Assembly (NCBI GenBank): GCA_016235555.1
Contig: JACRKC010000081.1
Coordinates: forward strand, 1 to 64,000
Source of the DNA: Verrucomicrobiota bacterium
GTDB taxonomy: Bacteria > Verrucomicrobiota > Verrucomicrobiia > Opitutales > Opitutaceae
Length of the DNA stretch: 64,000 bases
Direction: 5' to 3'
The translations under genes and the position numbers were made by a program. This document shows positions 1-64,000 of the stretch, piece by piece (the stretch's first letter is position 1; every line of letters starts with the position of its first letter). The notes beneath the pieces were generated by a model. It saw only the letters and a list, made by a program, of their open reading frames with translations, searched no databases and was not told where the DNA came from.

Positions 1-83
1 ACGGCGGGGTTCGGCGACCCCGCCCTACAAATCTCTTCGCTCCGAAAGGCTGCTTTCGCTGGGCGTGTGGCCTGATTTCCGGA

Positions 84-200
84 GGTGGAGCGCGTTGACC
101 ACAACGCGCTTTTGGCGGGAGGGGCTTTCCGCCCCGTGTCGTGGCGGGGTAACCCCGCTCCCACCTTCAAACCTGCCGGTTGGGGGAAACGCGCTCCACC
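84..200. repeat. Palindromic repeat, family D copy 1
   Basis: An imperfect inverted repeat whose ends read GGTGGAGCGCGTTG and its complement, with inner palindromes around ggggctttccgcccc. A near-identical copy lies at 37591-37707 and a shorter relative lies inside a coding gene at 18591-18653. Bases 1-83 hold another short palindromic fragment and no gene. It abuts the 3' end of the S9 peptidase gene and may act as an mRNA end structure. Confidence 0.85.
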
Positions 201-204
201 ACGA

Positions 205-2295
205 TCACTTCGTGTCGCCGTCGAACGATGGCTTCGTGAGCGACGGCTTCACGCCGATGTAACGGCGGAGCCAGTCCTGCATTTCCCAGTGCCAGTAGAT
301 CGCGTTCTGCGGCGAGAGCACCCAGTGGTTTTCGTTCGGATAAACCACGAGGCGGGACGGCACGCCCATCGCTTGCAGCACGCCGTAGAGTTCGAGGCCG
401 TTGCCGTAGGGCACGCGATAGTCGAGCTCGCCGTGCAGCACGAGCATCGGCGTCTTGAAGTTCTTCGCGTAGAACATCGGGTTCTGCCGCTGCAGGCCCT
501 CGATATTATCCCACGGCGTGCCGCCCATGACTTTCGGGAAACCGTGCGGGACGTCGCTGGCGTATTGGGCGTAGGAGCTGTTCACGCCGGCGTGGTCGAT
601 GATGCACTTGAAGCGGTCGGTGTGGCCGAGCACCCACGCGGCCATGTAGCCGCCGTAGCTCGCGCCCGCGGCGGCCAGGCGGTCGCGGTCGAGGTTGGGG
701 AGTTTTTGCAGGAGGAAATCCGTGGACTTCATGATGTCCTCGAACGGCATGTCGCCCCACTCGTTGACGATGCTCATGGCGAACTTCTCGCCGTAGCCGG
801 TCGAGCCGTGGCGGTCGACCCACGTGACGACGGCGCCGGTGGCGGCGAACACCTGAGTGTTCCAGCGGTAGCTCCACGAGTCGCGGTTCATGGTGTGCGG
901 GCCGCCGTGCATGAGCTGGATGAGCGGATATTTTTTCGCGGCGTCGTAGCCGGGAGGATAGACGAGCCAGCCGTGGATGTCGGCGTCCTTCGCGCCCTTG
1001 AACCAATAGCCCTCGACCTTGCCGAGATCGAGCCGGGCCATGAATGCATCGTTGAAATGCGTGAGCGCCTTCGCGGAGCCGTCGCCGTTGAGCGTGTAGA
1101 GTTCGTTGGGGCGGCTCGTGCTGTCCTTCAGGAAAACAACGGTGCGACCGACGACGTCGAGCGAGGTTGCGGTGCCTTCCTTGAACATCGGGATCGGCGG
1201 GCCGGAGCCGTCGAGCGCGAGGCGGAAGATCGGGAGCAGGCCCTTTTCCTCGGCGGTCAGCCAGAGGTGAGCGCCGTCGGTGGAGAACTTGATTTCGTCG
1301 AACGACCAATCGTGCTGCTCGGTGATCGGCGTGCATTTACCGGTCGCGATCTCGCAGCGCCAGAGGCGGCGGCTCTCGCCGTTGTGGTTGGTGGTCTTGG
1401 TGCGCGCGTAGACGAGGAACTTGCCGTCGGGCGAAAACACCGGTGAGGCATCGGTGCCCTTGTTGTCGGCGGTGAGGTTGCGCGGCTCGCTCTTGCCGTC
1501 GGTGGCGACGAGGTAGAGGTCGGCGTTGTTCTCCTCGCGGAAGGGCGGGCACGTGGAGTTCATGACGAGCGCGATGGACTTGCCGTCGGGGGCGATGTCG
1601 AAGCTGGCGTCGCCGCCGTTGCCGAAGAGGTAGTCGCGCTTCGGCGTGAGGTCGCGGAAGGTTTTCGCGGTGATGTCGACCACGAGCAGGCGGCTCGCGA
1701 GGTTGTCGGTGAGCCACGCGTCGAAGAAGCGATACTGGCGGTTCTCGGTGACCTTGGCGGTCATCTTCGAGTCCTTGCGGCGCTTGATCTCCTTCTTCAT
1801 CGCGGCGAGGTCGGACCTGGCCCACGGGCCGACGAGTTCGGGGATGACCTTGGTCTGGACGACGATGGACTTGCCATCGGGCATCCACTTCGGCGTGGCG
1901 AGCGCGTAAGGCAGCTCGAGGATTTTCTCGGCCTCACCGCCGTCGAGGCGGAGGACGTAGAGCGCGTTGCTCTCGTCGTCGCCGCGCTTGGAGAGAAACG
2001 CGAGGCGCGAGCCGTCGGGGCTCCACGTGGGCGCGGAGTCGGAGGCGCTGGCGGTGGTGAGCCGGCGCGGCTCGCCGCCCGCAACGTCGACGAGCCAGAG
2101 GTTCGACGTGCTCTTGTTCTTGTCGATCGACCACTCCTGCACGGTGAAGACGACCTGCTTGCCGTCGGGCGAAAGTTCGGGTGCGCCAACGCGCTTGATG
2201 GCCCACAGGTCCTGCGGGGTGAGGGGACGTTTGTCGGCGGCCAGCACGGCCGCCGACGCGAGCGTAAGCGCCACGAAGGCGCGGAGGAGTTTCAT
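205..2295 (-). CDS. Secreted S9 family (prolyl oligopeptidase/acylaminoacyl) peptidase
   Basis: Serine peptidase of clan SC, expected to cleave short peptides outside the cytoplasm. The 696-residue product starts with a signal peptide (MKLLRAFVALTLASAAVLA), chosen over an ATG 13 codons upstream because that extension lacks signal features. Residues about 30-400 form a WD40/TolB-like propeller with recurring SPDGK motifs; the C-terminal third is the alpha/beta hydrolase. The triad is visible: Ser in GASYGGY near residue 547, Asp in HGELDYRVP near 623 and His in NENHWV near 655. Single gene, bounded by repeats on both sides. Confidence 0.93.
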   Translation of the reverse strand: MKLLRAFVALTLASAAVLAADKRPLTPQDLWAIKRVGAPELSPDGKQVVFTVQEWSIDKNKSTSNLWLVDVAGGEPRRLTTASASDSAPTWSPDGSRLAFLSKRGDDESNALYVLRLDGGEAEKILELPYALATPKWMPDGKSIVVQTKVIPELVGPWARSDLAAMKKEIKRRKDSKMTAKVTENRQYRFFDAWLTDNLASRLLVVDITAKTFRDLTPKRDYLFGNGGDASFDIAPDGKSIALVMNSTCPPFREENNADLYLVATDGKSEPRNLTADNKGTDASPVFSPDGKFLVYARTKTTNHNGESRRLWRCEIATGKCTPITEQHDWSFDEIKFSTDGAHLWLTAEEKGLLPIFRLALDGSGPPIPMFKEGTATSLDVVGRTVVFLKDSTSRPNELYTLNGDGSAKALTHFNDAFMARLDLGKVEGYWFKGAKDADIHGWLVYPPGYDAAKKYPLIQLMHGGPHTMNRDSWSYRWNTQVFAATGAVVTWVDRHGSTGYGEKFAMSIVNEWGDMPFEDIMKSTDFLLQKLPNLDRDRLAAAGASYGGYMAAWVLGHTDRFKCIIDHAGVNSSYAQYASDVPHGFPKVMGGTPWDNIEGLQRQNPMFYAKNFKTPMLVLHGELDYRVPYGNGLELYGVLQAMGVPSRLVVYPNENHWVLSPQNAIYWHWEMQDWLRRYIGVKPSLTKPSFDGDTK

Positions 2296-2619
2296 GGTGC
2301 GCGGGAGGTTTGGGGGCCGCGCGGCGGGAGTCAAAGCCGGTCCGGATTCGTAGCACGGGCTAAGAAGTTAACCGCGGATTTCGCGGATGGCGCGGATGGT
2401 CCGATGTTTTTCCGCCTTTATCCGCGGTCAAAACGCCTTGTTTGTGATCTGCGTTGCGGCTCCGCCGCGCGGTGCTCTCTGTGGCGCCTTCAATGGCACA
2501 ACTCGGGATCACGAGAACCGGACGGCGCGCCGACGGTCGATGGGCGCTCTGCCCCCTGCCCGACACACCGATCAAGGGGAAATCGACCAAGTCTAAGCCG
2601 TAACGATGCAACAGCAGGC
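2296..2619. other. Intergenic region, no gene seen
   Basis: About 320 bases upstream of the S9 peptidase. It contains a dispersed-repeat fragment (accgcggatttcgcggat near 2370 with a partly complementary tttatccgcggt near 2416). No convincing reading frame or promoter was recognised. Confidence 0.5.
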
Positions 2620-2766
2620 CACCACGAAACACACCAAATACACGAAAGGGAAGGCCTTTGGCGGCGAACCGGCCGATCAAATGCGCGCACCGTTCAGTGC
2701 TGAGTTTTGCCAGCCGTGGGCTTGTCCCACTTTCCTCCTTTCGTGTGTTTGGTGTGTTTCGTGGTG
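2620..2766. repeat. Inverted repeat, CACCACGAAACACACC type
   Basis: Two arms, 2620-2650 and 2734-2766, read caccacgaaacacacc followed by a cacgaaagg stretch, and the complement. They enclose about 83 bases without a gene. Repeats of this wording are familiar as dispersed elements in many bacterial genomes. Confidence 0.75.
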
Positions 2767-2867
2767 AAATCCGACTGAATTCTTCCGCTAAGAAATCCAC
2801 TACCGACGCTCTGAAGATCCTGGCGCACATGACCGGCGACGATCCGAAGCGCCAGCAGCAATCCGAG

Positions 2868-3029
2868 GCGGAATCTCCGATAGACCCTGAAATCACCCGC
2901 ATCCACGGTGATCACGGTCGCGCGAGGGTGGATTTCCGACAGCTCCACCGGCGAAGCATCCGCCGCGTCCATGCGCTCGAACTTGACCATCAACTCCTGC
3001 GTCCGCGCCAGATGCCGCGGCCATTCTGA
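2868..3029 (-). pseudogene. C-terminal remnant of a PIN-domain (VapC-like) toxin
   Basis: The reverse frame gives ELMVKFERMDAADAS, then a short spacer and TVITVDAGDFRVYRRF. This is the usual last third of a PIN ribonuclease: an alanine/aspartate segment that normally reads DxADAxLVALAE, then a strand and TxDxxDFxxYR. Both late acidic positions are present, but the N-terminal part with the first catalytic Asp is missing upstream and the downstream frame degenerates. No start codon suits it. It lies beside hicBA, so this is a small toxin-rich patch. Confidence 0.6.
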
Positions 3030-3121
3030 CCCGCTCTGCTCTCTCCGGTGCCGCGACCGTGCGAGCGTCGGCGGACGGGCGTTGGAACCAGAGCAGGCAT
3101 GGCGGCAAAAAACGAAGCAGA

Positions 3122-3364
3122 TTACAGGCCGAGCTTGGCAAGGAGTTCCTCGACGGTGAGGCCGTGGTGCGCCGCGACGCTTTTGAGGATGCCGGAGAGC
3201 GTGCCGACCTTGATCGGATGGTGGTGCGGGACCACCTCGTGGTGTTCGCCGTCGCGCTGGGTCGTCACGCGCACGTGCGAGCCGCGCTGCCGATCCACGA
3301 TGTAATCGAGCACGCGCAGCGCCTTGACCAGCTCCGGGCCGGACACGTCGCGCGGCAGTTTCAT
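3122..3364 (-). CDS. hicA: HicA-family mRNA interferase toxin
   Basis: Small RNA-cleaving toxin of the type II HicAB system. The 80-residue product (start MKLPRDVSG) has the HicA dsRBD-like fold signature: a lysine/arginine-rich first helix, the catalytic His in GSHVR, and the conserved PHHHPIKVGTLSGIL segment. An upstream in-frame extension was rejected because it overlaps hicB. Its ATG overlaps the hicB stop (3361-3364), implying translational coupling; antitoxin-first order occurs in many hicBA loci. Confidence 0.9.
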   Translation of the reverse strand: MKLPRDVSGPELVKALRVLDYIVDRQRGSHVRVTTQRDGEHHEVVPHHHPIKVGTLSGILKSVAAHHGLTVEELLAKLGL

Positions 3365-3573
3365 CGCGCCAAAACTTCGTCGCGGACGAAGTGCAGCCGG
3401 ATCACTTTGGGCGCTTCCATCGTCTCGTCGAAGTAGCAATCGACGGCCTCTTTCACGTTGGCCCGCAGTTCGGCGAGCGTGTCGCCCTGGGTGTGGATGC
3501 CGACGCCGAGCGCCGAGGCGGTGTAGCCGCCGTCCACGTCGTCCTCGCGCACGTCAAAGATGATTTCGCTCAT
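3361..3573 (-). CDS. hicB: HicB-family antitoxin (short form)
   Basis: Antitoxin of 70 residues that should bind and neutralise HicA. It shows the partially degraded RNase H-like HicB core: strands around MSEIIFDVREDD, then GGYTASALGVGIHTQGDTLAELRANVKEA, cut here into the motifs GGYTASALG and TLAELRANVKEAV. There is no C-terminal DNA-binding domain, so autoregulation would need HicA or another factor. It overlaps hicA by four bases. Confidence 0.9.
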   Translation of the reverse strand: MSEIIFDVREDDVDGGYTASALGVGIHTQGDTLAELRANVKEAVDCYFDETMEAPKVIRLHFVRDEVLAR

Positions 3574-3740
3574 GTCGGCAGTGTGGGCTGAGGGCGGCGG
3601 GTTTCAACTCTCGCGTTCGCACGGATGGCCACGCACAAGCAAACTACACCTCGCAGTCGTGGTGGCGGTGTGCTTGGGATCTTCCCAATTCGACGGTGGA
3701 GGAGTGATGAGCAGGCGTCAGCGAACGTGGACCGAAAGAG

Positions 3741-4553
3741 TTAAAACCTGACCCCCGGCTTCTCCTGACCCCCGGCTTCTCCCCTCCCCGGCTTCTCCCC
3801 TGTCGTCCTGTAGGGCGAGGCAAAAACGGCACGGGCGCGTTGGATGTGGAGAGGAGATTCGGACTGAGATGGACACTGGAGAAAAAACGGGGCAGCACGA
3901 CGTGCTCTGTCGTGGCATGGAATGTGGACTAACCACTTCGGCGCTTCCATTTCGAATGCAGCATCATCAGCGCAATTCCGCAAAGCGCCCCGATCAGCAG
4001 TGATGCTTCGCAGCGAGCGACAAATTCACCACGTCGCGCGACCGTGAAAAAGCTGAGCACTCCAGACACCAGCACATAGGCGACATAGAGCCCAATACTT
4101 CGGACGAGATCCGACTGAATTCGTGATATCGTGGACGCCGAGCCGAAGACTTCTGGCTGAAGCTTGCGCAAAATGGCCTCGGCCCGAAGGACATCTTCGT
4201 CCGGCACAAGCACCGATGTATTGATCGCACTACTCGAGTGGGTCCGGTCGATATTCTCGTCTCGCAGTTCTGAAGAGATGCCGTGTCCCGCGAGGATGCT
4301 TTGGGCCTCTTCAGCCTGTCCGGCTCGGCTGTAGGTCCAAACGACGGAATTCGGCATGACGTCAAACGATTGCTGAAATTTTCTGAGCTGGTTCTGCTGA
4401 GGGCGCCCACGATCAGATGAGATTCTGCAGGGAATAGCAGTCCCGATTTGTATGTGTGGCGGACACGCCCTCGCGCCCGCCCACCTTGCGATCAATAGGG
4501 AGAAGCAGAAGGAGAGAAGCAGAAGGGGAGAAGCAGAAGGGGTCAGGTTTTAA
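3741..4553. repeat. Unit bounded by long inverted repeats enclosing a membrane-protein gene
   Basis: The left end (3741-3801) reads ttaaaacctgacccc followed by repeated cggcttctcc units. The right end (4499-4553) is the complement: repeated gagaagcagaagg units then ggggtcaggttttaa. The single gene at 3929-4357 lies between. No target duplication was seen. The left end contains three tandem copies of the CGGCTTCTCC-type unit and the right three of GAGAAGCAGAAGG. Confidence 0.75.
3929..4357 (-). CDS. DUF2007-like protein with two membrane helices
   Basis: A 142-residue product starting MPNSVVWTYSRAG. Residues 1-65 resemble the DUF2007 (putative signal-transducing) domain: a beta-alpha fold beginning with a strand and a helix (AEEAQSILAGHGI), then VLVPDEDVLRAEAILRKL. 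The C-terminal half has two hydrophobic helices (around SIGLYVAYVLVSGVLSFF and LLIGALCGIALMML) ending in a basic tail. Function is unknown. A longer in-frame start exists but adds residues with no recognisable character. The gene is the only cargo between the inverted repeats at 3741 and 4553. Confidence 0.7.
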   Translation of the reverse strand: MPNSVVWTYSRAGQAEEAQSILAGHGISSELRDENIDRTHSSSAINTSVLVPDEDVLRAEAILRKLQPEVFGSASTISRIQSDLVRSIGLYVAYVLVSGVLSFFTVARRGEFVARCEASLLIGALCGIALMMLHSKWKRRSG

Positions 4554-4643
4554 TGTTTAATGTCGTCTGCTCGCTCACGCTCGTTGCAACGCGCCCCCGA
4601 GTGACACGGCGCGTCGGCAGGTTCTCAACGTGCTCCACCTCGT

Positions 4644-7600
4644 TCACGGCACTTCGTAGACTTCGATCACGGCGGTGCCGGTGGCGGGGCCGACGCTGCT
4701 GACGGTGGCGCTGTAGTTGCCGGGAGGGAGATTCAGGAGGAGCGCGCAGTCGGCGCCGGCGGGCGGGACGGCGAAGGCGCCGACCTGGGCCGAGACCGTG
4801 GCGATCTCGGCGGCGTCGGGCGAGGTGGCGAGGCCGGTGTTGGCGGCGATCACCTGGCCGTCGCGGAAGAGTTGGAGGCGCGGCGTCTCCAGCACGGTGG
4901 TGAGGCCGAACTGGGCGAGGCCGGGGCCGATGGCGCGGATGAGCACGCGCTTCGGCCCGGTGCCGTTGACGGAGAGGCCGGCGATGAGCGTGGCATCGCC
5001 GGCGCCGGCGGTGGCGCGCGTGGAGATGTTGAAGAGTTTCTGGCCCGGGAGGGCGACGGAGAGATCGTAAACTTCGAGGAGCGCGACGCCGGAGCCGCCG
5101 AGGGCGTCGGACACCTGCGCGGTGTAGGCGCCGGGCGGGAGCGTCGTGAAGATCACGGAATCGGCGGTGCCGGGCGCGAGCGCGAAGCCGCCGACCTGCG
5201 CGGTGGCGGCGACGATGGCGGCCGGGTTACCGGCGGTGGACCAGCCGGCGTTGGTGGCGATCACGGTCGAGCCGCGGTAGAGGTCGAGCTTGGGGTTGCC
5301 GAGGGCGGAGTTGAGGCCGAGGCCCACGAGCGTGGGGCCGATGGCGCGGATGAGCACGGGCTTCGACTCGGTGCCGGAGATCACGAAGCCGGCGACGGCG
5401 ATGTTGCCGCCGGAATCGACGCGGGCGCGGGTGGAGATGTTGCCGAGCCGCTGCGTGGCGGTGATGGCTTCGCTCGCGCCGGCGAACGTGGTCGTCTGGT
5501 TGTTGCGCACACTCGTGACCGAGATTGTCGCGCCGTCGGCGGCGATGGTCGCAGCGATCGAGCCGGCGGCGGTCGCGATGGTGGTGCGGCCCGCGCTGTC
5601 GAGGGTGCCGAGGCCGCCGTCGAAGAGCGTGGCGGAGGTCTGCGTGACGACCGCGATCTGGCCGGTGGCGCCGACGATCGCAAAGGCGGCGCCGGAGCCG
5701 CCGGCGACGCCCGCCCGGTAGAAGCCGGCCCGCGTCTGCGCCGCGCCGGTGTCGGCGAGTTTGCTGCCGGTGAGCGTGGCCGTGATGCCGCCGGTCGCGG
5801 CGAGACTCACGGTGCCGTTGGGGCCGATGGCGCCGGTGACGGTCGCGGTGCCGGCGGTGTAAGTGAAGCGGCCGTTGTCATCGACGCCGAACGCGAGGCT
5901 GCCAAGGTTGCCGCCGCTGGCGCCGGGCGCGACGCCGAGGAGGGTGGCGGAGTTGTCGGCGCGAACGAGCAGGGCGAAGCCGCCGGTGGTGCCGCCAGCC
6001 GGACTGAAGTAGGTGCCGGCGTAGCTGCGCGCGATGAGCTTGAGCCGGGCGGCGGACGAGGTGGCGGTGCCAAACTCATTCGTGACGACGACATCGTAGC
6101 TGCCGGCATCGGCGGCGCGGGTGGTCGCCAGCGTGAGCGTGGCGGCGGTGGCGCCGGTGAGCGGCTGGCCGTCCTTGCGCCACTGGTAACTGACCGCCGG
6201 CACGCCGGCGGCCTGGGCGGCGAAGGAGACACCCGCGCCGATGATCACGGTGCGGTCGACCGGCGCGGAGGTGATGACGGGGGCGGCGCCGGTGGTCGTG
6301 ACGGAGAGTTGCACGAGCGAACTGGTGACGGTGCCGAGCGGGCTGGTGACGACGACCTCGTAGTTACCGGCGGTCGCGGCCGAGGCGTTGGCGAGCACGA
6401 GGGTCGGGGAGGTCGCGCCCGCGAGGGCGGCGCCGTTGAAGCGCCATTGATAGGTCGGTGTGGGGTCGGCGAGCACGGCGACGGAGAGCGTGGCGGTGGT
6501 GCCGGCGAGCACGACCTGCGCGCGGGGCGGCGTGGTGATGACGGGCGCGAGGCGGAGGTTGAGCGAGGCGGCGCTGGAGGTGACGCTGCCCGCGGAGTTG
6601 GTCACGCGCACGGTGTAGGTGCCGAGGTCGTCGGGCTGCGCATTGGCGAGCGTGAGCGTGGCGGCGGTGGCGCCGGCGAGCGCGGTGCCGTTTCGGCTCC
6701 ACTGGTAACTGAGCGGGGCGGTGCCGGTCGCCACGACGGTGAACGTCGCGCTCGCGCCGCGCTCGAGCGTGAGGGCGGCCGGCTGGGATGAGATCGTGGG
6801 GGCGACGGGCGGCACGAAGACGTTGAGCGAGAAATTCTGCGTGGCGCTCAGGCCGTTGCCGGCGGTGAGCGTGATCGCGAACGGCGCTCCGGTCGCATCG
6901 GGGGGCGTGCCGCTGAGGACGCCGGTGGTGGCATTGAACGCCGCCCAAGTGGGCAGGCCGGTGGCGCTGACGACGGGCGCGGGCGTGCCGGTGGTCGTGA
7001 CGGTGAACGAGCCCGCCTGACCGGCGGTGAAGGTCGCGCTGGCGGCGCTCGTGAAGGCGGGCGTGGTGAGGCTCGCGGCGAGCGTGGCCGCGGCGGAGAC
7101 CGCGTCGGGGCTGATGAAGTTGCTCAGCACGCAGCGGAACTGGTCGCCCTCCATGGCGGTGGTGACGGCGACGACGGTGAGCGTGGCGGTGGTGACGCCG
7201 ACGTAGGTGGCGTTGTTGGTGAGATTGGTGAAGTCGGTCGCGGCGGCCGCCTTGCGCTGCCACTGGTAGCCCGGCGCCGGCAGGCCGGTGGCGACGACGG
7301 TGAAGGTGGCGTTCAAGCCGGGCAGCACGCCGCGGCTCGCCGGCGGCGTGGCGACTCCCGGGGCGGTCGCGAAGAGGCCGCGCCGGATGGTGAAGTTCTT
7401 CGTGTCGGCGAGGTAGACCACGCCGTTGCGGTCGACGGCGATGCCGCCCGGCTGGCTGAAACGCGCGGCGGACGCGACATCGTCGGCGCTGCCGACGGCG
7501 CCGGCGAGGCCGGCGAGGGTCGTCGTGGCGACCGCGCCGGCGGCGCTGGTGGTGAGCTTGCGGATCGTGTGGTTGAACGTATCGGCGATCCAGATGCTAC

Positions 7601-10600
7601 CGGCGGAATCGAGCGCGAGGGCGCCCGGCTGGTAGAAACGCGCCGCGGCGCCGGTGCCGTCGGCCGCGCCCGGGGTGCCGGCGAGACCGGCGAGCGTGGT
7701 GACGTTGGCCGTGGGCGTGATCTTGCGGATGGTGTGGTTGAAGGTGTCGGCCACGTAGACCTGGCCGGCCGCATCGACGGCGACGCCGGTGGGATTGGCG
7801 AAGCGCGCATCGCCGGAGAAGCCGCCGATGTTGGCGAAGCCGTCGGCCGACCCGCGCGTGCCGGCAACCCCGGCGTAGGTCGTGGTGACGCCCGCGGGCG
7901 TGATGGCGCGGATGGTGTGGTTGGAGGAGTCGGCCACGTAGACGACGCCCGCGGCGTTCACCGCGACACCCGTCGGATACGCGAAGCGCGCCTCGGCCCC
8001 GGTGCCGTCGGCCGCGCCCTGGACGCCGGCCGAGCCGGCGAGCGTGCTGACGACGCCGGCGGGCGTGATCACGCGGATGGTGTGGTTGAAGGTGTCGGCC
8101 ACGTAGACCTGGCCGGTCGCGTCGACGGCGACGCCGCTGGGGGCGTTGAACCGGGCGGTGGCGGCCGGTCCGTCCGCGCTGCCCGCGACGCCGGGCGAGC
8201 CGGCGAGCGTGGTCACGACGCCCGCGGGCGTGATCTTGCGGATGGTGCAATTGACGGTGTCGGCGACGTAGAAATTCCCCGCGCGATCGATCGCGATCGA
8301 CGAGGGCGCACTGAAGCGGGCGGCGCGGCCCGTGGCGTCGACGTTGCCCGAGAGGCCCGCTTCGCCGGCAAAGGTGCCGATGATCGTCGGCAGCGTGGAC
8401 GTGAGCGAGACGGCGGTGCTCGTGGCGCTGCCGCCGGTGTTGGTGGCGACGCACTGAAACTGGTCGCCGTTCATGCCGGTCGTCACGCCGGTCACGGTGA
8501 GCGTGGCGGTGGTCGTGCCGCTGTAGGCGCCGCCATCGGCGAGGTCGGTGAAGCCGGTGGTGCCGGCGGCCTGGCGCTGCCAGCGCAGCGTCGGCGCGGG
8601 CAGACCGGCGGCGACGACGGTGAAGGTCGTCGCGACGCCGATGGTGGCGGTCTGGCTGGTGGGCTGCGTGGTGAAGCCCGGCACGGCGCCGGCCGGGATG
8701 AGGTTGAGCGTGAAGTTCTGCGCGGCGGTGCCGGCGACGTTGGTCGCGAGGACGGTGAAGGTGAACGGCGCGCCCGTGGTCGCCGTGGGCGTGCCGGCGA
8801 GCAGGCCCGTGGCACTGAGCGTGACGCCGACGGCGGTGGGCGCGGTGCCGGTCGAGATGGCAAACGTGGGGGCGGGCGAGCCGGTCGCGACGAGTTGGTA
8901 GGAGCTGGCCTGGCCGACGGCGAAGGTGGTGTTGGCCACGCTCGTGAATGCGGGGATCTGGCTGACGGTGAGTGTCGCGCTCGCGCTGGTGGCGGGGAGG
9001 CCGAAGCCGTTGCTCACCACGCAGCGGAAAACGTCGCCATGCATCGCGAGCGTGGCGGAGACGACGGTGAGCGTGGCGGTCTGCGTGCCGGTGTAGGTGG
9101 TGTCACCGGCGCCGAGACTCGAGAAATTCGCGGGGGTGGCCGCGGCGGCGCGATACCATTGGTAGGTATAGCTGGCGGGAAAACCGCCGGCGATGACGGA
9201 GAACGTGGCGTTGGCGCCGATGGCGGCGGTGGCGTTGGCCGGGGGCGTCGCGATGCCGGCGCCGGTCTGCACCGTGAGGATGAAATTCTGCGTGATCGTG
9301 CCGGACCCGGCGCTCGTCGCCGTGACGGTGAAGGCAAACGGCGAGCCGGTCGCGCTCGTGGGCGTGCCGGACAACACCCCGGCCGGGCTCAACGTGACGC
9401 CGATGGCCGACGGATCGGCGCCGGCCGTGATCGCAAACGTGGGTGCCGGCGAGCCGGTCGCGGTGACGGTGAAGCTGCCGGGCACGCCGACGGCAAACTG
9501 GGCGGACGAGGCGCTGGTGAAGGCGGGCGATTGCGTGACGAGCAGGGTGACGGCGCTGGTCGTGACGGTGCCGACGGCGTTGCGGATGACGCAGCGGAAT
9601 TGATCGCCGTTCATCGCGGCGGTGGCGCCGGCGATGGAAAGCGACGCCGAGGTGACGCCATCGTAGGGCGGCGTGATGGGCACGTCGGCAAACGTGCCGG
9701 TGCCGCCGGGGTTGCGCTGCCACTGGAAGGTGGGGGTGGGGTTGCCGCTCGCGACGACGGTAAAGGTCACGGTGCCGCCGACGCCGATCGTCTGGTTGGC
9801 CGGTTGCGTGCCGACCGACGGGGCGGCGGTGGGGCCGCCTTTGCGGATCGTGTGGTTGCTGGTGTCGGCCGCGTAGAAATTGCCCGCACTGTCGACGGCG
9901 ATGCCCAGCGGCCCGGCCGCGGCGAAGCGCGCCGCGGTGCCGAGCGCATCCGTGGAACCGGTGGCCTGCGCCGCGCCGGCGAGCGTGGTCACGGCGCCGG
10001 TGCCGAGCGCGATCTGGCGCACGGTGCTGTTGCCGGAATCGGCGACGTAGAGCGCGGTGCCGCGGAGGGCGAGCGCGCCGGGCTCCTTGAAAGTGGCGGC
10101 GGTGCCGGTGGCATCGGTGCTGCCGGAGACGGAGGGGTTGAGCGAGCCGGCGAGCGTCGCGACGGCGCTGGTGGCGAGTGCGACCGTGCGGAGGGTGTGG
10201 TTGGCGGCGTCGGCCACGTAGAGGGTGGTCGCATCGGCCGCGAGGCCCTGCGGGAGGAAGAAGCGCGCGGCGGCGCCGGTGCCGTTGGCCGCGCCGGGAT
10301 TGCCGGGCGAACCGGCGAGCGTCGTCACGGCGGCGCCGGGCAGCGTGACGCGGCGGATGGTGTGGTTGCCGTTGTCGGCCACGTAGAGCGCGGTGTCGCC
10401 GGCGCCGACGACGAGACCGATCGGCCAGTTGAACTGCGCGGCGGTGCCGGTGCCCTCGGCGGTGGAAAACGTGCCGACGGTGCCGGCGAGCGTCGTGACC
10501 GCGCCCGAGGCGAGGTCGATGCGGCGGAGGGTGCTGTTGCCGGTGTCGGCCACGTAGAGGTTGGCGCCGGTGCTGTCGATCGCGAGGCCCTGGGGATTGC

Positions 10601-10979
10601 GGAAGCGCGCGGCGGAGCCGAGGCCATCGGCGCTGCCCGCGAGGCCCGCGGTGCCGGCGAGCGTGGTCACGACGCCGGCGGCGGTGATCCGGCGGATGGC
10701 GTGGTTGGCGGAATCGGCGACGTAGAGGGTGCCGGCGTTGGCGCCGGAGGAGGGGTCGACGGCGACGGCGGCGGGCTTGTTGAAACGCGCGGCGCCGCCA
10801 GTGGCATCGGTGGTGCCGGAGCTGCCCGCGCTGCCGGCGAGCGTGCCGACGGAAATCTGCGCCGGAGCGAGAGTGGCGCCCACGAGCAGCGAAAGCGCGA
10901 CTGCGAGGACGGAACAGGTCGACCGCCGCCCGGCACGGGGTCGCGAAAACGTCGGAGGGGACGCCGGAGGATTCTTCAT
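4644..10979 (-). CDS. Giant exported NHL-repeat and Ig-like domain protein
   Basis: A 2111-residue Ala/Thr/Gly-rich surface protein. Order: signal peptide ending near TLAPAQ; a first series of NHL propeller repeats (motif LYVADxxNHTIR) to about residue 400; alternating Ig-like (PTxQWQR) and putative-Ig modules (GTPT); a second NHL series with ITPAGVVTTLAG repeats; several further Ig-like domains; and a C-terminal region with two copies of a module built around RAIGPxL and LPPGxY, ending EVYEVP. No anchor is obvious. The start is the ATG before KNPPASPP; the frame stays open far upstream but only across an IS110 element. The IS110/MITE complex ends about 120 bases upstream and may alter its promoter. 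Confidence 0.85.
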   Translation of the reverse strand: MKNPPASPPTFSRPRAGRRSTCSVLAVALSLLVGATLAPAQISVGTLAGSAGSSGTTDATGGAARFNKPAAVAVDPSSGANAGTLYVADSANHAIRRITAAGVVTTLAGTAGLAGSADGLGSAARFRNPQGLAIDSTGANLYVADTGNSTLRRIDLASGAVTTLAGTVGTFSTAEGTGTAAQFNWPIGLVVGAGDTALYVADNGNHTIRRVTLPGAAVTTLAGSPGNPGAANGTGAAARFFLPQGLAADATTLYVADAANHTLRTVALATSAVATLAGSLNPSVSGSTDATGTAATFKEPGALALRGTALYVADSGNSTVRQIALGTGAVTTLAGAAQATGSTDALGTAARFAAAGPLGIAVDSAGNFYAADTSNHTIRKGGPTAAPSVGTQPANQTIGVGGTVTFTVVASGNPTPTFQWQRNPGGTGTFADVPITPPYDGVTSASLSIAGATAAMNGDQFRCVIRNAVGTVTTSAVTLLVTQSPAFTSASSAQFAVGVPGSFTVTATGSPAPTFAITAGADPSAIGVTLSPAGVLSGTPTSATGSPFAFTVTATSAGSGTITQNFILTVQTGAGIATPPANATAAIGANATFSVIAGGFPASYTYQWYRAAAATPANFSSLGAGDTTYTGTQTATLTVVSATLAMHGDVFRCVVSNGFGLPATSASATLTVSQIPAFTSVANTTFAVGQASSYQLVATGSPAPTFAISTGTAPTAVGVTLSATGLLAGTPTATTGAPFTFTVLATNVAGTAAQNFTLNLIPAGAVPGFTTQPTSQTATIGVATTFTVVAAGLPAPTLRWQRQAAGTTGFTDLADGGAYSGTTTATLTVTGVTTGMNGDQFQCVATNTGGSATSTAVSLTSTLPTIIGTFAGEAGLSGNVDATGRAARFSAPSSIAIDRAGNFYVADTVNCTIRKITPAGVVTTLAGSPGVAGSADGPAATARFNAPSGVAVDATGQVYVADTFNHTIRVITPAGVVSTLAGSAGVQGAADGTGAEARFAYPTGVAVNAAGVVYVADSSNHTIRAITPAGVTTTYAGVAGTRGSADGFANIGGFSGDARFANPTGVAVDAAGQVYVADTFNHTIRKITPTANVTTLAGLAGTPGAADGTGAAARFYQPGALALDSAGSIWIADTFNHTIRKLTTSAAGAVATTTLAGLAGAVGSADDVASAARFSQPGGIAVDRNGVVYLADTKNFTIRRGLFATAPGVATPPASRGVLPGLNATFTVVATGLPAPGYQWQRKAAAATDFTNLTNNATYVGVTTATLTVVAVTTAMEGDQFRCVLSNFISPDAVSAAATLAASLTTPAFTSAASATFTAGQAGSFTVTTTGTPAPVVSATGLPTWAAFNATTGVLSGTPPDATGAPFAITLTAGNGLSATQNFSLNVFVPPVAPTISSQPAALTLERGASATFTVVATGTAPLSYQWSRNGTALAGATAATLTLANAQPDDLGTYTVRVTNSAGSVTSSAASLNLRLAPVITTPPRAQVVLAGTTATLSVAVLADPTPTYQWRFNGAALAGATSPTLVLANASAATAGNYEVVVTSPLGTVTSSLVQLSVTTTGAAPVITSAPVDRTVIIGAGVSFAAQAAGVPAVSYQWRKDGQPLTGATAATLTLATTRAADAGSYDVVVTNEFGTATSSAARLKLIARSYAGTYFSPAGGTTGGFALLVRADNSATLLGVAPGASGGNLGSLAFGVDDNGRFTYTAGTATVTGAIGPNGTVSLAATGGITATLTGSKLADTGAAQTRAGFYRAGVAGGSGAAFAIVGATGQIAVVTQTSATLFDGGLGTLDSAGRTTIATAAGSIAATIAADGATISVTSVRNNQTTTFAGASEAITATQRLGNISTRARVDSGGNIAVAGFVISGTESKPVLIRAIGPTLVGLGLNSALGNPKLDLYRGSTVIATNAGWSTAGNPAAIVAATAQVGGFALAPGTADSVIFTTLPPGAYTAQVSDALGGSGVALLEVYDLSVALPGQKLFNISTRATAGAGDATLIAGLSVNGTGPKRVLIRAIGPGLAQFGLTTVLETPRLQLFRDGQVIAANTGLATSPDAAEIATVSAQVGAFAVPPAGADCALLLNLPPGNYSATVSSVGPATGTAVIEVYEVP

Positions 10980-11209
10980 GTCGGACGATGCGGTGGGCCG
11001 GGGCGGCGGAGCGGAAAGAGGGAGGGAGCGAAACCGGACGGAGCATTTACGAAAGGCGAACGCACTGCAACAACTCGCCGCGTTGGGACGCGGGCTGGGG
11101 CGCTTCTCAGTTTCTTGCAGCGAGGCGAAAGGTGGGCCGGCTGCTCCGCGGGCGGCCATAGGCGCGCAGCATTCAAAGTGCTCTGGCCGGGCGCGGAGCA
11201 GCGGTGTTC

Positions 11210-12144
11210 TCAAGCAAGGACAAAATCGGGGTCCTGGATCACTTTGTTCATGAGGCAGGCCATTTTTCGCATGACGGCGACGAGGCAGACTTTGGCCGGT
11301 TTGCCCTTCGCGTGCAGCCGTTGGTAGAACTCGGCGAGGATGGGGTTGCAGCGGGCGGCCGAAACGGCCGCCATGTAGAGCACGTGGCGGACTTGGGCGC
11401 GGCCGCCGCGCACATGGCGCGGCCCGTTCGTCTGGCCCGAGTCGGCGGCATAAGGCACGACGCCGAGCAGGGCCGAGATTTGCGGGGAGTCGATCTGCCC
11501 CAACTCGGGCACATAGGCCAGGACGGTGGCCGCGAGGATCGGTCCCACCCCTGTGATTTGCTGCAGCCGGGCGGACTTCTTGTTCAGCGCAGGATTCTGG
11601 TCGATGAGCTGCGCGATCATCTTTTCCACCGCGGCGATCTGGCGCGCCAGAAACTTCTGCTGCGTGACCAGGAGCTTGCCCAGTGTCGGCCCGGCCAGGG
11701 GCAGACGGCCGGACACCTCCGTCAACTGGGTGGTGGTTTGCCGGCGATGTTCGAGCAGCTCGCGCAGGGTCGTCGCAGCCGGATCCCCGGGCACCGCCAG
11801 GCGCAGCGTGAACTTCTCCCCGAACCGGCGCAACCACCGGGCATCGAGGCGATCGGTCTTGGCCAGCAGGCCCTCGGCATAGGCGAAGGCCCGGACCCGC
11901 CCGGGCTGGACCACCCCCACCTCGAGCCCGGCGTGCAGCAGTTCTGCGACGATCAACTTTTCGTAGCCCCACTGGCCTCACACACGACGCGGGCTTGGGG
12001 GACGGACCGGAGTTTTTGAATGAGTTCAGCGATCCCGGCGGGCGTGTAGGCACAGCGGCCTTCCACGGTCTCGCTCAGACAATAATCGAGCTGGTCCTTG
12101 GCGATATCCAGGCCAACGTAGGTCGGCGGCGTTTTGGCAGGCAT
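11210..12144 (-). pseudogene. IS110 family transposase (DEDD recombinase), frameshifted
   Basis: The N-terminal piece starts at ATG 12144 behind an AAGGAGG ribosome site and carries the first catalytic Asp in GLDIAKDQ and the Glu in CEASG. The frame then breaks in a G run at 11966-11970. One extra G would restore SGGYEKLIVAEL and continue into the long C-terminal piece with TDRLDARWL and the Transposase_20 region around GVGPILAATVLAY and DSGQTNGP, which bears the second catalytic Ser. All motifs are intact apart from the one-base shift, so this is recent decay, programmed slippage or a base-call error. Confidence 0.85.
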
Positions 12145-12444
12145 GGTTTCCTCCTTCTTGCGATGCGAGCTCACGGCTCTCCCAGCGGTTCGAGTTGAAC
12201 CAGGCGCAGGGCGGGGATCCTTGCTCCGCGACGAGGTCGGGCCTCGGCGCCCAGCTCGATCTGCCCACCCTGCCGCGCGCACGGCGGCCGGCCGCGCGCG
12301 CGTCCTGGCGACCCCGGGGGAGGTTCGCTCACCCAAGGCCAAATCGACCGTGCCAAGTGCGCCTGCCTCCGACGAGCTCATTAGCCCATTCTCGGCAGCC
12401 GCACTTGGCACTTCCTTCTTGATCACGGCAACGGACATACAAGC
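12145..12444 (-). ncRNA. Candidate IS110 bridge RNA region
   Basis: IS110-group elements are known to encode a structured bridge RNA in the end upstream of the recombinase gene. This 300-bp segment is that end here and contains a strong hairpin (12350-12411). The 5' and 3' ends of the RNA and its target and donor loops could not be assigned by eye. The call rests on family knowledge and position. Confidence 0.4.
12350..12411. repeat. Long hairpin in the upstream end of IS110
   Basis: Arms 12350-12367 (GTGCCAAGTGCGcCTGCC) and 12394-12411 (GGCAGcCGCACTTGGCAC) pair over 12 + 5 bp with one C-C mismatch and a 26-nt loop. It is the most stable structure visible in this end and could be a bridge RNA stem or a recombinase-binding site. 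Confidence 0.7.
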
Positions 12445-12636
12445 GCCCGGCCCACCCCCGCGGTGCGGCACATTGCAGGAAACTGCGATGCGCCCCCCGG
12501 GCTGGCCGGATTCTTATTCCAGTTCGCATTCAAAATGAGACGCCCGCGTGTGGCAGGAGCCTGCCGGCCAATCAGTCCCATCTTGATCGCGAATCGGAAT
12601 GATCAGCAACGTCGGACCTCGCCCGGCTCCTTTCCG

Positions 12637-12758
12637 GGCACGGCTTTCCGGGGGTGAATGCACCATCCGTCCCGATGCAGGCCGGCGCGCTGGCGCGCCA
12701 AACCGTGCTCGCCAGCGAGCTGACCTGCCGTGGCGGAACCAAACCGGAAAGCCGTGCC
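12637..12758. repeat. 15-bp perfect inverted repeat upstream of the sigma factor gene
   Basis: GGCACGGCTTTCCGG at 12637-12651 is exactly complemented at 12744-12758. The 92 bases between contain further short palindromes (gcgctggcgcgcc, gctcgccagcgagc). It is the main structure in the otherwise gene-free stretch 12498-12833 and is probably another dispersed palindromic element rather than an operator. Confidence 0.6.
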
Positions 12759-12833
12759 GGTCGCCCTGCCCCCCGGAAATCGGCTCGCCTTCGCGCGCCG
12801 TCGCGCCGTTCCTGACCTCCGGTCCGACCCGCC

Positions 12834-13406
12834 GTGAACCTGCCCACCTCGTCCCCCGATTCCCCGACCGCCGCCACCCCGGCCCGCTGGTTTGCCGACG
12901 AGGTGCAGGCGCACGACTCGGCGCTGAAAGCGTATCTGCGCGGTTCGTTTCCCGACGTGCGCGACGTCGACGACGTGGTGCAGGAATCCTACCTCCGCAT
13001 CTGGAAGGCCCGCATGGCGCATCCGATCCGGTCGGCCCGGGCGTTTCTGTTTCAAGTCGCCCGGCACCTCGCCATCGACGCCGTGCGCCGAAATCGCGCT
13101 TCCCCCATCGAGGCTTTGCGGGAAACGGCGGTCCAGTCCGTCATAGAGGATAAGCCGGACGCCGCCGAGTCGCTCGCCTACCACGAAAAGGTTTCGCTGA
13201 TGGGCGAGGCGCTCGCCGCCCTGCCCGATCGCTGCCGTGAAATCTTCATCCTCCGCAAATTGAAACAGGTGCCGCAAAAGGAAATCGCCGCCCGCCTCGG
13301 GCTCTCCGAGCGCACTGTCGAAAGCCAGGTCACGCGCGGCATGAAGCTGTGCGAGGCGTGGCTGCGCAAACACGGCGTCAAGGGGTTCCTCCGCGATGAA
13401 CGCTGA
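12834..13406 (+). CDS. FecI-like ECF sigma factor
   Basis: Extracytoplasmic-function sigma factor of 190 residues that should direct RNA polymerase to the downstream receptor operon. Region 2 is seen as DVDDVVQESYLRIWK with SARAFLFQVARHLAIDAVRR; region 4 as LPDRCREIFILRKLKQVPQKEIA with SERTVESQV. The start is GTG; no better upstream start was seen. It overlaps the anti-sigma gene by 11 bases and is followed by a TonB receptor with an STN domain, the classic FecI-FecR-FecA signalling order. Confidence 0.92.
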   Translation: MNLPTSSPDSPTAATPARWFADEVQAHDSALKAYLRGSFPDVRDVDDVVQESYLRIWKARMAHPIRSARAFLFQVARHLAIDAVRRNRASPIEALRETAVQSVIEDKPDAAESLAYHEKVSLMGEALAALPDRCREIFILRKLKQVPQKEIAARLGLSERTVESQVTRGMKLCEAWLRKHGVKGFLRDER

Positions 13407-14322
13407 CGCCACGCCCTCACCCGCTCGCGCCGGCGCCTCGCGCCCCGCCCTCCACCCGGTGGACTGGACGGTGCAGTCCGGCGCCGTCGACGACGTGCTG
13501 CGCGCGATGGACGGGAGTCTCGCGCGGCGCCGCCGACGCCGGCGGCGCCTGGCCGTGGCCGCCGGGGCGGCCGCCGCCTTGATCGCGGCCGTGGTCAGCT
13601 GGCCGCCCGCCGCGTGGCCGTCGGCGGATGCGGCGGCCGCGCCCGCCGTGGTCGTGACCCAGCCCGCGCGCCGAGTGCTGCCCGACGGCACACTCGAGGA
13701 ACTGCGGCGCGGCGCGCGCATCACGACGGAGTTCACGACGGCGGCGCGCCGTGTGGTGCTCATGCAGGGCCAGGCTCATTTTCAGGTGACGAAGGACGCG
13801 GCGCGGCCGTTTGTCGTCGCCGTCGGCGGCGTGGAAGTGCGGGCCGTCGGCACGGCTTTCGCCGTGGATCTCGGCCCGAAGTCGGTGGAGGTGCTGGTCA
13901 CTGAAGGCCGCGTCGCCCTCGACGGAGCGCGGACGGAGGCCGGCCCGCCGTCCACCGCGCCCGCGCCACTCGCCTACCTCGATGCCGGCCACCACGCCGT
14001 CGTCGAATTTACGTCCCCCGCCGCTGCGCCCGCCGCGCCGCAGGTGGTCGCGGTCGCCCCGGCGGAAATCGCGGAGCGCCTGGCATGGCGCGTGCCGCGC
14101 CTGGAGTTCTCCGGCACGCCGCTCAGCGAGGCGCTCGCGCTCATCGGCCGCCACCACCCGGTGCGCTACACCCTCGCCGAGCCGGCGATCGGCCAGTTGC
14201 GCGTGAGCGGCATCCTGCGCGCCGACAACACCGAGAATCTCTGGCGCCTGCTCGAGGAACAGCACGGCATCCGGGTCGAACGCCGGGCCGACGGGACGGT
14301 GGCGCTGAGCCGCGCGCGTTGA
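13396..14322 (+). CDS. FecR-like anti-sigma factor
   Basis: A 308-residue inner-membrane regulator. A cytoplasmic N-terminal part (about residues 1-45) ends in a run of arginines just before one transmembrane helix (about 52-70, AVAAGAAAALIAAVVSW). The FecR domain follows (QPARRVLPDGTLEEL, then FQVTKDAARPFVVAVGGVEVRAVGTAF cut here to FVVAVGGVEVRAVGTAF), and a C-terminal STN-like segment carries LEFSGTPLSEAL. Start overlaps the sigma gene, so expression is coupled. It should relay receptor occupancy to the sigma factor. Confidence 0.9.
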   Translation: MNADATPSPARAGASRPALHPVDWTVQSGAVDDVLRAMDGSLARRRRRRRRLAVAAGAAAALIAAVVSWPPAAWPSADAAAAPAVVVTQPARRVLPDGTLEELRRGARITTEFTTAARRVVLMQGQAHFQVTKDAARPFVVAVGGVEVRAVGTAFAVDLGPKSVEVLVTEGRVALDGARTEAGPPSTAPAPLAYLDAGHHAVVEFTSPAAAPAAPQVVAVAPAEIAERLAWRVPRLEFSGTPLSEALALIGRHHPVRYTLAEPAIGQLRVSGILRADNTENLWRLLEEQHGIRVERRADGTVALSRAR

Positions 14323-14389
14323 GCCGGATTTTTCGGCCGGCCGGAAAATAGTTTTGCGGGATCGGGCGGGCTGCCCCGTCAACGTCTGC

Positions 14390-17300
14390 ATGACCCGCCA
14401 ATCCCTCCCCCCTGTTGTGCGAAACTGCTGGCGCGCCGTGGCGTTGGCCGCCGGCCTGCTGGCCCTGATGGCGAACGGCCTGTTCGCGGCCGACGCCCGC
14501 CCGGCGCGGTGGCCGTTCGACATCGCCGCCGGCTCCGCGGAACGCACGCTCAAGGAGTTCGCCGCGCAGTCCGGCCTCGAGGTGCTGTTCGTGACCGATG
14601 CGGCCAGCGGCGTGAAAACCAATGTCGTGAAGGGCGAATTCACCGCCCGCGAGGCGCTCGCCCGCCTCCTGCAGGGCACGCCGCTGGTTTCCACCCAGGA
14701 CGAGAAAACCGGCACCGTGCGCGTGCGGAGGGCCGACGACCCAAAAGCCCGCGCCAAGGACGAGACCCCCGCGGCTCGCCCTAGGCTCTCGGCGGACAGC
14801 GGGGACGCGCGGGCGATCATCACCGGCCGCGTGAAAAACGCGTCGACCGGCGCTTACCTGCGCAACGCCCGCGTCACCGTCGAAGGCACCACCCTCGAGG
14901 TGCTGACGAACGAGTCGGGCGAGTTCATCTTCGCGAATCTCCCCGCCGGCAGCCACCGCCTCGTCGTCAGCTACACCGGCATGACGCCCTCAACCATCGC
15001 CGTCACCGAGGCCAGCGGTCCGCTCGAGGTCGCGTTGCAGCCGTTCGGCCAGAAGGTCGGCGACGCCGCCGAAGTCGTCACGCTTTCCGCCTTCAAGGTC
15101 ACCACCGCCCGCGAGATGAGCGCCGCCGACATGGCGATCAACGAGAAGCGGATCGCGCGCAACATCAAGGACGTGGTCGCCACCGACGCGTTCGGCACGC
15201 TCGCGCAGGACAACCTCGGCGACTTCCTCCAATACCTCCCCGGCGTCGAGGTCGAGGGCGACGGCACCGCGCCGCTCACCGTCGGCCTGCGCGGCATGCC
15301 CGCCGAATACACCAACATCGAGATGGACGGCGCCGGCCTCAGCGTGCCGCAGACCGGTGGCTCCACGCGCGTCACCGCGCTGCGCGGCCTCACCATGTCC
15401 AACGTCGATCGCATCGAGGTCACGAAGGGCCCGACGCCCGACTCCGGCGCCGACAGCATCGGCGGCCGCATCAACATGATCCCGCGCTCGGCGTTCGACC
15501 GCAGCAAGCCGGAGTTTCGCTACCGCGCGTTTCTGTTGATGAACTCGAAATTTCTCAACCTCCGCAAAACCCCCGCCGGCAAGGAGGGCGGCGACGGCAA
15601 GTCCTACAAGTGGTTCCCCGACTTCGAACTCACCTACCTCAACCCCGTCAGCAAGCAGTGGGGCTACACCGTCAGCGCCTCGCGCAACGACTACTTCACC
15701 TCGTTCCGCGTGCTCACGCGCGGCTTCAGCACGACCAACTCCGCCGCCGCCGCGCCCTATCTCACCACGATCACGGGACAGACCGGGCACTTCTTCTCCC
15801 GTCGCAGCGCCATCGGCCCGAAGTTCGATTTCCGGCTCTCTGCGCGCGACACGCTCTCGGTCGCCTACAACTTCAATCGCTACTGGGTCGACTTCGGCAA
15901 CAACCAGATGAGCTACGGCACCGGCACGCTGCTCGCACCCGTCGGCGCCGCGCGCAACCCCACCACCGGCGACTTCGGCCCGGCCTTCACGCAGGGCCGC
16001 CCCGGCCAGGGCAGCGTCACGCAGCTCGTCACGCAGAACGCCTACCAGACCACGCAGACCCACCAGGGCCAGATCACCTACCGCCACCGCGGCCCCGTGT
16101 GGGACCTCGAGTCCACCGTCGCGAAAAGCAAAACCATCCTCACCTACCGCCTCGATTCCTACGGCCAGATCAGCCAGGGCCGCCTCGGCGTGACGGGGCT
16201 CACCGTGCGCTTCGACGACATCCCCGAGGACGGCACGCCCGGCCGCATCACCGTCACCAACGCCGCCGGTGCCGCCGTCGACACCACGCAGCTCGCCAAC
16301 CTCGGCGCCTACACGACGCCCGCCTACACGTTGCGCGACATCAAAAACAATTTCAGCAACGCGAAGTTCGACGCCACGCGCAAGTTCCGCCCCGAGTCGT
16401 TCACCTTCGCGCTCAAGAGCGGCGCGCTCTTCAAGCAGGCCGCCAAGGATCGCTCGCAGCCCCAGATCACGCGCAACTACGCCGGCCCCGCCTTCACCGC
16501 CCTCCCCGCCGGCACGCTCACCGATCCCGACTTCAACCTCGAGGGACCGAAAGGCATGTTCAAGGGCCAGCAGTGGCTCAGCATGAAGCGCGGCTACGAT
16601 TATTATCAGGCCAACCCGAACGCCTACACCACCAACCCCGCCGCGGACTACATCGCGTGGGCCACCGCCCTCGAGGAATCATCCGAGACGATCTACGCCG
16701 GCTACCTGATGGGCGACGCGTCGTTCTGGAAAAACCGCCTGCGCCTCAGCGGCGGCGTGCGCTACGAAAACACCCACGTCATCGCTCGCGGCACGCTCAC
16801 CAATCTCCAACTCCAGTTCCGCCACGACGCCAACGGCCGCCTCATCGACGGCAATCCCACGCAGGCCGGCGTGCAGCCCGTCGCCCTCACCACCGACCCG
16901 CTCGAAGTCGCCAAGCTCACGCGCCTCCCGCTCGCCAACGTGGTCGACACCACCTACGGCAATTTCTATCCGAGCGTGAACAGCACGCTCACCGTCCGCG
17001 AAAACCTCCTCCTCCGCCTCGGCTACGCGCACACCATCGGCCGCCCCACGCTCGCGCAGCTCATCCCGTCGACGAACGTCACCGAAGTCACCTCGCCCGT
17101 CGAAAACGCCACCGGCTCCGGCCTCGGCACCATCAGCACGAGCAACCCCGCGCTCAAGCCATGGAACGGCCGCAACTACGACGTCGCCCTCGAATACTAC
17201 ACCCAGGCCGGCGGCCTCTTCTCCGTTGGCACCTACCGCCGCGACATCCGCAATTTCATTTCCGGCACCTCCGTGATCGCCACGAAGGACATGCTCGCCG

Positions 17301-17812
17301 ACCTCGGCCTCTCCGACGACTACGAGGGCTACCTGCTCACGCACCCGGAAAACGTCACCGGCGCCGTCCGCCAGACCGGCGTCGAGCTCTCCGGCCGCCA
17401 GCGCCTGCGCCCGTGGCTGTCGGTGTTCGCCAACTATTCCCGCAACCGCGTGACCGGCGTGCGCGCCGGCGATTTCTCCAACGGCCAGACGCGCCGCGCC
17501 AACGCCGGCCTGCAGTTCGCCTACAAGGCGCTCTCCGCCTCGACCAACTACAGCTGGACCGGCCTCCGCCGCGGCGCGACGTCCGGCATCGCGCCGGGTG
17601 CGTTCGTTTACACCCGCCCGCGCGAACTCGTGAACCTGAGCGTCGACTACGTCATCCGCCGCAACACGTCCCTCTACGTGACGATCAGCAACGTGCTGAA
17701 CCGCCCCGTGGCGAATCAAACCTACGGCGCCGACACCCCCGCCTACGCCCGCCTGACCTCCCACCGCGAAGACGGCTCGCAAGTGCAGTTCGGCCTCAAA
17801 GGCAGCTACTGA
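14390..17812 (+). CDS. STN-domain TonB-dependent outer membrane receptor
   Basis: A 1140-residue receptor for an unknown ligand. ATG 14390 was chosen over an upstream TTG because it opens directly into a signal peptide ending near LFAADA. Domains: STN (about residues 40-105, with FDIAAGSAERTLKEFAAQSG), a carboxypeptidase-regulatory-like fold (about 140-220, GRVKNASTGAYLRNARVTV), plug (about 260-370, ending near GADSIGGRINM) and a beta barrel to the end, closing QVQFGLKGSY. The STN domain plus upstream sigma/anti-sigma genes imply transenvelope signalling. The Opitutaceae commonly encode many such receptors for glycans. Confidence 0.93.
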   Translation: MTRQSLPPVVRNCWRAVALAAGLLALMANGLFAADARPARWPFDIAAGSAERTLKEFAAQSGLEVLFVTDAASGVKTNVVKGEFTAREALARLLQGTPLVSTQDEKTGTVRVRRADDPKARAKDETPAARPRLSADSGDARAIITGRVKNASTGAYLRNARVTVEGTTLEVLTNESGEFIFANLPAGSHRLVVSYTGMTPSTIAVTEASGPLEVALQPFGQKVGDAAEVVTLSAFKVTTAREMSAADMAINEKRIARNIKDVVATDAFGTLAQDNLGDFLQYLPGVEVEGDGTAPLTVGLRGMPAEYTNIEMDGAGLSVPQTGGSTRVTALRGLTMSNVDRIEVTKGPTPDSGADSIGGRINMIPRSAFDRSKPEFRYRAFLLMNSKFLNLRKTPAGKEGGDGKSYKWFPDFELTYLNPVSKQWGYTVSASRNDYFTSFRVLTRGFSTTNSAAAAPYLTTITGQTGHFFSRRSAIGPKFDFRLSARDTLSVAYNFNRYWVDFGNNQMSYGTGTLLAPVGAARNPTTGDFGPAFTQGRPGQGSVTQLVTQNAYQTTQTHQGQITYRHRGPVWDLESTVAKSKTILTYRLDSYGQISQGRLGVTGLTVRFDDIPEDGTPGRITVTNAAGAAVDTTQLANLGAYTTPAYTLRDIKNNFSNAKFDATRKFRPESFTFALKSGALFKQAAKDRSQPQITRNYAGPAFTALPAGTLTDPDFNLEGPKGMFKGQQWLSMKRGYDYYQANPNAYTTNPAADYIAWATALEESSETIYAGYLMGDASFWKNRLRLSGGVRYENTHVIARGTLTNLQLQFRHDANGRLIDGNPTQAGVQPVALTTDPLEVAKLTRLPLANVVDTTYGNFYPSVNSTLTVRENLLLRLGYAHTIGRPTLAQLIPSTNVTEVTSPVENATGSGLGTISTSNPALKPWNGRNYDVALEYYTQAGGLFSVGTYRRDIRNFISGTSVIATKDMLADLGLSDDYEGYLLTHPENVTGAVRQTGVELSGRQRLRPWLSVFANYSRNRVTGVRAGDFSNGQTRRANAGLQFAYKALSASTNYSWTGLRRGATSGIAPGAFVYTRPRELVNLSVDYVIRRNTSLYVTISNVLNRPVANQTYGADTPAYARLTSHREDGSQVQFGLKGSY

Positions 17813-17818
17813 TCCTAC

Positions 17819-17995
17819 TGAGGCTCGCACAATTGAGTGACACGCGGTGGTTCGGGGAGCGCCCGCGTCCCGCGGGCCGTCCTCGGCGTCTCGCCGAGGA
17901 TTTCGGAGGTATCGGCGAGACGCCGGCACCAGCACCCGAGACGGGTGCGCTCCCCGAACCACCGAACTCTTTGTCACCCTGTTTCGCGAGGCTCA
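17819..17995. repeat. Palindromic repeat, family F
   Basis: Outer ends TGAGGCTCGC and, in complement, TGAGCCTCGC with related GTGACA sequences surround a core whose ends read GGTGGTTCGGGGAGCGC and its complement. It sits directly after the TonB receptor stop and could protect or terminate that transcript. Confidence 0.75.
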
Positions 17996-18011
17996 GCAGC
18001 TTCCGCAATTG

Positions 18012-18152
18012 AACCGCAGAGATCGCAAAGCACGCAGAGAGAAAAAGCGCGTTGGCTGCACGTCATCCCCATTCACCCACGCGGTGAACGCCGCGTGACC
18101 AGCACGAAAAACCGGCGAGGCTCTCTTTGCGTCCTCTGCGCTCTTTGTGGTT
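18012..18152. repeat. Inverted repeat, AACCGCAGAGATCGC type
   Basis: The left arm aaccgcagagatcgcaaag and the right arm ctctgcgctctttgtggtt are approximate complements and flank about 100 bases without a gene. A related acacagaggacacagagag string occurs near 19044. Together with family F it fills the gene-free region 17813-18268. Confidence 0.65.
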
Positions 18153-18268
18153 AATTCCAACCGCGCTTTCCAGGTTGATCGCAAGGTGGGCGGTCATCGC
18201 GAACCCGGATTGGTGGAACTTTTTTTGCGAGCGGCACCAATGGGGTTTCGGAGCCTTGCCGCGCCCGC

Positions 18269-19036
18269 TCAACGAAACGCGTTCCACTCCGGCGTCGAGT
18301 AGTGCTCCACGAGGGCGCTGAGTTCTTCCTCGGCGAGATCCGGCCACGGCGTCGGCTGGGCGGGGCCGGCGAGGGCGCTGGAAAGCTGCGCGACAAAGTC
18401 GTCGTTGAACCGGTCCCAATCGACCGTGGTGCCTGCGCCGGCGGCCGGACGCCAGATCGAGCCTTGGAAGAGGAGGCCGTGCTTGTTGCGCTTCTGAGCG
18501 GCGCCGGCGATTTTCTCGGAGGTGCGTTCGTGGATGACGTCGTAGATCTCGGCGCGCTGGAAGCACACGCCGGCGGGGCCGGCGGCAGGGGGAGCGCCCT
18601 GACCCCAAGGCGCTGGTTCGGCCGAAAGCGTGTTGGGGTCAACGTGCTCCACCTCCTTTTGTTTCGTGACGGCGGGCACGCCTTGCGCGCGCAACGCGGC
18701 GGCGAGGGCTTCGTGGATTTCACGGTAGCTTTGCGTGGCGGGGCGCTCTTCGAGCGGGTGGCCGCGCGGGATGACGAGGGCGTAGGTCCAGTCGTCGCGA
18801 TGATCGACGAGGCCGCCGCCGGTGGGACGGCGGCAGGTGTCGAAACGCCCGCCCGCCGGGAGCTGCGACTGGATGAAGGAGAATTTCTGCGAGTAGCCGA
18901 AGGTGAACGCCGGCCGGTGCCAGCCGTAGTGGCGGAAGCGCGGCGTGACGCGCGGGTAGCGCTGCAAGAGCAGAAAATCGGTCGCCATGTTTTCGGCGGC
19001 GCCACCGGAGCGAGTCGGGAGAATTTCCAGATGCAT
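18269..19036 (-). CDS. Lipoate-protein ligase A-like protein
   Basis: A 255-residue member of the biotin/lipoyl protein ligase superfamily, likely moving lipoyl or octanoyl groups. Visible family features are the N-terminal NMATDFLLL segment, the RRPTGGGLVDH loop (usually RRxSGGGAVxH) and a KIAGAAQKRNKHGLLFQGSI segment containing the adenylate-site lysine. Residues about 128-149 are not family-like and coincide with a palindromic element in frame (18591-18653). Start MHLEILPTRSGG was chosen because upstream codons fall in a dispersed repeat. Confidence 0.75.
   Translation of the reverse strand: MHLEILPTRSGGAAENMATDFLLLQRYPRVTPRFRHYGWHRPAFTFGYSQKFSFIQSQLPAGGRFDTCRRPTGGGLVDHRDDWTYALVIPRGHPLEERPATQSYREIHEALAAALRAQGVPAVTKQKEVEHVDPNTLSAEPAPWGQGAPPAAGPAGVCFQRAEIYDVIHERTSEKIAGAAQKRNKHGLLFQGSIWRPAAGAGTTVDWDRFNDDFVAQLSSALAGPAQPTPWPDLAEEELSALVEHYSTPEWNAFR
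18591..18653. repeat. Family D-like palindrome inside a coding gene
   Basis: Read on the minus strand it starts ggtggagcacgttgacccc and ends ccttggggtcagggcgctcc, the same wording as the intergenic family D copies. It is 63 bases (21 codons) and keeps the ligase frame open, adding a peptide around EHVDPNTLSAEPAPWGQGA. Confidence 0.75.
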
Positions 19037-19208
19037 TTTTTTCAACACAGAGGACACAGAGAGCGCAGAGGAATCAAATCCTCCAACGCCGTGTTCTCGG
19101 TAACTATGTCGATGGATTTCCCAGCTCGAACATGGTTTTGAAACAGGAAGTTCGGGAAGGACGGGGAGGGGTCCACGCCTGGTGCAGCGACACCGGGATT
19201 TCGTGGGG

Positions 19209-19266
19209 TGTAGCCGCGAGCGTGAGCGAGTGGTTTCCGGGCGAGCCACTCGCTCACGCAGCTACC
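19209..19266. repeat. Palindrome in the region upstream of the ligase-like gene
   Basis: The arms agcgtgagcgagtgg and ccactcgctcacgc form a strong hairpin, with outer gtgtagc and gctac pairing. It is the main content of the gene-free stretch 19037-19378; no promoter was identified by eye. Confidence 0.65.
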
Positions 19267-19378
19267 CGGCGTTGCGCTGTCTCGTTTCTTCCGGAGCGCT
19301 GCACTGGTCTTCTCGCTCTTCCCGGCCTTCCTGTTTAGATCGTTCGGCTGCGGCCGAGTCGCACTATGAACTCTGTGT

Positions 19379-20311
19379 TCAACGGTTTGAGAGATACCAC
19401 TCGCGGCACGGCGGCGGGATTTTCATGCCGGCGAGTTGCTCGGCGAGGGATTGCGGGCGGGTCTTCAATTTTCCGGCGAGCGGCGAAATATCGAGGGCGA
19501 GGCAGGGCTGGCGTTTTTGCGCGACTTCGGGCGTGTCGGCGCGCGTGATGGCGGCCAGCGGGGCCTGCCGTTCGCTCAACTTGAAGTGCTCGCGCACGCG
19601 CCGGCCGATTTCGTAACGCGAGAGCAGTTCGGTGCCCGCCCAGTGAAACACGCCGCGCAGGTCGCGCCGCTCGCACAGCTCCACGATCACCTCGGCGAGA
19701 TTTTCGGCGGTGCACACCTGGCGGAATTCATCGGTGTAGAGCCGGGGCGTGCGGCCGGCGGCCCAATCGGCGAAGAGCCGCTCGTGGGTGCTGCGCTGGC
19801 CGCCGGCGCTGTCGCCCATGAGGAGCGGGGCCCGGATCGTCACGGCAAAGTCCGGGGCGGCGGCCTGCACGGCGCGTTCGCCGTCGAGTTTCTGGCGGCC
19901 GTAGAGGTTGATCGGCGCCACGGGATCGTCGGCGCGGTAGGGCGTGGTTTTGGTGCCGGCGAAGACCTGCTCCGACGAGATGTGCACGAGGCGCGCGCTC
20001 ACGTGGTGGGCGAGGCGGGCGAGGGTGGCGGGGAGCGCGACGTTGAGCGCCTGGGCGAGCGCCGGATCGGAATCGCATTTCTCCGGAACCGAGACGGCCG
20101 CGCAGTTGACGATCGCATCGGGGAAGGCGTCGAGCACGGCGCTGCTCACGGCCGCCTCGCGGGCGAGGTCGAGCGCGAGCGTCTTTGACACGCCCGCGAT
20201 TTCGCCGGGGAAGCGACCCACGACGCCGGTCACGCGGTGCCCGCGGCGGGCGGCGGCCCGGGCGACGGCGGAGCCGACGAGGCCCGAGGCCCCGGTGAGA
20301 AACAGGTTCAT
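19379..20311 (-). CDS. RmlD-like NAD(P)-dependent sugar-nucleotide reductase / SDR
   Basis: A 310-residue extended short-chain dehydrogenase. The nucleotide-binding motif is FLTGASGLVGSAVA at the N-terminus; the active site shows HISSEQVF (catalytic Ser) and YGRQK (Tyr-x-x-x-Lys). Family relatives reduce dTDP-4-keto-6-deoxy sugars in rhamnose synthesis, but no other rml gene is nearby, so the substrate is open. The bases upstream of the start (20312-20482) contain no gene. Confidence 0.8.
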   Translation of the reverse strand: MNLFLTGASGLVGSAVARAAARRGHRVTGVVGRFPGEIAGVSKTLALDLAREAAVSSAVLDAFPDAIVNCAAVSVPEKCDSDPALAQALNVALPATLARLAHHVSARLVHISSEQVFAGTKTTPYRADDPVAPINLYGRQKLDGERAVQAAAPDFAVTIRAPLLMGDSAGGQRSTHERLFADWAAGRTPRLYTDEFRQVCTAENLAEVIVELCERRDLRGVFHWAGTELLSRYEIGRRVREHFKLSERQAPLAAITRADTPEVAQKRQPCLALDISPLAGKLKTRPQSLAEQLAGMKIPPPCREWYLSNR

Positions 20312-20482
20312 CGGTGCGGGGTGGGTGAGCTCAAGCGGAACAGTGCAGTTGGGAGAGGAGCGTGGCGGGTGGAGCGATCAATGCGGGCAGGGAACTCCCC
20401 GCCGACGAGGCCGCCGGCACGAACGAGCGGTTGGGTTTTCTCTCAACTCTCGACATTCCGCTCTCAACTGCCCGAGGCCGCT

Positions 20483-22066
20483 TCAGGCGTCGAGCACCTT
20501 GCGCGCGGCCTTGAGCAGTTCACTCAGGGCGTAGGGCTTGTTCAGCACGGCCTGCCGTTCGGGCGCGAGCCAGGCGAAGGGCAGCGAGCAACCGGAGCTG
20601 CACGTGCAGAGCACCCGCAGATCGGGGTGCGCGGCGTGCATGCGGCGGGCGAATTTTTCCGCGTCACCCAGAAAACTCGCGATGAGCAGTTTCACCGACC
20701 CGGGATGGGACGAGAGTCCGCGCCCGGCGTTTTCGACGTTGTCGACGGCCACGGTGCGGTAGCCATCGGCCGTGAGGATGCCGGCGACCATCTTGCGCAC
20801 CACCTCGTCCTCTTCGATCAGCAGGACGTTTTCGTGGCCGCGGGTGCGGGGGAGCGGCGCGACGCGGGCCGGCTCCACGTCGACCGGGGTGGTCACGACC
20901 GGCAGGAGGATTTCGAAGGTCGAGCCCACGAGCAGCGCGCTCTTCACGCCGATGGTGCCGCCGCTCTGCTGCACGATGCCGTAGACCAGCGCGAGGCCGA
21001 GCCCGGTGCCCTTGCCCTCGGGCTTGGTCGTGAAGAACGGTTCGAACAGATGCTTCTGCGTCTCCGCCTCCATGCCGGTGCCGTTGTCGGCCACGGTAAA
21101 CGCCACGTAGCGCCCCGGGGGCGGGTCGGGCGGGCGGCGGCTCTGACCGGCCTTGATCACCTGGTTGGCGGTCGAGACGACGATGCGCCCGCGGTCGCGC
21201 AGGGCGTCGCGCGCGTTGAGCACGAGGTTGAGCAGCACCTGCTGGAACTGCGCGGGGTCGGTGCGGACGTTGGCGAGGTCGTCGGCCAGGTCGAACTCGA
21301 GCTCGCCCGCGCCGCCGACGAGTTTTTTCAGCACGTCGGCGCTGGTGCGGATGAGGTGGTTGAGGTTGACGGTGCGCAGTTCGAGCGGCTGGCGGCGGCT
21401 GAACGCGAGGAGCTGCTGGGTGAGCGCGGCCGCCTTGCGGCCCGCGCTGTGCACCTCGGCGACCTCGCGGAGCGCCTGGGGATTGGCCGCGACGTGGGCG
21501 GCGAGCATCTCGCAGTAGCCGTTGATGACGGAGACGAGGTTGTTGAAATCGTGCGCCACGCCGCCGGCCACGCGCCCCACCGCGTCGAGCCGCTGCGCCT
21601 GCACGAGCGCCTCCTGGAGCTGGCGCTTCTCGGTCTGGTCGCGATAGGTCGCGACGACATGGGTGACGTGACCGCCGGCGCAACGGAGGGTGTCGTAGCT
21701 CCACGCGGCGCTGACGGTCGAGCCGTCAGCCCGGACCAGGTCGCCTTCCCCGGTGAGCGGGTGACCGGGCCGGGCCGTCGGGAGCCAGTGGCGCAGCCGC
21801 TCCACGTCGGCGCGCTCCACGTGCAGGGTGCCGTGGGTCAGGCCGATGAGTTCGGCCGGACTTCGGGCGGTCAGCGCGCAGAAGCTGTCGTTGGCAAAAA
21901 CGATTCTGAGCCCGCGCTTGCCCCAGCGGCGTTCGGCGATGAATACGCCCTCGCTCAGCGCCCGCAACGCGTCCGCGAGCATGGTCACGCGCACCGGGGT
22001 CGACCGGCTGCCCGCCGGTCCGGAGCGGCGGCGCGAGCCGGCGCGCGGTTGGCGGCGGGCGCTCAC
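20483..22066 (-). CDS. PAS-domain hybrid sensor histidine kinase with degenerate receiver
   Basis: A 527-residue kinase without membrane segments. Order: PAS fold (about residues 40-150, [19 protein letters not shown]), HisKA with the phospho-His in [10 protein letters not shown], HATPase ([31 protein letters not shown]) and a C-terminal receiver. The receiver keeps the acidic EEDE cluster and the Lys of NKPY, but the phosphoacceptor position in [10 protein letters not shown] is Ala. GTG 22066 overlaps the pdxH stop as GTGA, suggesting coupling; ATG 21982 is the alternative start. Confidence 0.88.
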
Positions 22067-22698
22067 GGCGAGAGCCGTTCGACCGCCCAGCCGTCTTTCG
22101 TCCGCCGGTAGCGCAGCCGGTCGTGCAGCCGGCTGCGGCGTCCCTGCCAGAACTCCACCGTCTCCGGCGCGAGCCGCCAGCCGCCCCACTGCGGCGGCAG
22201 GGGCACGGTCTGCCCGGCGTATTTCTTCTCCACCTCCTTGAAGGCCTCTTCGAGTGCCTTGCGCCCGGAGATGATGCTGCTCTGCTGCGAGGACCACGCC
22301 GCCAGCTGGCTGGCGAGCGGCCGCGAGTGGAAATACGCCTCGCTCTCCTCCCGGGCCACGCGCGTGACCGTGCCCTCCACGATCACCTGCCGCTCGAAGG
22401 CGAACCACGGAAACACGAGCGTCGCGTGCGGGTTGGCTTCGAGCTCGCGGCCCTTGCGGCTCTCGTAGTTCGAGTAGAAAACGAAGCCGCGGCCGTCGAG
22501 GCCCTTGAGCAGCACGGTGCGCCCGCCCGGCCGCCCGTCGCGCGTGGCGGTGGCGAGGATGCACGCGTTGGGCTCGACGAGCTTCGAAGCCTCGGCCTCC
22601 TGGAACCATTTTTCGAACTGGCGGAATGGATCCTTCGCGAGGTCCTTTTCGGCGAGTCCGGCGAGCGAGTAGTCCTTTCTGAGATCGGCCAGCGGCAT
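22063..22698 (-). CDS. pdxH: Pyridoxamine 5'-phosphate oxidase
   Basis: FMN enzyme oxidising pyridoxine/pyridoxamine 5'-phosphate to pyridoxal 5'-phosphate. The 211-residue product has the family blocks: MPLADLRKDYSLAGL at the start, DPFRQFEKWFQEA, GRPGGRTVLLKGLDGRGFVF (cut), FYSNYESRKGRELEANP, RQVIVEGTV and the C-terminal WGGWRLAP with RRSRLHDRLRYRR. Start MPLADL gives the usual length; a start 30 codons upstream is possible. It overlaps the kinase gene, an unusual pairing whose meaning is unclear. Confidence 0.93.
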   Translation of the reverse strand: MPLADLRKDYSLAGLAEKDLAKDPFRQFEKWFQEAEASKLVEPNACILATATRDGRPGGRTVLLKGLDGRGFVFYSNYESRKGRELEANPHATLVFPWFAFERQVIVEGTVTRVAREESEAYFHSRPLASQLAAWSSQQSSIISGRKALEEAFKEVEKKYAGQTVPLPPQWGGWRLAPETVEFWQGRRSRLHDRLRYRRTKDGWAVERLSP

Positions 22699-22776
22699 GG
22701 GGGGCGGTGTGGTGCCCGGAAACTGCGCGCGCGGCGCGGGACTGTCAAAAGACAACTCCAGCGCTCCGTGGGTCGG

Positions 22777-22914
22777 GGTGTGACTCAAACCGAGGTCAGC
22801 GATTTGTAGCGGCGGTCTATGACCGCCGTCGTGGCGCCATGGGGAGTCGTTCGGCGGTCATAGACCGCCGCTACAGGCGAGGCATTTGAAAACTGACCTC
22901 AGTTTGAGTTACAC
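22777..22914. repeat. MITE-like repeat family B, copy 1
   Basis: A 138-bp element with termini GGTGTGACTCAAAC and GTTTGAGTTACAC. Inside are two opposed copies of TAGCGGCGGTCTATGACCGCC. It is flanked by the 12-bp direct repeat tccgtgggtcgg (22765-22776 and 22915-22926), which looks like a target duplication inside another palindrome that continues to 22980. The second full copy is at 53863-54001. Confidence 0.85.
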
Positions 22915-22979
22915 TCCGTGGGTCGGGCTTTGCGCCCGACGAAAGCGATCGCGAATAACTGCCGGGCCTGAAGCCCGCC

Positions 22980-23492
22980 CTACGCCCGCGTCAGCGTCCG
23001 CACCCACTCCGCCGCGCCGGGAAATTCCCGCAGCAAGGCCTCCCGCGCCCCGAGCTCGAAAGCGCGCTCCTCCCACGCCGGCGTGAGCGTGCATCCGACC
23101 AGCGACCAGCCGGCCCTGAGCCGAGCCGAAGAGCCCGTCTGCGCATTCGCGGGACGCGCCCCCTGCCACACGCCGCGCGGCACCACCACCTGCGGTCTTT
23201 CGCCCGCGGTGAGATCGGTGCCGAGCCGGGCGACGACCGCGCCGCCCGTCGCGAGATCGAGCGTCACGTGCTCCACCGGATCGCCCGCGTAGAAATGCCA
23301 CACTTCGTCCGCCTGCAGCCGGTGCAGCGCCGAAAAACCGGCCGCGGTCATCAGGAAATACGCCGCCGAACCCGCGCCGTTGTCCGCCCGCCAGGTTTGC
23401 CGCACGAATCCGCCTTCTCCCGCCAGCGGGGCAAGTTTCAGGGCCGCAAGGACGGCGGAGGCGGGGAGGAGCACGGCCGCCAGCCAACACAC
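22980..23492 (-). CDS. DUF985 (cupin_5) family protein
   Basis: A 170-residue cupin. Matches to the family pattern are LAPLAGEGGFVRQTWRADN, AAYFLMTAAGFSALHRLQADEVWHFYAGDP (cut to ADEVWHFYAGDP), VVPRGVWQGARP, LVGCTLTPAWEERAFELG and LLREFPG. The exact role of the family is not established. The start is uncertain: GTG 23492 gives a hydrophobic lead that may not be translated. The segment between GARP and WSLVGCT is longer than usual and comes from a gccctgagccgagccgaag-like palindrome, a possible small repeat insertion. Convergence is divergent with the M20 gene at 23580. Confidence 0.75.
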   Translation of the reverse strand: MCWLAAVLLPASAVLAALKLAPLAGEGGFVRQTWRADNGAGSAAYFLMTAAGFSALHRLQADEVWHFYAGDPVEHVTLDLATGGAVVARLGTDLTAGERPQVVVPRGVWQGARPANAQTGSSARLRAGWSLVGCTLTPAWEERAFELGAREALLREFPGAAEWVRTLTRA

Positions 23493-23579
23493 AAGGCAAA
23501 ACCACCGCGAACGAAAAAGTCGCTCGCAAGCGGTCCGGGCCGGGGGCGAAACTCACCCCTTCTCAACCCAGGCCTTTCC

Positions 23580-24821
23580 GTGAACCCCGCCACCTACATC
23601 GACCGCCACACCGCCGATCTGATCGGCCGGCTCCAGCAGCTCGTCGGCATTTCCACCGTCAACCCGCCCGGCGAAAACTACGCCGCCGTCACCAACTGGC
23701 TCATGCAGGAGATGGTCGGCGTCGGTCTGCAGACGCGCCGTTTCGCCGTGCCCCGGGCGATGATGACCCGCCTCCTGCCCGAAACGCAGCGCGCCTTTCC
23801 CCGCTTCAACCTCCTCGGCCAGCTCCCGGCCCGCGGCGCGAAGCAGACGCTCCATTTCAACGCCCACTACGATGTCGTGCCGGTCTCCGGCCGGTGGAAA
23901 CACGGCAGCCCGTTCAGCGGCGCGGTGGAGCGCGGCTGGATCTACGGTCGCGGCACCGCCGACATGAAGGGCTCCATCGCCAGCCTGCTGCTCGCGTTGC
24001 AGGCGCTGCGCGCCACCCGCACCACGCCCCGCCTGAATGTCGAGGTCTCCTTTGTCTGCGACGAGGAAACCGACTCCGCCCTCGGCACCGGCTGGCTCGT
24101 CGAGCACGCGCCGATCAAGCCCGACTACGCCGTCGTGATGGAAGGCGGCGAATACGACCACGTCTGCTGCGGCCACAACGGCACGCTCTGGCTCGAAGTC
24201 ACCGTGCACGGCCGCGCCGCGCACGGCTCGCGCCCCGAACTCGGCGTCAATGCCCTCGAAAAGATGTCCGCGCTCGTGCTCGCCCTCGACGACTACAAGC
24301 GCGTGCTGGCGAAACGCACCTTCACCGCACCCGACGGCGCCGTGCGCCACCCGACCATCAACCTCGGCGGCGTCTTCTCCGCCGGCGCCGGCGGCAAGAT
24401 CAACACCGTGCCCGCCTTCGCCTCCTTCTCGATCGACCGCCGCGTGCTCCCGATCGAGCGGCACGCCGACGCCGAGCGCGACCTGCGCGCCTTCCTCACC
24501 GCCGCCGCGAAAAAAATCCCCGACTGCCGCATCCGCATCGACAAGGTGTCGGAAAACTACCCGTGCTTCACCAAACCGAGCCACCCGTTCTTCGCCGCGA
24601 TCGCGGAATGCGTGAGCGGAGTGCGCCGGAAGCAGACCGTTTTCAACACGTCGACGGGATTCAACGACATGCATTTCTTCGCCAACATTCTCAAAATTCC
24701 GACCGCCGGCTACGGCCCCGGCGGGCGTAACGAACACGGCGTCGACGAGGCCGCGAGCGTGAAGGAACTCGTCTCGACCGCGAAGATCTACGCGGAGTTG
24801 CTGGCGACGTTTGGCGGGTAG
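23580..24821 (+). CDS. M20 family metallopeptidase (ArgE/DapE type)
   Basis: A 413-residue zinc amidohydrolase, cytoplasmic, acting on an N-acyl amino acid or small peptide. Metal and catalytic motifs are clear: HFNAHYDVVPVSG (His, Asp), GRGTADMKG (Asp), CDEETDS (catalytic Glu then metal Glu) and a C-terminal GPGGRNEHGVDE (His). The dimerisation domain runs about residues 190-300. GTG 23580 is preferred since upstream codons run into the divergent DUF985 gene. The TAG stop lies within palindrome C1. Confidence 0.88.
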   Translation: MNPATYIDRHTADLIGRLQQLVGISTVNPPGENYAAVTNWLMQEMVGVGLQTRRFAVPRAMMTRLLPETQRAFPRFNLLGQLPARGAKQTLHFNAHYDVVPVSGRWKHGSPFSGAVERGWIYGRGTADMKGSIASLLLALQALRATRTTPRLNVEVSFVCDEETDSALGTGWLVEHAPIKPDYAVVMEGGEYDHVCCGHNGTLWLEVTVHGRAAHGSRPELGVNALEKMSALVLALDDYKRVLAKRTFTAPDGAVRHPTINLGGVFSAGAGGKINTVPAFASFSIDRRVLPIERHADAERDLRAFLTAAAKKIPDCRIRIDKVSENYPCFTKPSHPFFAAIAECVSGVRRKQTVFNTSTGFNDMHFFANILKIPTAGYGPGGRNEHGVDEAASVKELVSTAKIYAELLATFGG

Positions 24822-24920
24822 GGACGGCTCTCCGAGCCGTCCTGAGTTCCAGCGAAAATTCGCGCACTCAACACCCTGGCCGGACCAAAACCCAGGGCGG
24901 CTCGGAGAGCCGCCCCTACC
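24817..24920. repeat. Palindromic repeat family C, copy 1, spanning two gene ends
   Basis: Ends read GTAGGGACGGCTCTCCGAGCC and the complement GGCTCGGAGAGCCGCCCCTAC, in part. It lies between convergent genes, and each end supplies the TAG stop codon of its neighbour (24819-24821 on plus, 24916-24918 on minus). Probably a bidirectional transcript end. Confidence 0.85.
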
Positions 24921-25980
24921 TCAATCCCGCCAACACCCGTCGCGCCACCGCCGGGATGATCGCGCGGTTGTTGGCGTGTTCGCGGCCGTCGGTGAAGACC
25001 ACGATCACCACGCGGCCGCCGCCCGGCAGCTCGATGAGCGCGGCGTCGTGCCGCGCCCAGCTCACCCAGCCGGCTTTCGACCACAACTTCATGCCCGGTG
25101 TCAGCGCCGCGCCCGTGAAGGCGAGCGACTGGTCGTCGGGGTCGGTCTTTGCCGTCTTCGGTGCGAAGGGCGCGCGCGCCATCAACTCGAGCATCTGCGC
25201 CGAGCGTGCCGCCGACACACTTTTGCCGAGCGCAATCTCGGTCAGCAGGCGTGCGGTGTCGTTGGTCGAGAGGAAATTCCGCGCCGGCGGGTGCGCCGTC
25301 ATGTCCTGTTTCTCGCGGCCATACGGACCTTCGCCCCACGGCTTGCGCTGGGCGTTCACGTTTTGGTAGCCGAGACCGGCGAAGTAGCGCGTGACCACGC
25401 CGCGCGTGTGATGCCATTTTTCGAGTTCGTCCGCCGCCAGCTCCGGCCCGCTCGTGGTGCCTGTGATCGCGTCGACGATGTAGCTCGTGGCTTCGTTGTA
25501 GCTGTCGACGATCATGTCCTTCATCCCGCGGCGCAGTTCGGGGGAATCAGCGAGTTGGCCGTCTTCCATCAGCCGGTGGGCGTAGGCCAGGAAGAACAGC
25601 TTGATCACGCTCGCCGGGTAGAAGCGTTCGTCGCCCCGCACGCTTGCACTCACCGGTGCCGGGCCGCGCAGGTCGACCACGGTCACGGCGAGTTGCTCCG
25701 CCTTCAGCTCGGGCCGGGTGAATTCCGCCCGCGTCTCCGCGACCGCGCGGTCGACCACTGACTGTAAATCCACCGCACGTGCGGCGACGAAGCTCAACCC
25801 GGCCACGATCACGAGGAGGTTTCTCAGTGGATGTCGAAAAAGGTAGGGACGGCTCTCCGAGCCGTCCTGAGTTCCACGCAACTTCGCGCAGTCAGCATCC
25901 AAGAATCTCCCCCAACTCAGGACGCCTCGGAGAGGCGTCCCTGCCTCACTCCGTCTTTTTCGCTCTCTCGGTTTACGCAT
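24916..25980 (-). CDS. Class A beta-lactamase-like serine hydrolase
   Basis: An exported penicillin-binding-fold hydrolase, 354 residues from ATG 25980. Motifs: SxxK as YPASVIKLF, SxN as DSYNEAT, and KTG replaced by KAG in LWSKAGWVSW. It may be a beta-lactamase or a peptidoglycan/D-Ala hydrolase. The hydrophobic signal segment (RNLLVIVAGLSFVAARA) begins only about 50 residues in; the preceding codons are palindrome C2 read through in frame. No ATG lies between repeat and signal peptide; a GTG within LLVIV is the only internal candidate. ATG 25980 overlaps the marC-like stop. Confidence 0.75.
   Translation of the reverse strand: MRKPRERKRRSEAGTPLRGVLSWGRFLDADCAKLRGTQDGSESRPYLFRHPLRNLLVIVAGLSFVAARAVDLQSVVDRAVAETRAEFTRPELKAEQLAVTVVDLRGPAPVSASVRGDERFYPASVIKLFFLAYAHRLMEDGQLADSPELRRGMKDMIVDSYNEATSYIVDAITGTTSGPELAADELEKWHHTRGVVTRYFAGLGYQNVNAQRKPWGEGPYGREKQDMTAHPPARNFLSTNDTARLLTEIALGKSVSAARSAQMLELMARAPFAPKTAKTDPDDQSLAFTGAALTPGMKLWSKAGWVSWARHDAALIELPGGGRVVIVVFTDGREHANNRAIIPAVARRVLAGLR
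25842..25946. repeat. Palindromic repeat family C, copy 2, at the 5' end of the serine hydrolase gene
   Basis: Same wording as C1 (GTAGGGACGGCTCTCCGAGCC at one end, agaggcgtccctgcc at the other). It occupies the codons between the only upstream ATG and the signal-peptide-coding segment and leaves the frame open. Confidence 0.8.
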
Positions 25981-26551
25981 TCCACCCTTTCCGGATCATG
26001 CTGATCGCGATGGCCGCGAGCAGCATCGAGATGATTTTCGAAATCGCCCGCAGGCCCATGGGGCCGATTCTGCGCGCCAGCCGGTCGCTGTAGTGCAGTG
26101 CCAGCACGACGAGCGCGAGATTGGCGACGAGCGCCAGCAACGCCGTGAGCCACCCGAGCGTCTGCGCCAGCAGCAGCAGGGTCGTGATCAGCGCCGGCCC
26201 CGCGATGAGCGGCATCCCGAGCGGCACGATGCCGAAGTCTTCGGGCAGTTTTTCTCCCTCGCCACCCGGTGCGATCAGGTCGCGGGCGGCGAGCACGAAG
26301 AGGATCACGCCGCCCGCGATCTGGAAATCGCTCACCGAGATGCCCAGCGCCTGAAAAATGCTCTGGCCGAGAAACAGGAACGCCAGCGCCACGCCGCCGC
26401 CCGTGAGCGTGGCCTGCCGGGCGATGCGCTGCTTCTGCGCCAACGGCACGCCCTGGCCGAGGCCGAGAAAGATCGCCGCCAGCCCGATCGGGTCGATGGC
26501 GACGAACAGCGGGATGAAGGCCTGGAGAAAATCTTTCAGCCACGGCGGCAT
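25973..26551 (-). CDS. MarC family integral membrane protein
   Basis: A 192-residue protein with six predicted membrane helices. Family motifs: FIPLFVAIDPIGLAAIF in helix 1, a polar GGVILFVLAARDLI segment and FGIVPLGMPLIAGPALIT in the middle, and a final ISKIISMLLAAIAISMI helix. MarC/YchE proteins are conserved inner-membrane proteins whose substrate is unsettled, despite the multiple-antibiotic-resistance name. Its stop overlaps the start of the serine hydrolase frame. Confidence 0.88.
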   Translation of the reverse strand: MPPWLKDFLQAFIPLFVAIDPIGLAAIFLGLGQGVPLAQKQRIARQATLTGGGVALAFLFLGQSIFQALGISVSDFQIAGGVILFVLAARDLIAPGGEGEKLPEDFGIVPLGMPLIAGPALITTLLLLAQTLGWLTALLALVANLALVVLALHYSDRLARRIGPMGLRAISKIISMLLAAIAISMIRKGWNA

Positions 26552-26689
26552 GGCGGAAGGGTGCAGGTTTGGCCCGCCGCGTCCAGCACCCGCCTACCGG
26601 ACTGGCTACGCAATCCGTGCAGGTTTTCGCCCTTGTTTCGCTGCGGAGCGGCCGGCAACCTGCGCCTTCGTTGCTTTGTTTCCGCTGCC

Positions 26690-28102
26690 ATGAAGATCAA
26701 CCTCACCCTTACACCGCAGTCGCTGCAAAAAAAGACTGCGCACGTCTTCGAGCTCGCCGGCCAGAAGATCCGCACCATCGACGCGACGTGGGATCCCGCC
26801 AAGGGCACACCGGTGTTCACGGTCAAGGGCCGCTACACCTCGCGCGGCTGGACCGAGTGGACGCAGGGCTTCCAGTTCGGCATGGCGTTTCTCCAGTTCG
26901 ATGCGACCGACGAGGTCGGCATGTTGCACCTCGCGCGCCGCAAGACCGTGAAATACATGGCCTCGCACGTCTCGCACACGGGCGTGCATGACCACGGCTT
27001 CAACAACGTCTCCACCTACGGCAATTTCCGCCGGCTGATGCTCGAGGACCGCATCGCCTTCAATCAGGAGGAGCTCAACTTTTCCGAGCTCGCGCTCAAA
27101 GTCTCCGGCGCCGTGCAGGCCGCCCGCTACGTGCCGACGGCCTATCGCGACCCGTGGTCGCCCGTCGCGGGCAGCGGTGGCGTCGCCCCCGGCGGCTACG
27201 TCTACTCGTTCAACGGCCCGCAGTCGCTCTTCGCCGACACCATCCGCTCCATGCGCGCGCTGGTCGTCGCGCACCAGCTCGGCCACGCGCTCATGGGCGA
27301 GGGCGACAAGCCGACCAACCTCCTCCACCGCGCCGTCGAACACGCCGCGACCACCGCGCGCTTCAACGTGTTCTTCGGCGCCGGCCGCGACAGCTACGAT
27401 GTGCGCGGCCGCGTCGCGCACGAGAGCGTGTTCAACCGCAACGACGGCCAGTTCCGCTGCCCGAGTTCGCAGCAGGGCTACTCGCCGTTCACCACGTGGA
27501 CGCGTGGCGCCGCCTGGATCATCTGCGGCTACGCGGAGCAGCTCGAATTTCTCGACACGTTGTCGGACGGCGACCTCGCCGCCGTCGGCGGCAAGCGCGC
27601 CGTGACCGCCCTCTGCCTCGAAACCGCCCGCGCCGCGAGCGACTACTACATCGACGGCTACTCGGCGAAGGATGGTGTGCCTTACTGGGACACCTCCGCG
27701 CTCAACACGCACAAGCTCGGCGCCTTCACCGCCCGCGCCGCCGATCCCTACAACGTCCACGAACCCGTCGACAGCTCCGCCGCCGCGATCGCCGCGCAGG
27801 GCTTCATCCGCCTCGGCAACTACCTCGCCGCGCACGGCGAAAAGGCCGCCGGCAAGAAATACCTCCAGGCCGGTCTCACGATCGCCGACACGCTCTTCGC
27901 CGCGCCGTATCTCTCGACGAGCCCGAGCCATCAGGGCCTGCTGCTCCACAGTGTCTACCACCGCCCGAATGGCTGGGATTACGTCCCCCCCGGCCGGAAG
28001 GTGCCGTGCGGCGAATCCTCGATGTGGGGCGACTACCACGCGATGGAACTCGCCCTCCTCATCCGCCGCCTGGCGGACGGGAAATACTACACGTTTTTCT
28101 GA
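26690..28102 (+). CDS. GH88-like unsaturated glucuronyl hydrolase
   Basis: A 470-residue (alpha/alpha)6-barrel hydrolase without signal peptide. Matches to the GH88 pattern: an aspartate in LFADTIRSMRAL (usual DTMMN), QGYSPFTTWTRGAAWIICGYAE, GVPYWD, DSSAAAIAAQGFIRL and ESSMWGDYHAMELAL. Such enzymes remove the unsaturated uronic acid left by polysaccharide lyases through enol-ether hydration. No lyase is adjacent. ATG chosen at MKINLTLTPQSL; the longer upstream frame overlaps the divergent marC-like gene. Confidence 0.7.
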   Translation: MKINLTLTPQSLQKKTAHVFELAGQKIRTIDATWDPAKGTPVFTVKGRYTSRGWTEWTQGFQFGMAFLQFDATDEVGMLHLARRKTVKYMASHVSHTGVHDHGFNNVSTYGNFRRLMLEDRIAFNQEELNFSELALKVSGAVQAARYVPTAYRDPWSPVAGSGGVAPGGYVYSFNGPQSLFADTIRSMRALVVAHQLGHALMGEGDKPTNLLHRAVEHAATTARFNVFFGAGRDSYDVRGRVAHESVFNRNDGQFRCPSSQQGYSPFTTWTRGAAWIICGYAEQLEFLDTLSDGDLAAVGGKRAVTALCLETARAASDYYIDGYSAKDGVPYWDTSALNTHKLGAFTARAADPYNVHEPVDSSAAAIAAQGFIRLGNYLAAHGEKAAGKKYLQAGLTIADTLFAAPYLSTSPSHQGLLLHSVYHRPNGWDYVPPGRKVPCGESSMWGDYHAMELALLIRRLADGKYYTFF

Positions 28103-28139
28103 GCCCGACCGACTCGTGCGTCGCCCCCTTCCTTCGCTT

Positions 28140-28234
28140 GTCATTCTGAGCGCAGCGAAGAATCCAGCAGGACACTCGATGCACTTGATCGTTGCAAAAG
28201 CCCGGTTGGATTTTCCGCTGCGCTCAGAATGACA
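28140..28234. repeat. Inverted repeat, TCATTCTGAGCGCAGCGAAG type
   Basis: The arms tcattctgagcgcagcgaagaa and the complement ttccgctgcgctcagaatgaca flank about 45 bases. Similar wording is widespread in environmental bacteria as REP-like elements. It lies 17 bases before the aldo-keto reductase start and so probably falls in its leader. Confidence 0.8.
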
Positions 28235-28251
28235 GAGGAGACGGCATAGAA

Positions 28252-29169
28252 ATGCACTATCGCACCCTCGGCCGCACCGGTCTGCGCGTCTCCGTCGTCG
28301 GCGTGGGCACGTGGCAGTTTGGCGGGGAGTGGGGGCGCGATTTCACGCAGCCCGAAGTCGACGCCATCCTCGGCGCGGCGCAGGACTGCGGGATCAACTT
28401 CATCGACACCGCCGAGTGTTACGGCGACCACCTCTCCGAGCGCTTCATCGGCCACGCCATCGCGGGGCAGCGCGACCGGTGGATCGTGGCGACCAAGTTC
28501 GGACACCACTTTCACAAGAGCTTCGACCGCTCGATGCACTTCGATCCGGCGGATGTCGTGCGCCAGCTCGACGCCTCGCTCGCGGCGCTCCGCACCGACC
28601 ACGTCGACTTGCTCCAGTGCCACTCGGCGAAAGACCACGAGTTTGACACCGACGGCCTCTGGGCCGCGCTCCAGCGCGAGCAGCAAAAAGGCAAGGTCCG
28701 CCACCTCGGTATTTCGATCAGCCCCCAGACGAACCTCCACCAGACCGAGCGCGCGACGAACGTCGGCGCGGGCACGATCCAGGTGATCTACAACCGTCTC
28801 CAGCTTGAAGCCGAGGCCGCGGTGTTGCCCGCGTGCCGCCGCGACAACCTGGGCGTGCTGGCGCGCGTGCCGCTGGCGAGCGGGTTTCTCTCGGGGAAAT
28901 ACCGGCCCGGCGCGACGTTTGCCGCGACCGATGTGCGCGAGGCGTTGATGAAGGACAAGCGGGAGGCGTGGCTCGCGGAGGCCGCGCGCGTGGCCGCGAC
29001 CGAAGTCCCCGCGGGCGTGCCGATGGCGCAATGGGCGCTCGCGTGGTGCCTGAAGAATCCGGCCGTCACCGCCGTCATCCCCGGCTGCAAATCTTCCGAG
29101 CAAGTCCGCGCCAACGCCGCCGCCGCCGCGCTCGACATCGGCCAGGCCGCGCATCCGCAGGCGGCGTGA
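28252..29169 (+). CDS. Aldo/keto reductase
   Basis: A 305-residue NADPH-dependent oxidoreductase with a TIM barrel. The catalytic tetrad is complete: Asp and Tyr in FIDTAECYG, Lys in VATKFGHH and His in DLLQCHS. The C-terminal NADPH-phosphate site follows AVIPGCKSSEQV. Substrate unknown; many bacterial members reduce sugar or glyoxal derivatives. ATG 28252 is preceded by a gaggag element and gives the standard N-terminus MHYRTLGRTGL. Confidence 0.9.
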   Translation: MHYRTLGRTGLRVSVVGVGTWQFGGEWGRDFTQPEVDAILGAAQDCGINFIDTAECYGDHLSERFIGHAIAGQRDRWIVATKFGHHFHKSFDRSMHFDPADVVRQLDASLAALRTDHVDLLQCHSAKDHEFDTDGLWAALQREQQKGKVRHLGISISPQTNLHQTERATNVGAGTIQVIYNRLQLEAEAAVLPACRRDNLGVLARVPLASGFLSGKYRPGATFAATDVREALMKDKREAWLAEAARVAATEVPAGVPMAQWALAWCLKNPAVTAVIPGCKSSEQVRANAAAAALDIGQAAHPQAA

Positions 29170-29295
29170 ACAAGGTGCGAGGCCAAGAAATGCGCCATTA
29201 GCGCGATGGATTTCCGTCGGCGGATCAACCGGCTCGCTTGTGCGTTCCGCTCCCGCGGTTACACTCCGGTCAGCCCGAGAACGAAAGGCCTTCGC

Positions 29296-29565
29296 ATGAG
29301 CGCCGTGCAGATCCATCTCGAATACACCGAAATCGCCGCCGTCGAATACTACGCCGAAACCCTGGGCGTGAGTCCCGAGGACATCGCCTACGCTGCGCTG
29401 CATGAACTGATGCTGCGCGCCAAGGATCCCGAGGTGCAGCACCGGATCGTGCGCACGCGCAGTGCGCGCCGCGCGACCCCGGCACCATGGGGCGACTCGA
29501 AGCACGCCACGCACCATCCGTTTCAAGACGAGATGGCGGCGGGTTCGCTGAGCCGGTTCTTCTGA
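29296..29565 (+). CDS. Hypothetical protein, 89 residues
   Basis: Not recognised. The product has an acidic helical first half (YTEIAAVEYYAETLGVSPED) followed by a helix rich in Ala/Leu and a basic, histidine-containing tail (SARRATPAPWGDSKHATHH) ending SRFF. No cysteines or membrane segment. ATG 29296 was preferred to an upstream ATG because of its spacing behind a GAAAGG element. It lies between the reductase and rlmN. Confidence 0.5.
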   Translation: MSAVQIHLEYTEIAAVEYYAETLGVSPEDIAYAALHELMLRAKDPEVQHRIVRTRSARRATPAPWGDSKHATHHPFQDEMAAGSLSRFF

Positions 29566-29681
29566 GCCGGCCAGCGAATGGCGCCCGCCCTGCATCGCAC
29601 CTCGATGCAGGACGCATCACCGCAAACCGCGATTGCGCCGCGGCACCATGCCCGCAACGTCGTCGGCGGCATTTCCCGAAC

Positions 29682-30833
29682 ATGCTGGCCACCGCAAACG
29701 CACCCGTCCCGCTCTACGATCTCACACGGGCGGAGCTGTTGGGACTGTTCGGCCGCTGGGGCTTCGCGCCGGTGCACGGCGAACGGCTGTGGAACTATCT
29801 TTATTTGCAGCTGGCCGGCGCGTTCTCCGCCGACGCGCTGCCGGAGTTGCCGGCGAAAGTCCGCACGCGCCTCGCCGCCGAGGCGACGCTCGGTGTGCTG
29901 CCGACTGCGCTCGAGACCGACTCGAGCGACGGCTTCACCCGCAAATACCTCCTCGCCCTCGCCGATCGCGCGCGCATCGAGACCGTGCTCATGCGGTTCA
30001 CCGGCCGCGTGACCGCGTGCCTCAGCACGCAGGTCGGCTGCGCGATGGGCTGCGTGTTCTGCGCCACCGGTCAGATGGGCTACACGCGGCACCTCACCGC
30101 CGGCGAAATCGTCGCGCAAGCCGTGCACGTCGCGCGCGCGCTGCGGCAGGGTGGTGGCGGCCGGGGTGACGAGATTTACCCGCCTCTGGCGGCGCCGAAG
30201 GCGACCAGGGCCGGCCTCCTCACGTCGGCCGCTACGCCCCGCCTCCGCAACATCGTCCTCATGGGCATGGGCGAGCCGCTGCACAATTACGACGCCGTGA
30301 TGCACGCGATCGACATCCTGCGCGATCCCAACGGGCTCGCGCTCGGCGCGGAGCGCATCACGCTCAGCACGGTGGGCGTCGTGCCCGGCATCCTGCGGCT
30401 CGCCCGGGAAAAACGCCCGCTGCATCTCGCCGTCTCGCTGCACGCCGCCACCCAGGAAGAGCGCGCGGCCCTCGTGCCCGTCGCGAAAAAATGGCCGCTC
30501 GACGAACTCATGGCCGCGTGCCGCACCTACAGCGAGACGACCGGCCGGCGCATCTTCTACGAGTGGACGCTGATCGACGGGAAAAACGACTCGCCCGATC
30601 ATGCGCGCGCCGTGGGGCGGTTGCTGCGCGGGCTGCCGGCGCAGGTAAACCTGATCCCGCTCAACCCCACGACCGGCTACGAGGGCGCGCCGACGCACTC
30701 GGCGGCGGCGCGGCAGTTTCAACACATCCTCGCGCAAGAGTTCTCCTTGCCGAGCACGGTGCGGCAGCGTCGCGGCATCGATATCGCGGCGGGATGCGGC
30801 CAGCTCGCGGTGGTTGAACCGCGCCGCGCGTGA
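29682..30833 (+). CDS. rlmN: 23S rRNA/tRNA adenine-C2 methyltransferase RlmN, with in-frame repeat insertion
   Basis: Radical-SAM enzyme methylating C2 of A2503 in 23S rRNA and A37 in tRNAs. The 383-residue product carries the [4Fe-4S] motif CAMGCVFC, the SAM region VLMGMGEPLHNY, the conserved LSTVGVVPGI and LHAATQEER, and a late Cys in GCGQLA. Between the helix AGEIVAQAVHVARAL and LRNIVLMGMGEP there are about 28 extra residues (PPLAAPKATRAGLLTSAATP and flanks) encoded by a palindromic element. All catalytic parts are intact, so the enzyme may still function. Confidence 0.93.
   Translation: MLATANAPVPLYDLTRAELLGLFGRWGFAPVHGERLWNYLYLQLAGAFSADALPELPAKVRTRLAAEATLGVLPTALETDSSDGFTRKYLLALADRARIETVLMRFTGRVTACLSTQVGCAMGCVFCATGQMGYTRHLTAGEIVAQAVHVARALRQGGGGRGDEIYPPLAAPKATRAGLLTSAATPRLRNIVLMGMGEPLHNYDAVMHAIDILRDPNGLALGAERITLSTVGVVPGILRLAREKRPLHLAVSLHAATQEERAALVPVAKKWPLDELMAACRTYSETTGRRIFYEWTLIDGKNDSPDHARAVGRLLRGLPAQVNLIPLNPTTGYEGAPTHSAAARQFQHILAQEFSLPSTVRQRRGIDIAAGCGQLAVVEPRRA
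30175..30236. repeat. Palindromic element inside rlmN
   Basis: The first part (tttacccgcctctggcggc and on to gcgaccagggc) recurs at 50752-50789. The second part ccggcctcctcacgtcggcc followed by gctac is family H, intergenic at 31175, 43749 and 55891. The composite keeps the rlmN frame. Confidence 0.8.
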
Positions 30834-30846
30834 CGCTGTTCGCCGT

Positions 30847-30924
30847 TCACACCTGCGCGAGAATGACGGTGACAGCGAGGGCCAGGATGAGCGCGAGGCC
30901 GAACGGAAGAACGCGGTCTTTCAT
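30847..30924 (-). CDS. Possible 25-residue membrane peptide
   Basis: ATG 30924 opens a frame beginning MKDRVLPFGLALILALAVTV and ending LAQV. It is a basic start then one hydrophobic helix, as in many small inner-membrane proteins. It is convergent with rlmN and ends 13 bases after its stop. No strong ribosome site is visible, so it is only a candidate. Confidence 0.3.
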   Translation of the reverse strand: MKDRVLPFGLALILALAVTVILAQV

Positions 30925-30957
30925 GGCGGGGTGGAAACTCATACCAATTACCGCGAG

Positions 30958-31197
30958 CTATTGGATGGCAGGCCCGCCCACCGGTCGGGCCGGCAAATCC
31001 AAAGTCCAATCGTATCTGAACACTGGTGTCAGGCGGCCGCCGCGCGGAACAGCAGGATCGTCGACACGATCCCGCGGCTACGTGGGCGCGGCGGCGATCA
31101 GCCTGCAAAAATCCAGCCGGGGGTTCAACGGGTGGTGGCAGTCGGCCCTTTGGCGGACAAATGCCCCTGGCCGGCCGCCTCACGTCGGCCGCTACGA
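30958..31197. repeat. Cluster of palindromic repeats (families J and H)
   Basis: From 30958 lies an ATggcaggcccgcc-type element related to the one at 52121-52300, including an upstream ataccaattacc string that recurs as atacccattacg there. From 31133 lies a family H copy ending ccgcctcacgtcggccgctac in part. No gene was seen in 30925-31204. Confidence 0.6.
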
Positions 31198-31204
31198 TGG
31201 CGGA

Positions 31205-32590
31205 TCAGCTCACGATCCCGAGCGGCGGCGTGGTTTGCCACGCACCGCGCGTGAAATCGGGCACCTCCTGCGGGGCACCGCCGGCAGCGACCGATTTTTC
31301 GCTGAGCGGGCCGACCGCGGTCCACGCCGCGGCGTCGTAGACATCCTGATCGAGCGGCAGGCCTTCGCGCAGGCACTGGATGATCCGGTAGCGCATCACG
31401 AAATCCATGCCGCCGTGGCCCCGCGCGGTCTCGCCGAGGTTCTTCGCGACGTCAGCGACCTTGGGCCAGAGCGGATGCTCGAACTCGGCGTAGTATTTCG
31501 CCAGCGCCGCCGTCGAATCCTCCCACGTGTGCTCCTTCGGGCTGCGGCCCTCGATGTAAACCCGATCGGGAAAGCCGGACCACAGACCGCGGGTGCCCTG
31601 GATCAGGTTGTGGCGCGAGTAGGGCCGCGGGACCGTCGTGCTGTGCTGGAGCATGATGGTGCGGCCGCGGGCGGTCTTGATGATGGACGTGTTGACGTCG
31701 CCGCAGACGTAGTTCGCGGTGCGGCGTTGGTGACCTGCCGGGAAGTTTTTTCCGGTGTATTCGGGCAGGCCGAGGGAGGGACTGCTGAATGACACGACGC
31801 GCGCGAACCGATCGCCGCGGTTGATGCCCATGTATTGGGCCACCGGGCCGAGGCCGTGGGTCGTATAGAGGTTGCCGTCGCGCACCGTGTGCTCGGGGAT
31901 GCGCCAGCTGCCCGTGCCGTGCTCGAGCTGCTTCGACTGCGAGCGCAGGTCGTGGAGATAACTGGCCTCGCCGTGGAGCAACTCGCCGAAAGCGCCCTGC
32001 CGGCACATGCGGAGCACCATGAGTTCTTCGCGACCGTAGCAGACGTTTTCCAGCATCATGCAGTGGCGCTGCGTCTGCTCGGCCACGTCGACGAGCTGCC
32101 AGCATTCCTCGAGGGTGACCGCGGCGGGCACCTCGGTGAACGCGTGTTTGCCGGCGCGCATCGCCGCCACGGCCATCGGCGTGTGGTCGCGCCACGGCGT
32201 GCAGATGAACACCGCCTCGAGGTCGTCGCGCGCGAGCATCTTCAGGTAATCCTTCGGGCCGTCGCCGTAGGCGGCGGGCGCGGGCTTTTTGGCGCGGGCG
32301 ACGGCTTCGAGCGCGCGCTTCAGCGTGGGCGCGTGGTTGTCGCACACGGCGCGCACCTCGCAACCTTCGAGCGCGAGCAGTTCGCGCATCGTGCCATTGC
32401 CCCGTGCGCCGAGACCGATCACGCCGCAGCGCACGAGGTCGAGCTTGGGCGTGCGGAGGCCGACGACGCTCCGGCCGGCGCGGCGCGGCGCGGCCGATTC
32501 GGCGGCGCGGGCGGCGGCGCCAAGGGCGAGCGCGGCGGCGCCGGCGGTGGAGACGGAACGGAGGAATTCGCGACGGGAGGAGTTGTTCAT
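31205..32590 (-). CDS. Tat-exported GH109-type Gfo/Idh/MocA protein
   Basis: A 461-residue NAD-dependent glycosidase/oxidoreductase. The N-terminus SSRREFLRSVSTAGAAALA is a twin-arginine signal. The Rossmann motif is GVIGLGARGNGTM, followed by the EVP motif (AFTEVPAAVTLEE, usually EKP). Segments NLYTTHGLGPVAQYMGINRG and RGHGGMDFVMRYR are characteristic of GH109 alpha-N-acetylgalactosaminidases, which work by NAD-assisted elimination. It is followed at 32 kb by a propeller and an SGNH hydrolase on the same strand, possibly one glycan-related operon. Confidence 0.85.
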   Translation of the reverse strand: MNNSSRREFLRSVSTAGAAALALGAAARAAESAAPRRAGRSVVGLRTPKLDLVRCGVIGLGARGNGTMRELLALEGCEVRAVCDNHAPTLKRALEAVARAKKPAPAAYGDGPKDYLKMLARDDLEAVFICTPWRDHTPMAVAAMRAGKHAFTEVPAAVTLEECWQLVDVAEQTQRHCMMLENVCYGREELMVLRMCRQGAFGELLHGEASYLHDLRSQSKQLEHGTGSWRIPEHTVRDGNLYTTHGLGPVAQYMGINRGDRFARVVSFSSPSLGLPEYTGKNFPAGHQRRTANYVCGDVNTSIIKTARGRTIMLQHSTTVPRPYSRHNLIQGTRGLWSGFPDRVYIEGRSPKEHTWEDSTAALAKYYAEFEHPLWPKVADVAKNLGETARGHGGMDFVMRYRIIQCLREGLPLDQDVYDAAAWTAVGPLSEKSVAAGGAPQEVPDFTRGAWQTTPPLGIVS

Positions 32591-32672
32591 GGGGATGGAG
32601 GTAGGCGCCTGCTGGCAGGCGATCGGGGGCGTTATTCGTGAATGAGCGCAGGAACCGCGTGCAAGCACGCTC

Positions 32673-34016
32673 CTACTTTTTTTTCTTCGGCGCGTCGGGG
32701 GCGAGCTTCGTTTTGAAAATCGGCACGGGGCGCGGCGGGGTGGCGGTCGCGCCGGGTTCGTCGAAGTGATTCCAGTTGGCGTTGCCGACGAGAAAATAGT
32801 CGCCGCCGGGGCCGAGGCAGCCGAGCGAGGGCGCGGGCAGGTTGAGGTGCGCCGACTCGAGCACGGTGAACGCGACGAGGTTTTCGGCCGCGTCGTCGAG
32901 CGTGAGGCGGACGACGCGGTTTGGCCGCACGCCGTTCTGCACCGCGATGAGCTCGCCTTTGGGCGTGCGCACCAGACCGTCGATGCCGACGAGCGTGGTG
33001 TCCGGCAACGGATCGATCCGGCGCACGGTGCGGGTGGCGGTATCGACGCGCAGCAGGCCGCCCGCGTAGTCGGCCACGATCACGGCGCCACCGTCGGGCA
33101 TCACGACGATGCCCTGGAGCGAGCTGAACTCGTCGCTTTCCACGAACAGCTCCGGCGCGCGCGCACCGGGTGCGAGCCGCCACAGGCAGGTCGCCCCGCT
33201 GTCGGGCAGCCACACACTGCCGTCGGGTCCGAGCGCGAGGTCGCCGATGACGTGCGGGCGGCCGTCGCCGGGCACGAGGGCGATTTGTTTCACGGCCCCC
33301 GTCTCGAGGTCGATCTCGGCGACACCGGCGGCACCGTGGTGCTGCGCCTCGGCGTAACCCTCCATGGCGGCGACGCCGGACGTGGCGGCCCACAGCACAC
33401 CACGATCTTCCTCGACCACGAGGCCGAACACGCCGAGCAGCGGCGAATCCTCCGGCGTGAAGCGCGCCACCTTCACCTCGGCCCGGCCCTTCTTGCCGGG
33501 CGCAGTGCTCGCGCGCACCCACACGCAGCGGTGATGCACATCGCCGAAAAAAAACTGGCCGGTCTTTTCGCGCCAGGCGATGCCCTCGACCAGACCCGTC
33601 ATGTCGGCGATCTGAAACGTGATGTCGGCTTCGCCCACCGTGTTCTGCTGGTTGGCCGCGAGTTTTTTAACGACGTCCTTGAAGTCCTTCCGGTCCTTCA
33701 TCGCCGCAAAGGCCCGGTTCCGATCCACGGGCGAGTGCAGGCCGAGCGCGGCGAATTTTCCCAGCGTCACCACGGCGTCCTCGAAGCGTTCGTTGAGCGC
33801 CTGCGCGGCGGCGAGATTCACGAGCAGGCGCGGATAATCCGGCCGCAGCGCGACGGCCTCTTCCATTTTCGCGAGGTAGGTGGGGTAATCGCTGGCTTCG
33901 GCCGCGGCGATCGCGTCGCGGGCGAGCGCGACGGCGCGGGTGGTCGACGGCGCCTCGGCGGCCGGCAGCGCGGCGGCCGCCACGCTCAGGCAGATCGCAA
34001 GTCGGATGAGGCGCAC
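32673..34016 (-). CDS. Exported TPR plus SMP-30/NHL-type beta-propeller protein
   Basis: A 447-residue protein with signal peptide (MRLIRLAICLSVAAAALPAA). Residues about 25-115 form TPR-like helices (PDYPRLLVNLAAAQALNERFEDAV cut to LLVNLAAAQALNE). Residues about 130-420 are a six-blade propeller with GLVEGIAWREKTGQFFFGDV and LALGPDGSVWLPDSG repeats, as in SMP-30/gluconolactonase folds. The tail ends in five lysines after an Ala/Asp segment. Substrate and activity unknown. Confidence 0.75.
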   Translation of the reverse strand: MRLIRLAICLSVAAAALPAAEAPSTTRAVALARDAIAAAEASDYPTYLAKMEEAVALRPDYPRLLVNLAAAQALNERFEDAVVTLGKFAALGLHSPVDRNRAFAAMKDRKDFKDVVKKLAANQQNTVGEADITFQIADMTGLVEGIAWREKTGQFFFGDVHHRCVWVRASTAPGKKGRAEVKVARFTPEDSPLLGVFGLVVEEDRGVLWAATSGVAAMEGYAEAQHHGAAGVAEIDLETGAVKQIALVPGDGRPHVIGDLALGPDGSVWLPDSGATCLWRLAPGARAPELFVESDEFSSLQGIVVMPDGGAVIVADYAGGLLRVDTATRTVRRIDPLPDTTLVGIDGLVRTPKGELIAVQNGVRPNRVVRLTLDDAAENLVAFTVLESAHLNLPAPSLGCLGPGGDYFLVGNANWNHFDEPGATATPPRPVPIFKTKLAPDAPKKKK

Positions 34017-34038
34017 GTGGGGCGAGTCTGCGACCGGT

Positions 34039-34755
34039 TCACTTCGCGCCGGCGGGCAGTGCCGGCAAAATGGCCGCCACCACCTGATCGGCGAGCACGG
34101 CGTAGCCGGGATCGGTGAAGTGCACGTTGCGCGGGCGCTGAATCTTGTCCTGCTGCCGGACGACCACGGCGTGCAGATCGTCGAGGGCCACGCCGAGTTC
34201 CTTCATCGCGCGCACGGCGACATCGTTGTAACGCAACTCGTCGTGTTCGACACGCCCCGCGGAGCCCGACGGCACCGGCGTGGTGGTGGCGAAGATGAGC
34301 CTGGCGCCGGTCTGTTTCAGTCGCGCGACGACGGTGCGGAGATTTTTTTCGTAATCGGCCGGCGTGGCGACCTGCCTGCCCTTGTCGGGGGTGACGTAGG
34401 CGCCCTTTTCGTCGAGGTATTTGAGGTCGTGCAGGCCGAAGTTGAAATGGATCACGTCCCACTTGCCGCCGCCGAGCCACTGGTCGAGGGACTTCACGCC
34501 GCGCGCGGTGTCGCCGCAATTTTCCGCCGGGCGATGCACGTTGGCCTTGCCGGCGAGCTTCGCACGCACCGGAAGCGTGTAGCCCATCGAGATCGAGTCG
34601 CCGATGAGCAGCACCCGCGGGAGGCCGGACACCTCGGCCACCGACGCGAGCGAGGGATCGGGCGCCTTTTCTTTCTTCGGCGCTTTGTCGGCGGCGAAAC
34701 CGGCGGCGATGAACGCGCTCGCGAGGACGAAACCAATCGGAAGTCTCAGTTTCAT
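34039..34755 (-). CDS. Exported SGNH/GDSL hydrolase
   Basis: A 238-residue esterase-fold protein with signal peptide (MKLRLPIGFVLASAFIAAGFA). Block I is VLLIGDSISMGY with the nucleophile Ser; the oxyanion Gly is in ENCGDT; block III reads FNFGLHDLKYL in place of GxND. Block V reads RPRNVHFTDPGY, so the His is present but the usual Asp three residues before it is Arg. Activity may rely on a Ser-His dyad. Possible targets are acetyl groups on polysaccharides, fitting the GH109-type neighbour. Confidence 0.8.
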   Translation of the reverse strand: MKLRLPIGFVLASAFIAAGFAADKAPKKEKAPDPSLASVAEVSGLPRVLLIGDSISMGYTLPVRAKLAGKANVHRPAENCGDTARGVKSLDQWLGGGKWDVIHFNFGLHDLKYLDEKGAYVTPDKGRQVATPADYEKNLRTVVARLKQTGARLIFATTTPVPSGSAGRVEHDELRYNDVAVRAMKELGVALDDLHAVVVRQQDKIQRPRNVHFTDPGYAVLADQVVAAILPALPAGAK

Positions 34756-34799
34756 TCTCGTTGGGTTTGATACCCCGGAGCTTGCGTCGGCTTGGTTGG

Positions 34800-34856
34800 G
34801 TAGCGACGAGCGCCAGCGAGTCGAAGAGCGTCGGCTCGCTGGCGTTCGCCGCTACG
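34800..34856. repeat. Palindrome, GTAGCGACGAGCGCCAGCGAG type
   Basis: The two arms gagcgccagcgag and ctcgctggcgttc form a strong hairpin with outer tagcg and cgcta pairing. It lies in the long gene-free region 34756-35198, which also holds repeat A2. Confidence 0.7.
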
Positions 34857-34983
34857 ATGCGTAGTCGAAGATTGCATGGTGGGATTGGTCTAAGGCCTCG
34901 GGGCTTGCTCCGGGGATGTTTACGGCGAAGGGGTGCGCCTAGCGAGCGCCGGGGGCGCCGTGGTGTCAACGTGCGGTTCGGTC

Positions 34984-35137
34984 GGGCGCATCTCTGTTTC
35001 CTGTAATATGCTCGCACCACAGGGGTGGGCCGGGCGCTCCGCGCCCGGCCAGCGCGCGGCGATTCCCGCTCGCTCCTGGCCGCCCGCGGAGCGGCCGGCC
35101 CACCTTTCGGCTTACTGCGAAAAAGTAATCTGCGCCC
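34984..35137. repeat. MITE-like repeat family A, copy 2 (intact)
   Basis: Termini GGGCGCATCTCTGTTTCCTG and the complement of CTGCGAAAAAGTAATCTGCG-type sequence, enclosing GGTGGGCCGGGCGCTCCGCG and a mirrored GCGGAGCGGCCGGCCCACC. Flanked by an 8-bp direct repeat GTTCGGTC (34976-34983 and 35138-35145). It serves as the uninterrupted reference for the IS110 target. Confidence 0.85.
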
Positions 35138-35198
35138 GTTCGGTCCCGACATCAAAGGTGGCATTGCGCCGCCGCGCGCGGGTGGTCAGCTTCACCGC

Positions 35199-36035
35199 AT
35201 GAGCTACCCCCTGGCGTTGGTCGGACGGAACTTCGCGGCCTTGCTCGCGACGCTGCTGGCGGCCGGAGCCGCCGACGCCTCACGCGACCACGCGGATGCG
35301 GCCGCCCGCTACCAAGCGCCGACGTGGCGTCTGATCTGGGGCGATGAATTCGACAAAGCCGGCGCGCCCGATCCGGCGAAGTGGGGCTACGAAACCGGTC
35401 GCGTGCGCAATCGCGAGGCGCAGTTCTACACCACGGACCGCCGTGAGAACGCCCGCATCGAAAACGGGCATCTCGTCATCACCGCCCGCCGCGAGCCGTG
35501 GCAGGGCGCGGGCTACACGTCGGCGAGCGTGGTGTCCGAAGGGAAATTTTCGTTTTGCTACGGCAAGCTCGAGATTCGCGCGAAAATCCCGGCCGGGCGC
35601 GGCACCTGGCCCGCGCTCTGGCTGCTCGGCGATTCGCACCGCCGCCTCGGCTGGCCGCGCTGCGGCGAAATCGACCTCATGGAGAACGTCGGCTTCGATC
35701 CCGACAAACTGCACTTCACGGTGCACACGGAGGCATTCAACCACCTCAAGAAGACGGAAAAGGGCCGCGCCGTCACGGTGCCGCACGCGCATGAGGAGTT
35801 TCAAGTCTACGGCCTCCTGTGGACGAAGCAGCGCATCGAGTTCTTCCTCGACGGGAAAAAGGTCCACGAATTCGCGAACGATGGGCAGGGCGTGGAGCAC
35901 TGGCCGTTCGACCAGCCATTTTACCTGCTGATGAACCTCGCCATCGGCGGCGACTGGGGCGGCCAGAAGGGAATCGACGATGCGATCTTCCCGCTCGACT
36001 ACCGCATCGACTACGTGCGGGTGTGGCAGCAGTAG
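35199..36035 (+). CDS. Exported GH16 family glycosidase (laminarinase-like)
   Basis: A 278-residue beta-jellyroll endo-glycosidase. A hydrophobic signal (ALVGRNFAALLATLLAAGAA) precedes the catalytic domain. The retaining active site is GEIDLMENVG near residue 157 (Glu-x-Asp-x-x-Glu), the longer beta-bulge form seen in laminarinases. WRLIWGDEFD at the start, GRGTWPALWLLG and NLAIGGDWGG near the end are typical. Probably cleaves beta-1,3 or mixed-linkage glucan. The first ATG after repeat A2 was taken as start. Confidence 0.9.
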   Translation: MSYPLALVGRNFAALLATLLAAGAADASRDHADAAARYQAPTWRLIWGDEFDKAGAPDPAKWGYETGRVRNREAQFYTTDRRENARIENGHLVITARREPWQGAGYTSASVVSEGKFSFCYGKLEIRAKIPAGRGTWPALWLLGDSHRRLGWPRCGEIDLMENVGFDPDKLHFTVHTEAFNHLKKTEKGRAVTVPHAHEEFQVYGLLWTKQRIEFFLDGKKVHEFANDGQGVEHWPFDQPFYLLMNLAIGGDWGGQKGIDDAIFPLDYRIDYVRVWQQ

Positions 36036-36093
36036 CTACGATCGCGGCCGGCCCATCCCGCCTCCTCGCGCCCCGGGGTCGTCCCCCCGCGGA

Positions 36094-36114
36094 GTGTAAC
36101 CCAATAGGTTACAC
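36094..36114. promoter_or_regulatory. Palindrome GTGTAACC-caata-GGTTACAC upstream of trpB2
   Basis: Perfect 8-bp arms with a 5-nt spacer, AT-rich relative to its surroundings, 138 bases before the trpB2 start and 59 bases after the GH16 stop. It has the size and symmetry of a dimer-binding operator. No U-run follows, so a terminator is less likely. Confidence 0.4.
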
Positions 36115-36251
36115 TTGTGCGGGTGGTTGAAGGAGATCCGGCCGGCGATTTCGCGGTCGGACTCGCGAAGATTTTCCAAATTGCGCCGTGACGAGTCCCG
36201 GCCCGGCTGCTAGCGAAGCGGGCCATTCCCCCTGGCTCCTGTCATTTTCAC

Positions 36252-37571
36252 ATGAGCACCCACACACAGTTCCTGCTTCGTGCGGCGGAGATGCCGACGC
36301 ACTGGTATAACCTGAACGCGGATTTCCCCGAGCCGCTGCCGCCGCCGTTGCATCCCGGCACCAAGGAGCCCGTCACGCCCGACCTGATGACGGCGATCTT
36401 CCCGGAAAATCTCGTCATGCAGGAGATGAGCCCCGAGCGGCACATCGAGATTCCGCAGGAGGTGCGCGACGTCTACGCGCTCTACCGCCCCACCCCGCTG
36501 CTGCGCGCCGTGCGGCTCGAAAAAGCGCTCCAGACGCCCGCCCACATCTACTACAAATACGAAGGCGTGAGCCCCGCCGGCAGCCACAAGCCCAACACCG
36601 CGATCCCGCAGGCCTACTACAACAAGGTCGCCGGCACCAAGCGCCTCGCGACCGAGACGGGCGCGGGCCAGTGGGGCTCGTCGCTCGCCATGGCGTGCAG
36701 CGTCTTTGGCCTCGAGTGCAACATCTACATGGTGAAGGTGAGCTTCCACCAGAAGCCCTACCGCAAGCTGCTCATGCAGACCTACGGCGCGACGGTGCAC
36801 GCGAGCCCGAGCACCGAGACGGAGTTCGGCCGCAAGGTCCTCGCCGCCGATCCCAACAGCACCGGCAGCCTCGGCATCGCGATCTCCGAGGCCATCGAGG
36901 ACACCGCGAAGAATCCCGGCACCAAGTATTCGCTCGGCAGCGTGCTCAACCACGTGTGCCTCCACCAATCCGTGATCGGCCTCGAAGCCATCAAACAGAT
37001 GGCGCTCGCCGGCGAAGAGCCGGACATCGTGATCGGCTGCGCGGGCGGCGGCAGCAATTTCGCCGGCATCGCGTTTCCGTTCGTGCAGCAGAAAATCAAG
37101 GCGGGGAAAAACACGCGCATCATCGCCGTCGAGCCCGCCTCGTGCCCGTCGCTCACCAAGGGCGAGCTGCGCTACGATTTCGGCGACACTGCCGAGACCA
37201 CGCCGCTGATGATGATGCACACGCTCGGCCACAACTTCATGCCGCCGAGCATCCACGCCGGCGGCCTCCGCTACCACGGCATGGCGCCGATGGTGAGCCA
37301 CTGCAAAAAACTCGGCCTGATCGACGCCGTGGCGGTGCCGCAACTCAAGGTGTTCAACGCCGCCGTCACGTTCGCCCGCTCCGAAGGCCTCGTGCCCGCC
37401 CCGGAGTCGTCGCACGCGATCTCGGTCGCGATCGACGAGGCGATCAAGTGCCGCGAGACGAACCAGAAGAAGGTCATCGTCTTCAACCTCTCCGGCAACG
37501 GCCTGCTCGACCTCGCCGCCTACGACACCTACCTGAGCGGCAAGATGCACGAGTCCGGCGCAGACGACTGA
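36252..37571 (+). CDS. trpB2: Tryptophan synthase beta chain, TrpB2 type
   Basis: A 439-residue PLP enzyme joining indole and serine to give tryptophan. The PLP lysine is in [13 protein letters not shown] near residue 113, followed by [12 protein letters not shown] and the phosphate-binding GCAGGGSNF. The long N-terminal region and extra insert relative to the usual 400-residue TrpB1 place it in the TrpB2 group, which often acts without TrpA, salvaging free indole. No trpA or other trp gene is nearby. Confidence 0.92.
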
Positions 37572-37590
37572 GCTGGGACATTGCCGTCGA

Positions 37591-37707
37591 GGTGGAGCGC
37601 GTTGCCCCCAACGCGCGTTTGGTGGGAGGGGCTTTACGCCCCGACGAGTCGCGGGGTCAACCCGCTCCCACCCTCAAACCAGCGCGTTGGGGGCAACGCG
37701 CTCCACC
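37591..37707. repeat. Palindromic repeat family D, copy 2
   Basis: Starts GGTGGAGCGCGTTGCCCCC and ends in the complement, close in length and wording to copy 1 at 84-200. It follows trpB2 by 19 bases. The rest of 37708-37880 shows nothing recognisable. Confidence 0.85.
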
Positions 37708-37880
37708 GCTGCACGGCGCGGTCACGACCGGGCACGAGTTCGACTGCACCATTCCGGTTGGGCGGGGCGTCGCGGGGCCGGCCGGACGGTGGCCGGCACT
37801 GGTCCGATCACTGGACTGATGCTGGACTTTGGCGGCGCCGCGCTTGACTCATCACTAGACTCACGCTTGTCTTACTAGCG

Positions 37881-38888
37881 ATGAGCTTCTCGCCCCGGTT
37901 CACCGTGTCCGCCCGGTTGCTCCGGGAGCTGGAGACCATCGCCGACCTGCGGGCGAAGATCGCGACGGCCACGATTCAGGTCGCATGGATTCCCCAGCTC
38001 CAGAAGGACAGCCGGGATCGCGGCGCCCATGCGTCGACCGCGATCGAGGGCAATCCACTCACGCTCGAAGAGGTCCGCGCCGTGGAGTCGGGCACGCCGC
38101 TGCCGGCGCGCACCGAGCGCTCGCGCCGCGAGGTCGTCAACTACTTCGCCAGCCTGCGCTGGATGGAGAAGCGCGCCCGCCAGAAGAAGCCCGTCACCCA
38201 CGACGATCTGTTCCACCTGCACCGGCTGCTCGCGGCAGGCGTCATGGACCAGGGCGAAGCCGGCCGCTACCGCACCATCGCCGTGCGCGTCGGCCAGCAT
38301 CTGCCGCCGTCGCCCGACCTGGTATCGGGCCTGATGCGCGAGTTGCTGGCATGGTGGAACGGCCCGAGCGCCGAATGGTCGCCCGTGCTCACCTCCGCGA
38401 TCCTGCACTACCAGTTCGAGGAGATCCACCCGTTCGCCGACGGCAACGGCCGCACGGGCCGGTTGCTCGCGCTCTGGGAACTCTACCGCCGCGGCTTCGA
38501 CACGCACCACCTCTTCTCGATCGACGAGTTCTTCTGGGAAGATCGGGCGCGCTACTATGCGAGCCTCGCGGCGGTGCCGCAGGCCGGTGGCGACCTCACC
38601 GGATGGCTCGAATACACGACCGAAGGCGTGCGCGTCACGTTGGAGCGCGTGTGGCTGCGCGTGCAGCAATTCGCCGCGAAGTCCGGCCCGAAGAAAACCG
38701 TGCTCCGCCCGAAACAGGAACAGTTGCTGCACCTGTTGCGCGAGCGCCATGGCCTCGCGCCCGCCGAGATCTGGGCGGCGCTCGACGTCACCAAACAGGG
38801 CGCCGCCCACATCCTCGCCCCGCTGCTCAAAGCGAAACTCGTCAAACGCATCGGCACGCGGAAGACAGGGCGCTACGTGCTGGGGTGA
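37881..38888 (+). CDS. Fic-family protein (AMP transferase-like) with C-terminal winged helix
   Basis: A 335-residue protein. The Fic motif HPFADGNGRTGR is complete near residue 183, so nucleotidylation of a target hydroxyl is expected. An N-terminal autoinhibitory helix is visible as ASTAIEGNPLT, the (S/T)xxxE(G/N) pattern of class II Fic proteins. The last 70 residues (LLHLLRERHGLAPAEIWAAL onward) look like a winged-helix DNA- or partner-binding domain. Stand-alone between repeats; targets unknown. Confidence 0.9.
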   Translation: MSFSPRFTVSARLLRELETIADLRAKIATATIQVAWIPQLQKDSRDRGAHASTAIEGNPLTLEEVRAVESGTPLPARTERSRREVVNYFASLRWMEKRARQKKPVTHDDLFHLHRLLAAGVMDQGEAGRYRTIAVRVGQHLPPSPDLVSGLMRELLAWWNGPSAEWSPVLTSAILHYQFEEIHPFADGNGRTGRLLALWELYRRGFDTHHLFSIDEFFWEDRARYYASLAAVPQAGGDLTGWLEYTTEGVRVTLERVWLRVQQFAAKSGPKKTVLRPKQEQLLHLLRERHGLAPAEIWAALDVTKQGAAHILAPLLKAKLVKRIGTRKTGRYVLG

Positions 38889-38897
38889 GCGGGGGGG

Positions 38898-38955
38898 CCT
38901 CAAACTAATGTCAGTCAACGAAGGGTTCGGTTGTAGCGGCGGTCTATGACCGCCG
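38898..38955. repeat. Partial copy of MITE-like family B
   Basis: Contains cctcaaactaatgtcag, then ttgtagcggcggtctatgac and cgcc, matching one half of family B. The second half is absent, so this is a truncated or solo-end copy between the Fic gene and the convergent S9-like gene. Confidence 0.65.
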
Positions 38956-38969
38956 GCGAAGTAATCCCA

Positions 38970-41336
38970 TCATTTCACCACCTGCGGCGTGCGGACATCC
39001 ACGCGGTAATTGTAGATCGTCGCATTGAAGAAGCGCCCGAGTTCGGCGAAGAGCCGCGCCGTGGTCTCTTCCGACCAGCCGCCGTGGCCTTCGCCGGGCA
39101 ATTCCAGGAGCGCGGTCTCGGCCGAGCCTTTTTTCAAAGCGTGATACAACTGCCGCCCCAAGCTCAGGGGCACGTAGGCGTTCTCCGTTGCATGCACGAC
39201 GAGCACAGGGGTCTTGGTGGTGGGCGCCGGCACAATCGCTGAATGCGCACGCAAGCGCTCGCGATTGGTGCCGAAGAACACCGTCCGTTGATCGGCGAGC
39301 AGCGTCGGGATCGTGTCGGGGTGGGCCAGCCACGCTTCCAAATCGCCCGGCGCGTTGATGGCCACGGCGCAGCGAAACGTCTCCGGTGCGAGCTGCGCCA
39401 TACGCACGGCGAGGTAACCACCGATGCCGTTGCCCAGCGCGGCCACCATGCGGGGGTTGATCGGCAATTTGCCGGCTTCAAGGGAGGCTAGCATTGCGCG
39501 GACATCTTCCAGGACCGTGTGGTCAAGTCCGGTTTTGCCGGCAGCGAGATGCGCACGTCCAAAACCAGCCGACCCGCGATGATTGAGCTGCACCACAGCG
39601 AACCCAAGCGCGGCGAGTGCCTGCGCTCCACGATTGAACACCGGGGAATCGAAAAACCACGGACCATCGTGAAAATAGACCAGCACGGGCGCGGGCTTCA
39701 ACCGGGGCAAACGCGGAAGGGTTAGAATTCCGCTCAGCTGCTGGCCATCGCCTGCCCTTAACTCAAACTCCCGGACAGGCTGGAGCTTCTCGCCCGCGAG
39801 CCACGGCGCCCTGTCTCCACATTCGATGAGTTTCCCCGTGGATGGCTCGGCCACATAGAAACCGCCCGGGGCACCCGGCGACCGGATGTCGACGAGAAAG
39901 CGTGTGCGTTGTCGATTCCACTCACGGACTTCGCAACGCTGCGGGGCGAGTTTCTTGCTCAAGGCCGTCTGCACGGCGGCGGCGTCCGGATCGAACCACT
40001 TGGTGGTGCGCACAGCCGAGGCAAAACGCACACCGGCGAGCACACCGGTTTCGGGGTCGAAATTGAGCGTATCGACAGCGGTGATCGCCGTTGGCTCGAT
40101 GAAGTCGTAGCGATCATGACTCAGCTCGAGTTGTGTAAGTTCGCCTTTTGCGAGGTCCAGGGCGCGCATAGCATAGGTGTCGCGGCCCACATTCGAGGCG
40201 AGGTAGAGGATCCGACCGGCCGCGTCGAATCCCAGCGGAACCGATCGCGCTCCCAGCAGGTTGTCCGCCCCGATGGCAAATCCGAGCGGCGTGGAGGATT
40301 TCACGATACTGTCGAGCGGCACCCAATTTTTCGCCCCGTCTGCACGGTAGAGGTAGCGATGGATTTTACCCCTTTGTTCCAAGGCGAGGCGCACGTGCCC
40401 TTTTTGGTCCAACCACGTGCGGCGCCAGCCCTCCTCGTAGATTATCTCTTTTGTGCGGCCGACCACCAAATCGAGTTCCAGCACCACGTGCGGAGCGGGT
40501 TGGTAGACGATTTCGTAGGAGGCATAGCTGCTGGAGCGAATGCCCGAACCTGCTGGGCTCCCGACGGCTTCAGGGGGCGAGTGAAAATCCGTGATGATGA
40601 CATTCCCCGGCACCAGCAGATGCCGGCGCTCGGTGCGACCGTAAGAGTAAATGTCGTCATCACTGCGCAACTCAAGCAGCACCACCGTCTCCGAACCCGG
40701 CTTGGGACCGAGGAGGAACGGGCGAAGCGCCCGGCCGACGCCACGTTTGGAATCACGTCCGAACAGATCACCGGTGATTTTCGCTTCCTGCAAGGCCTGC
40801 GACAGCGAAATTCCCCGGTAGCGTCCGAGTTCCTCTACATTCACCGCAACTGGTTGTGCGGGCAGGTCAGGTCTGGATGAAATACTGGGCGAACGCGCCC
40901 CGATCATGGGTTCCGGGCGATAACCGTCGAAATCCTTGCCCACCAGCAGTGGTTTGACTTCAGACCGACCAAGCTCAATGGCGCCGACCGCACGACCGCG
41001 TGTGGAAAACGCCAGGTGTTTAGACGACGTCCACAGAATCTGCTGAATTGCGTGGTCCTCGGCTCGCCCAACCAAGAACCGCTCAGTCATCAGCACATCG
41101 AGATCGAGGACAACGATGGTGGCGGCACCATCCTTGTGGTGCTCCGACATTGCGATGTGCCTTCCGTCGGGCGACAGCCGGGCGAGGTCGTGCTGATACG
41201 GCCGGAAGTATTCCGCCACCGTTTCGTCGATGGCGTCGGCCCGCTCGGCCGCCATCAGGCTCGTGGCCGGGCCGAGGAGCAGCGCGCAGCAGCCGAGCCA
41301 GCCATGCAGTTGATTCTCGAATCCGAATAGTCGCAT
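38970..41336 (-). CDS. S9 peptidase-like protein lacking the catalytic serine
   Basis: A 788-residue exported homologue of prolyl oligopeptidase-family enzymes. Signal peptide near WLGCCALLLGPATSLMAA; propeller to about residue 530; alpha/beta-hydrolase domain after. The nucleophile elbow reads GNGIGGY near residue 635 where Ser is expected in GxSxGG, and the acid position reads HATENAYVP with Asn for Asp; the His in GEGHGG stays. This is most likely a pseudo-peptidase with a binding role. An ATG nine codons upstream (41363) is an alternative start. Confidence 0.85.
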   Translation of the reverse strand: MRLFGFENQLHGWLGCCALLLGPATSLMAAERADAIDETVAEYFRPYQHDLARLSPDGRHIAMSEHHKDGAATIVVLDLDVLMTERFLVGRAEDHAIQQILWTSSKHLAFSTRGRAVGAIELGRSEVKPLLVGKDFDGYRPEPMIGARSPSISSRPDLPAQPVAVNVEELGRYRGISLSQALQEAKITGDLFGRDSKRGVGRALRPFLLGPKPGSETVVLLELRSDDDIYSYGRTERRHLLVPGNVIITDFHSPPEAVGSPAGSGIRSSSYASYEIVYQPAPHVVLELDLVVGRTKEIIYEEGWRRTWLDQKGHVRLALEQRGKIHRYLYRADGAKNWVPLDSIVKSSTPLGFAIGADNLLGARSVPLGFDAAGRILYLASNVGRDTYAMRALDLAKGELTQLELSHDRYDFIEPTAITAVDTLNFDPETGVLAGVRFASAVRTTKWFDPDAAAVQTALSKKLAPQRCEVREWNRQRTRFLVDIRSPGAPGGFYVAEPSTGKLIECGDRAPWLAGEKLQPVREFELRAGDGQQLSGILTLPRLPRLKPAPVLVYFHDGPWFFDSPVFNRGAQALAALGFAVVQLNHRGSAGFGRAHLAAGKTGLDHTVLEDVRAMLASLEAGKLPINPRMVAALGNGIGGYLAVRMAQLAPETFRCAVAINAPGDLEAWLAHPDTIPTLLADQRTVFFGTNRERLRAHSAIVPAPTTKTPVLVVHATENAYVPLSLGRQLYHALKKGSAETALLELPGEGHGGWSEETTARLFAELGRFFNATIYNYRVDVRTPQVVK

Positions 41337-41507
41337 GCACGTCGCCAGGCAGGAAGTCCGCATGAAATGTGATTTCGATCGACCCGGCGGCACGGTCAAG
41401 GGTCCGCATCGGGAAAAACTCCCGGCCGTCGTCGCCGCTGGTCGCACGCGCCACTGGAGCCCGCCTGCGAAGTCGACAACTCTTCCGGAGCCGGCCACGC
41501 TGCGGCC

Positions 41508-42374
41508 ATGCTTGAACTACCCCTGCGACGCTGGTGGCCGATCAGCCTGACCAAGGCGGCGTTGTTCGCCGCGGTCGTGCTCCCGCCGGCCGCCACCGCC
41601 GCCGAGCTGTTCGCCTTCGACAACGGCGTCGGCCGTGGCGCGTGGACGCCCGAGCGGCAGGCCACCGCACTTGCGGAGCTCGGTTACGACGGCATCAGCT
41701 ACAACTACACCAACCCCACCGATCTGAAGGTCTGGCTCGCCGAGCTCGGCAAGCGGAAGCTCAAGCTGCACGGCCTTTACCTCGGCGTGAAGTTTTCGCC
41801 GGAGCCCGCGCTCCCGCCTGGCCTCGCCGAGGCGTTGCCACTTTTGCGCGGCACGGGCGCGGTGGTGTGGCTCACGGTCGGCGCCGGCGCGAAACCCGGC
41901 GACCACGACGCGGAGGCCATCACCCGCATCCAGGAGACCGTGGACCTCGCGGCGAAAAGCGGTCTGCGCGTTGTGCTCTATCCGCACAAGGGTTTCTACG
42001 TGGCCACGGCCGAAAAAGCCCTCGCTCTGGCCGAGCGTTGCGGACGCGCCGACCTGGGCGTCACGGTCAACCTCTGCCACGAACTCGCCTCCGGCCACGG
42101 TCCGCGCCTCGCCCAGGTGATTCGCCGCGTGGCGCCGCGCCTCGCGATGGTCTCGATCAACGGCGCGACCGACCGGCCCGGTCCCGGCTGGGACAATTAC
42201 ATCAAGCTCCTCGGCGAGGGCGACTACGACGTGGCCGCGATCCTGCGCACATTGCGCGAGGTTCGCTACCGCGGGCCCATCGGCGTCCAGTTCTACAACG
42301 TGAAAGGCGATTCCCTCGCCAACCTCACCACCACCATGCGTGCGTGGAAAACCCTCTCCACCTCCGCCCCATGA
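41508..42374 (+). CDS. Exported sugar phosphate isomerase/epimerase-like TIM-barrel protein
   Basis: A 288-residue protein of the AP endonuclease 2/xylose isomerase-like family with an N-terminal signal (TKAALFAAVVLPPAATAA). Barrel strands are visible as LGYDGISYNY, LKLHGLYLGVKF, VVWLTVGAG, LRVVLYPHKG, VTVNLCHELASG and IGVQFYNVKG. Metal ligands are not fully assignable by eye. Its stop overlaps the next gene as ATGA, so it works with the following Gfo/Idh/MocA protein, a common pair for modifying sugars or inositols. Confidence 0.8.
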   Translation: MLELPLRRWWPISLTKAALFAAVVLPPAATAAELFAFDNGVGRGAWTPERQATALAELGYDGISYNYTNPTDLKVWLAELGKRKLKLHGLYLGVKFSPEPALPPGLAEALPLLRGTGAVVWLTVGAGAKPGDHDAEAITRIQETVDLAAKSGLRVVLYPHKGFYVATAEKALALAERCGRADLGVTVNLCHELASGHGPRLAQVIRRVAPRLAMVSINGATDRPGPGWDNYIKLLGEGDYDVAAILRTLREVRYRGPIGVQFYNVKGDSLANLTTTMRAWKTLSTSAP

Positions 42375-43654
42375 AAACACCCCGCCGCCACTTCCTCAAA
42401 ACCGGCCTCACCGGCATCCTCGCCGCCGCCGCCGCGCCGCAGCTCGTCTCGTCGCGCGTGCTCGGCCAGAACGCGCCGTCGAAGCGCGTCACGCTCGGCT
42501 TCATCGGCGTCGGCACCCACGGACTCGGCGTCAACCTGCGCTCGTTCCTGCAACTCGACGACTGCGTCGCCCTCGCCGTGTGCGATGTATCCAAGTCGCG
42601 CCGCGAGAAAGTCCGCGACGAGGTCAACCAGCACTACGGCAACAAGGACTGCGCCGTGATCGCCGATTTCCGCGACGTGCTCGCGCGCCGCGATCTCGAT
42701 GCCGTCGTCATCTCCACGCCCGACCACTGGCACACGACGATGGCGCTCATGGCGATCGCCGCCGGGAAAAAAGTCTTCTGCGAAAAACCCACGCTCACCA
42801 TCGCCGAGGGCCGCCTGCTCGCCGACACCGTGAAAAAAACCGGCGCGCTCTTCGCCGTCGGCCTCGAGGACCGCGCGGTCATCCAATACCACATGATGGC
42901 CGAGCACGTGCGCAACGGCGCCATCGGCAAACTCCAGCGCATCACCTGCGGCCTGCAATTCAAGGAGGCGATCCCGCGCCAGGCGCCCGCGCCCGTGCCC
43001 GCCGATCTCGATTACAACCTCTGGCTCGGACCCGCGCCGTTCCGGCCCTACGTGCCCACGCTCACCGAGCCGCAGGTGTGGCGGCAGATCCGCGATTTTT
43101 CCGGCGGCACGCTCACGGACTGGGGTGCGCACCTCGTCGACACCGCGCAGGTGGCCAACTTTGCCGAAGACACGAGCGCGGTGGCGGTCGAAGGCACCGG
43201 CGAAATCCCGCCCGATGCGATGAACGAGGTGCCCTTCAAATTCAAACTGCGCTACACCTATGCCAACGGCGTCACGATGGAAGTCACCGAGGGCGTGCCG
43301 TCGATCCGCTTCGAAGGCACCGACGGCTGGATCGGCAACAAGGGCTGGCTCGGCCGCATCGAGGCGAGCAACCCGGACATCCTGCACCGCAAATACGACG
43401 CCAAGACCACCAAACTCTGGCCGCGCCGCCCGCGCGAGCAGCGCGACTTCCTCGACAGCTTCAAGTCCGGCCAGCCGCCCATGTATACGGCCGAGACGCT
43501 GCATCGCCTCTGCACGACCTTGCACCTCGGCAGCATCGCCATGGAACTCGGCCGCCCGCTCAAGTGGGATCCGAAGAAGGAGGAGTTCATCGGCGACGCC
43601 GCGGCCAACGCCCGGCGCAGCCGCAAGCAGCGCGACGATTGGAAGAAGGCGTGA
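42371..43654 (+). CDS. Tat-exported Gfo/Idh/MocA family oxidoreductase
   Basis: A 427-residue NAD(P)-dependent dehydrogenase. The N-terminus TPRRHFLKTGLTGILAAAAA is a twin-arginine signal. The nucleotide-binding motif is GFIGVGTHGLG; the substrate-domain motif is VFCEKPTLT with the catalytic-region Lys of EKP, and DWGAHLVDTAQ carries Asp and His. The ATG overlaps the previous stop. This subgroup is abundant in Verrucomicrobiota and Planctomycetes; substrates are mostly unknown. Confidence 0.88.
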   Translation: MKTPRRHFLKTGLTGILAAAAAPQLVSSRVLGQNAPSKRVTLGFIGVGTHGLGVNLRSFLQLDDCVALAVCDVSKSRREKVRDEVNQHYGNKDCAVIADFRDVLARRDLDAVVISTPDHWHTTMALMAIAAGKKVFCEKPTLTIAEGRLLADTVKKTGALFAVGLEDRAVIQYHMMAEHVRNGAIGKLQRITCGLQFKEAIPRQAPAPVPADLDYNLWLGPAPFRPYVPTLTEPQVWRQIRDFSGGTLTDWGAHLVDTAQVANFAEDTSAVAVEGTGEIPPDAMNEVPFKFKLRYTYANGVTMEVTEGVPSIRFEGTDGWIGNKGWLGRIEASNPDILHRKYDAKTTKLWPRRPREQRDFLDSFKSGQPPMYTAETLHRLCTTLHLGSIAMELGRPLKWDPKKEEFIGDAAANARRSRKQRDDWKKA

Positions 43655-43700
43655 CGCTCACGCCTCTGCGACGCCGGCCCTCGCCGACGTTGGCCGCACC

Positions 43701-43848
43701 GTAGCAGCCGAGGTCACGAGGCCGGCGGTCGTCTCCGGTCGGTGCCGGCCTCCTCACGTCGGCCGCTACGGCGGAGGGCTCATCTCACTTTTCTGCGATC
43801 GACGAGGCGGGACGCCTCGTCCACGTGGCTGAGGCGTCCCGCCTCAGT
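43701..43848. repeat. Palindromic repeats, family H copy and family I copy in tandem
   Basis: 43701-43769 begins gtagcagccgaggtcacgag and ends ctcctcacgtcggccgctac (family H). 43801-43848 begins gacgaggcgggacgcctcgt and ends ggctgaggcgtcccgcctc (family I). They fill the space between the dehydrogenase and the EamA transporter. Confidence 0.8.
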
Positions 43849-43926
43849 CAGAAAACCGAGAAGCGTCCGACGCCGGAAGTTTTTTCGCGTGCGCGCTGAC
43901 GCCGCGTCGCGCAGACCTTGGGCTGC

Positions 43927-44796
43927 GTGAATGTCGCCCATACTCGCTCCGTCGCCTTCCTCGCCACCGCTGCACTCTGCTGGAGCCTGGGCGGGCTGCT
44001 GATCAAGTCCGTGGCCACGGTCTGGCCGGGTCTGGCCGTGGCCGGCGGACGCGGGTTGATCGCGGCGCTGTTCCTCCTCGCGACGAATCGCGGGCTGCGG
44101 TTTCACTTTTCGCGCGAGCAGGTGATCGGTGCGGCCTGCTACGCGGCCTGCACGATCACGTTTTGCGTGGCCACCACCCTCACCTCGGCCGCCAATGCGA
44201 TCCTGCTCCAATATACTGCGCCCGTGTGGGTCGCGTTGCTCGGCGCTTGGTTCCTCGGCGAACGCGCGTCCCGGGCGGACTGGCTCACGATCGGCGCCGT
44301 GCTCGCGGGCATGACGCTCTTCTTCGCCGAGGGCCTCGAGCTGCAACACTTCGCCGGCAACGCGCTCGCCATCATCAGCGGCGTCTTTTTCGCCGGCATG
44401 GCGGTGGCGATGCGCAAACAGAAGGACGCCTCGGCGAGCGAATCGATCATCCTCGGCAACCTGCTCGCGTTTGCCGTCGGGCTGCCGTGGATCGTGCGGG
44501 CGCCGGCCCTGAGTGGCGGCGGTTGGGCGGCCCTCCTCACCCTCGGCGTGGTGCAGCTCGGCGTTTCCTACTGGCTCTATGCGCGCGCCATCAAGCACGT
44601 CACCGCCCTCGAAGCCGTGCTGATCCCGGTGATCGAGCCCATCTTGAATCCGGTGTGGGTGCTGCTCGCCATGGGCGAACGCCCGACCCCGCTGGCGCTG
44701 ACCGGCGGCGCGATCGTGCTCGTCGCCGTGACGTTGCGCGCCGCGGCTTCGGTGCGCGCCGGCCGCGTCGTCGCCACCACCGCCCCCGTCAACTAA
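43927..44796 (+). CDS. EamA/DMT-superfamily transporter
   Basis: A 289-residue inner-membrane protein with ten hydrophobic helices in two EamA repeats (LATAALCWSLGGLLIK opens the first; GNALAIISGVFFAGMAV the second). The first repeat ends with TAPVWVALLGAWFLGE and the second with EPILNPVWVLLAMGE, the family signatures. Probably exports a small metabolite or amino acid. GTG 43927 fits the N-terminus; a TTG three codons upstream also exists. Confidence 0.85.
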   Translation: MNVAHTRSVAFLATAALCWSLGGLLIKSVATVWPGLAVAGGRGLIAALFLLATNRGLRFHFSREQVIGAACYAACTITFCVATTLTSAANAILLQYTAPVWVALLGAWFLGERASRADWLTIGAVLAGMTLFFAEGLELQHFAGNALAIISGVFFAGMAVAMRKQKDASASESIILGNLLAFAVGLPWIVRAPALSGGGWAALLTLGVVQLGVSYWLYARAIKHVTALEAVLIPVIEPILNPVWVLLAMGERPTPLALTGGAIVLVAVTLRAAASVRAGRVVATTAPVN

Positions 44797-44829
44797 TCCC
44801 CCGATCGTGGCCCCGCGAAGCCCTGACGG

Positions 44830-44908
44830 TTTGTCATCCATTAGATGACAAAAAGTCATTTTTACCTCTGGAAGACGAAAATCGATTGTCATCTAATGGA
44901 TGACAATC
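44830..44908. terminator. Two opposed TTGTCATC palindromes between convergent transporter genes
   Basis: TTTGTCATC-catta-GATGACAAA (44830-44852) and GATTGTCATC-taatg-GATGACAATC (44884-44908) are each near-perfect palindromes. In addition 44831-44850 is the exact 20-bp complement of 44887-44906. The site lies after the stop of one EamA gene and eight bases from the stop of the other, so a bidirectional terminator is likeliest; protein binding is an alternative. Confidence 0.55.
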
Positions 44909-44915
44909 GCCCGCG

Positions 44916-45884
44916 CTACACATCCGCGGGTGGCTTCAGTTGCAGCACCACGTTCGCCAGCGTGATCAACCCGCCGCCCACGAGCAGCGTCCATGTGGCC
45001 GTCTCGTTGGCATAGTTGATGCCGGCCCAGGCTGAGAACCACGCGGGCAGGAACAACGCCATCACCGCGCTGAAAATCGGCTCCACGCAGTAGATGAGCC
45101 CCGCCTCGGTCGCGGTGATTTTCGGCTGCCACTTGTTCATCAACAGAAACGCCCCGAGCGTGCAGAACACCGCGAGCATCACGGTGAGCCCGACCCACGG
45201 CCCGGATTTCCACGGCGCCACCACCGCGTGCACATCGGGCGCGAGCGCCGCCACCGCGGTCCAGAACACGATGCCCTCGGTCGCGAACATCACGAACGAC
45301 AGCCGCTCGCTGTCGTTGCCCGCGAACTCCTTTTTCCCGAGCCACAGGATCTGCCCCATGAAAAACACCGAGCACAGCAAGGTTTCCCACTCGCCGCGCC
45401 CGAAACTCAGGTCCCGCCAGTTGAACTGCCCGAGGATCGCCACGCCCGCCAGCACGAGCGCGCAGCACACCCACACGCGTCCGCCCGGGCTGCGCCGCGC
45501 GCGGATCGCGAGCACGAGCGGGATCATGATCGCGTAGAACTGGGTAAGAAACGCCGAGGTGCTCGCGTGCGTGAACTGCAGCGCATCGTTCTGCAAAAAC
45601 ATCCCCGTCGCGGTGAAAAGCCCGAGCACCACGCCCTGCTTCAGCTCGCCGCGCGTGATGCCGCGGAGATTGCGCGGCCGGAAAATCACCATCAGCCCCA
45701 CCGCGAAGAGAAACCGCGGCGCGGTCGTGTAGAGCGCCGAGAACCACGGACTCGCCTGCGGGATGAGCTGCTCGTGAATGAGCAGCAGCGCCTTCACGAT
45801 CGGGAAGCTCACGCCCCAGAGCAGGTTCGCGAGCACCAGCATGAGGATGGCCTGTGTGCGCTGCGGATGTTGCGGGTCCGTCAT
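44916..45884 (-). CDS. EamA/DMT-superfamily transporter
   Basis: A 322-residue membrane protein with ten helices. Opening helix AILMLVLANLLWGVSFPIVK; first-repeat end FLTQFYAIMIPLVLAI; second-repeat end CVEPIFSAVMALFL. It is convergent with the EamA gene at 43927 but clearly a different subfamily. ATG 45884 gives MTDPQHPQRTQ, a short polar lead before helix 1; upstream codons run into repeat A3. Confidence 0.85.
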   Translation of the reverse strand: MTDPQHPQRTQAILMLVLANLLWGVSFPIVKALLLIHEQLIPQASPWFSALYTTAPRFLFAVGLMVIFRPRNLRGITRGELKQGVVLGLFTATGMFLQNDALQFTHASTSAFLTQFYAIMIPLVLAIRARRSPGGRVWVCCALVLAGVAILGQFNWRDLSFGRGEWETLLCSVFFMGQILWLGKKEFAGNDSERLSFVMFATEGIVFWTAVAALAPDVHAVVAPWKSGPWVGLTVMLAVFCTLGAFLLMNKWQPKITATEAGLIYCVEPIFSAVMALFLPAWFSAWAGINYANETATWTLLVGGGLITLANVVLQLKPPADV

Positions 45885-45953
45885 CGGAAACCGCGCAGCG
45901 TGGCGACGGCGCGTGGCGCGCGGAAGCTCCAAATTCCAAGCGGCCAGCTTCGG

Positions 45954-46067
45954 GGCGCATCTCACTTTCTGGCACTGCGGAGGGGCGCTTTCCAAGCGCC
46001 CAAGCTCGGCGGTTGAAAACCGCCGCTCCTTCGCTCTCTCCGGACTGCAAGAAACTGAGATGCGCCC
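45954..46067. repeat. MITE-like repeat family A, copy 3
   Basis: Termini GGCGCATCTCACTTTCTGG and the complement of AAGAAACTGAGATGCGCC. Flanked by a 10-bp direct repeat CCAGCTTCGG (45944-45953 and 46068-46077). Its centre differs from copies 1 and 2, containing cggcggttgaaaaccgccg. It lies between divergent EamA and sthA genes; weaker agctccaaattccaagc-like inverted sequences surround it. Confidence 0.85.
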
Positions 46068-46199
46068 CCAGCTTCGGCGACACACCAGCCCACCAAACGC
46101 CAGCGCACAGCTGTGGCCGTCTTGGAGCTTGGAGTTTGGGGCTTCTCCTGCACACTGCGGGCTACCCCGCCCGTCGCACCGTTCCCGCGCCGGGTTGTC

Positions 46200-47651
46200 A
46201 TGTCCCACTCCCACTACGATCTGATCGTGATCGGATCCGGCCCCGCTGGCGAAAAAGGCGCGGCGCAGGCCGCGTATTTCGGCAAAAAGGTCGCGCTCAT
46301 CGAACGCGAGCCCGTGCTCGGCGGCGCCGCGGCCAACACCGGCACGCTCCCCTCGAAAACCCTTCGCGAAACCGCGCTCTACCTCTCCGGCTTCCGCCAG
46401 CGCGGGCTCTACGGCGTCAGCATGTCGCTCAAGGAAAAAGTCACCGCGCGCGACTTCCTCTTTCGCGAGCGCCAGGTGCAGCACACCGAGCACCTGCGGA
46501 TCATCGCCAACCTGAAGCGCCACCACGTCGCGCTCTACAACGGCTCCGCTTCCTTCGCCGATGCCCACACGATCCGCCTCGAAAACCGCGGCGTCGCGCC
46601 CGTCACGCTCACGGCCGACCACGTCCTGATCGCGGTCGGCTCGCATCCGTTCCGGCCACCGGTGTTTCCGTTTCACGACGCGCGCGTCTACGACTCTGAC
46701 ACGATTCTCAACCTGCACGACATCCCGCGCGAGATGCTGGTCGTGGGCGGCGGCGTGATCGGGTGCGAGTATGCGTGCATGTTCGCCGCGCTTGGCATCA
46801 AGGTCACGCTGCTCGAAGGCCGCGACCGCCTGCTCGCGTTTCTCGATCCCGAAGTCGCCGCGCTCCTCACGCGCAACATGATCGAGATGGGCATCGACGT
46901 GCGCTTCAACGAGCAGGTCGCCGCCGTCGCCGCCACGCCCGCGCACCTCACCGCCACGCTCGCCTCCGGCGGCAAGGTCACCGCCGACACCATCCTCGTC
47001 GCCGCCGGCCGCAGCGGCAACACCGCCACCCTCAACCTCCCCGCCGCCGGCCTCGCGGTCGGCAAGCGCGGCTGCCTCGACGTCAACGAGCGTTACCAGA
47101 CCGCCGTCCCGCATATCTACGCCGCGGGCGACGTGATCGGGTTCCCCGCGCTCGCCGCCACCTCGATGGAGCAGGCGCGCGTCGCGATGGTGCATGCCTT
47201 CGACCTGAAATACAAAACGCGCATCGCCACGCTCCTCCCCTACGGCATCTACACGATCCCCGAGTGCTCGATGGCCGGCGAGACCGAGGACGCGCTTGCG
47301 AAAAAAGGCGTCGCCTTCATCGCCGGCACCGCGCCCTACGCCGCCAACGCCCGCGGCCAGATCATCGGCGCGCAGTCCGGGTTTTTGAAACTCCTCTTCG
47401 CCGCCGATACGATGCGGCTCCTCGGCGTGCACGCGATCGGTGAGCAGGCGAGCGAGCTCGTGCATATCGGCCTCGTCGCGCTCCACGCCGGCGCTGGCGC
47501 CGACCTGTTCATCGAGACGTGCTTCAACTACCCGACGCTCGGCGAACTCTACAAATACGCCACCTACGACGCGCTCGGCCGGCGCGCCAAGCTCCGCGGC
47601 GAATCGCAGGCGCCGTTCGAGCCGGCGCCGCCGACGAACCCTTCCCACTGA
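46200..47651 (+). CDS. sthA: Soluble pyridine nucleotide transhydrogenase-like flavoprotein
   Basis: A 483-residue FAD enzyme interconverting NADH and NADPH. FAD motif IVIGSGPAGEKGA; NAD(P) motif VVGGGVIGCEYA; second FAD motif IYAAGDVIG; dimerisation domain to the end. The redox disulfide CxxxxC of related disulfide reductases is replaced by NTGTLPSKTLRE, as in SthA (GTIPSK). The stop TGA lies inside palindrome I2. Confidence 0.9.
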   Translation: MSHSHYDLIVIGSGPAGEKGAAQAAYFGKKVALIEREPVLGGAAANTGTLPSKTLRETALYLSGFRQRGLYGVSMSLKEKVTARDFLFRERQVQHTEHLRIIANLKRHHVALYNGSASFADAHTIRLENRGVAPVTLTADHVLIAVGSHPFRPPVFPFHDARVYDSDTILNLHDIPREMLVVGGGVIGCEYACMFAALGIKVTLLEGRDRLLAFLDPEVAALLTRNMIEMGIDVRFNEQVAAVAATPAHLTATLASGGKVTADTILVAAGRSGNTATLNLPAAGLAVGKRGCLDVNERYQTAVPHIYAAGDVIGFPALAATSMEQARVAMVHAFDLKYKTRIATLLPYGIYTIPECSMAGETEDALAKKGVAFIAGTAPYAANARGQIIGAQSGFLKLLFAADTMRLLGVHAIGEQASELVHIGLVALHAGAGADLFIETCFNYPTLGELYKYATYDALGRRAKLRGESQAPFEPAPPTNPSH

Positions 47652-47712
47652 GGCGAGACGCCTCAGCCACACTCGCTCGCCTCTGGCGAGTGGACGAGGC
47701 GTCCCGCCTCGT
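47648..47712. repeat. Palindromic repeat family I, copy 2, overlapping the sthA stop
   Basis: Begins ctgaggcgagacgcctcag and ends gacgaggcgtcccgcctcgtc. The sthA stop codon TGA (47649-47651) is part of the element. Confidence 0.8.
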
Positions 47713-47782
47713 CTGGTGCCGGACGATACCCTCGACACGTGTCGTCTCCGGATTATTTCATCTCCGGCAAACGCCCCGCACC

Positions 47783-49069
47783 GTGAAACTCGCGCCCGCC
47801 GTCCTCGCTGTTTCGCTGGCGGCCAACATCGGATTGGTCGCCCTGCTCTGGCGCCGGTCCGAGACGACGCCCCCCGCGCCGCACGCACCGGCCGAACCGC
47901 GCGCGCCCGACGCCGCGCTCGCGGCCGAGGCGAAGAAACGCGACACCCTCCTCGCGGCGCTCTCCGGCGGCGATCCCGCAGCGATGACCGCGGCTGGCGT
48001 GCCGGCGGAGGTGGCCAATCATCTCGCCGCCGCCCGCGCTTTCGGCCGCCTCGCCGCCTTGGAACGGGACGGGCGTGGGAAAGTCGCCGTGCCGGCGGAA
48101 TATTGGCGGCGCGGGCCGGGCAAGCCGCGTCCACCTCCCACCCGCGAGCAGCGCGCCGAGCGCTCGGCGGCCGAGCGCGAGTTCGAGGTGGCGATGAAGA
48201 AGGCGTTCGGCGAAGACCCGTTCGGCGGGGGCGGCGACGGCCGCTTCGGTTTTCTCGCTGCGGCCACGCGCGAACGCCTCGAGCGTATCGAACGCGACTA
48301 CGACGAGATGCGGCGCGAGGTCTCGCTCGACGCCGAGGGTTTCCAGCTCGCCGCCGATCGCGAGAAACTGAAGCTGCTCGAAACCGAGAAGCAGCGCGAC
48401 CTCATGGCCGCGATGACGCCGGCGGAGCGCGATCAGTTCGAGCTGCGCTCCTCCCCTGCGGCCAACGCCATCATCGGCCGCTACGGCGACATCCTCGCGA
48501 GCGAGGACGAGTTCCGGCGCCTCTTCACGATCCAGAAGGCGTTCGACGAAAAATACTCCTCGCCCGACTATCAGTTGCGCCCGCGCACGCCGGAGGAAAA
48601 TCGTCAGCGCGCCGAGGCCGAGCGCCAGCTCAACGACGACCTGCGCGCGGCGATCGGCGACGATCGTTGGGCCGCCACCTCCCGCGCCAACGACCGCGAG
48701 TTTCAATCGCTCACCACCCTCGCGGCGCGGCTCAACCTACCCGCGGCCACCGCCGATCAGGTTTACGCCTTGCGCGACAACTACGCCGCCCAGTCCGCGG
48801 CGATTAATCAAAATGCGACGCTCTCTGCCACCGAGCGGCGCAGTCAGCTCACCGCCCTGGCGGGTCGCGCCAAGGCCGACCTTGGGGCGCGGCTGGGCAC
48901 GGACGGCGGCGACGCCTACGCGCGCAGCGCCAGTTGGGTGAACCTGCTGCAAAACGGCCAGGCCTTCACGACCGACGCCCGCCAGCTCCCCGCCGGCAGT
49001 CCGCGTCCCGGCGGCGGCACCGCCTTTCAATTGCCCGCCCCCCGGCCGCCGCCGCCGGCCCGGCCGTGA
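47783..49069 (+). CDS. Unrecognised exported/anchored helical protein, paralogue 1 of 3
   Basis: 428 residues. A single N-terminal hydrophobic helix (LAPAVLAVSLAANIGLVALLW) is followed by a long, mostly helical, charged region and a Pro-rich tail (PAPRPPPPARP). The shared core reads AAMTPAERDQFELRSSPAA, then EFRRLFTIQKAFDEKYSS. No cysteine for lipidation and no known domain. Start GTG 47783 was chosen because it opens at the membrane segment. Two homologues follow in tandem with the same orientation (49273, 50815), so they probably arose by duplication. Confidence 0.7.
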   Translation: MKLAPAVLAVSLAANIGLVALLWRRSETTPPAPHAPAEPRAPDAALAAEAKKRDTLLAALSGGDPAAMTAAGVPAEVANHLAAARAFGRLAALERDGRGKVAVPAEYWRRGPGKPRPPPTREQRAERSAAEREFEVAMKKAFGEDPFGGGGDGRFGFLAAATRERLERIERDYDEMRREVSLDAEGFQLAADREKLKLLETEKQRDLMAAMTPAERDQFELRSSPAANAIIGRYGDILASEDEFRRLFTIQKAFDEKYSSPDYQLRPRTPEENRQRAEAERQLNDDLRAAIGDDRWAATSRANDREFQSLTTLAARLNLPAATADQVYALRDNYAAQSAAINQNATLSATERRSQLTALAGRAKADLGARLGTDGGDAYARSASWVNLLQNGQAFTTDARQLPAGSPRPGGGTAFQLPAPRPPPPARP

Positions 49070-49087
49070 GGCAACGTTGCAATCGGT

Positions 49088-49158
49088 GGTAGCAGCCGAC
49101 GTAAGGAGGCTGGGCTTGGGTTAACTCGCACAACAGCCTCGTTACCTCGGCTGCTACC
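49088..49158. repeat. Palindromic repeat family H, copy
   Basis: Starts ggtagcagccgacgtaagga and ends in the approximate complement cctcgttacctcggctgctacc in part. It lies between paralogues 1 and 2. Confidence 0.8.
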
Positions 49159-49272
49159 TCGCCTCGCGCATTTCGACCGCATGGTTCCGGCTGAGCCCGC
49201 CGCGCCACGCAAAGTTATTTCTAACGAACCGCCGTTTCATTCGTCTGTCTGCCAAGCGTCTCGTCTCACCCC

Positions 49273-50604
49273 ATGAAGCTCCCCGTGCTTCTCCTCGCCG
49301 CGTCGCTGGCCGGCAACGCGTTGCTGGTGGCGTTGTTTTTTTCGCGCCCGGCCCTCGCCCCGCCGGCGCTGCGGGAATTTTTCACGACCGACGCCGACCG
49401 GGCCGCGCACGCCGCCGACGAGAGCCGGGCGATCCGCACGCGGGTCGCCGAACGCGAGCGACTGGCCGCCGACCAACAGAGCCGGATCTGGGCGGCGCTC
49501 CAGACCGACGATCTGCCGACCCTCATTGCACGGCTGCGCGCCGCCGGGTTTTCGCCCACGGTGATCCGCAGCGTCGTCAACGCGCAGCTCGACCGCTGGT
49601 TCCGCACCCGCATGAAGGAACTCGTCGGCGAGCCGGCCGACACGCCGTTCTGGAAGCCCGACGCCCCCGGCCCGTTCAGCAACGCGAAGCTGTTCGAGGC
49701 GCAAAGCCAGCTCTACCGCGAACGCGCCAAAAAGCTCCGCGAACTCCTCGGCGCCGAGGCCTTCGCCGGCGCCGACCCGACGGCGGCGCAGCGCCGCGAG
49801 TTCGGCCAGCTCCCCAAAGCCAAGATCGATCTCATCCAGCGGATCAACGACGACTACGCGGAGATGAGCCAGCAGATCAGCGCCGCCGCCCAGGGCATGA
49901 TGCTGCCCGAGGACCGGGAGAAACTCGCGCTGCTCGAACGCGAGCGCCGCGCCGATCTCGCGGCCGTGCTCACCACCGAAGAGTTGGAGGACTACCTCAT
50001 GCGCAGCTCGCCCATCACGAGCCGGCTGCGGCAGGCGCTGTCGTTCATGGACGCCACCGAGGCCGAGTTTCGCACCCTCTACCAGATCCACCGGCCGTTC
50101 GCGGACGCGCTTTATCCCTCCGCCACCGGCTCGGGCGTCGTTTACTACACCAGCGAGATGTCCCAGAAACGCCGCGACGCGCAGAATAAAATCGCCGAAC
50201 AGGCCAAGGGGGCGCTGGGCGAGCCACGCTTCGAGGAATTCGTGCGCGCGAGCAGCTACGAATTTCAGCAACTCACCCGCCTCGCCCAGCGCGAGAGCCT
50301 GCCGGCGGATGCGGCGGTGCGCGCATTCAACGCCCGCGATTTTGCCGCCAAGGAATCGATGCGCATCTTCGAGGATCGCGCGCTCAGCAACGACCAGAAG
50401 CGCACCGCGCTCCAAACCCTCGCGCAGACGACCACCACCACGCTCGTGTCCGCCCTCGGCGCCAACGCGGGCACCGCCTACGCCAAATCCGCCAGCTGGC
50501 TCTCGACCATCGCGAATGGCGGGGCCGTGTCCTTCAGCCTCGACGGCTCCTCGACGAGCTACCGCTCGCTGCCGCCCGCCGGCGCCGTGCCGCCCCGCCC
50601 GTAA
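49273..50604 (+). CDS. Unrecognised exported/anchored helical protein, paralogue 2 of 3
   Basis: 443 residues. The N-terminal helix PVLLLAASLAGNALLVALFF is followed by a region (LPTLIARLRAAGFSPTVIRS) also found in paralogue 3, then the family core LTTEELEDYLMRSSPITSRL and EFRTLYQIHRPFADALY. A later segment FEEFVRASSYEFQQLTRLA aligns with RYAEYERTTSYDYRQTSQLV of paralogue 3. Ends in PPAGAVPPRP. Function unknown; the repeated Glu/Arg helices suggest a coiled rod in the periplasm. Confidence 0.75.
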   Translation: MKLPVLLLAASLAGNALLVALFFSRPALAPPALREFFTTDADRAAHAADESRAIRTRVAERERLAADQQSRIWAALQTDDLPTLIARLRAAGFSPTVIRSVVNAQLDRWFRTRMKELVGEPADTPFWKPDAPGPFSNAKLFEAQSQLYRERAKKLRELLGAEAFAGADPTAAQRREFGQLPKAKIDLIQRINDDYAEMSQQISAAAQGMMLPEDREKLALLERERRADLAAVLTTEELEDYLMRSSPITSRLRQALSFMDATEAEFRTLYQIHRPFADALYPSATGSGVVYYTSEMSQKRRDAQNKIAEQAKGALGEPRFEEFVRASSYEFQQLTRLAQRESLPADAAVRAFNARDFAAKESMRIFEDRALSNDQKRTALQTLAQTTTTTLVSALGANAGTAYAKSASWLSTIANGGAVSFSLDGSSTSYRSLPPAGAVPPRP

Positions 50605-50672
50605 AAATCCCGCCGCCAGCTGCGGGGCATCCGACCAAACCGCCATGATTCACACCCAACATCGCCCGTTTC

Positions 50673-50789
50673 GTGGCACGGGTCTCCTGACCCGTGAGCC
50701 CGTTCTCCACGGGTCAGGAGACCCGGGCCACTTCCCCACCCAGGCGAAGCAAGTTTACCCGCCTTGGGCGGCGCCGCAGGCGACCAGGG
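50673..50789. repeat. Palindrome (family E) and an rlmN-type repeat fragment
   Basis: 50673-50732 reads gtggcacgggtctcctgacc and its complement ggtcaggagacccgggccac. 50752-50789 (tttacccgccttgggcggcg onward to gcgaccagggc) matches the first part of the element inside rlmN. The pair sits between paralogues 2 and 3. Confidence 0.75.
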
Positions 50790-50814
50790 CTTCGCGGCAT
50801 CGGCCCCACCGCCC

Positions 50815-52005
50815 ATGAAGAAGATCGTCCTCTTTCTCCTCGGTGCGTCGCTCCTGCTCAACGCCGCGCTCGGCGTGCTCGTCCTCGCCGGCTCCGCTGC
50901 CGCGCCGCCGACGACGCCCGCCGCCCGGCCGGCCGCGACCAGGGCCACGCTGCCCGCCATCGACGCCACCATCTGGCCGACCCTCCAGGCCGGGACACTC
51001 CCCGAGCTCGTCCGCAACCTGCGGCAGGCCGGCTTCCCGCCCGAGGTCGTCCGGGCGGTGGCCGCCGGCCGGATCGAGGAGATTTTCGCGGCCCGGATGA
51101 AGGCGCTCTTCCCCGGCTCCGACCAACTGCCGTTTTGGAAAAACCTGCCGAGCGATCCCGCCTTCCTCGCTGCCTCGGCGAAACTCAACCGCGAGCGGCA
51201 GGTCGCGTTGCGCGAGGCCCTCGGGCCCGACGCCGACCCGGGAGATCCCATGCGCGACCTGCTGCAGGGCCGCCGGGTCGACGGTCTGCCGCCCGACAAG
51301 GCCACCGAAATCCGCCGCATCCTTGGCGAATTCGACGACAAGCGCTCCGAGATCTACGCCACCGGCACCTCCAGCATCGACCGCGAAAAGATCGTCGCCC
51401 TCGATCGCACCCAGCGCGAAGCCATCGCCCGCGTCCTCACCGCGCCGGAACTCGAGGAGTTCGACCTGCGCAACAGCAACACCGCGCGCTCGCTGCGCAC
51501 GGATTTGTTCGCGTTCAATCCGACGGAGGAGGAATTCCGGACGCTCTTCCGCCTGCGCCAGCCATTCGACGAGAAGTTCAGTTTCAGTTCCGGCATGCCG
51601 AGCCCCGAGGTGATGCGCGAGCGCAACGATGCCCAGCGGCTGCTGAACGAACAGATCAAGGCCGCGTTCGGCGCCGAGCGTTACGCGGAATACGAGCGCA
51701 CCACGAGCTACGACTACCGCCAGACCAGCCAGCTCGTCGCCCGCCTCGAACTGCCCGCCGACACGACGCGCCGGCTCTGGGACGTGCAGCAGGCATTCCA
51801 GCAGCGCCGCGCGGAGCTCTATCGCGGCGTGAGCACGGCCGAGGACCGCGCCGCGCTCAACGCCCGGCTCGCGACGCTCCAAACCGAGGCGCTCGCCCAA
51901 GTCACGCCCTTGCTCGGCAGCACCCGCGCGGTGGAAGCCTACCGGCAATACGGCGGCATGTGGATCACCAACTTGGTCCCGCGTCCCCCGCCACCGCGGA
52001 ATTGA
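50815..52005 (+). CDS. Unrecognised exported/anchored helical protein, paralogue 3 of 3
   Basis: 396 residues with an N-terminal signal/anchor (IVLFLLGASLLLNAALGVLVL). Shared core: LTAPELEEFDLRNSNTARSL, EEEFRTLFRLRQPFDEKFSF. The tail is Pro-rich and short (VPRPPPPRN). ATG 50815 follows a repeat fragment; an upstream in-frame start inside that fragment was rejected. As with its two neighbours, no database family was recognised by eye, but the conserved core suggests a real domain. Confidence 0.75.
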   Translation: MKKIVLFLLGASLLLNAALGVLVLAGSAAAPPTTPAARPAATRATLPAIDATIWPTLQAGTLPELVRNLRQAGFPPEVVRAVAAGRIEEIFAARMKALFPGSDQLPFWKNLPSDPAFLAASAKLNRERQVALREALGPDADPGDPMRDLLQGRRVDGLPPDKATEIRRILGEFDDKRSEIYATGTSSIDREKIVALDRTQREAIARVLTAPELEEFDLRNSNTARSLRTDLFAFNPTEEEFRTLFRLRQPFDEKFSFSSGMPSPEVMRERNDAQRLLNEQIKAAFGAERYAEYERTTSYDYRQTSQLVARLELPADTTRRLWDVQQAFQQRRAELYRGVSTAEDRAALNARLATLQTEALAQVTPLLGSTRAVEAYRQYGGMWITNLVPRPPPPRN

Positions 52006-52120
52006 GCGCGGTCGCGGCCTGCCCGCGCGCTCCTCGCACCGCCGGCCCGACGCGGTGTCACGCGCACCACGCTGCGGCGCCGGTTTCGTGCCTCATGCCG
52101 ACGTCACCTTGCTCGTGGAC

Positions 52121-52300
52121 TGTAGGCCCGGCCGGTGGCCGGGCTGCCCGCCCAGCGGGCGGGCCTGCAACGAAAAGTCTGACAGCCACGGGACGTTGGT
52201 ATCATACCCATTACGCGGCAATCTGGCATTGCAGGTCCGCTCGCCCAGCGGGCCTGCAACCTCCAGCCGGCCGAAGCGCGCCGTAATTGGTGTCGGCCCG
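52121..52300. repeat. Cluster of family J palindromes
   Basis: tgtaggcccggccggtggcc and cgcccagcgggcgggcctgc near 52124-52172, then cattgcaggtccgctcgccc and agcgggcctgcaa near 52227-52259. The atacccattacg string recalls ataccaattacc at 30942. These fill most of the gene-free region 52006-52379. Confidence 0.65.
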
Positions 52301-52379
52301 GCGGTGGCCCGCGGCCGTGCGCCTCCGCGTCATCCGCCATCAACGCCTTGCGCCGTTCCACGCCGGTCAAAGGCCGGAC

Positions 52380-53783
52380 CTATTTCCTGCCCGCCGGCAG
52401 GCTCGCCGCCGCCACCGCCTGGCCGTGGCGCTTGTCCTTCTCGTCGGGCGTGCGCAGGCGGATTTTTTCCGCGAGGGCCGGAAACTCCGCGCGCAGCACC
52501 TCGCCCGCCTTCGCCAGGATGATCTCGCCGCCCGCGCCGGAGGTCACGCGGCCGAGGATGAGCAGGTTGCGCAGTTCATACGCGTCCGCGTAGTGGCCGA
52601 TCGCGTAGCCGAAGCACGTGCCGATGGTCTCGTAGATCGCCCGCGCCCGTGCATCGCCGGCGGTCATCGCCTTCTGCACTTCGATGAGCTGCTCGGGAAA
52701 CGGCATCTTCTCCGGAAACGCGAAGCCCGCGATCTTCGCCAGCCGCGCCACGCCTTGCTGCGAGAAATACTGCACGCCGCACCCGAGATCACCCGACCAC
52801 TCGTCGCGCGGCGCCTCCACGCGGTAGTCGATCGGCGCGAACGCCAGCTCGTTGAGCCACGGCGTGATGTTGCCCGCGGGGGTCACGTAACCGGCCGCGA
52901 GGCTCGTGCCCATCGAGATGCCGAGCACGGCGTTGTCGCGCATCGACATCGATCCGGCCAGCGCCGTGACCTCGCCGTCGTTCGCCACCTCGAACGGCAC
53001 GCCGCCCCACCGCTCCTGGAGGGTGAAGAACATCCGCCGGATGTGCTTTTCGAACTGCTCCGGCGGCACACCGCGGAACAGCGACGCCGCGCGCACCTCG
53101 TTGTTCACATAAACGCCCGCCGCGCTGCCGCCGATGGCGTCGACCCGCGGCAGGTGGGCCGCCGCGCGCTTGAGCGAGTCCTGCACACCCTCGATGTGGT
53201 AGCCCGGGTCTTTTTGGAAATACGGATCCCACGCGATCTCCTCGGAAAACACGACCTTCCCGTCGATCACCGCCGCGGCCTTGCGATCGCTGCCGCCGAG
53301 GTCGAAGCCGATGCGGCAGCCATCGAGGTTGCGCCCGATGGCGAGGCCGGCCGTCTGCTCCACGGGCAACGCGCCCAGCGCGCACGTCTCGACCGTGAAT
53401 TTCTGGCCGAAGATCTTTTCGCCCATGATCCCGTGGTCGAACGCCCGCTCGCCCGTCGGCGAGTAGATGCGCCCGAGCGCCGCCGCGACTTCATCGGCGC
53501 CCGCCACGAGCACGCGCCCGCCGCCCTTCTGCCAGAGGAGAAACTTCAGCAACCGCTCCACGAAACGGAGCGTGTGCGCCGCCCCGGGGTGCCCGGCCGA
53601 CAGCACGCGGTCGCGGTGCACCGAGGCCGAGCCATCGGCCCGCACGAGCGCGAGCCCCAGTGGGCGCGCCCCGGGATCGCGGGCGACGAGCTCGCGGTAG
53701 GCGCGATTCCAAAGCACCGCCGGCACGAAACCGGGGTCGAGCTGCGGCTTGAGTTTCGGAGAGACGTTCAATGCGTGAGACAT
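52380..53783 (-). CDS. ROK-family protein (sugar kinase-like) with long N-terminal extension
   Basis: 467 residues, against about 300 for typical ROK kinases. Residues about 1-150 are not ROK-like. The ATPase core shows phosphate-1 motif CRIGFDLGGSDRKAAAV, a catalytic-region GVQDSLKRA helix and phosphate-2 motif GISMGTSLAAGY. The zinc motif common in ROK proteins is not seen (GDLGCGVQYFSQQG at a similar place). Probably phosphorylates a sugar, unproven. Start MSHALNVSPKL chosen; an ATG 11 codons upstream exists. Confidence 0.75.
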   Translation of the reverse strand: MSHALNVSPKLKPQLDPGFVPAVLWNRAYRELVARDPGARPLGLALVRADGSASVHRDRVLSAGHPGAAHTLRFVERLLKFLLWQKGGGRVLVAGADEVAAALGRIYSPTGERAFDHGIMGEKIFGQKFTVETCALGALPVEQTAGLAIGRNLDGCRIGFDLGGSDRKAAAVIDGKVVFSEEIAWDPYFQKDPGYHIEGVQDSLKRAAAHLPRVDAIGGSAAGVYVNNEVRAASLFRGVPPEQFEKHIRRMFFTLQERWGGVPFEVANDGEVTALAGSMSMRDNAVLGISMGTSLAAGYVTPAGNITPWLNELAFAPIDYRVEAPRDEWSGDLGCGVQYFSQQGVARLAKIAGFAFPEKMPFPEQLIEVQKAMTAGDARARAIYETIGTCFGYAIGHYADAYELRNLLILGRVTSGAGGEIILAKAGEVLRAEFPALAEKIRLRTPDEKDKRHGQAVAAASLPAGRK

Positions 53784-53862
53784 GGCAGAGGTTTTGCGAA
53801 TCTTCACATGTAGCACCGCACGCTCCCAGGGGAAGCGCTGAAATCCCCTACACGCGACCTCG

Positions 53863-54001
53863 GGTGTGACTCAAACCGAAGACAGTGATTTGTAGCGGCG
53901 GTCTATGACCGCCGAACGAATCCCCTTGGCGCAACGACGGCGGTCATAGACCGCCGCTACAACCGGGCACTCGAGAACTGTCCTCGGTTTGAGGCACACC
54001 C
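53863..54001. repeat. MITE-like repeat family B, copy 2
   Basis: A 139-bp element with ends GGTGTGACTCAAACCGA and TCGGTTTGAGGCACACC, in complement. Core: opposed TAGCGGCGGTCTATGACCGCC units. Flanked by a 10-bp direct repeat CGCGACCTCG (53853-53862 and 54002-54011). It lies between the ROK gene and the end of the amidohydrolase gene. Confidence 0.88.
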
Positions 54002-54099
54002 CGCGACCTCGCGACTTCGGGAATCTTTCTCTTACCTCTTTATCTTTCGTCAGGGTTGCGACGCCGCGCGCAAGGGAGAAAAAAGAGGAAAGAGATCGA

Positions 54100-55953
54100 T
54101 CAATCTGCCCGCCGAAACACCGCGCGCCCCTCCACCCACGTCTCCAGCACGCGCGTCGTCCGAAGATCGTCGATCGGGCACGTGAGCAAATCGCGGTCGA
54201 CCACGATGAAATCGGCGCGCTTGCCGGCTTCGAGCGAGCCGATCTCCTTTTCCCAAAACAACAGGAACGCGTTGTTGCGCGTGTAGAACTCGATCGCCTG
54301 GCGGCGTGTAATCGCTTCTTCGGGGTGCAGCTCGCCTTCATACCACTTCGCGTGCCGCGTGATCGTCGTCCACATCGCGAGGAACGGATTGTAGGGATTG
54401 ATCGCGCGGAGGTCGCCGATCTTCAGCATGTGGTCCGACCCGCCGCCGGCCACGCCGCCCGCGGCAAAGATCGTCTTCAGCGGCTGGAAATACCGCAGCC
54501 GGTCGTAGCCGAACTGCTGCACGAGCGTGCGCGCGTCGAGGTAGAGCCAGATCGGCTGGATATCGAGCACCACGCCGAGGCGCGTCGCGCGCTCGACGGT
54601 TTCCTTCGTCATGAAACTCGAATGCGTGATGCCCATGCGCAGGTCGCGCAGCGGCCTCTCGCGGTTCACCTGCTCATAAACGTCGAGCAACACCGCGCCG
54701 GCCGCGTCGCCCTGGGCGTGCGCGGTGAATTGCAGGCCATGCGAGGCCACGCGGCGCACCATCTCGAGCAGGCGGTCCGGCGGGACGTTGAGCACGCCGC
54801 GGTAGGTGTCGTCGCGGATGCCGTAGTTTTCGCTGCGCCCCCACGGCTGCGACATGTAGGAACTGCCCGTGAGCATCCCGCCATCGAGCCAGATTTTCGT
54901 CCCGATAAGGTGCAGCCACGGGTCGGTCTTCCGCAGCGGACTCGCCCCGATGCGGTCGATGGCCCCGAGGATCCCGGCCATCGCGCCCACCGTCGGAAAC
55001 GTCTGCGACAGCGCCACGCGCGCCGTCAGCGTCCCGTCCGCGCGGAGCTTTTCGTAGTGCTTGATCGATTCGGGTGTGGCCCCGCGGTCGGCGATCGTCG
55101 TGAAACCGATCTGGTTGTAGTCGCGGAACAACGCCTGCAACCGCTGCCGCTGCTCCATTTCGGACGGCACGCGCGCGACCTGACCCATCTTGATGTAGCG
55201 GGCGAGTCCGCGCGCCATGCCGGTGGGATCGCCGGCGGCGTCCTTCTCCAAGTAACCCGGTCCGCCATCGGTGACCGCGAAGTTGCGGTCGAAGCCGCAC
55301 TTTTTCAGCGCGAGCGTGTTGAGCATGTTGTCGGGGCCGGTGCGGAAATTCACCGCGTGCCGCGGCGCGACCGCGTCGAGCTCCGCGCGCGTCGGAAACC
55401 GCGACTCCTTCAGCCGCGTGATGAACACCTGCTGCAGTGAAATCCATCCGCCCTCCGGCACCACGCGTGCCCGTGCCGCGATGTAGTCGAGCACGTCGCG
55501 GAGGGTCTCCATGTCCGGAATCTCGTGATCGAACTCGAACACCGCCGCCGCCGGCGCATGCACGTGCGAGTCGATCAACCCCGGCAACAGCATGCGCCCG
55601 CCGAGGTCCTGGAGCTGCGTGACGCCGTCGCGCGCGAGCGCACGCATCGCGGCCGATGTGCCCGTGGCGACGATCTTTCCGCCGCGCACGGCCATCGCTT
55701 CGGCAACGGTGAAGCTGGCATCGACCGTGAGGATTTTGCCGTTGAGCCAAACGGCGTCGGGTGGCGGCGGTTGGGCGAACACCGTCGACACGACCGAAGC
55801 AACCACCAGCGAACCAATCCACCTCCGAGCGACTGGAGCGACGTGGCAGCCGAGGTAACGAGGCTGGTCCGCGCGCCTCGCCGCCCGACCGGCCTCCTCA
55901 CGTCGGCCGCTACCCGCTGTGGCGCTGTTCCGATTGATACTGCGTAGGCACAT
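54100..55953 (-). CDS. Exported amidohydrolase (YtcJ/amidohydrolase_3 type)
   Basis: A 617-residue frame. Metal-site motifs: LIDSHVHAPA (HxH), TAHAQGDAAG and MGITHSSF (His), AGGGSDHML (Asp). The TIM barrel is flanked by the usual small beta domain (WLNGKILTVDASF, then AGKRADFIVVDRDLL). Substrate unknown. The signal-like helix RRWIGSLVVASVVSTVFA begins about 44 residues into the frame; the preceding codons are family H palindrome read through. ATG 55953 is 9 bases after the upstream stop, which suits an operon start, but the true N-terminus is uncertain. Confidence 0.8.
   Translation of the reverse strand: MCLRSINRNSATAGSGRREEAGRAARRADQPRYLGCHVAPVARRWIGSLVVASVVSTVFAQPPPPDAVWLNGKILTVDASFTVAEAMAVRGGKIVATGTSAAMRALARDGVTQLQDLGGRMLLPGLIDSHVHAPAAAVFEFDHEIPDMETLRDVLDYIAARARVVPEGGWISLQQVFITRLKESRFPTRAELDAVAPRHAVNFRTGPDNMLNTLALKKCGFDRNFAVTDGGPGYLEKDAAGDPTGMARGLARYIKMGQVARVPSEMEQRQRLQALFRDYNQIGFTTIADRGATPESIKHYEKLRADGTLTARVALSQTFPTVGAMAGILGAIDRIGASPLRKTDPWLHLIGTKIWLDGGMLTGSSYMSQPWGRSENYGIRDDTYRGVLNVPPDRLLEMVRRVASHGLQFTAHAQGDAAGAVLLDVYEQVNRERPLRDLRMGITHSSFMTKETVERATRLGVVLDIQPIWLYLDARTLVQQFGYDRLRYFQPLKTIFAAGGVAGGGSDHMLKIGDLRAINPYNPFLAMWTTITRHAKWYEGELHPEEAITRRQAIEFYTRNNAFLLFWEKEIGSLEAGKRADFIVVDRDLLTCPIDDLRTTRVLETWVEGRAVFRRAD
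55843..55913. repeat. Palindromic repeat family H at the 5' end of the amidohydrolase gene
   Basis: Reads gtggcagccgaggtaacgag on one side and ctcctcacgtcggccgctac on the other. It lies between the only ATG and the signal-peptide codons and leaves the reading frame open. Confidence 0.8.
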
Positions 55954-55962
55954 AAAAGTGAT

Positions 55963-57015
55963 TCACACCCGCTCCAGTTTGATCGGGTAGGTATTCCCCG
56001 AGGAAAACTGGGCCACGTAGACGCTTCCCTCGCGGTCGACGATCACGTCGTGCGGGTGCATGAAAATCTCTTCCACGTGCTTCATCGGACGCAACGCGCC
56101 GTCGTCGCCATACTCGGGTGCGGTGCCGGCGAGGTTCGACACGACCCGCAGTCTGGCATCGAGCACCGAGACGAAACCACGGCTGTTGCGATCCTTCGGC
56201 CAGTTGTCGGCGAGATGCGCGACGAAGAAATGGCCATCGTGCAGGCGGATCTGGCGCGGGTTGCCGCCCGGCATGTCCACGCGCTCGAGCTTGCGGCCAT
56301 CGAGCGCGAGGCGTTGCAGGTGTTGCTGGTCGCTCATCGCGATGAGGAGCGTCGGGTTCGCGACGTCGCGCGTGTCGGCCATGCCGCCGTGCGGCCCCCA
56401 ATGCGCGATGCCACCCTCCTGCCCTCCGAAAATCTTTTTGAATTTCCCGTCCGCGCCGTGATGCGTGATGTAATCGCGGCCGTAGCCGTCGAGCGTGAAG
56501 AACTCGCCGTTCGGCAGATGCAGCGTCCACGATGGGCGAAACTGATCCTCCTTCTCGTATTTTCCCGTGTGCTGCGGCCAGCGCCATTCGTCGAGCACGG
56601 TGCCGTCGAGCGTGGTTTTCACGACGAGGTGCTTGGTCAGATCGGTGATGAACAGCACCTCGCGGCCGCCCGTCCCTCCATCGCTCACGAGCGACAGGCC
56701 GTGCGCTCCCGGAAACCGCGTGCCCCACTTGTGCACCAGCCGCCCCGCGCGGTCGTAGACGATCACGTTGTTGGCGGTGTGATTCGTGAGCAGGATGATG
56801 TGTCCTTCGCGATCGACCGCGAGCCCATGGCAGTCCTTCACGGGTGTGTCCGCGCCCAGCACGCCCCAGCCGGTAACAACGCGGTAGCGGAACCGGCCGT
56901 GGCCGAGCACTGGAGCCGGCGTGGCTGCGCGCACGCGACTGATGACTGCGACAGTGGTAACGGCAGCCGAAGTGAGGAAGCGGCGGCGGGTGACGGTGGG
57001 GCGTCGGGCGGTCAT
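55963..57015 (-). CDS. Tat-exported six-bladed beta-propeller (NHL-like) protein
   Basis: 350 residues. TARRPTVTRRRFLTSAAV is a twin-arginine signal. Repeats such as CHGLAVDREGHIILLTNH, PSWTLHLPNGEFFTLDGYGR and HPHDVIVDREGSVYVAQF show six propeller blades with conserved Asp/His at blade tips, resembling peptidylglycine lyase or NHL proteins. Function is unknown. It precedes the amidohydrolase in the same direction with only 9 bases between, so the pair is likely co-transcribed. Confidence 0.8.
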   Translation of the reverse strand: MTARRPTVTRRRFLTSAAVTTVAVISRVRAATPAPVLGHGRFRYRVVTGWGVLGADTPVKDCHGLAVDREGHIILLTNHTANNVIVYDRAGRLVHKWGTRFPGAHGLSLVSDGGTGGREVLFITDLTKHLVVKTTLDGTVLDEWRWPQHTGKYEKEDQFRPSWTLHLPNGEFFTLDGYGRDYITHHGADGKFKKIFGGQEGGIAHWGPHGGMADTRDVANPTLLIAMSDQQHLQRLALDGRKLERVDMPGGNPRQIRLHDGHFFVAHLADNWPKDRNSRGFVSVLDARLRVVSNLAGTAPEYGDDGALRPMKHVEEIFMHPHDVIVDREGSVYVAQFSSGNTYPIKLERV

Positions 57016-57057
57016 GGGCGGATCGGAGCGTGAGCGGTGGTGGCGCGTTGCGCAATC

Positions 57058-57119
57058 CACGAGGCGGGACGTCTCGTCCACGACTGGCACCGCGTCGCGG
57101 CTGAGGCGTCTCGCCTCGG
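57058..57119. repeat. Palindromic repeat family I, copy 3
   Basis: Begins cacgaggcgggacgtctcgt and ends ggctgaggcgtctcgcctcg. It lies upstream of the propeller gene; the rest of 57016-57269 contains no gene. Confidence 0.75.
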
Positions 57120-57269
57120 TTCGAAGGGAGCTGCGCGCCCCGAATCCGTTTTCCATCCCCCCCGATTCTCCCGCACAAAACCCGCCTCCCGCCACGAAAA
57201 CGCCGGGGTCGCGTCTGCGACACCCGGCGGTTACTCGTCGTGACTGGGGCGTCCCGCCCCGGGCCTGAT

Positions 57270-57671
57270 TCAGTTCACGGTGATCTTGCGCGGCTTGATC
57301 GCCTCCGCCTTCGGCAGCGCGATGCGCAGCACACCGTCGCGGATTTCCGCGTGGATCTGGTCGGCGTCGATCGCGTTGTCGTGGGTGAGGACGAGCTCGT
57401 AAGGCGCGTCGACGCTCTCGCGGTAGAGCGCCGTCCAGCCTTCGGGCTGCTTCCAGGCACGACGACCGACGATGCGGAACTGGCCCTCTTCGGCGGTCAG
57501 CTCGAGGCCGTCCCTGGTGACACCCGGCAGATGCACGGTGACGCCAAAGGCGGTGCCGGTTTCGTTGACGTCGTAGTGCGGTTTCACAGTCGGGCCGGGA
57601 TCAGCCGGCGAGGCGCCATGGCGCACCGGCGTGCGGGTGAACGAGGGAATGAGCGTGGTGAAGAGTGACAT
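57270..57671 (-). CDS. Hsp20/alpha-crystallin family small heat-shock protein
   Basis: 133 residues. The alpha-crystallin domain spans about residues 32-128: FGVTVHLPGVTRDGLELTAE (cut before), FRIVGRRAW and the late DGVLRIALPKAE, followed by an IKPRKITVN tail without the usual IxI. It is an ATP-independent holdase for unfolding proteins. The ribosome site (AAAGGAGAAA) matches that of the second Hsp20 gene upstream, so the two are probably expressed together under stress. Confidence 0.92.
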   Translation of the reverse strand: MSLFTTLIPSFTRTPVRHGASPADPGPTVKPHYDVNETGTAFGVTVHLPGVTRDGLELTAEEGQFRIVGRRAWKQPEGWTALYRESVDAPYELVLTHDNAIDADQIHAEIRDGVLRIALPKAEAIKPRKITVN

Positions 57672-57740
57672 GGTGAGTTTCTCCTTTGGTGTTTCTTTGG
57701 TGATGGGAGTTCCGGAGGGTGGAGCATGCCGCGCAGCGGC

Positions 57741-58199
57741 TCACTTCACCGTGACGGTGATTTTTTTCGGCTTCGCTTCTTCGCGTTTCGGGAGCGTCAC
57801 GGTAAGGAGGCCATTCTCGTAGGCGGCGCTCACCTTGTCGGCGTGCACCGAGTCGTTGAGCGCGACCGAGCGGCTGAACGAGCAGGACTCCTCGCCCTTG
57901 CCATCGGCCGCCGGCGTCTTGCGCGCCGCACTGATGGTCAGGAAGCCGTCGACGACCTCGACGTTGATGTCGTCACGGTTCACGCCGGGAAGCTCGGCGC
58001 GGACGTAGGTGTGATCCTTGTCTTCGAAGAGATCGACCGGGAAGCGGCTGGCGGGAGTGGTGGTGCCGAAGTCGCTCAGCGCGGTTTCGAAGAGCCGGTC
58101 GATCTCGGTCTCAAGACCGGACCACGGCGAACGGGGAAAGCCGCCCAGCGCCGGGGCCGGGCTGCGGTAAGAAGGATAGGTGTAACGGACGAGTCTCAT
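57741..58199 (-). CDS. Hsp20/alpha-crystallin family small heat-shock protein
   Basis: 152 residues. N-terminal arm (RSPWSGLETEIDRLFETAL) precedes the alpha-crystallin domain with VRAELPGVNRDDINVEVVDG, LTISAARK and ENGLLTVTLPKREEAKPKKI. ATG 58199 follows AGGAG at a good distance. It is the first gene of the Hsp20 pair; the 19-bp tandem repeats at 58400-58456 lie about 200 bases upstream. No CIRCE inverted repeat was seen. Confidence 0.93.
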   Translation of the reverse strand: MRLVRYTYPSYRSPAPALGGFPRSPWSGLETEIDRLFETALSDFGTTTPASRFPVDLFEDKDHTYVRAELPGVNRDDINVEVVDGFLTISAARKTPAADGKGEESCSFSRSVALNDSVHADKVSAAYENGLLTVTLPKREEAKPKKITVTVK

Positions 58200-58399
58200 G
58201 GTGATGTTCTCCTGTGGGAGTGGTTGGGAATTTCGACGAGGCACACGTTTGCACATCCGGTGCCGGTGCCGGCGGTCCCGCAAATCACGCTGCCGGCGTC
58301 GGTTGTTTTCCACCGGCCGGCCCGGGCTGTGAAATCGCGGCACGAGGTGTGCCGGCCAATCCGGCAAGATCGTCACAATCCGGGGGCGCCAAGAATTAC

Positions 58400-58456
58400 G
58401 CTCGGTTTTCGGAGATATGCTCGGTTTTCGGCCAAGCGCTCGGTTCTAAAGCGAGC
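58400..58456. promoter_or_regulatory. Three 19-bp tandem repeats starting GCTCGGTT upstream of the hsp20 pair
   Basis: Units start at 58400, 58419 and 58438 with gctcggttttcgg, gctcggttttcgg and gctcggttctaaa. A looser relative (gcccggtcttctaaaa) follows near 58467. The two-turn spacing places all copies on nearly the same DNA face, as for an array of protein-binding sites. The region 58200-58590 holds no gene. Confidence 0.5.
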
Positions 58457-58591
58457 CTGGCAATACGCCCGGTCTTCTAAAATCGCTTCTTCGGGGCCGG
58501 CTGAAGGCTTCCTCGGGAGTCGCCCGGTGGTTCGAACCCCTGTTGGGACTCAGGGCGACATCACCAGTTCGAGCCGTGATGATGAACGTAG

Positions 58592-58792
58592 GAGAGCGGC
58601 GCCGGATACGTCACGAAGTTTGCCGTCGATGCTGAATTCGTCGCTCGTTTCCCGAGGAAAACCGTCGGAGCGAAAGTGCACGAAGAGCTTTGGGTGCCCG
58701 CGGAAGAACTCGCCGAATTCAATCGGCATATCGTCGGCAAGATCGAGGTGACGCGAGAGTTTCGCACATCCGACCCGCACGACGCCGACTGA
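58592..58792 (+). pseudogene. Short conserved-looking protein without a start codon
   Basis: The frame after a TAG at 58589 encodes about 66 residues including KFAVDAEFVARFPRKTVG, HEELWVPAEELAEFNRHIVG and KIEVTREFR, then stops at 58790-58792. The pattern (FP..TVG..HEE.W.PAEEL.EFN..IVG.IEV) looks like a real small protein rather than chance. No ATG, GTG or TTG lies before KFAV, so either the 5' end is broken by the TAG or the start is non-standard. Function unknown. Confidence 0.5.
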
Positions 58793-58825
58793 GCCGCGAC
58801 GCTATCAGTATTGGAGCGGCGTGGA

Positions 58826-60361
58826 TCAGCTCTCGCCGGTCTCGGCGACCCCTTCGCGACGAGACGCCTTGTGGGCCGCGCGCTTCTCACGACGCACGCG
58901 CACCCACGGCGGCTCCGGGGCCTCGCCGGCCATGATGCAGCCTTGCGGCTGAATCTCGCCGACGACGGTCGCGAGGCCGAACCGCGCGATCTGGGCCTTC
59001 ACTTTCGTGGCGTCCTTGTAGCCGAGCGGAGACTCCGACAGATCCGGAGCGCCGCCAAACCAGCGGATGTCGAGGCCGGCCGTGCACGCAGCGAGCGTTT
59101 GCTGCACGCGGGCGGGATCGAGCTCGCCGTCGGCGTCCTTGTAGGGCGCGAGCATGGCGGTGCGCGAGAGGTTGCGGCCGGCGCCGTGCGGGCAGAACGA
59201 GAGGTAGCGGTCCTCGTTCGCGCCGAGCACGAGGAGGATTTCGCGCGCCATATTGAGCGGGATGAGGCCGAGCAGCGGGCGGCCGGACGCGTCGCGCCAC
59301 GCGGGCGTGGCACCTTTGCCATGGAAGAACGAGTCGCCACGCTGCCACACGAAGTTGTGCTCGTTGCCGATCTGCACGAGGGCGCGCTGGCCGAGGCGGC
59401 GCAGGAGCGCGTCGTGGAGCACGGCGTGGTTTTCGCGCGTCCAGCGGGAGATGTAGCGGAGGGCGTCCCAGTAGGCGCGGCCCTCGGGCGAGTCGCCCGG
59501 GAGCCAGGCGGCGGAGTCGGGGATGTCCTTGGCGTTTTCGTCGCACCACTGGCGGGCGGCTTTCTGGCCGCGTTTGTAGACGTCGGCGCCGAGGCCGCGC
59601 GAACCGTGGTGGGTCACGAGGACATTGAACTCGCCGTCGCGGCGCACAATCCACTCGGCGAGCTCGGTGTAGCCGGCGGCGTCGAGGGCGGCGCGTTGCG
59701 CTTCGGTGAACGAGATGCGGCCGACGTAGGCGAAGTGGTTGCCGTCGCCCTGCGTGCCGAGGAAATCCTGGGCGCGGCTGCGCAGACCGGCAAGGAACGG
59801 GTTGTCCCAGACCGGCTCGCCGAGGACGGCGGACGTGAGCTGGTAGCCGCGCGGGCGGCCACCGGGACCGAAGTGCGTGGTCTTCTGGAGCTGATCCATC
59901 ATTTCGCCGACCGGGTGGTTGGCGGGGAAGAACGTGGCGAACATCGAGCAGCAGATGTCGGCCGAGTGCGCGCCGGGGATGATGGCGTTTTCGACTTCGA
60001 TGGCGCCACCGACCGGGATCGTGGCGCGGCCGCCGCCCGAGGGGCAGGCGTCGGGCATGATCACGCCGCGCTTCACGACCGGGACGTGCAGCAGCTCCGT
60101 CATGCGCTGGCGGGCGGCGGCGACGTTGGCGGCTTCCTCGGGCGTCTCGGCCTCGATGGCTTCGGCGAGCGGAGCCGGCTCGTCGCGCGGGAGGATCACG
60201 GCGAGTTGCTTCGGAAATTCGGCTTCGAGTTGCGCGAGCACGTCGGTGCGCGCGAGGCCCGTGGCCTCGAGGTCGCGGGCGCGGCGCAGGGCCGGGCCGA
60301 GGCGGCGGCCTTCGTGCCAGCCGGCGGCGATGAGATCGCGGGCTTTGATTTCCATGGTCAT
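58826..60361 (-). CDS. rtcB: RtcB-family RNA ligase
   Basis: GTP- and manganese-dependent ligase joining 2',3'-cyclic phosphate or 3'-phosphate ends to 5'-OH ends, used for tRNA splicing in archaea and animals and for RNA repair in bacteria. 511 residues from ATG 60361 (ATG 60355 is two codons later). Active-site motifs: HSADICCSM (Asp, Cys), GDGNHF, THHGSRGLG, NEHNFV and CPHGAGRNLSR with the guanylated His. No archease gene is seen. It is the last gene of the minus-strand block that begins with the tRNA array. Confidence 0.93.
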   Translation of the reverse strand: MTMEIKARDLIAAGWHEGRRLGPALRRARDLEATGLARTDVLAQLEAEFPKQLAVILPRDEPAPLAEAIEAETPEEAANVAAARQRMTELLHVPVVKRGVIMPDACPSGGGRATIPVGGAIEVENAIIPGAHSADICCSMFATFFPANHPVGEMMDQLQKTTHFGPGGRPRGYQLTSAVLGEPVWDNPFLAGLRSRAQDFLGTQGDGNHFAYVGRISFTEAQRAALDAAGYTELAEWIVRRDGEFNVLVTHHGSRGLGADVYKRGQKAARQWCDENAKDIPDSAAWLPGDSPEGRAYWDALRYISRWTRENHAVLHDALLRRLGQRALVQIGNEHNFVWQRGDSFFHGKGATPAWRDASGRPLLGLIPLNMAREILLVLGANEDRYLSFCPHGAGRNLSRTAMLAPYKDADGELDPARVQQTLAACTAGLDIRWFGGAPDLSESPLGYKDATKVKAQIARFGLATVVGEIQPQGCIMAGEAPEPPWVRVRREKRAAHKASRREGVAETGES

Positions 60362-60589
60362 TGTCGGATACGAAATCGATCGGGACACCGGCTCAGAGCG
60401 AGCGGAGGTGCAACAAGCGACAAAGCTTTGATCCTTTAGGGATGCATTTTGCGTTTTGAGATCTTGAACGATGAGGGTTAACAATCAGGTCGGTATCGTT
60501 TAGGTAAACGGGGTTTCAAGCCGTTCGATGGCATCGTGGATGCCAGTGCCTGTTGTCAGCCTTCGCCCGTCCAAGCCGGGCCCGAAAGT

Positions 60590-61078
60590 TTATGCAGAAA
60601 GAGTGATGCGCGTGGTGGCGTTGAATTCGTCGATCTCGTCCTGCAGCTGTTCGATTTCCGCTTGGTAGCTGGCGACCAGGCGGTCGACTTCATCGCGCGC
60701 GATGGTTGCGACGTAGACCGTGCGAACGGCATCGTCGCGGCTCAAGAAGCCAACGCACTCGACCTCTTCACCTTCCTTGGTGTTGAGGCTCTTCAAGAAT
60801 GTGATGAGGCCGCGCAGCTCAGCCTGGAGGTTGAGCTTGCCGTAGATGCCGCGGTCACCGGACGCCACCCCTGCGTTGGCGGCAGCAATGGCGCCCTTGA
60901 ACGCAGCGAGTTCGCGCGACTGGACGACGCACTGATCGAACACAGCACGCACGTCGGCGCGGGCCGCTTGCGACTCTTTGCGGGAATTTTCACGCTGCAC
61001 GATTTCGCGAGCGCGAGCGATTTCACCGGCGAGGCGGTTCTTGTGTTTCAGGGCCTGGGCGAGATTGAACGACTTCAT
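60590..61078 (-). CDS. Hypothetical helical protein between sigma factor and rtcB
   Basis: 162 residues, highly charged and mostly helical. Start MKSFNLAQALKHKNRLAGEI; middle segment YGKLNLQAELRGLITFLKSL; end EIEQLQDEIDEFNATTRITL, a layout recalling the DIP1984/septicolysin-like family, though this is uncertain. It contains VATIARDEVDRLVASYQAEI coiled-coil character. It directly precedes rtcB with 228 bases between. A small palindrome TGACTA-tc-TAGTCA lies upstream at 61170-61183. Confidence 0.65.
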   Translation of the reverse strand: MKSFNLAQALKHKNRLAGEIARAREIVQRENSRKESQAARADVRAVFDQCVVQSRELAAFKGAIAAANAGVASGDRGIYGKLNLQAELRGLITFLKSLNTKEGEEVECVGFLSRDDAVRTVYVATIARDEVDRLVASYQAEIEQLQDEIDEFNATTRITLSA

Positions 61079-61254
61079 GGAAAATATCTGGTTGAGATGG
61101 ATGTTGGATTTGATGCGACGGATAATAGCGGGCTTTCGAAGATCAAGGCAGGTCGAAGGCCGCTACCGATATGACTATCTAGTCAGGTATGTTGGTCTCG
61201 AGAGCGCGGAGGCGTTTGTCGCGACCGGAATATTTGTCGAGGAAGCGCATGACG

Positions 61255-61431
61255 CTACGCCGGCAGAACGCCGCTTTTTCTCGGACGGGTGCCGCGGTAG
61301 AGCGGGCCGTTTGCCGCACGGAAACGAGAGCGCAACGGAAACGTGGTCTCATGCAGCGGCTGCAGCGTGCTCGGGAGCCGAACAAGGCGGAGGCGAAGGG
61401 TCGGACGCTGAGTAATGGGCAGGTGCGACAT
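61255..61431 (-). CDS. Possible small basic protein, 58 residues
   Basis: ATG 61431 opens MSHLPITQRPTLRLRLVRLP and ends in KSGVLPA; strongly basic. After a 4-base gap another ATG (61250) opens a 23-residue frame starting MRFLDKYSGRDKRLRALETN and ending at 61179. Both lie in the 418-base gap between the sigma factor and the 162-residue gene. Ribosome sites are weak; these are candidates only. Confidence 0.3.
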   Translation of the reverse strand: MSHLPITQRPTLRLRLVRLPSTLQPLHETTFPLRSRFRAANGPLYRGTRPRKSGVLPA

Positions 61432-61496
61432 GGCGGGAGATATTTGAAATGGATGGACGGGAGTCTGCCGAACGGTCGGCAGGCGGGAGGACATGG

Positions 61497-62225
61497 TCAG
61501 TGGCGGTTCAACACTGTTTGCCACAGTGCGAGGACGATGAAGTCTTCGCTCAGCTTCTTCTCGGCAGCTTCGCGGATTTGCCGGACGCGCTCTTTGGAGA
61601 CGTTCAGCTCGCCAGCGATTTCCTCGAGGGTGGCGTCGTCCAAATAGTAGCGGCGCAGCACGCAGGCGTGATTTGGCGGGAGGCGATCGAGCGCAGCGCG
61701 CACGGAGGCGTGTGCATCGAGCGACTCGGCCGACTGGGCCGGGCACGTAGCATCGCTGTCGACGAGCGCGTGGAGCAACTCGCCTTCCGCATGGGTTTCG
61801 TCGGCGGAGCATGCCTGGGCGGCGGTCGCGATACGGTCGAGTTGTTCGACGGCTTGCGTCGATAAACCAGCTACGGAGGCGATCTCACTCGAAGTGGGCG
61901 CGCGACCGAGCTCGCGCTCAAGCGCCGCAGCGGCGCGGCGCACGAGCGTGACTCGGGCGCGCGTGTGGCGCGACAGCGGGTCAAGGCGGCGGAGTTCGTC
62001 GAGAACAGCGCCGCGAACGCGCACGTAGCAAAAAGCGCGCGCTTGTTCGGCCGGGCCGTCAAAGCGCAGGAGTGCTTCGATCAGCGCGACCTTGCCAGCG
62101 CTCGCGAGATCATCACGCGAGACGTGGGCCGGGATGCGGCGATCGATGGCGCCAAGCACCGCGTCGACGACACTGAGCGTGTCGGCGAGCGAGAGGGGCG
62201 TGGAAGTTGAAAGGGTGAGAGTCAT
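61497..62225 (-). CDS. FliA-like sigma-70 family sigma factor
   Basis: 242 residues. Region 2: RDDLASAGKVALIEALLRFD followed by AFCYVRVRGAVLDELRRLD, the RIRGAMLDELR-type signature of the FliA/SigB/WhiG group. Region 3: ELGRAPTSSEIASVAGLS. Region 4: LDRLPPNHACVLRRYYLDDA and LEEIAGELNVSKERVRQI, the helix-turn-helix for -35 recognition. No flagellar genes are in the window; its place between the tRNA array, HNH gene and rtcB suggests a dedicated role, perhaps switching on the island. Confidence 0.88.
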   Translation of the reverse strand: MTLTLSTSTPLSLADTLSVVDAVLGAIDRRIPAHVSRDDLASAGKVALIEALLRFDGPAEQARAFCYVRVRGAVLDELRRLDPLSRHTRARVTLVRRAAAALERELGRAPTSSEIASVAGLSTQAVEQLDRIATAAQACSADETHAEGELLHALVDSDATCPAQSAESLDAHASVRAALDRLPPNHACVLRRYYLDDATLEEIAGELNVSKERVRQIREAAEKKLSEDFIVLALWQTVLNRH

Positions 62226-62323
62226 GGCGGGCGGGAAGGCCCGAGAGGTGTTTCATTTTGGAAGAGGAATGGCTTGGCGGCTCCAAGGAGCAGCGCGACG
62301 TTGAAGCGCCGCGCTGTGATGGG

Positions 62324-62959
62324 TCAGAGATGCAGGAAATGCCGCCAGTCCGGATGCTTCGCTTCGCGCACGGTCGCCGAGACCGGGAGCGGTTTCGGCG
62401 TAGCGGGTTTCCGCATGAGCCGCAGGCCGGCTTCGTGCGGGAGCCGGTTGGCCTTGAGGGAGTTGATCTCCTTCTTCGACCAGACGAGGTTCTCGAACGA
62501 GTCGCGGCCACCACGGTCGCGCGGCACGACGTGGTCGAGGTTGCCGCCATGCTTGCCGACGAATTCTCCGGTGTATTGGCAGACGCCCCGGTCGCGCTCG
62601 AAGATCGCGGCGCGCGTGACGCGCGGGATGCGCAGCGGCATGCGGTCGAACTGCGTCGAGACGATGACCGTCGGCACGCGGACGTGGAGCTTCGGCGTCG
62701 AGATCGAGAAATCGAAATCGCGCACCGGCAGCTTGGTCCATTCATCCCACGGGAGCGGGTTCAGGTAGAGCGGCCGGTCGAAGTTCCAGGAACCGTCCTC
62801 GAGCTTCGGGTAAGCGATGTCCACGCCGAGCGCCGGCGGCAGGCCGGCCGCGCCGCCGTTGAGCGCGATGAGCGCCTGCTTGACGGTGCGATGGCCGATG
62901 ACCTGCCACGCGCGGTTGAGCGAGAGGACGATGGGCTTGTCGAGAATGTCGGTGTTCAT
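62324..62959 (-). CDS. HNH endonuclease-domain protein
   Basis: 211 residues from ATG 62959 (a GTG 11 codons upstream is possible). The N-terminal half (VLSLNRAWQVIGHRTVKQAL) is family-specific. The HNH motif is CQYTGEFVGKHGGNLDHVVP followed by RDRGGRDSFENLVWSKKEIN, with the catalytic His in LDHVVP and the Asn in FENLV; zinc-type Cys pairs are not obvious. Free-standing proteins like this are frequent in phages and integrative elements. It is the first protein gene after the tRNA array. Confidence 0.85.
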   Translation of the reverse strand: MNTDILDKPIVLSLNRAWQVIGHRTVKQALIALNGGAAGLPPALGVDIAYPKLEDGSWNFDRPLYLNPLPWDEWTKLPVRDFDFSISTPKLHVRVPTVIVSTQFDRMPLRIPRVTRAAIFERDRGVCQYTGEFVGKHGGNLDHVVPRDRGGRDSFENLVWSKKEINSLKANRLPHEAGLRLMRKPATPKPLPVSATVREAKHPDWRHFLHL

Positions 62960-63027
62960 GGAAGAGATGGATTGAAAAACGTGATGGCTCACGCTGAACC
63001 CAGCTCCGCCAACGTCGGTGTGTGTTC

Positions 63028-63042
63028 TTTTTTGCGAAAAAA
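63028..63042 (-). terminator. T6-CGC-A6 hairpin directly after the tRNA array
   Basis: On the minus strand TTTTTT-CGC-AAAAAA begins immediately after the CCA of tRNA-Thr. The U-run after the last tRNA could release RNA polymerase or mark a processing site. Weak stem; call is tentative. Confidence 0.35.
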
Positions 63043-63117
63043 TGGATCTCCGCGCCGGGCTTGCGCCGGCCTCTGCGGTTTACGAAACCGCTGCATCGCT
63101 ACCAATGCTTGCAGAGA
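63043..63117 (-). tRNA. tRNA-Thr(CGT), recoded elbow
   Basis: 75 nt including CCA. Acceptor TCTCTGC/GCGGAGA with T73; D-stem GCAT/ATGC; anticodon stem GCGGT/ACCGC with loop TTCGTAA; T-stem GCCGG/CCGGC with loop CGCAAGC. All stems pair. Position 55 is G instead of U. The D-loop TGGTAGCG contains AG in the place expected for GG. It is the last tRNA before the HNH gene. Confidence 0.88.
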
Positions 63118-63123
63118 ACGAAA

Positions 63124-63260
63124 TGGCTGCCGGGGCATGAGTCGCACATGCACCCACGGTTTGACTCACCGGCGCTCGCCCCTGCGGGGTCGACCTTCGG
63201 TCGATCCATCTCCGCTGCGCTCCGTCAGAGACCGCTGTCCTGCTGTTAGACGACCCGGCA
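63124..63260 (-). tRNA. tRNA-Gln(CTG) interrupted in the anticodon loop
   Basis: Acceptor TGCCGGG/CCCGGCA, G73, CCA. The 5' half TCGTCTAACAGCAGGACA is nearly the standard Gln D-arm. Anticodon stem GCGGT/ACCGT encloses CTCTGA, a 63-nt insertion (63162-63224), then A; removing it leaves the 7-nt loop CTCTGAA and a 74-nt tRNA. T-stem GCATG/CATGC is perfect with loop TGCGACT (usual TTCGACT), so only position 55 is changed, U to G; A18 replaces G18. Confidence 0.88.
63162..63224 (-). other. Intron-like insertion in tRNA-Gln(CTG)
   Basis: 63 nt starting CGGAGCGCAGCGGAGATGG and ending GGTGAGTCA, placed after position 37 (boundaries ambiguous by one A). It folds into TCGACC-GAA-GGTCGA and CCCC-GCA-GGGG hairpins. 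Exon/intron TGAC and the intron-end GTCA could pair across the junction. A close relative interrupts tRNA-Ser(CGA). Far too short for a group I intron. Confidence 0.75.
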
Positions 63261-63261
63261 C

Positions 63262-63349
63262 TGGCGGAGGGTTGAGGTCCCGCCCCTCAGCGAAACTAAT
63301 CGCCGCACGCGTTAGCACCGCGGCTCCCGACTCTCGGAATTAACCCTCC
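63262..63349 (-). tRNA. tRNA-Ser(GCT), recoded elbow
   Basis: 88 nt with CCA. Acceptor GGAGGGT/ACCCTCC, G73. D-arm TTCCG-AGAGT-CGGGA has a 5-bp stem and only a 5-nt loop. Anticodon stem CCGCG/CGCGT, loop GTGCTAA. A long variable arm marks it as type II (Ser). T-stem TGAGG/CCTCA, loop GGCGGGA with G55. One base separates it from tRNA-Gln. Confidence 0.85.
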
Positions 63350-63356
63350 GTGAAAT

Positions 63357-63430
63357 TGGTCCTCGCGCACGGTAACGCTCCGCGTTCGATCGGTTATCAG
63401 CCGATTGCTCTGCTTTTGAGCTACACGAGG
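63357..63430 (-). tRNA. tRNA-Ile(GAT), recoded elbow
   Basis: 74 nt with CCA. Acceptor CCTCGTG/CGCGAGG, A73; T8 A9; D-stem GCTC/GAGC with loop AAAAGCA (A18 G19); anticodon stem ATCGG/CCGAT, loop CTGATAA; T-stem CGCGG/CCGTG, loop AGCGTTA. Position 55 is G, and 54/58 are A/T, the reverse of the normal T54-A58 pair. Confidence 0.88.
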
Positions 63431-63434
63431 AAAT

Positions 63435-63585
63435 TGGCGGAGAGCGGAGGACTTGCGCCTCAACCGGCAGAGCCGACCCATCTGCTTTGACTCGCTGCGC
63501 TCGCCCCTGCGGGTCGACCTGCGGTCGATCCATCTCCGCTTCGCTCCGTCGAAACAGCGTCCGCACCTCGGCGGATTCACTCTCC
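63435..63585 (-). tRNA. tRNA-Ser(CGA) interrupted in the anticodon loop
   Basis: Acceptor GGAGAGT/GCTCTCC, G73, CCA. D-arm TCCGC-CGAGGT-GCGGA. 5' anticodon side GCTGT then TTCGA, a 61-nt insertion (63488-63548), then AA and GCAGA; removal gives loop TTCGAAA with three Watson-Crick pairs plus a wobble in the stem, so the stem is weak. Variable arm CGGC-TCT-GCCG. T-arm loop CGCAAGT with G55. Without the insertion the length is 90 nt. Confidence 0.8.
63488..63548 (-). other. Intron-like insertion in tRNA-Ser(CGA)
   Basis: 61 nt starting CGGAGCGAAGCGGAGATGG and ending GCGAGTCA. It differs from the tRNA-Gln insertion at roughly six positions including two indels. Same hairpins: TCGACC-GCA-GGTCGA and CCC-GCA-GGG. 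Inserted one or two bases nearer the anticodon than in Gln, depending on how the flanking A residues are assigned. Confidence 0.72.
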
Positions 63586-63592
63586 AGAAAAA

Positions 63593-63678
63593 TGGCGGAG
63601 AGCAGTGGTCCTGCCCCACAGGCCTTGCGGCCCGAAACGGCTTCCAACCGATCACCGCGCTTTGCGGTTTTACTCTCC
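63593..63678 (-). tRNA. tRNA-Ser(GGA), recoded elbow
   Basis: 86 nt with CCA. Acceptor GGAGAGT/GCTCTCC, G73. D-arm ACCGC-AAAGC-GCGGT (5-bp stem, 5-nt loop with AG). Anticodon loop TTGGAAG on a stem with one mismatch. Variable arm GGCC-GCAA-GGCC. T-stem TGTGG/CCACT with one T-T mismatch and loop GGCAGGA (G55, C56). Confidence 0.83.
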
Positions 63679-63685
63679 GAAAAAT

Positions 63686-63774
63686 TGGCGGAGACGAGAG
63701 GTCACGCTCCCCAGCGGCCAGCCCGCCCTGCCCGCTTCAAACGGGTGCCGGCGCGCTTGTCCGGTTTCGCCTCC
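63686..63774 (-). tRNA. tRNA-Ser(TGA), recoded elbow
   Basis: 89 nt with CCA. Acceptor GGAGGCG/CGTCTCC, G73. D-stem CCGG/CCGG with AAGC in the loop. Anticodon loop TTTGAAG on stem ACCCG/CGGGC (four pairs). Variable arm GCGG-GCTGG-CCGC. T-stem TGGGG/CCTCT is imperfect; loop AGCGTGA has G55 C56. Confidence 0.8.
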
Positions 63775-63779
63775 GAAAG

Positions 63780-63852
63780 TCCCCGCGGCAGGATTTGCAC
63801 CTGCGTCGATCCGCTTAGAAGGCGGAGGCCTGGACTACTCGGCCACGCGGAG
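63780..63852 (-). tRNA. tRNA-Arg(TCT), recoded elbow, no encoded CCA
   Basis: 73 nt. Acceptor CTCCGCG/CGCGGGG, A73, followed by CTT rather than CCA, unlike its neighbours. D-stem GCC/GGC with loop GAGTAGTCCA (AG at 18-19). Anticodon stem TCCGC/GCGGA, loop CTTCTAA. T-stem GCAGG/CCTGC, loop TGCAAAT with G55. Confidence 0.88.
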
Positions 63853-63857
63853 AAACA

Positions 63858-63999
63858 TGGACCTCACGGCGGGATTGACTCGCGCTCTCGCGCTCGGGGC
63901 TTCGCCCCACGCCTGCGGCGCGCCGGTCGGCCCGCTGGCCTTCCCCACCCACAACGCGGCGTTCGAAGCGCTGCATGATTATAACTTCACCACGCGAGG
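63858..63999 (-). tRNA. tRNA-Arg(TCG) with an insertion in the T-arm loop
   Basis: 142 nt. Acceptor CCTCGCG/CGTGAGG, T73, CCA. D-stem GTGA/TCAT; anticodon stem CAGCG/CGCCG (one A-C mismatch), loop CTTCGAA. T-stem GTGGG/CCCGC, with a loop of 74 nt instead of 7 (63874-63947) starting TG and ending CAAT. The excess, about 67 nt, contains GGGGC-GAA-GCCCC and GCGC-GAGA-GCGC hairpins and ends GCGAGTCA like the other insertions. An alternative T-stem GCGGG (63931-63935) is possible. It is the first tRNA visible; the array may continue outside the window. Confidence 0.7.
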
Positions 64000-64000
64000 A

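Follow-up and report, generated by a model that had tools for sequence, protein, structure and literature searches.

A 63-base stretch inside a lipoate–protein ligase gene is, with high confidence, a degenerate inverted-REP dimer (REPIN-like and non-autonomous) that entered a flexible linker of the enzyme and would be translated there as a tolerated loop. The stretch lies in 64,000 nucleotides of contiguous DNA, referred to here as the window. According to the best reading of the homologous sequences, the same linker would have gained REP-like inserts independently at least seven times in related bacteria.

Identity of the inserted element

The insert, its two arms, the host gene and two further copies of the repeat family, designated D, are located in the window as follows.

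18272..19036, minus strand: lipoate–protein ligase A/B-like gene carrying the insert, 255 aa (Pfam PF21948, E 2.4e-12; AF2 model compared with 2c7i)
18591..18653, minus strand: in-frame REP dimer, short form, 63 bases or about 21 codons, without counterpart in the closest insert-free homologues
18626..18655, minus strand: left REP unit of the insert, GAGGTGGAGCACGTTGACCCCAACACGCTT (41.1 bits, weight matrix)
18586..18615, plus strand: right, inverted REP unit of the insert, CAGGGGGAGCGCCCTGACCCCAAGGCGCTG (25.7 bits, weight matrix)
82..202, plus strand: intergenic long-form copy of the D family
37589..37709, plus strand: intergenic long-form copy of the D family with a nested inner REP pair, GTGGGAGGGGCTTTACGCCCCGAC

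Read on the minus strand from 18653 to 18591, the insert is GGTGGAGCACGTTGACCCCAACACGCTTTCGGCCGAACCAGCGCCTTGGGGTCAGGGCGCTCC (GGTGGAGCACGTTGACCCCAACACGC...GCGCCTTGGGGTCAGGGCGCTCC), and it is read in frame as approximately residues 128-149 of the protein (255 aa). The arms were scored with a weight matrix for the D unit, which was built from 38 exact units, all of them starting with GGTGG because they were chosen on that string. GGTGG is kept in the left in-gene unit, and the right arm is degenerate, with GGGGG. At a threshold of at least 20 bits, the matrix found 63 places in 1.2 Mb of the genome and none in the same DNA reversed. An in-frame repeat insert of 63 bases at this position was the central claim of the original prediction, and it was confirmed by the scores of both arms together with the reversed control. 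A chance palindrome, or a loop built by ordinary codon indels, would agree with the varying length and content of the linker among homologues. However, arms of 41 and 26 bits were obtained where the reversed 1.2-Mb control reached 20 bits nowhere, and the net gain in length is 21 contiguous codons. This explanation was refuted by the score controls, and its probability is virtually nil.

The D unit, GAGGTGGAGCGCGTTGnCCnCAACGCGCTT, can form a stem-loop and bears a terminal GTGG tag, a known variant of GTAG. Its stem, GCGCGTTG-nnnn-CAACGCGC, lies inside a 30-bp unit, which is within the 20-40 bp size range of REPs. The exact 14-base D end, GGTGGAGCRCGTTG, occurs 323 times in the genome of the window (G000, 8.0 Mb), compared with 2 occurrences for the reversed control. 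Inverted (+-) pairs make up 83 of 120 sampled D elements. The D elements show the traits of GTAG-type REP dimers, namely, the tag, the stem-loop, high copy number, mainly intergenic placement, and inverted pairing. A lone exact GGTGGAGCACGTTG was also observed on the minus strand of the window at 4626-4639, with no full unit or partner above threshold. In a related genome (G026 C66:14965-15418), 11 D ends of the same orientation are spaced at 44 bases and form a tandem REP array.

The long form of the element is 117 bp in length, and a second REP pair, GTGGGAGGGGCTTTACGCCCCGAC, is nested inside it. The ligase gene holds the short form, which lacks this central pair and is also present elsewhere in the genome. 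It had been proposed that the insert begins and ends with the same wording as the intergenic repeats at 84-200 and 37591-37707, both of which are 117-bp long forms. The agreement at the start is near exact, but the end is more degenerate (GGGCGCTCCCCC compared with AACGCGCTCCACC).

Host gene and predicted structure

The host protein is a member of the LplA/B family, with the catalytic domain, the predicted fold and the conserved Lys all present. Its match to PF21948 (E 2.4e-12) is above the cut-off, and RRxTGGG and K175 are invariant, so the lipoate-binding and Lys motifs are retained. The AF2 model was aligned with Thermoplasma acidophilum LplA (2c7i) over 218 residues, with a Z of 24.6 and an rmsd of 2.4. 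The mean pLDDT of the model is 90; across the insert region (residues 131-160) it is 48-64, with values below 50 at residues 137-140 and 144-148. According to this prediction, the insert is a disordered loop on the protein surface, and the LplA fold and the catalytic motifs remain intact. Inactivation of the ligase gene by the insertion, with the gene as an early pseudogene, is highly unlikely, since the frame is open, coding scores are alike on both sides of the insert (L 0.29, R 0.35), the lipoate-binding and Lys motifs are kept, and an LplA fold is predicted with confidence.

L032, L058, and L059 are the closest homologues without an insert; their proteins have 234-235 aa compared with 255 aa, and the length differs in the insert linker alone. 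Comparison with close homologues had been suggested in the original prediction, and it bore the claim out: the 21 codons are absent from all three. The insertion boundaries and any target-site duplication are unreadable at this linker because the linker is variable.

Repeated gain at the same linker

REP-like palindromes were found in the ligase linker of 7 of 96 homologues, and the other 89 are without them. Four of the carriers have a D-family insert, namely, the window, L034 (whose genome is a single contig of 5,957,605 bases), L205, and L221. Other REP families occupy the linker in L227, L246, and L050, where the inserted family has 54, 11, and 136 copies, respectively, in the carrier's own genome; none of these families was found in G000. 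On a gene tree built with the linker columns left out, parsimony required seven changes for all seven carriers and four for the D-family carriers. At least seven independent gains of REP-like inserts are the best reading of these sequences, and the distribution shows the linker to be a permissive landing site for inserts.

Alternatively, a single ancestral REP insertion, followed by many losses, could explain why position and frame coincide in four genera. The window, L034, L205, and L221 do share the family, the frame (VERVxPNxL), and nearly the same site. However, every carrier is nested among insert-free relatives; L221 neighbours L042 and L205 neighbours L219, both without an insert; the changes number four for the D-family carriers and seven for all; and the three other carriers have unrelated resident families. 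Constraining the four D carriers to one clade was rejected with a p-AU of 0.0002, for a group that was defined after the data were seen and in a test that bears on the gene tree, not on the loop. A single insertion is already disfavoured by this evidence, and it is considered improbable.

Natural variation in this linker affects both its length and its content, and some homologues carry other REP families there and some non-repeat residues. An equivalent loop of different origin, which the original prediction had named as evidence against itself, was seen in part in these homologues, and the repeat origin of the insert in the window stands. The linker insert of L193, a stretch seen 6-10 times at no more than 2 mismatches in three genomes, was kept outside the seven counted. 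In L221, part of the REP-coded segment of the linker is present twice (GKAAWGQAAPPQSG and GKAAWGQAAAPQSG); in each arm, compensating bases have changed the stem.

Selection could also drive the recurrence if the peptide encoded by the REP, or the hairpin in its mRNA, had been co-opted, for example as an interaction loop or as a signal for translation or stability. Such a role would fit the repeated gains in one linker, as well as the strong mRNA hairpin: a 70-nt RNA over the insert folds at -40.3 kcal/mol, with a z of -4.4 against shuffles. On the other hand, 89 of the 96 homologues do without an insert, the inserts of different families give unrelated peptides, and the inserted segment is predicted to be disordered. 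Co-option is regarded as distinctly improbable.

Under the preferred explanation, a REPIN-like non-autonomous mobile element would have landed in a flexible linker encoded by the lipoate ligase gene. As the element is in frame and free of stops, it would encode a 21-residue disordered loop that is tolerated, and it would have been retained for that reason. The insertion was probably near neutral. That many insertions lie in linkers would then reflect the removal of damaging insertions by selection, not a function of the peptide.

Candidate mobilizers

Ten Y1_Tnp loci were identified in G000, which is an assembly of 140 contigs. The inner REP of the D long form, GTGGGAGGGGCTTTATGCCCCGAC, stands on both sides of the Y1_Tnp gene L126, a layout termed REPtron. 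The loci L125 and L130 are flanked by GTAGGTCGGGCTTTACGCCCGAC. Together with L129, these loci represent REPtrons of three or more families within a single genome, with GTGG- or GTAG-tagged repeats at their flanks. A D unit closely flanking a Y1_Tnp locus was not found in the flanks of the ten loci, the nearest being approximately 1.1 kb away (L128). As this search gave no transposase with the D unit on either side, the mobilizer of the element is inferred; it would be a RAYT-type (Y1/HuH) transposase.

Coding insertions elsewhere in the genome

The sampled D elements comprise 86 intergenic copies, 15 at gene edges, and 19 inside predicted genes. As the sample consisted of 1.2 Mb plus 60 targeted stretches picked around exact or near matches, the share of 19 in 120 is an estimate rather than an unbiased genome-wide rate; the genes were called by a simple codon-usage caller, and some of the 19 score weakly as coding. 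Coding insertion had been predicted to be recurrent in this genome from the ligase and rlmN cases, and the in-gene copies uphold this; the RlmN palindrome is a different one. Two of the three phases are used by the in-gene D copies, and none uses the phase in which the common unit's TGA would be read. Hosts of D inserts identified with Pfam include MnmA, a DEAD-box (DeaD/DbpA-type) helicase, an amino-acid permease, and a protein kinase, as well as a YjeF-type dehydratase, a histidine kinase, a glycosyltransferase, and a sugar-kinase-like protein. The rlmN gene lies in the window.

29682..30830, plus strand: rlmN with a linker insert at residues 156-188 (NCBIfam RlmN)

This insert holds a different high-copy palindrome, with the tract GGCCTCCTCACGTCGGCCGCTACG and 12-mers present at 12-20 copies in 1.2 Mb, and it is missing from short homologues (349-356 aa compared with 383 aa). 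In alignments of MnmA, RlmN, and YjeF, the inserts sit in linkers of variable length. Moreover, the MnmA of another genus (L278) has a D-type peptide in the same linker where this genome has one. It is tentatively proposed, at somewhat under an even chance, that REP insertions are a main generator of protein loop length in Opitutaceae, with a few permissive linkers (lipoate ligase, MnmA, and RlmN) invaded repeatedly by the resident REP family. If so, loop differences between Opitutaceae species would consist in large part of decayed mobile DNA.

Two further sites were observed in G000. On the contig of the window and just past it, a second D dimer lies in a predicted 788-aa gene (L077:12156-12235; C48:76156-76235), and a Pfam search of this protein gave no match. 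On C132, neighbouring genes for an amino-acid permease (L018:1007-3064) and a DeaD-type RNA helicase (L091:1315-3108) each contain an in-frame D dimer roughly 120 bp long.

In this lineage, 'extragenic' palindromes regularly turn into coding sequence. This enzyme loop occurs without an insert and with mobile-element peptides of several sequence families, each gained independently, and so offers a clean natural experiment. Comparison of these loops allows intragenic REPs to be tested as neutral passengers or as contributors to protein evolution.

Comparison with known systems

In-frame REP dimers inside genes were described by Di Nocera et al. 2013 (PMC3733652), with Opitutus terrae as the richest GTAG case. 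In that study, dimers or groups that encode 20-30 residues accounted for more than half of the inserts, a GTGG tag was present in most O. terrae GTAG-20 elements, and the authors proposed that such inserts are tolerated by flexible linkers. The O. terrae dimers, from the same phylum, resemble the D family in their tagged palindromic units, in-frame dimers and GTGG tag; they belong to another genome, and the likeness is in the described traits. The study also reported that recB of Xanthomonas campestris and X. oryzae was hit at about the same site, but it reports no multi-genus hotspot like the ligase linker.

REPINs mobilised by RAYT transposases (PMC3116915) share with the present case high-copy inverted REP pairs, a long hairpin, and Y1_Tnp loci in the genome. 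One Y1_Tnp locus here has the nested REP of the long form at its flanks. In contrast to them, the D unit was found without an adjoining transposase, and many D copies are intragenic. Rickettsia palindromic elements are in-frame palindromes in conserved genes that are probably still functional (cited in PMC3733652), and the intragenic repeats of R. conorii listed there are of the CGTC type. Both these elements and the D family lie in frame in conserved genes, but their sequences are unrelated, with a D tag of GTGG compared with CGTC. Membership of the D element in the CGTC/RPE group was rejected on this tag; the element works in the manner of an RPE without being one. The original prediction had left the element unidentified as a REP dimer. 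As a phenomenon, this kind of event is already known; the addition made here is an unusually clear convergent hotspot, a linker that several REP families have entered at least seven times.
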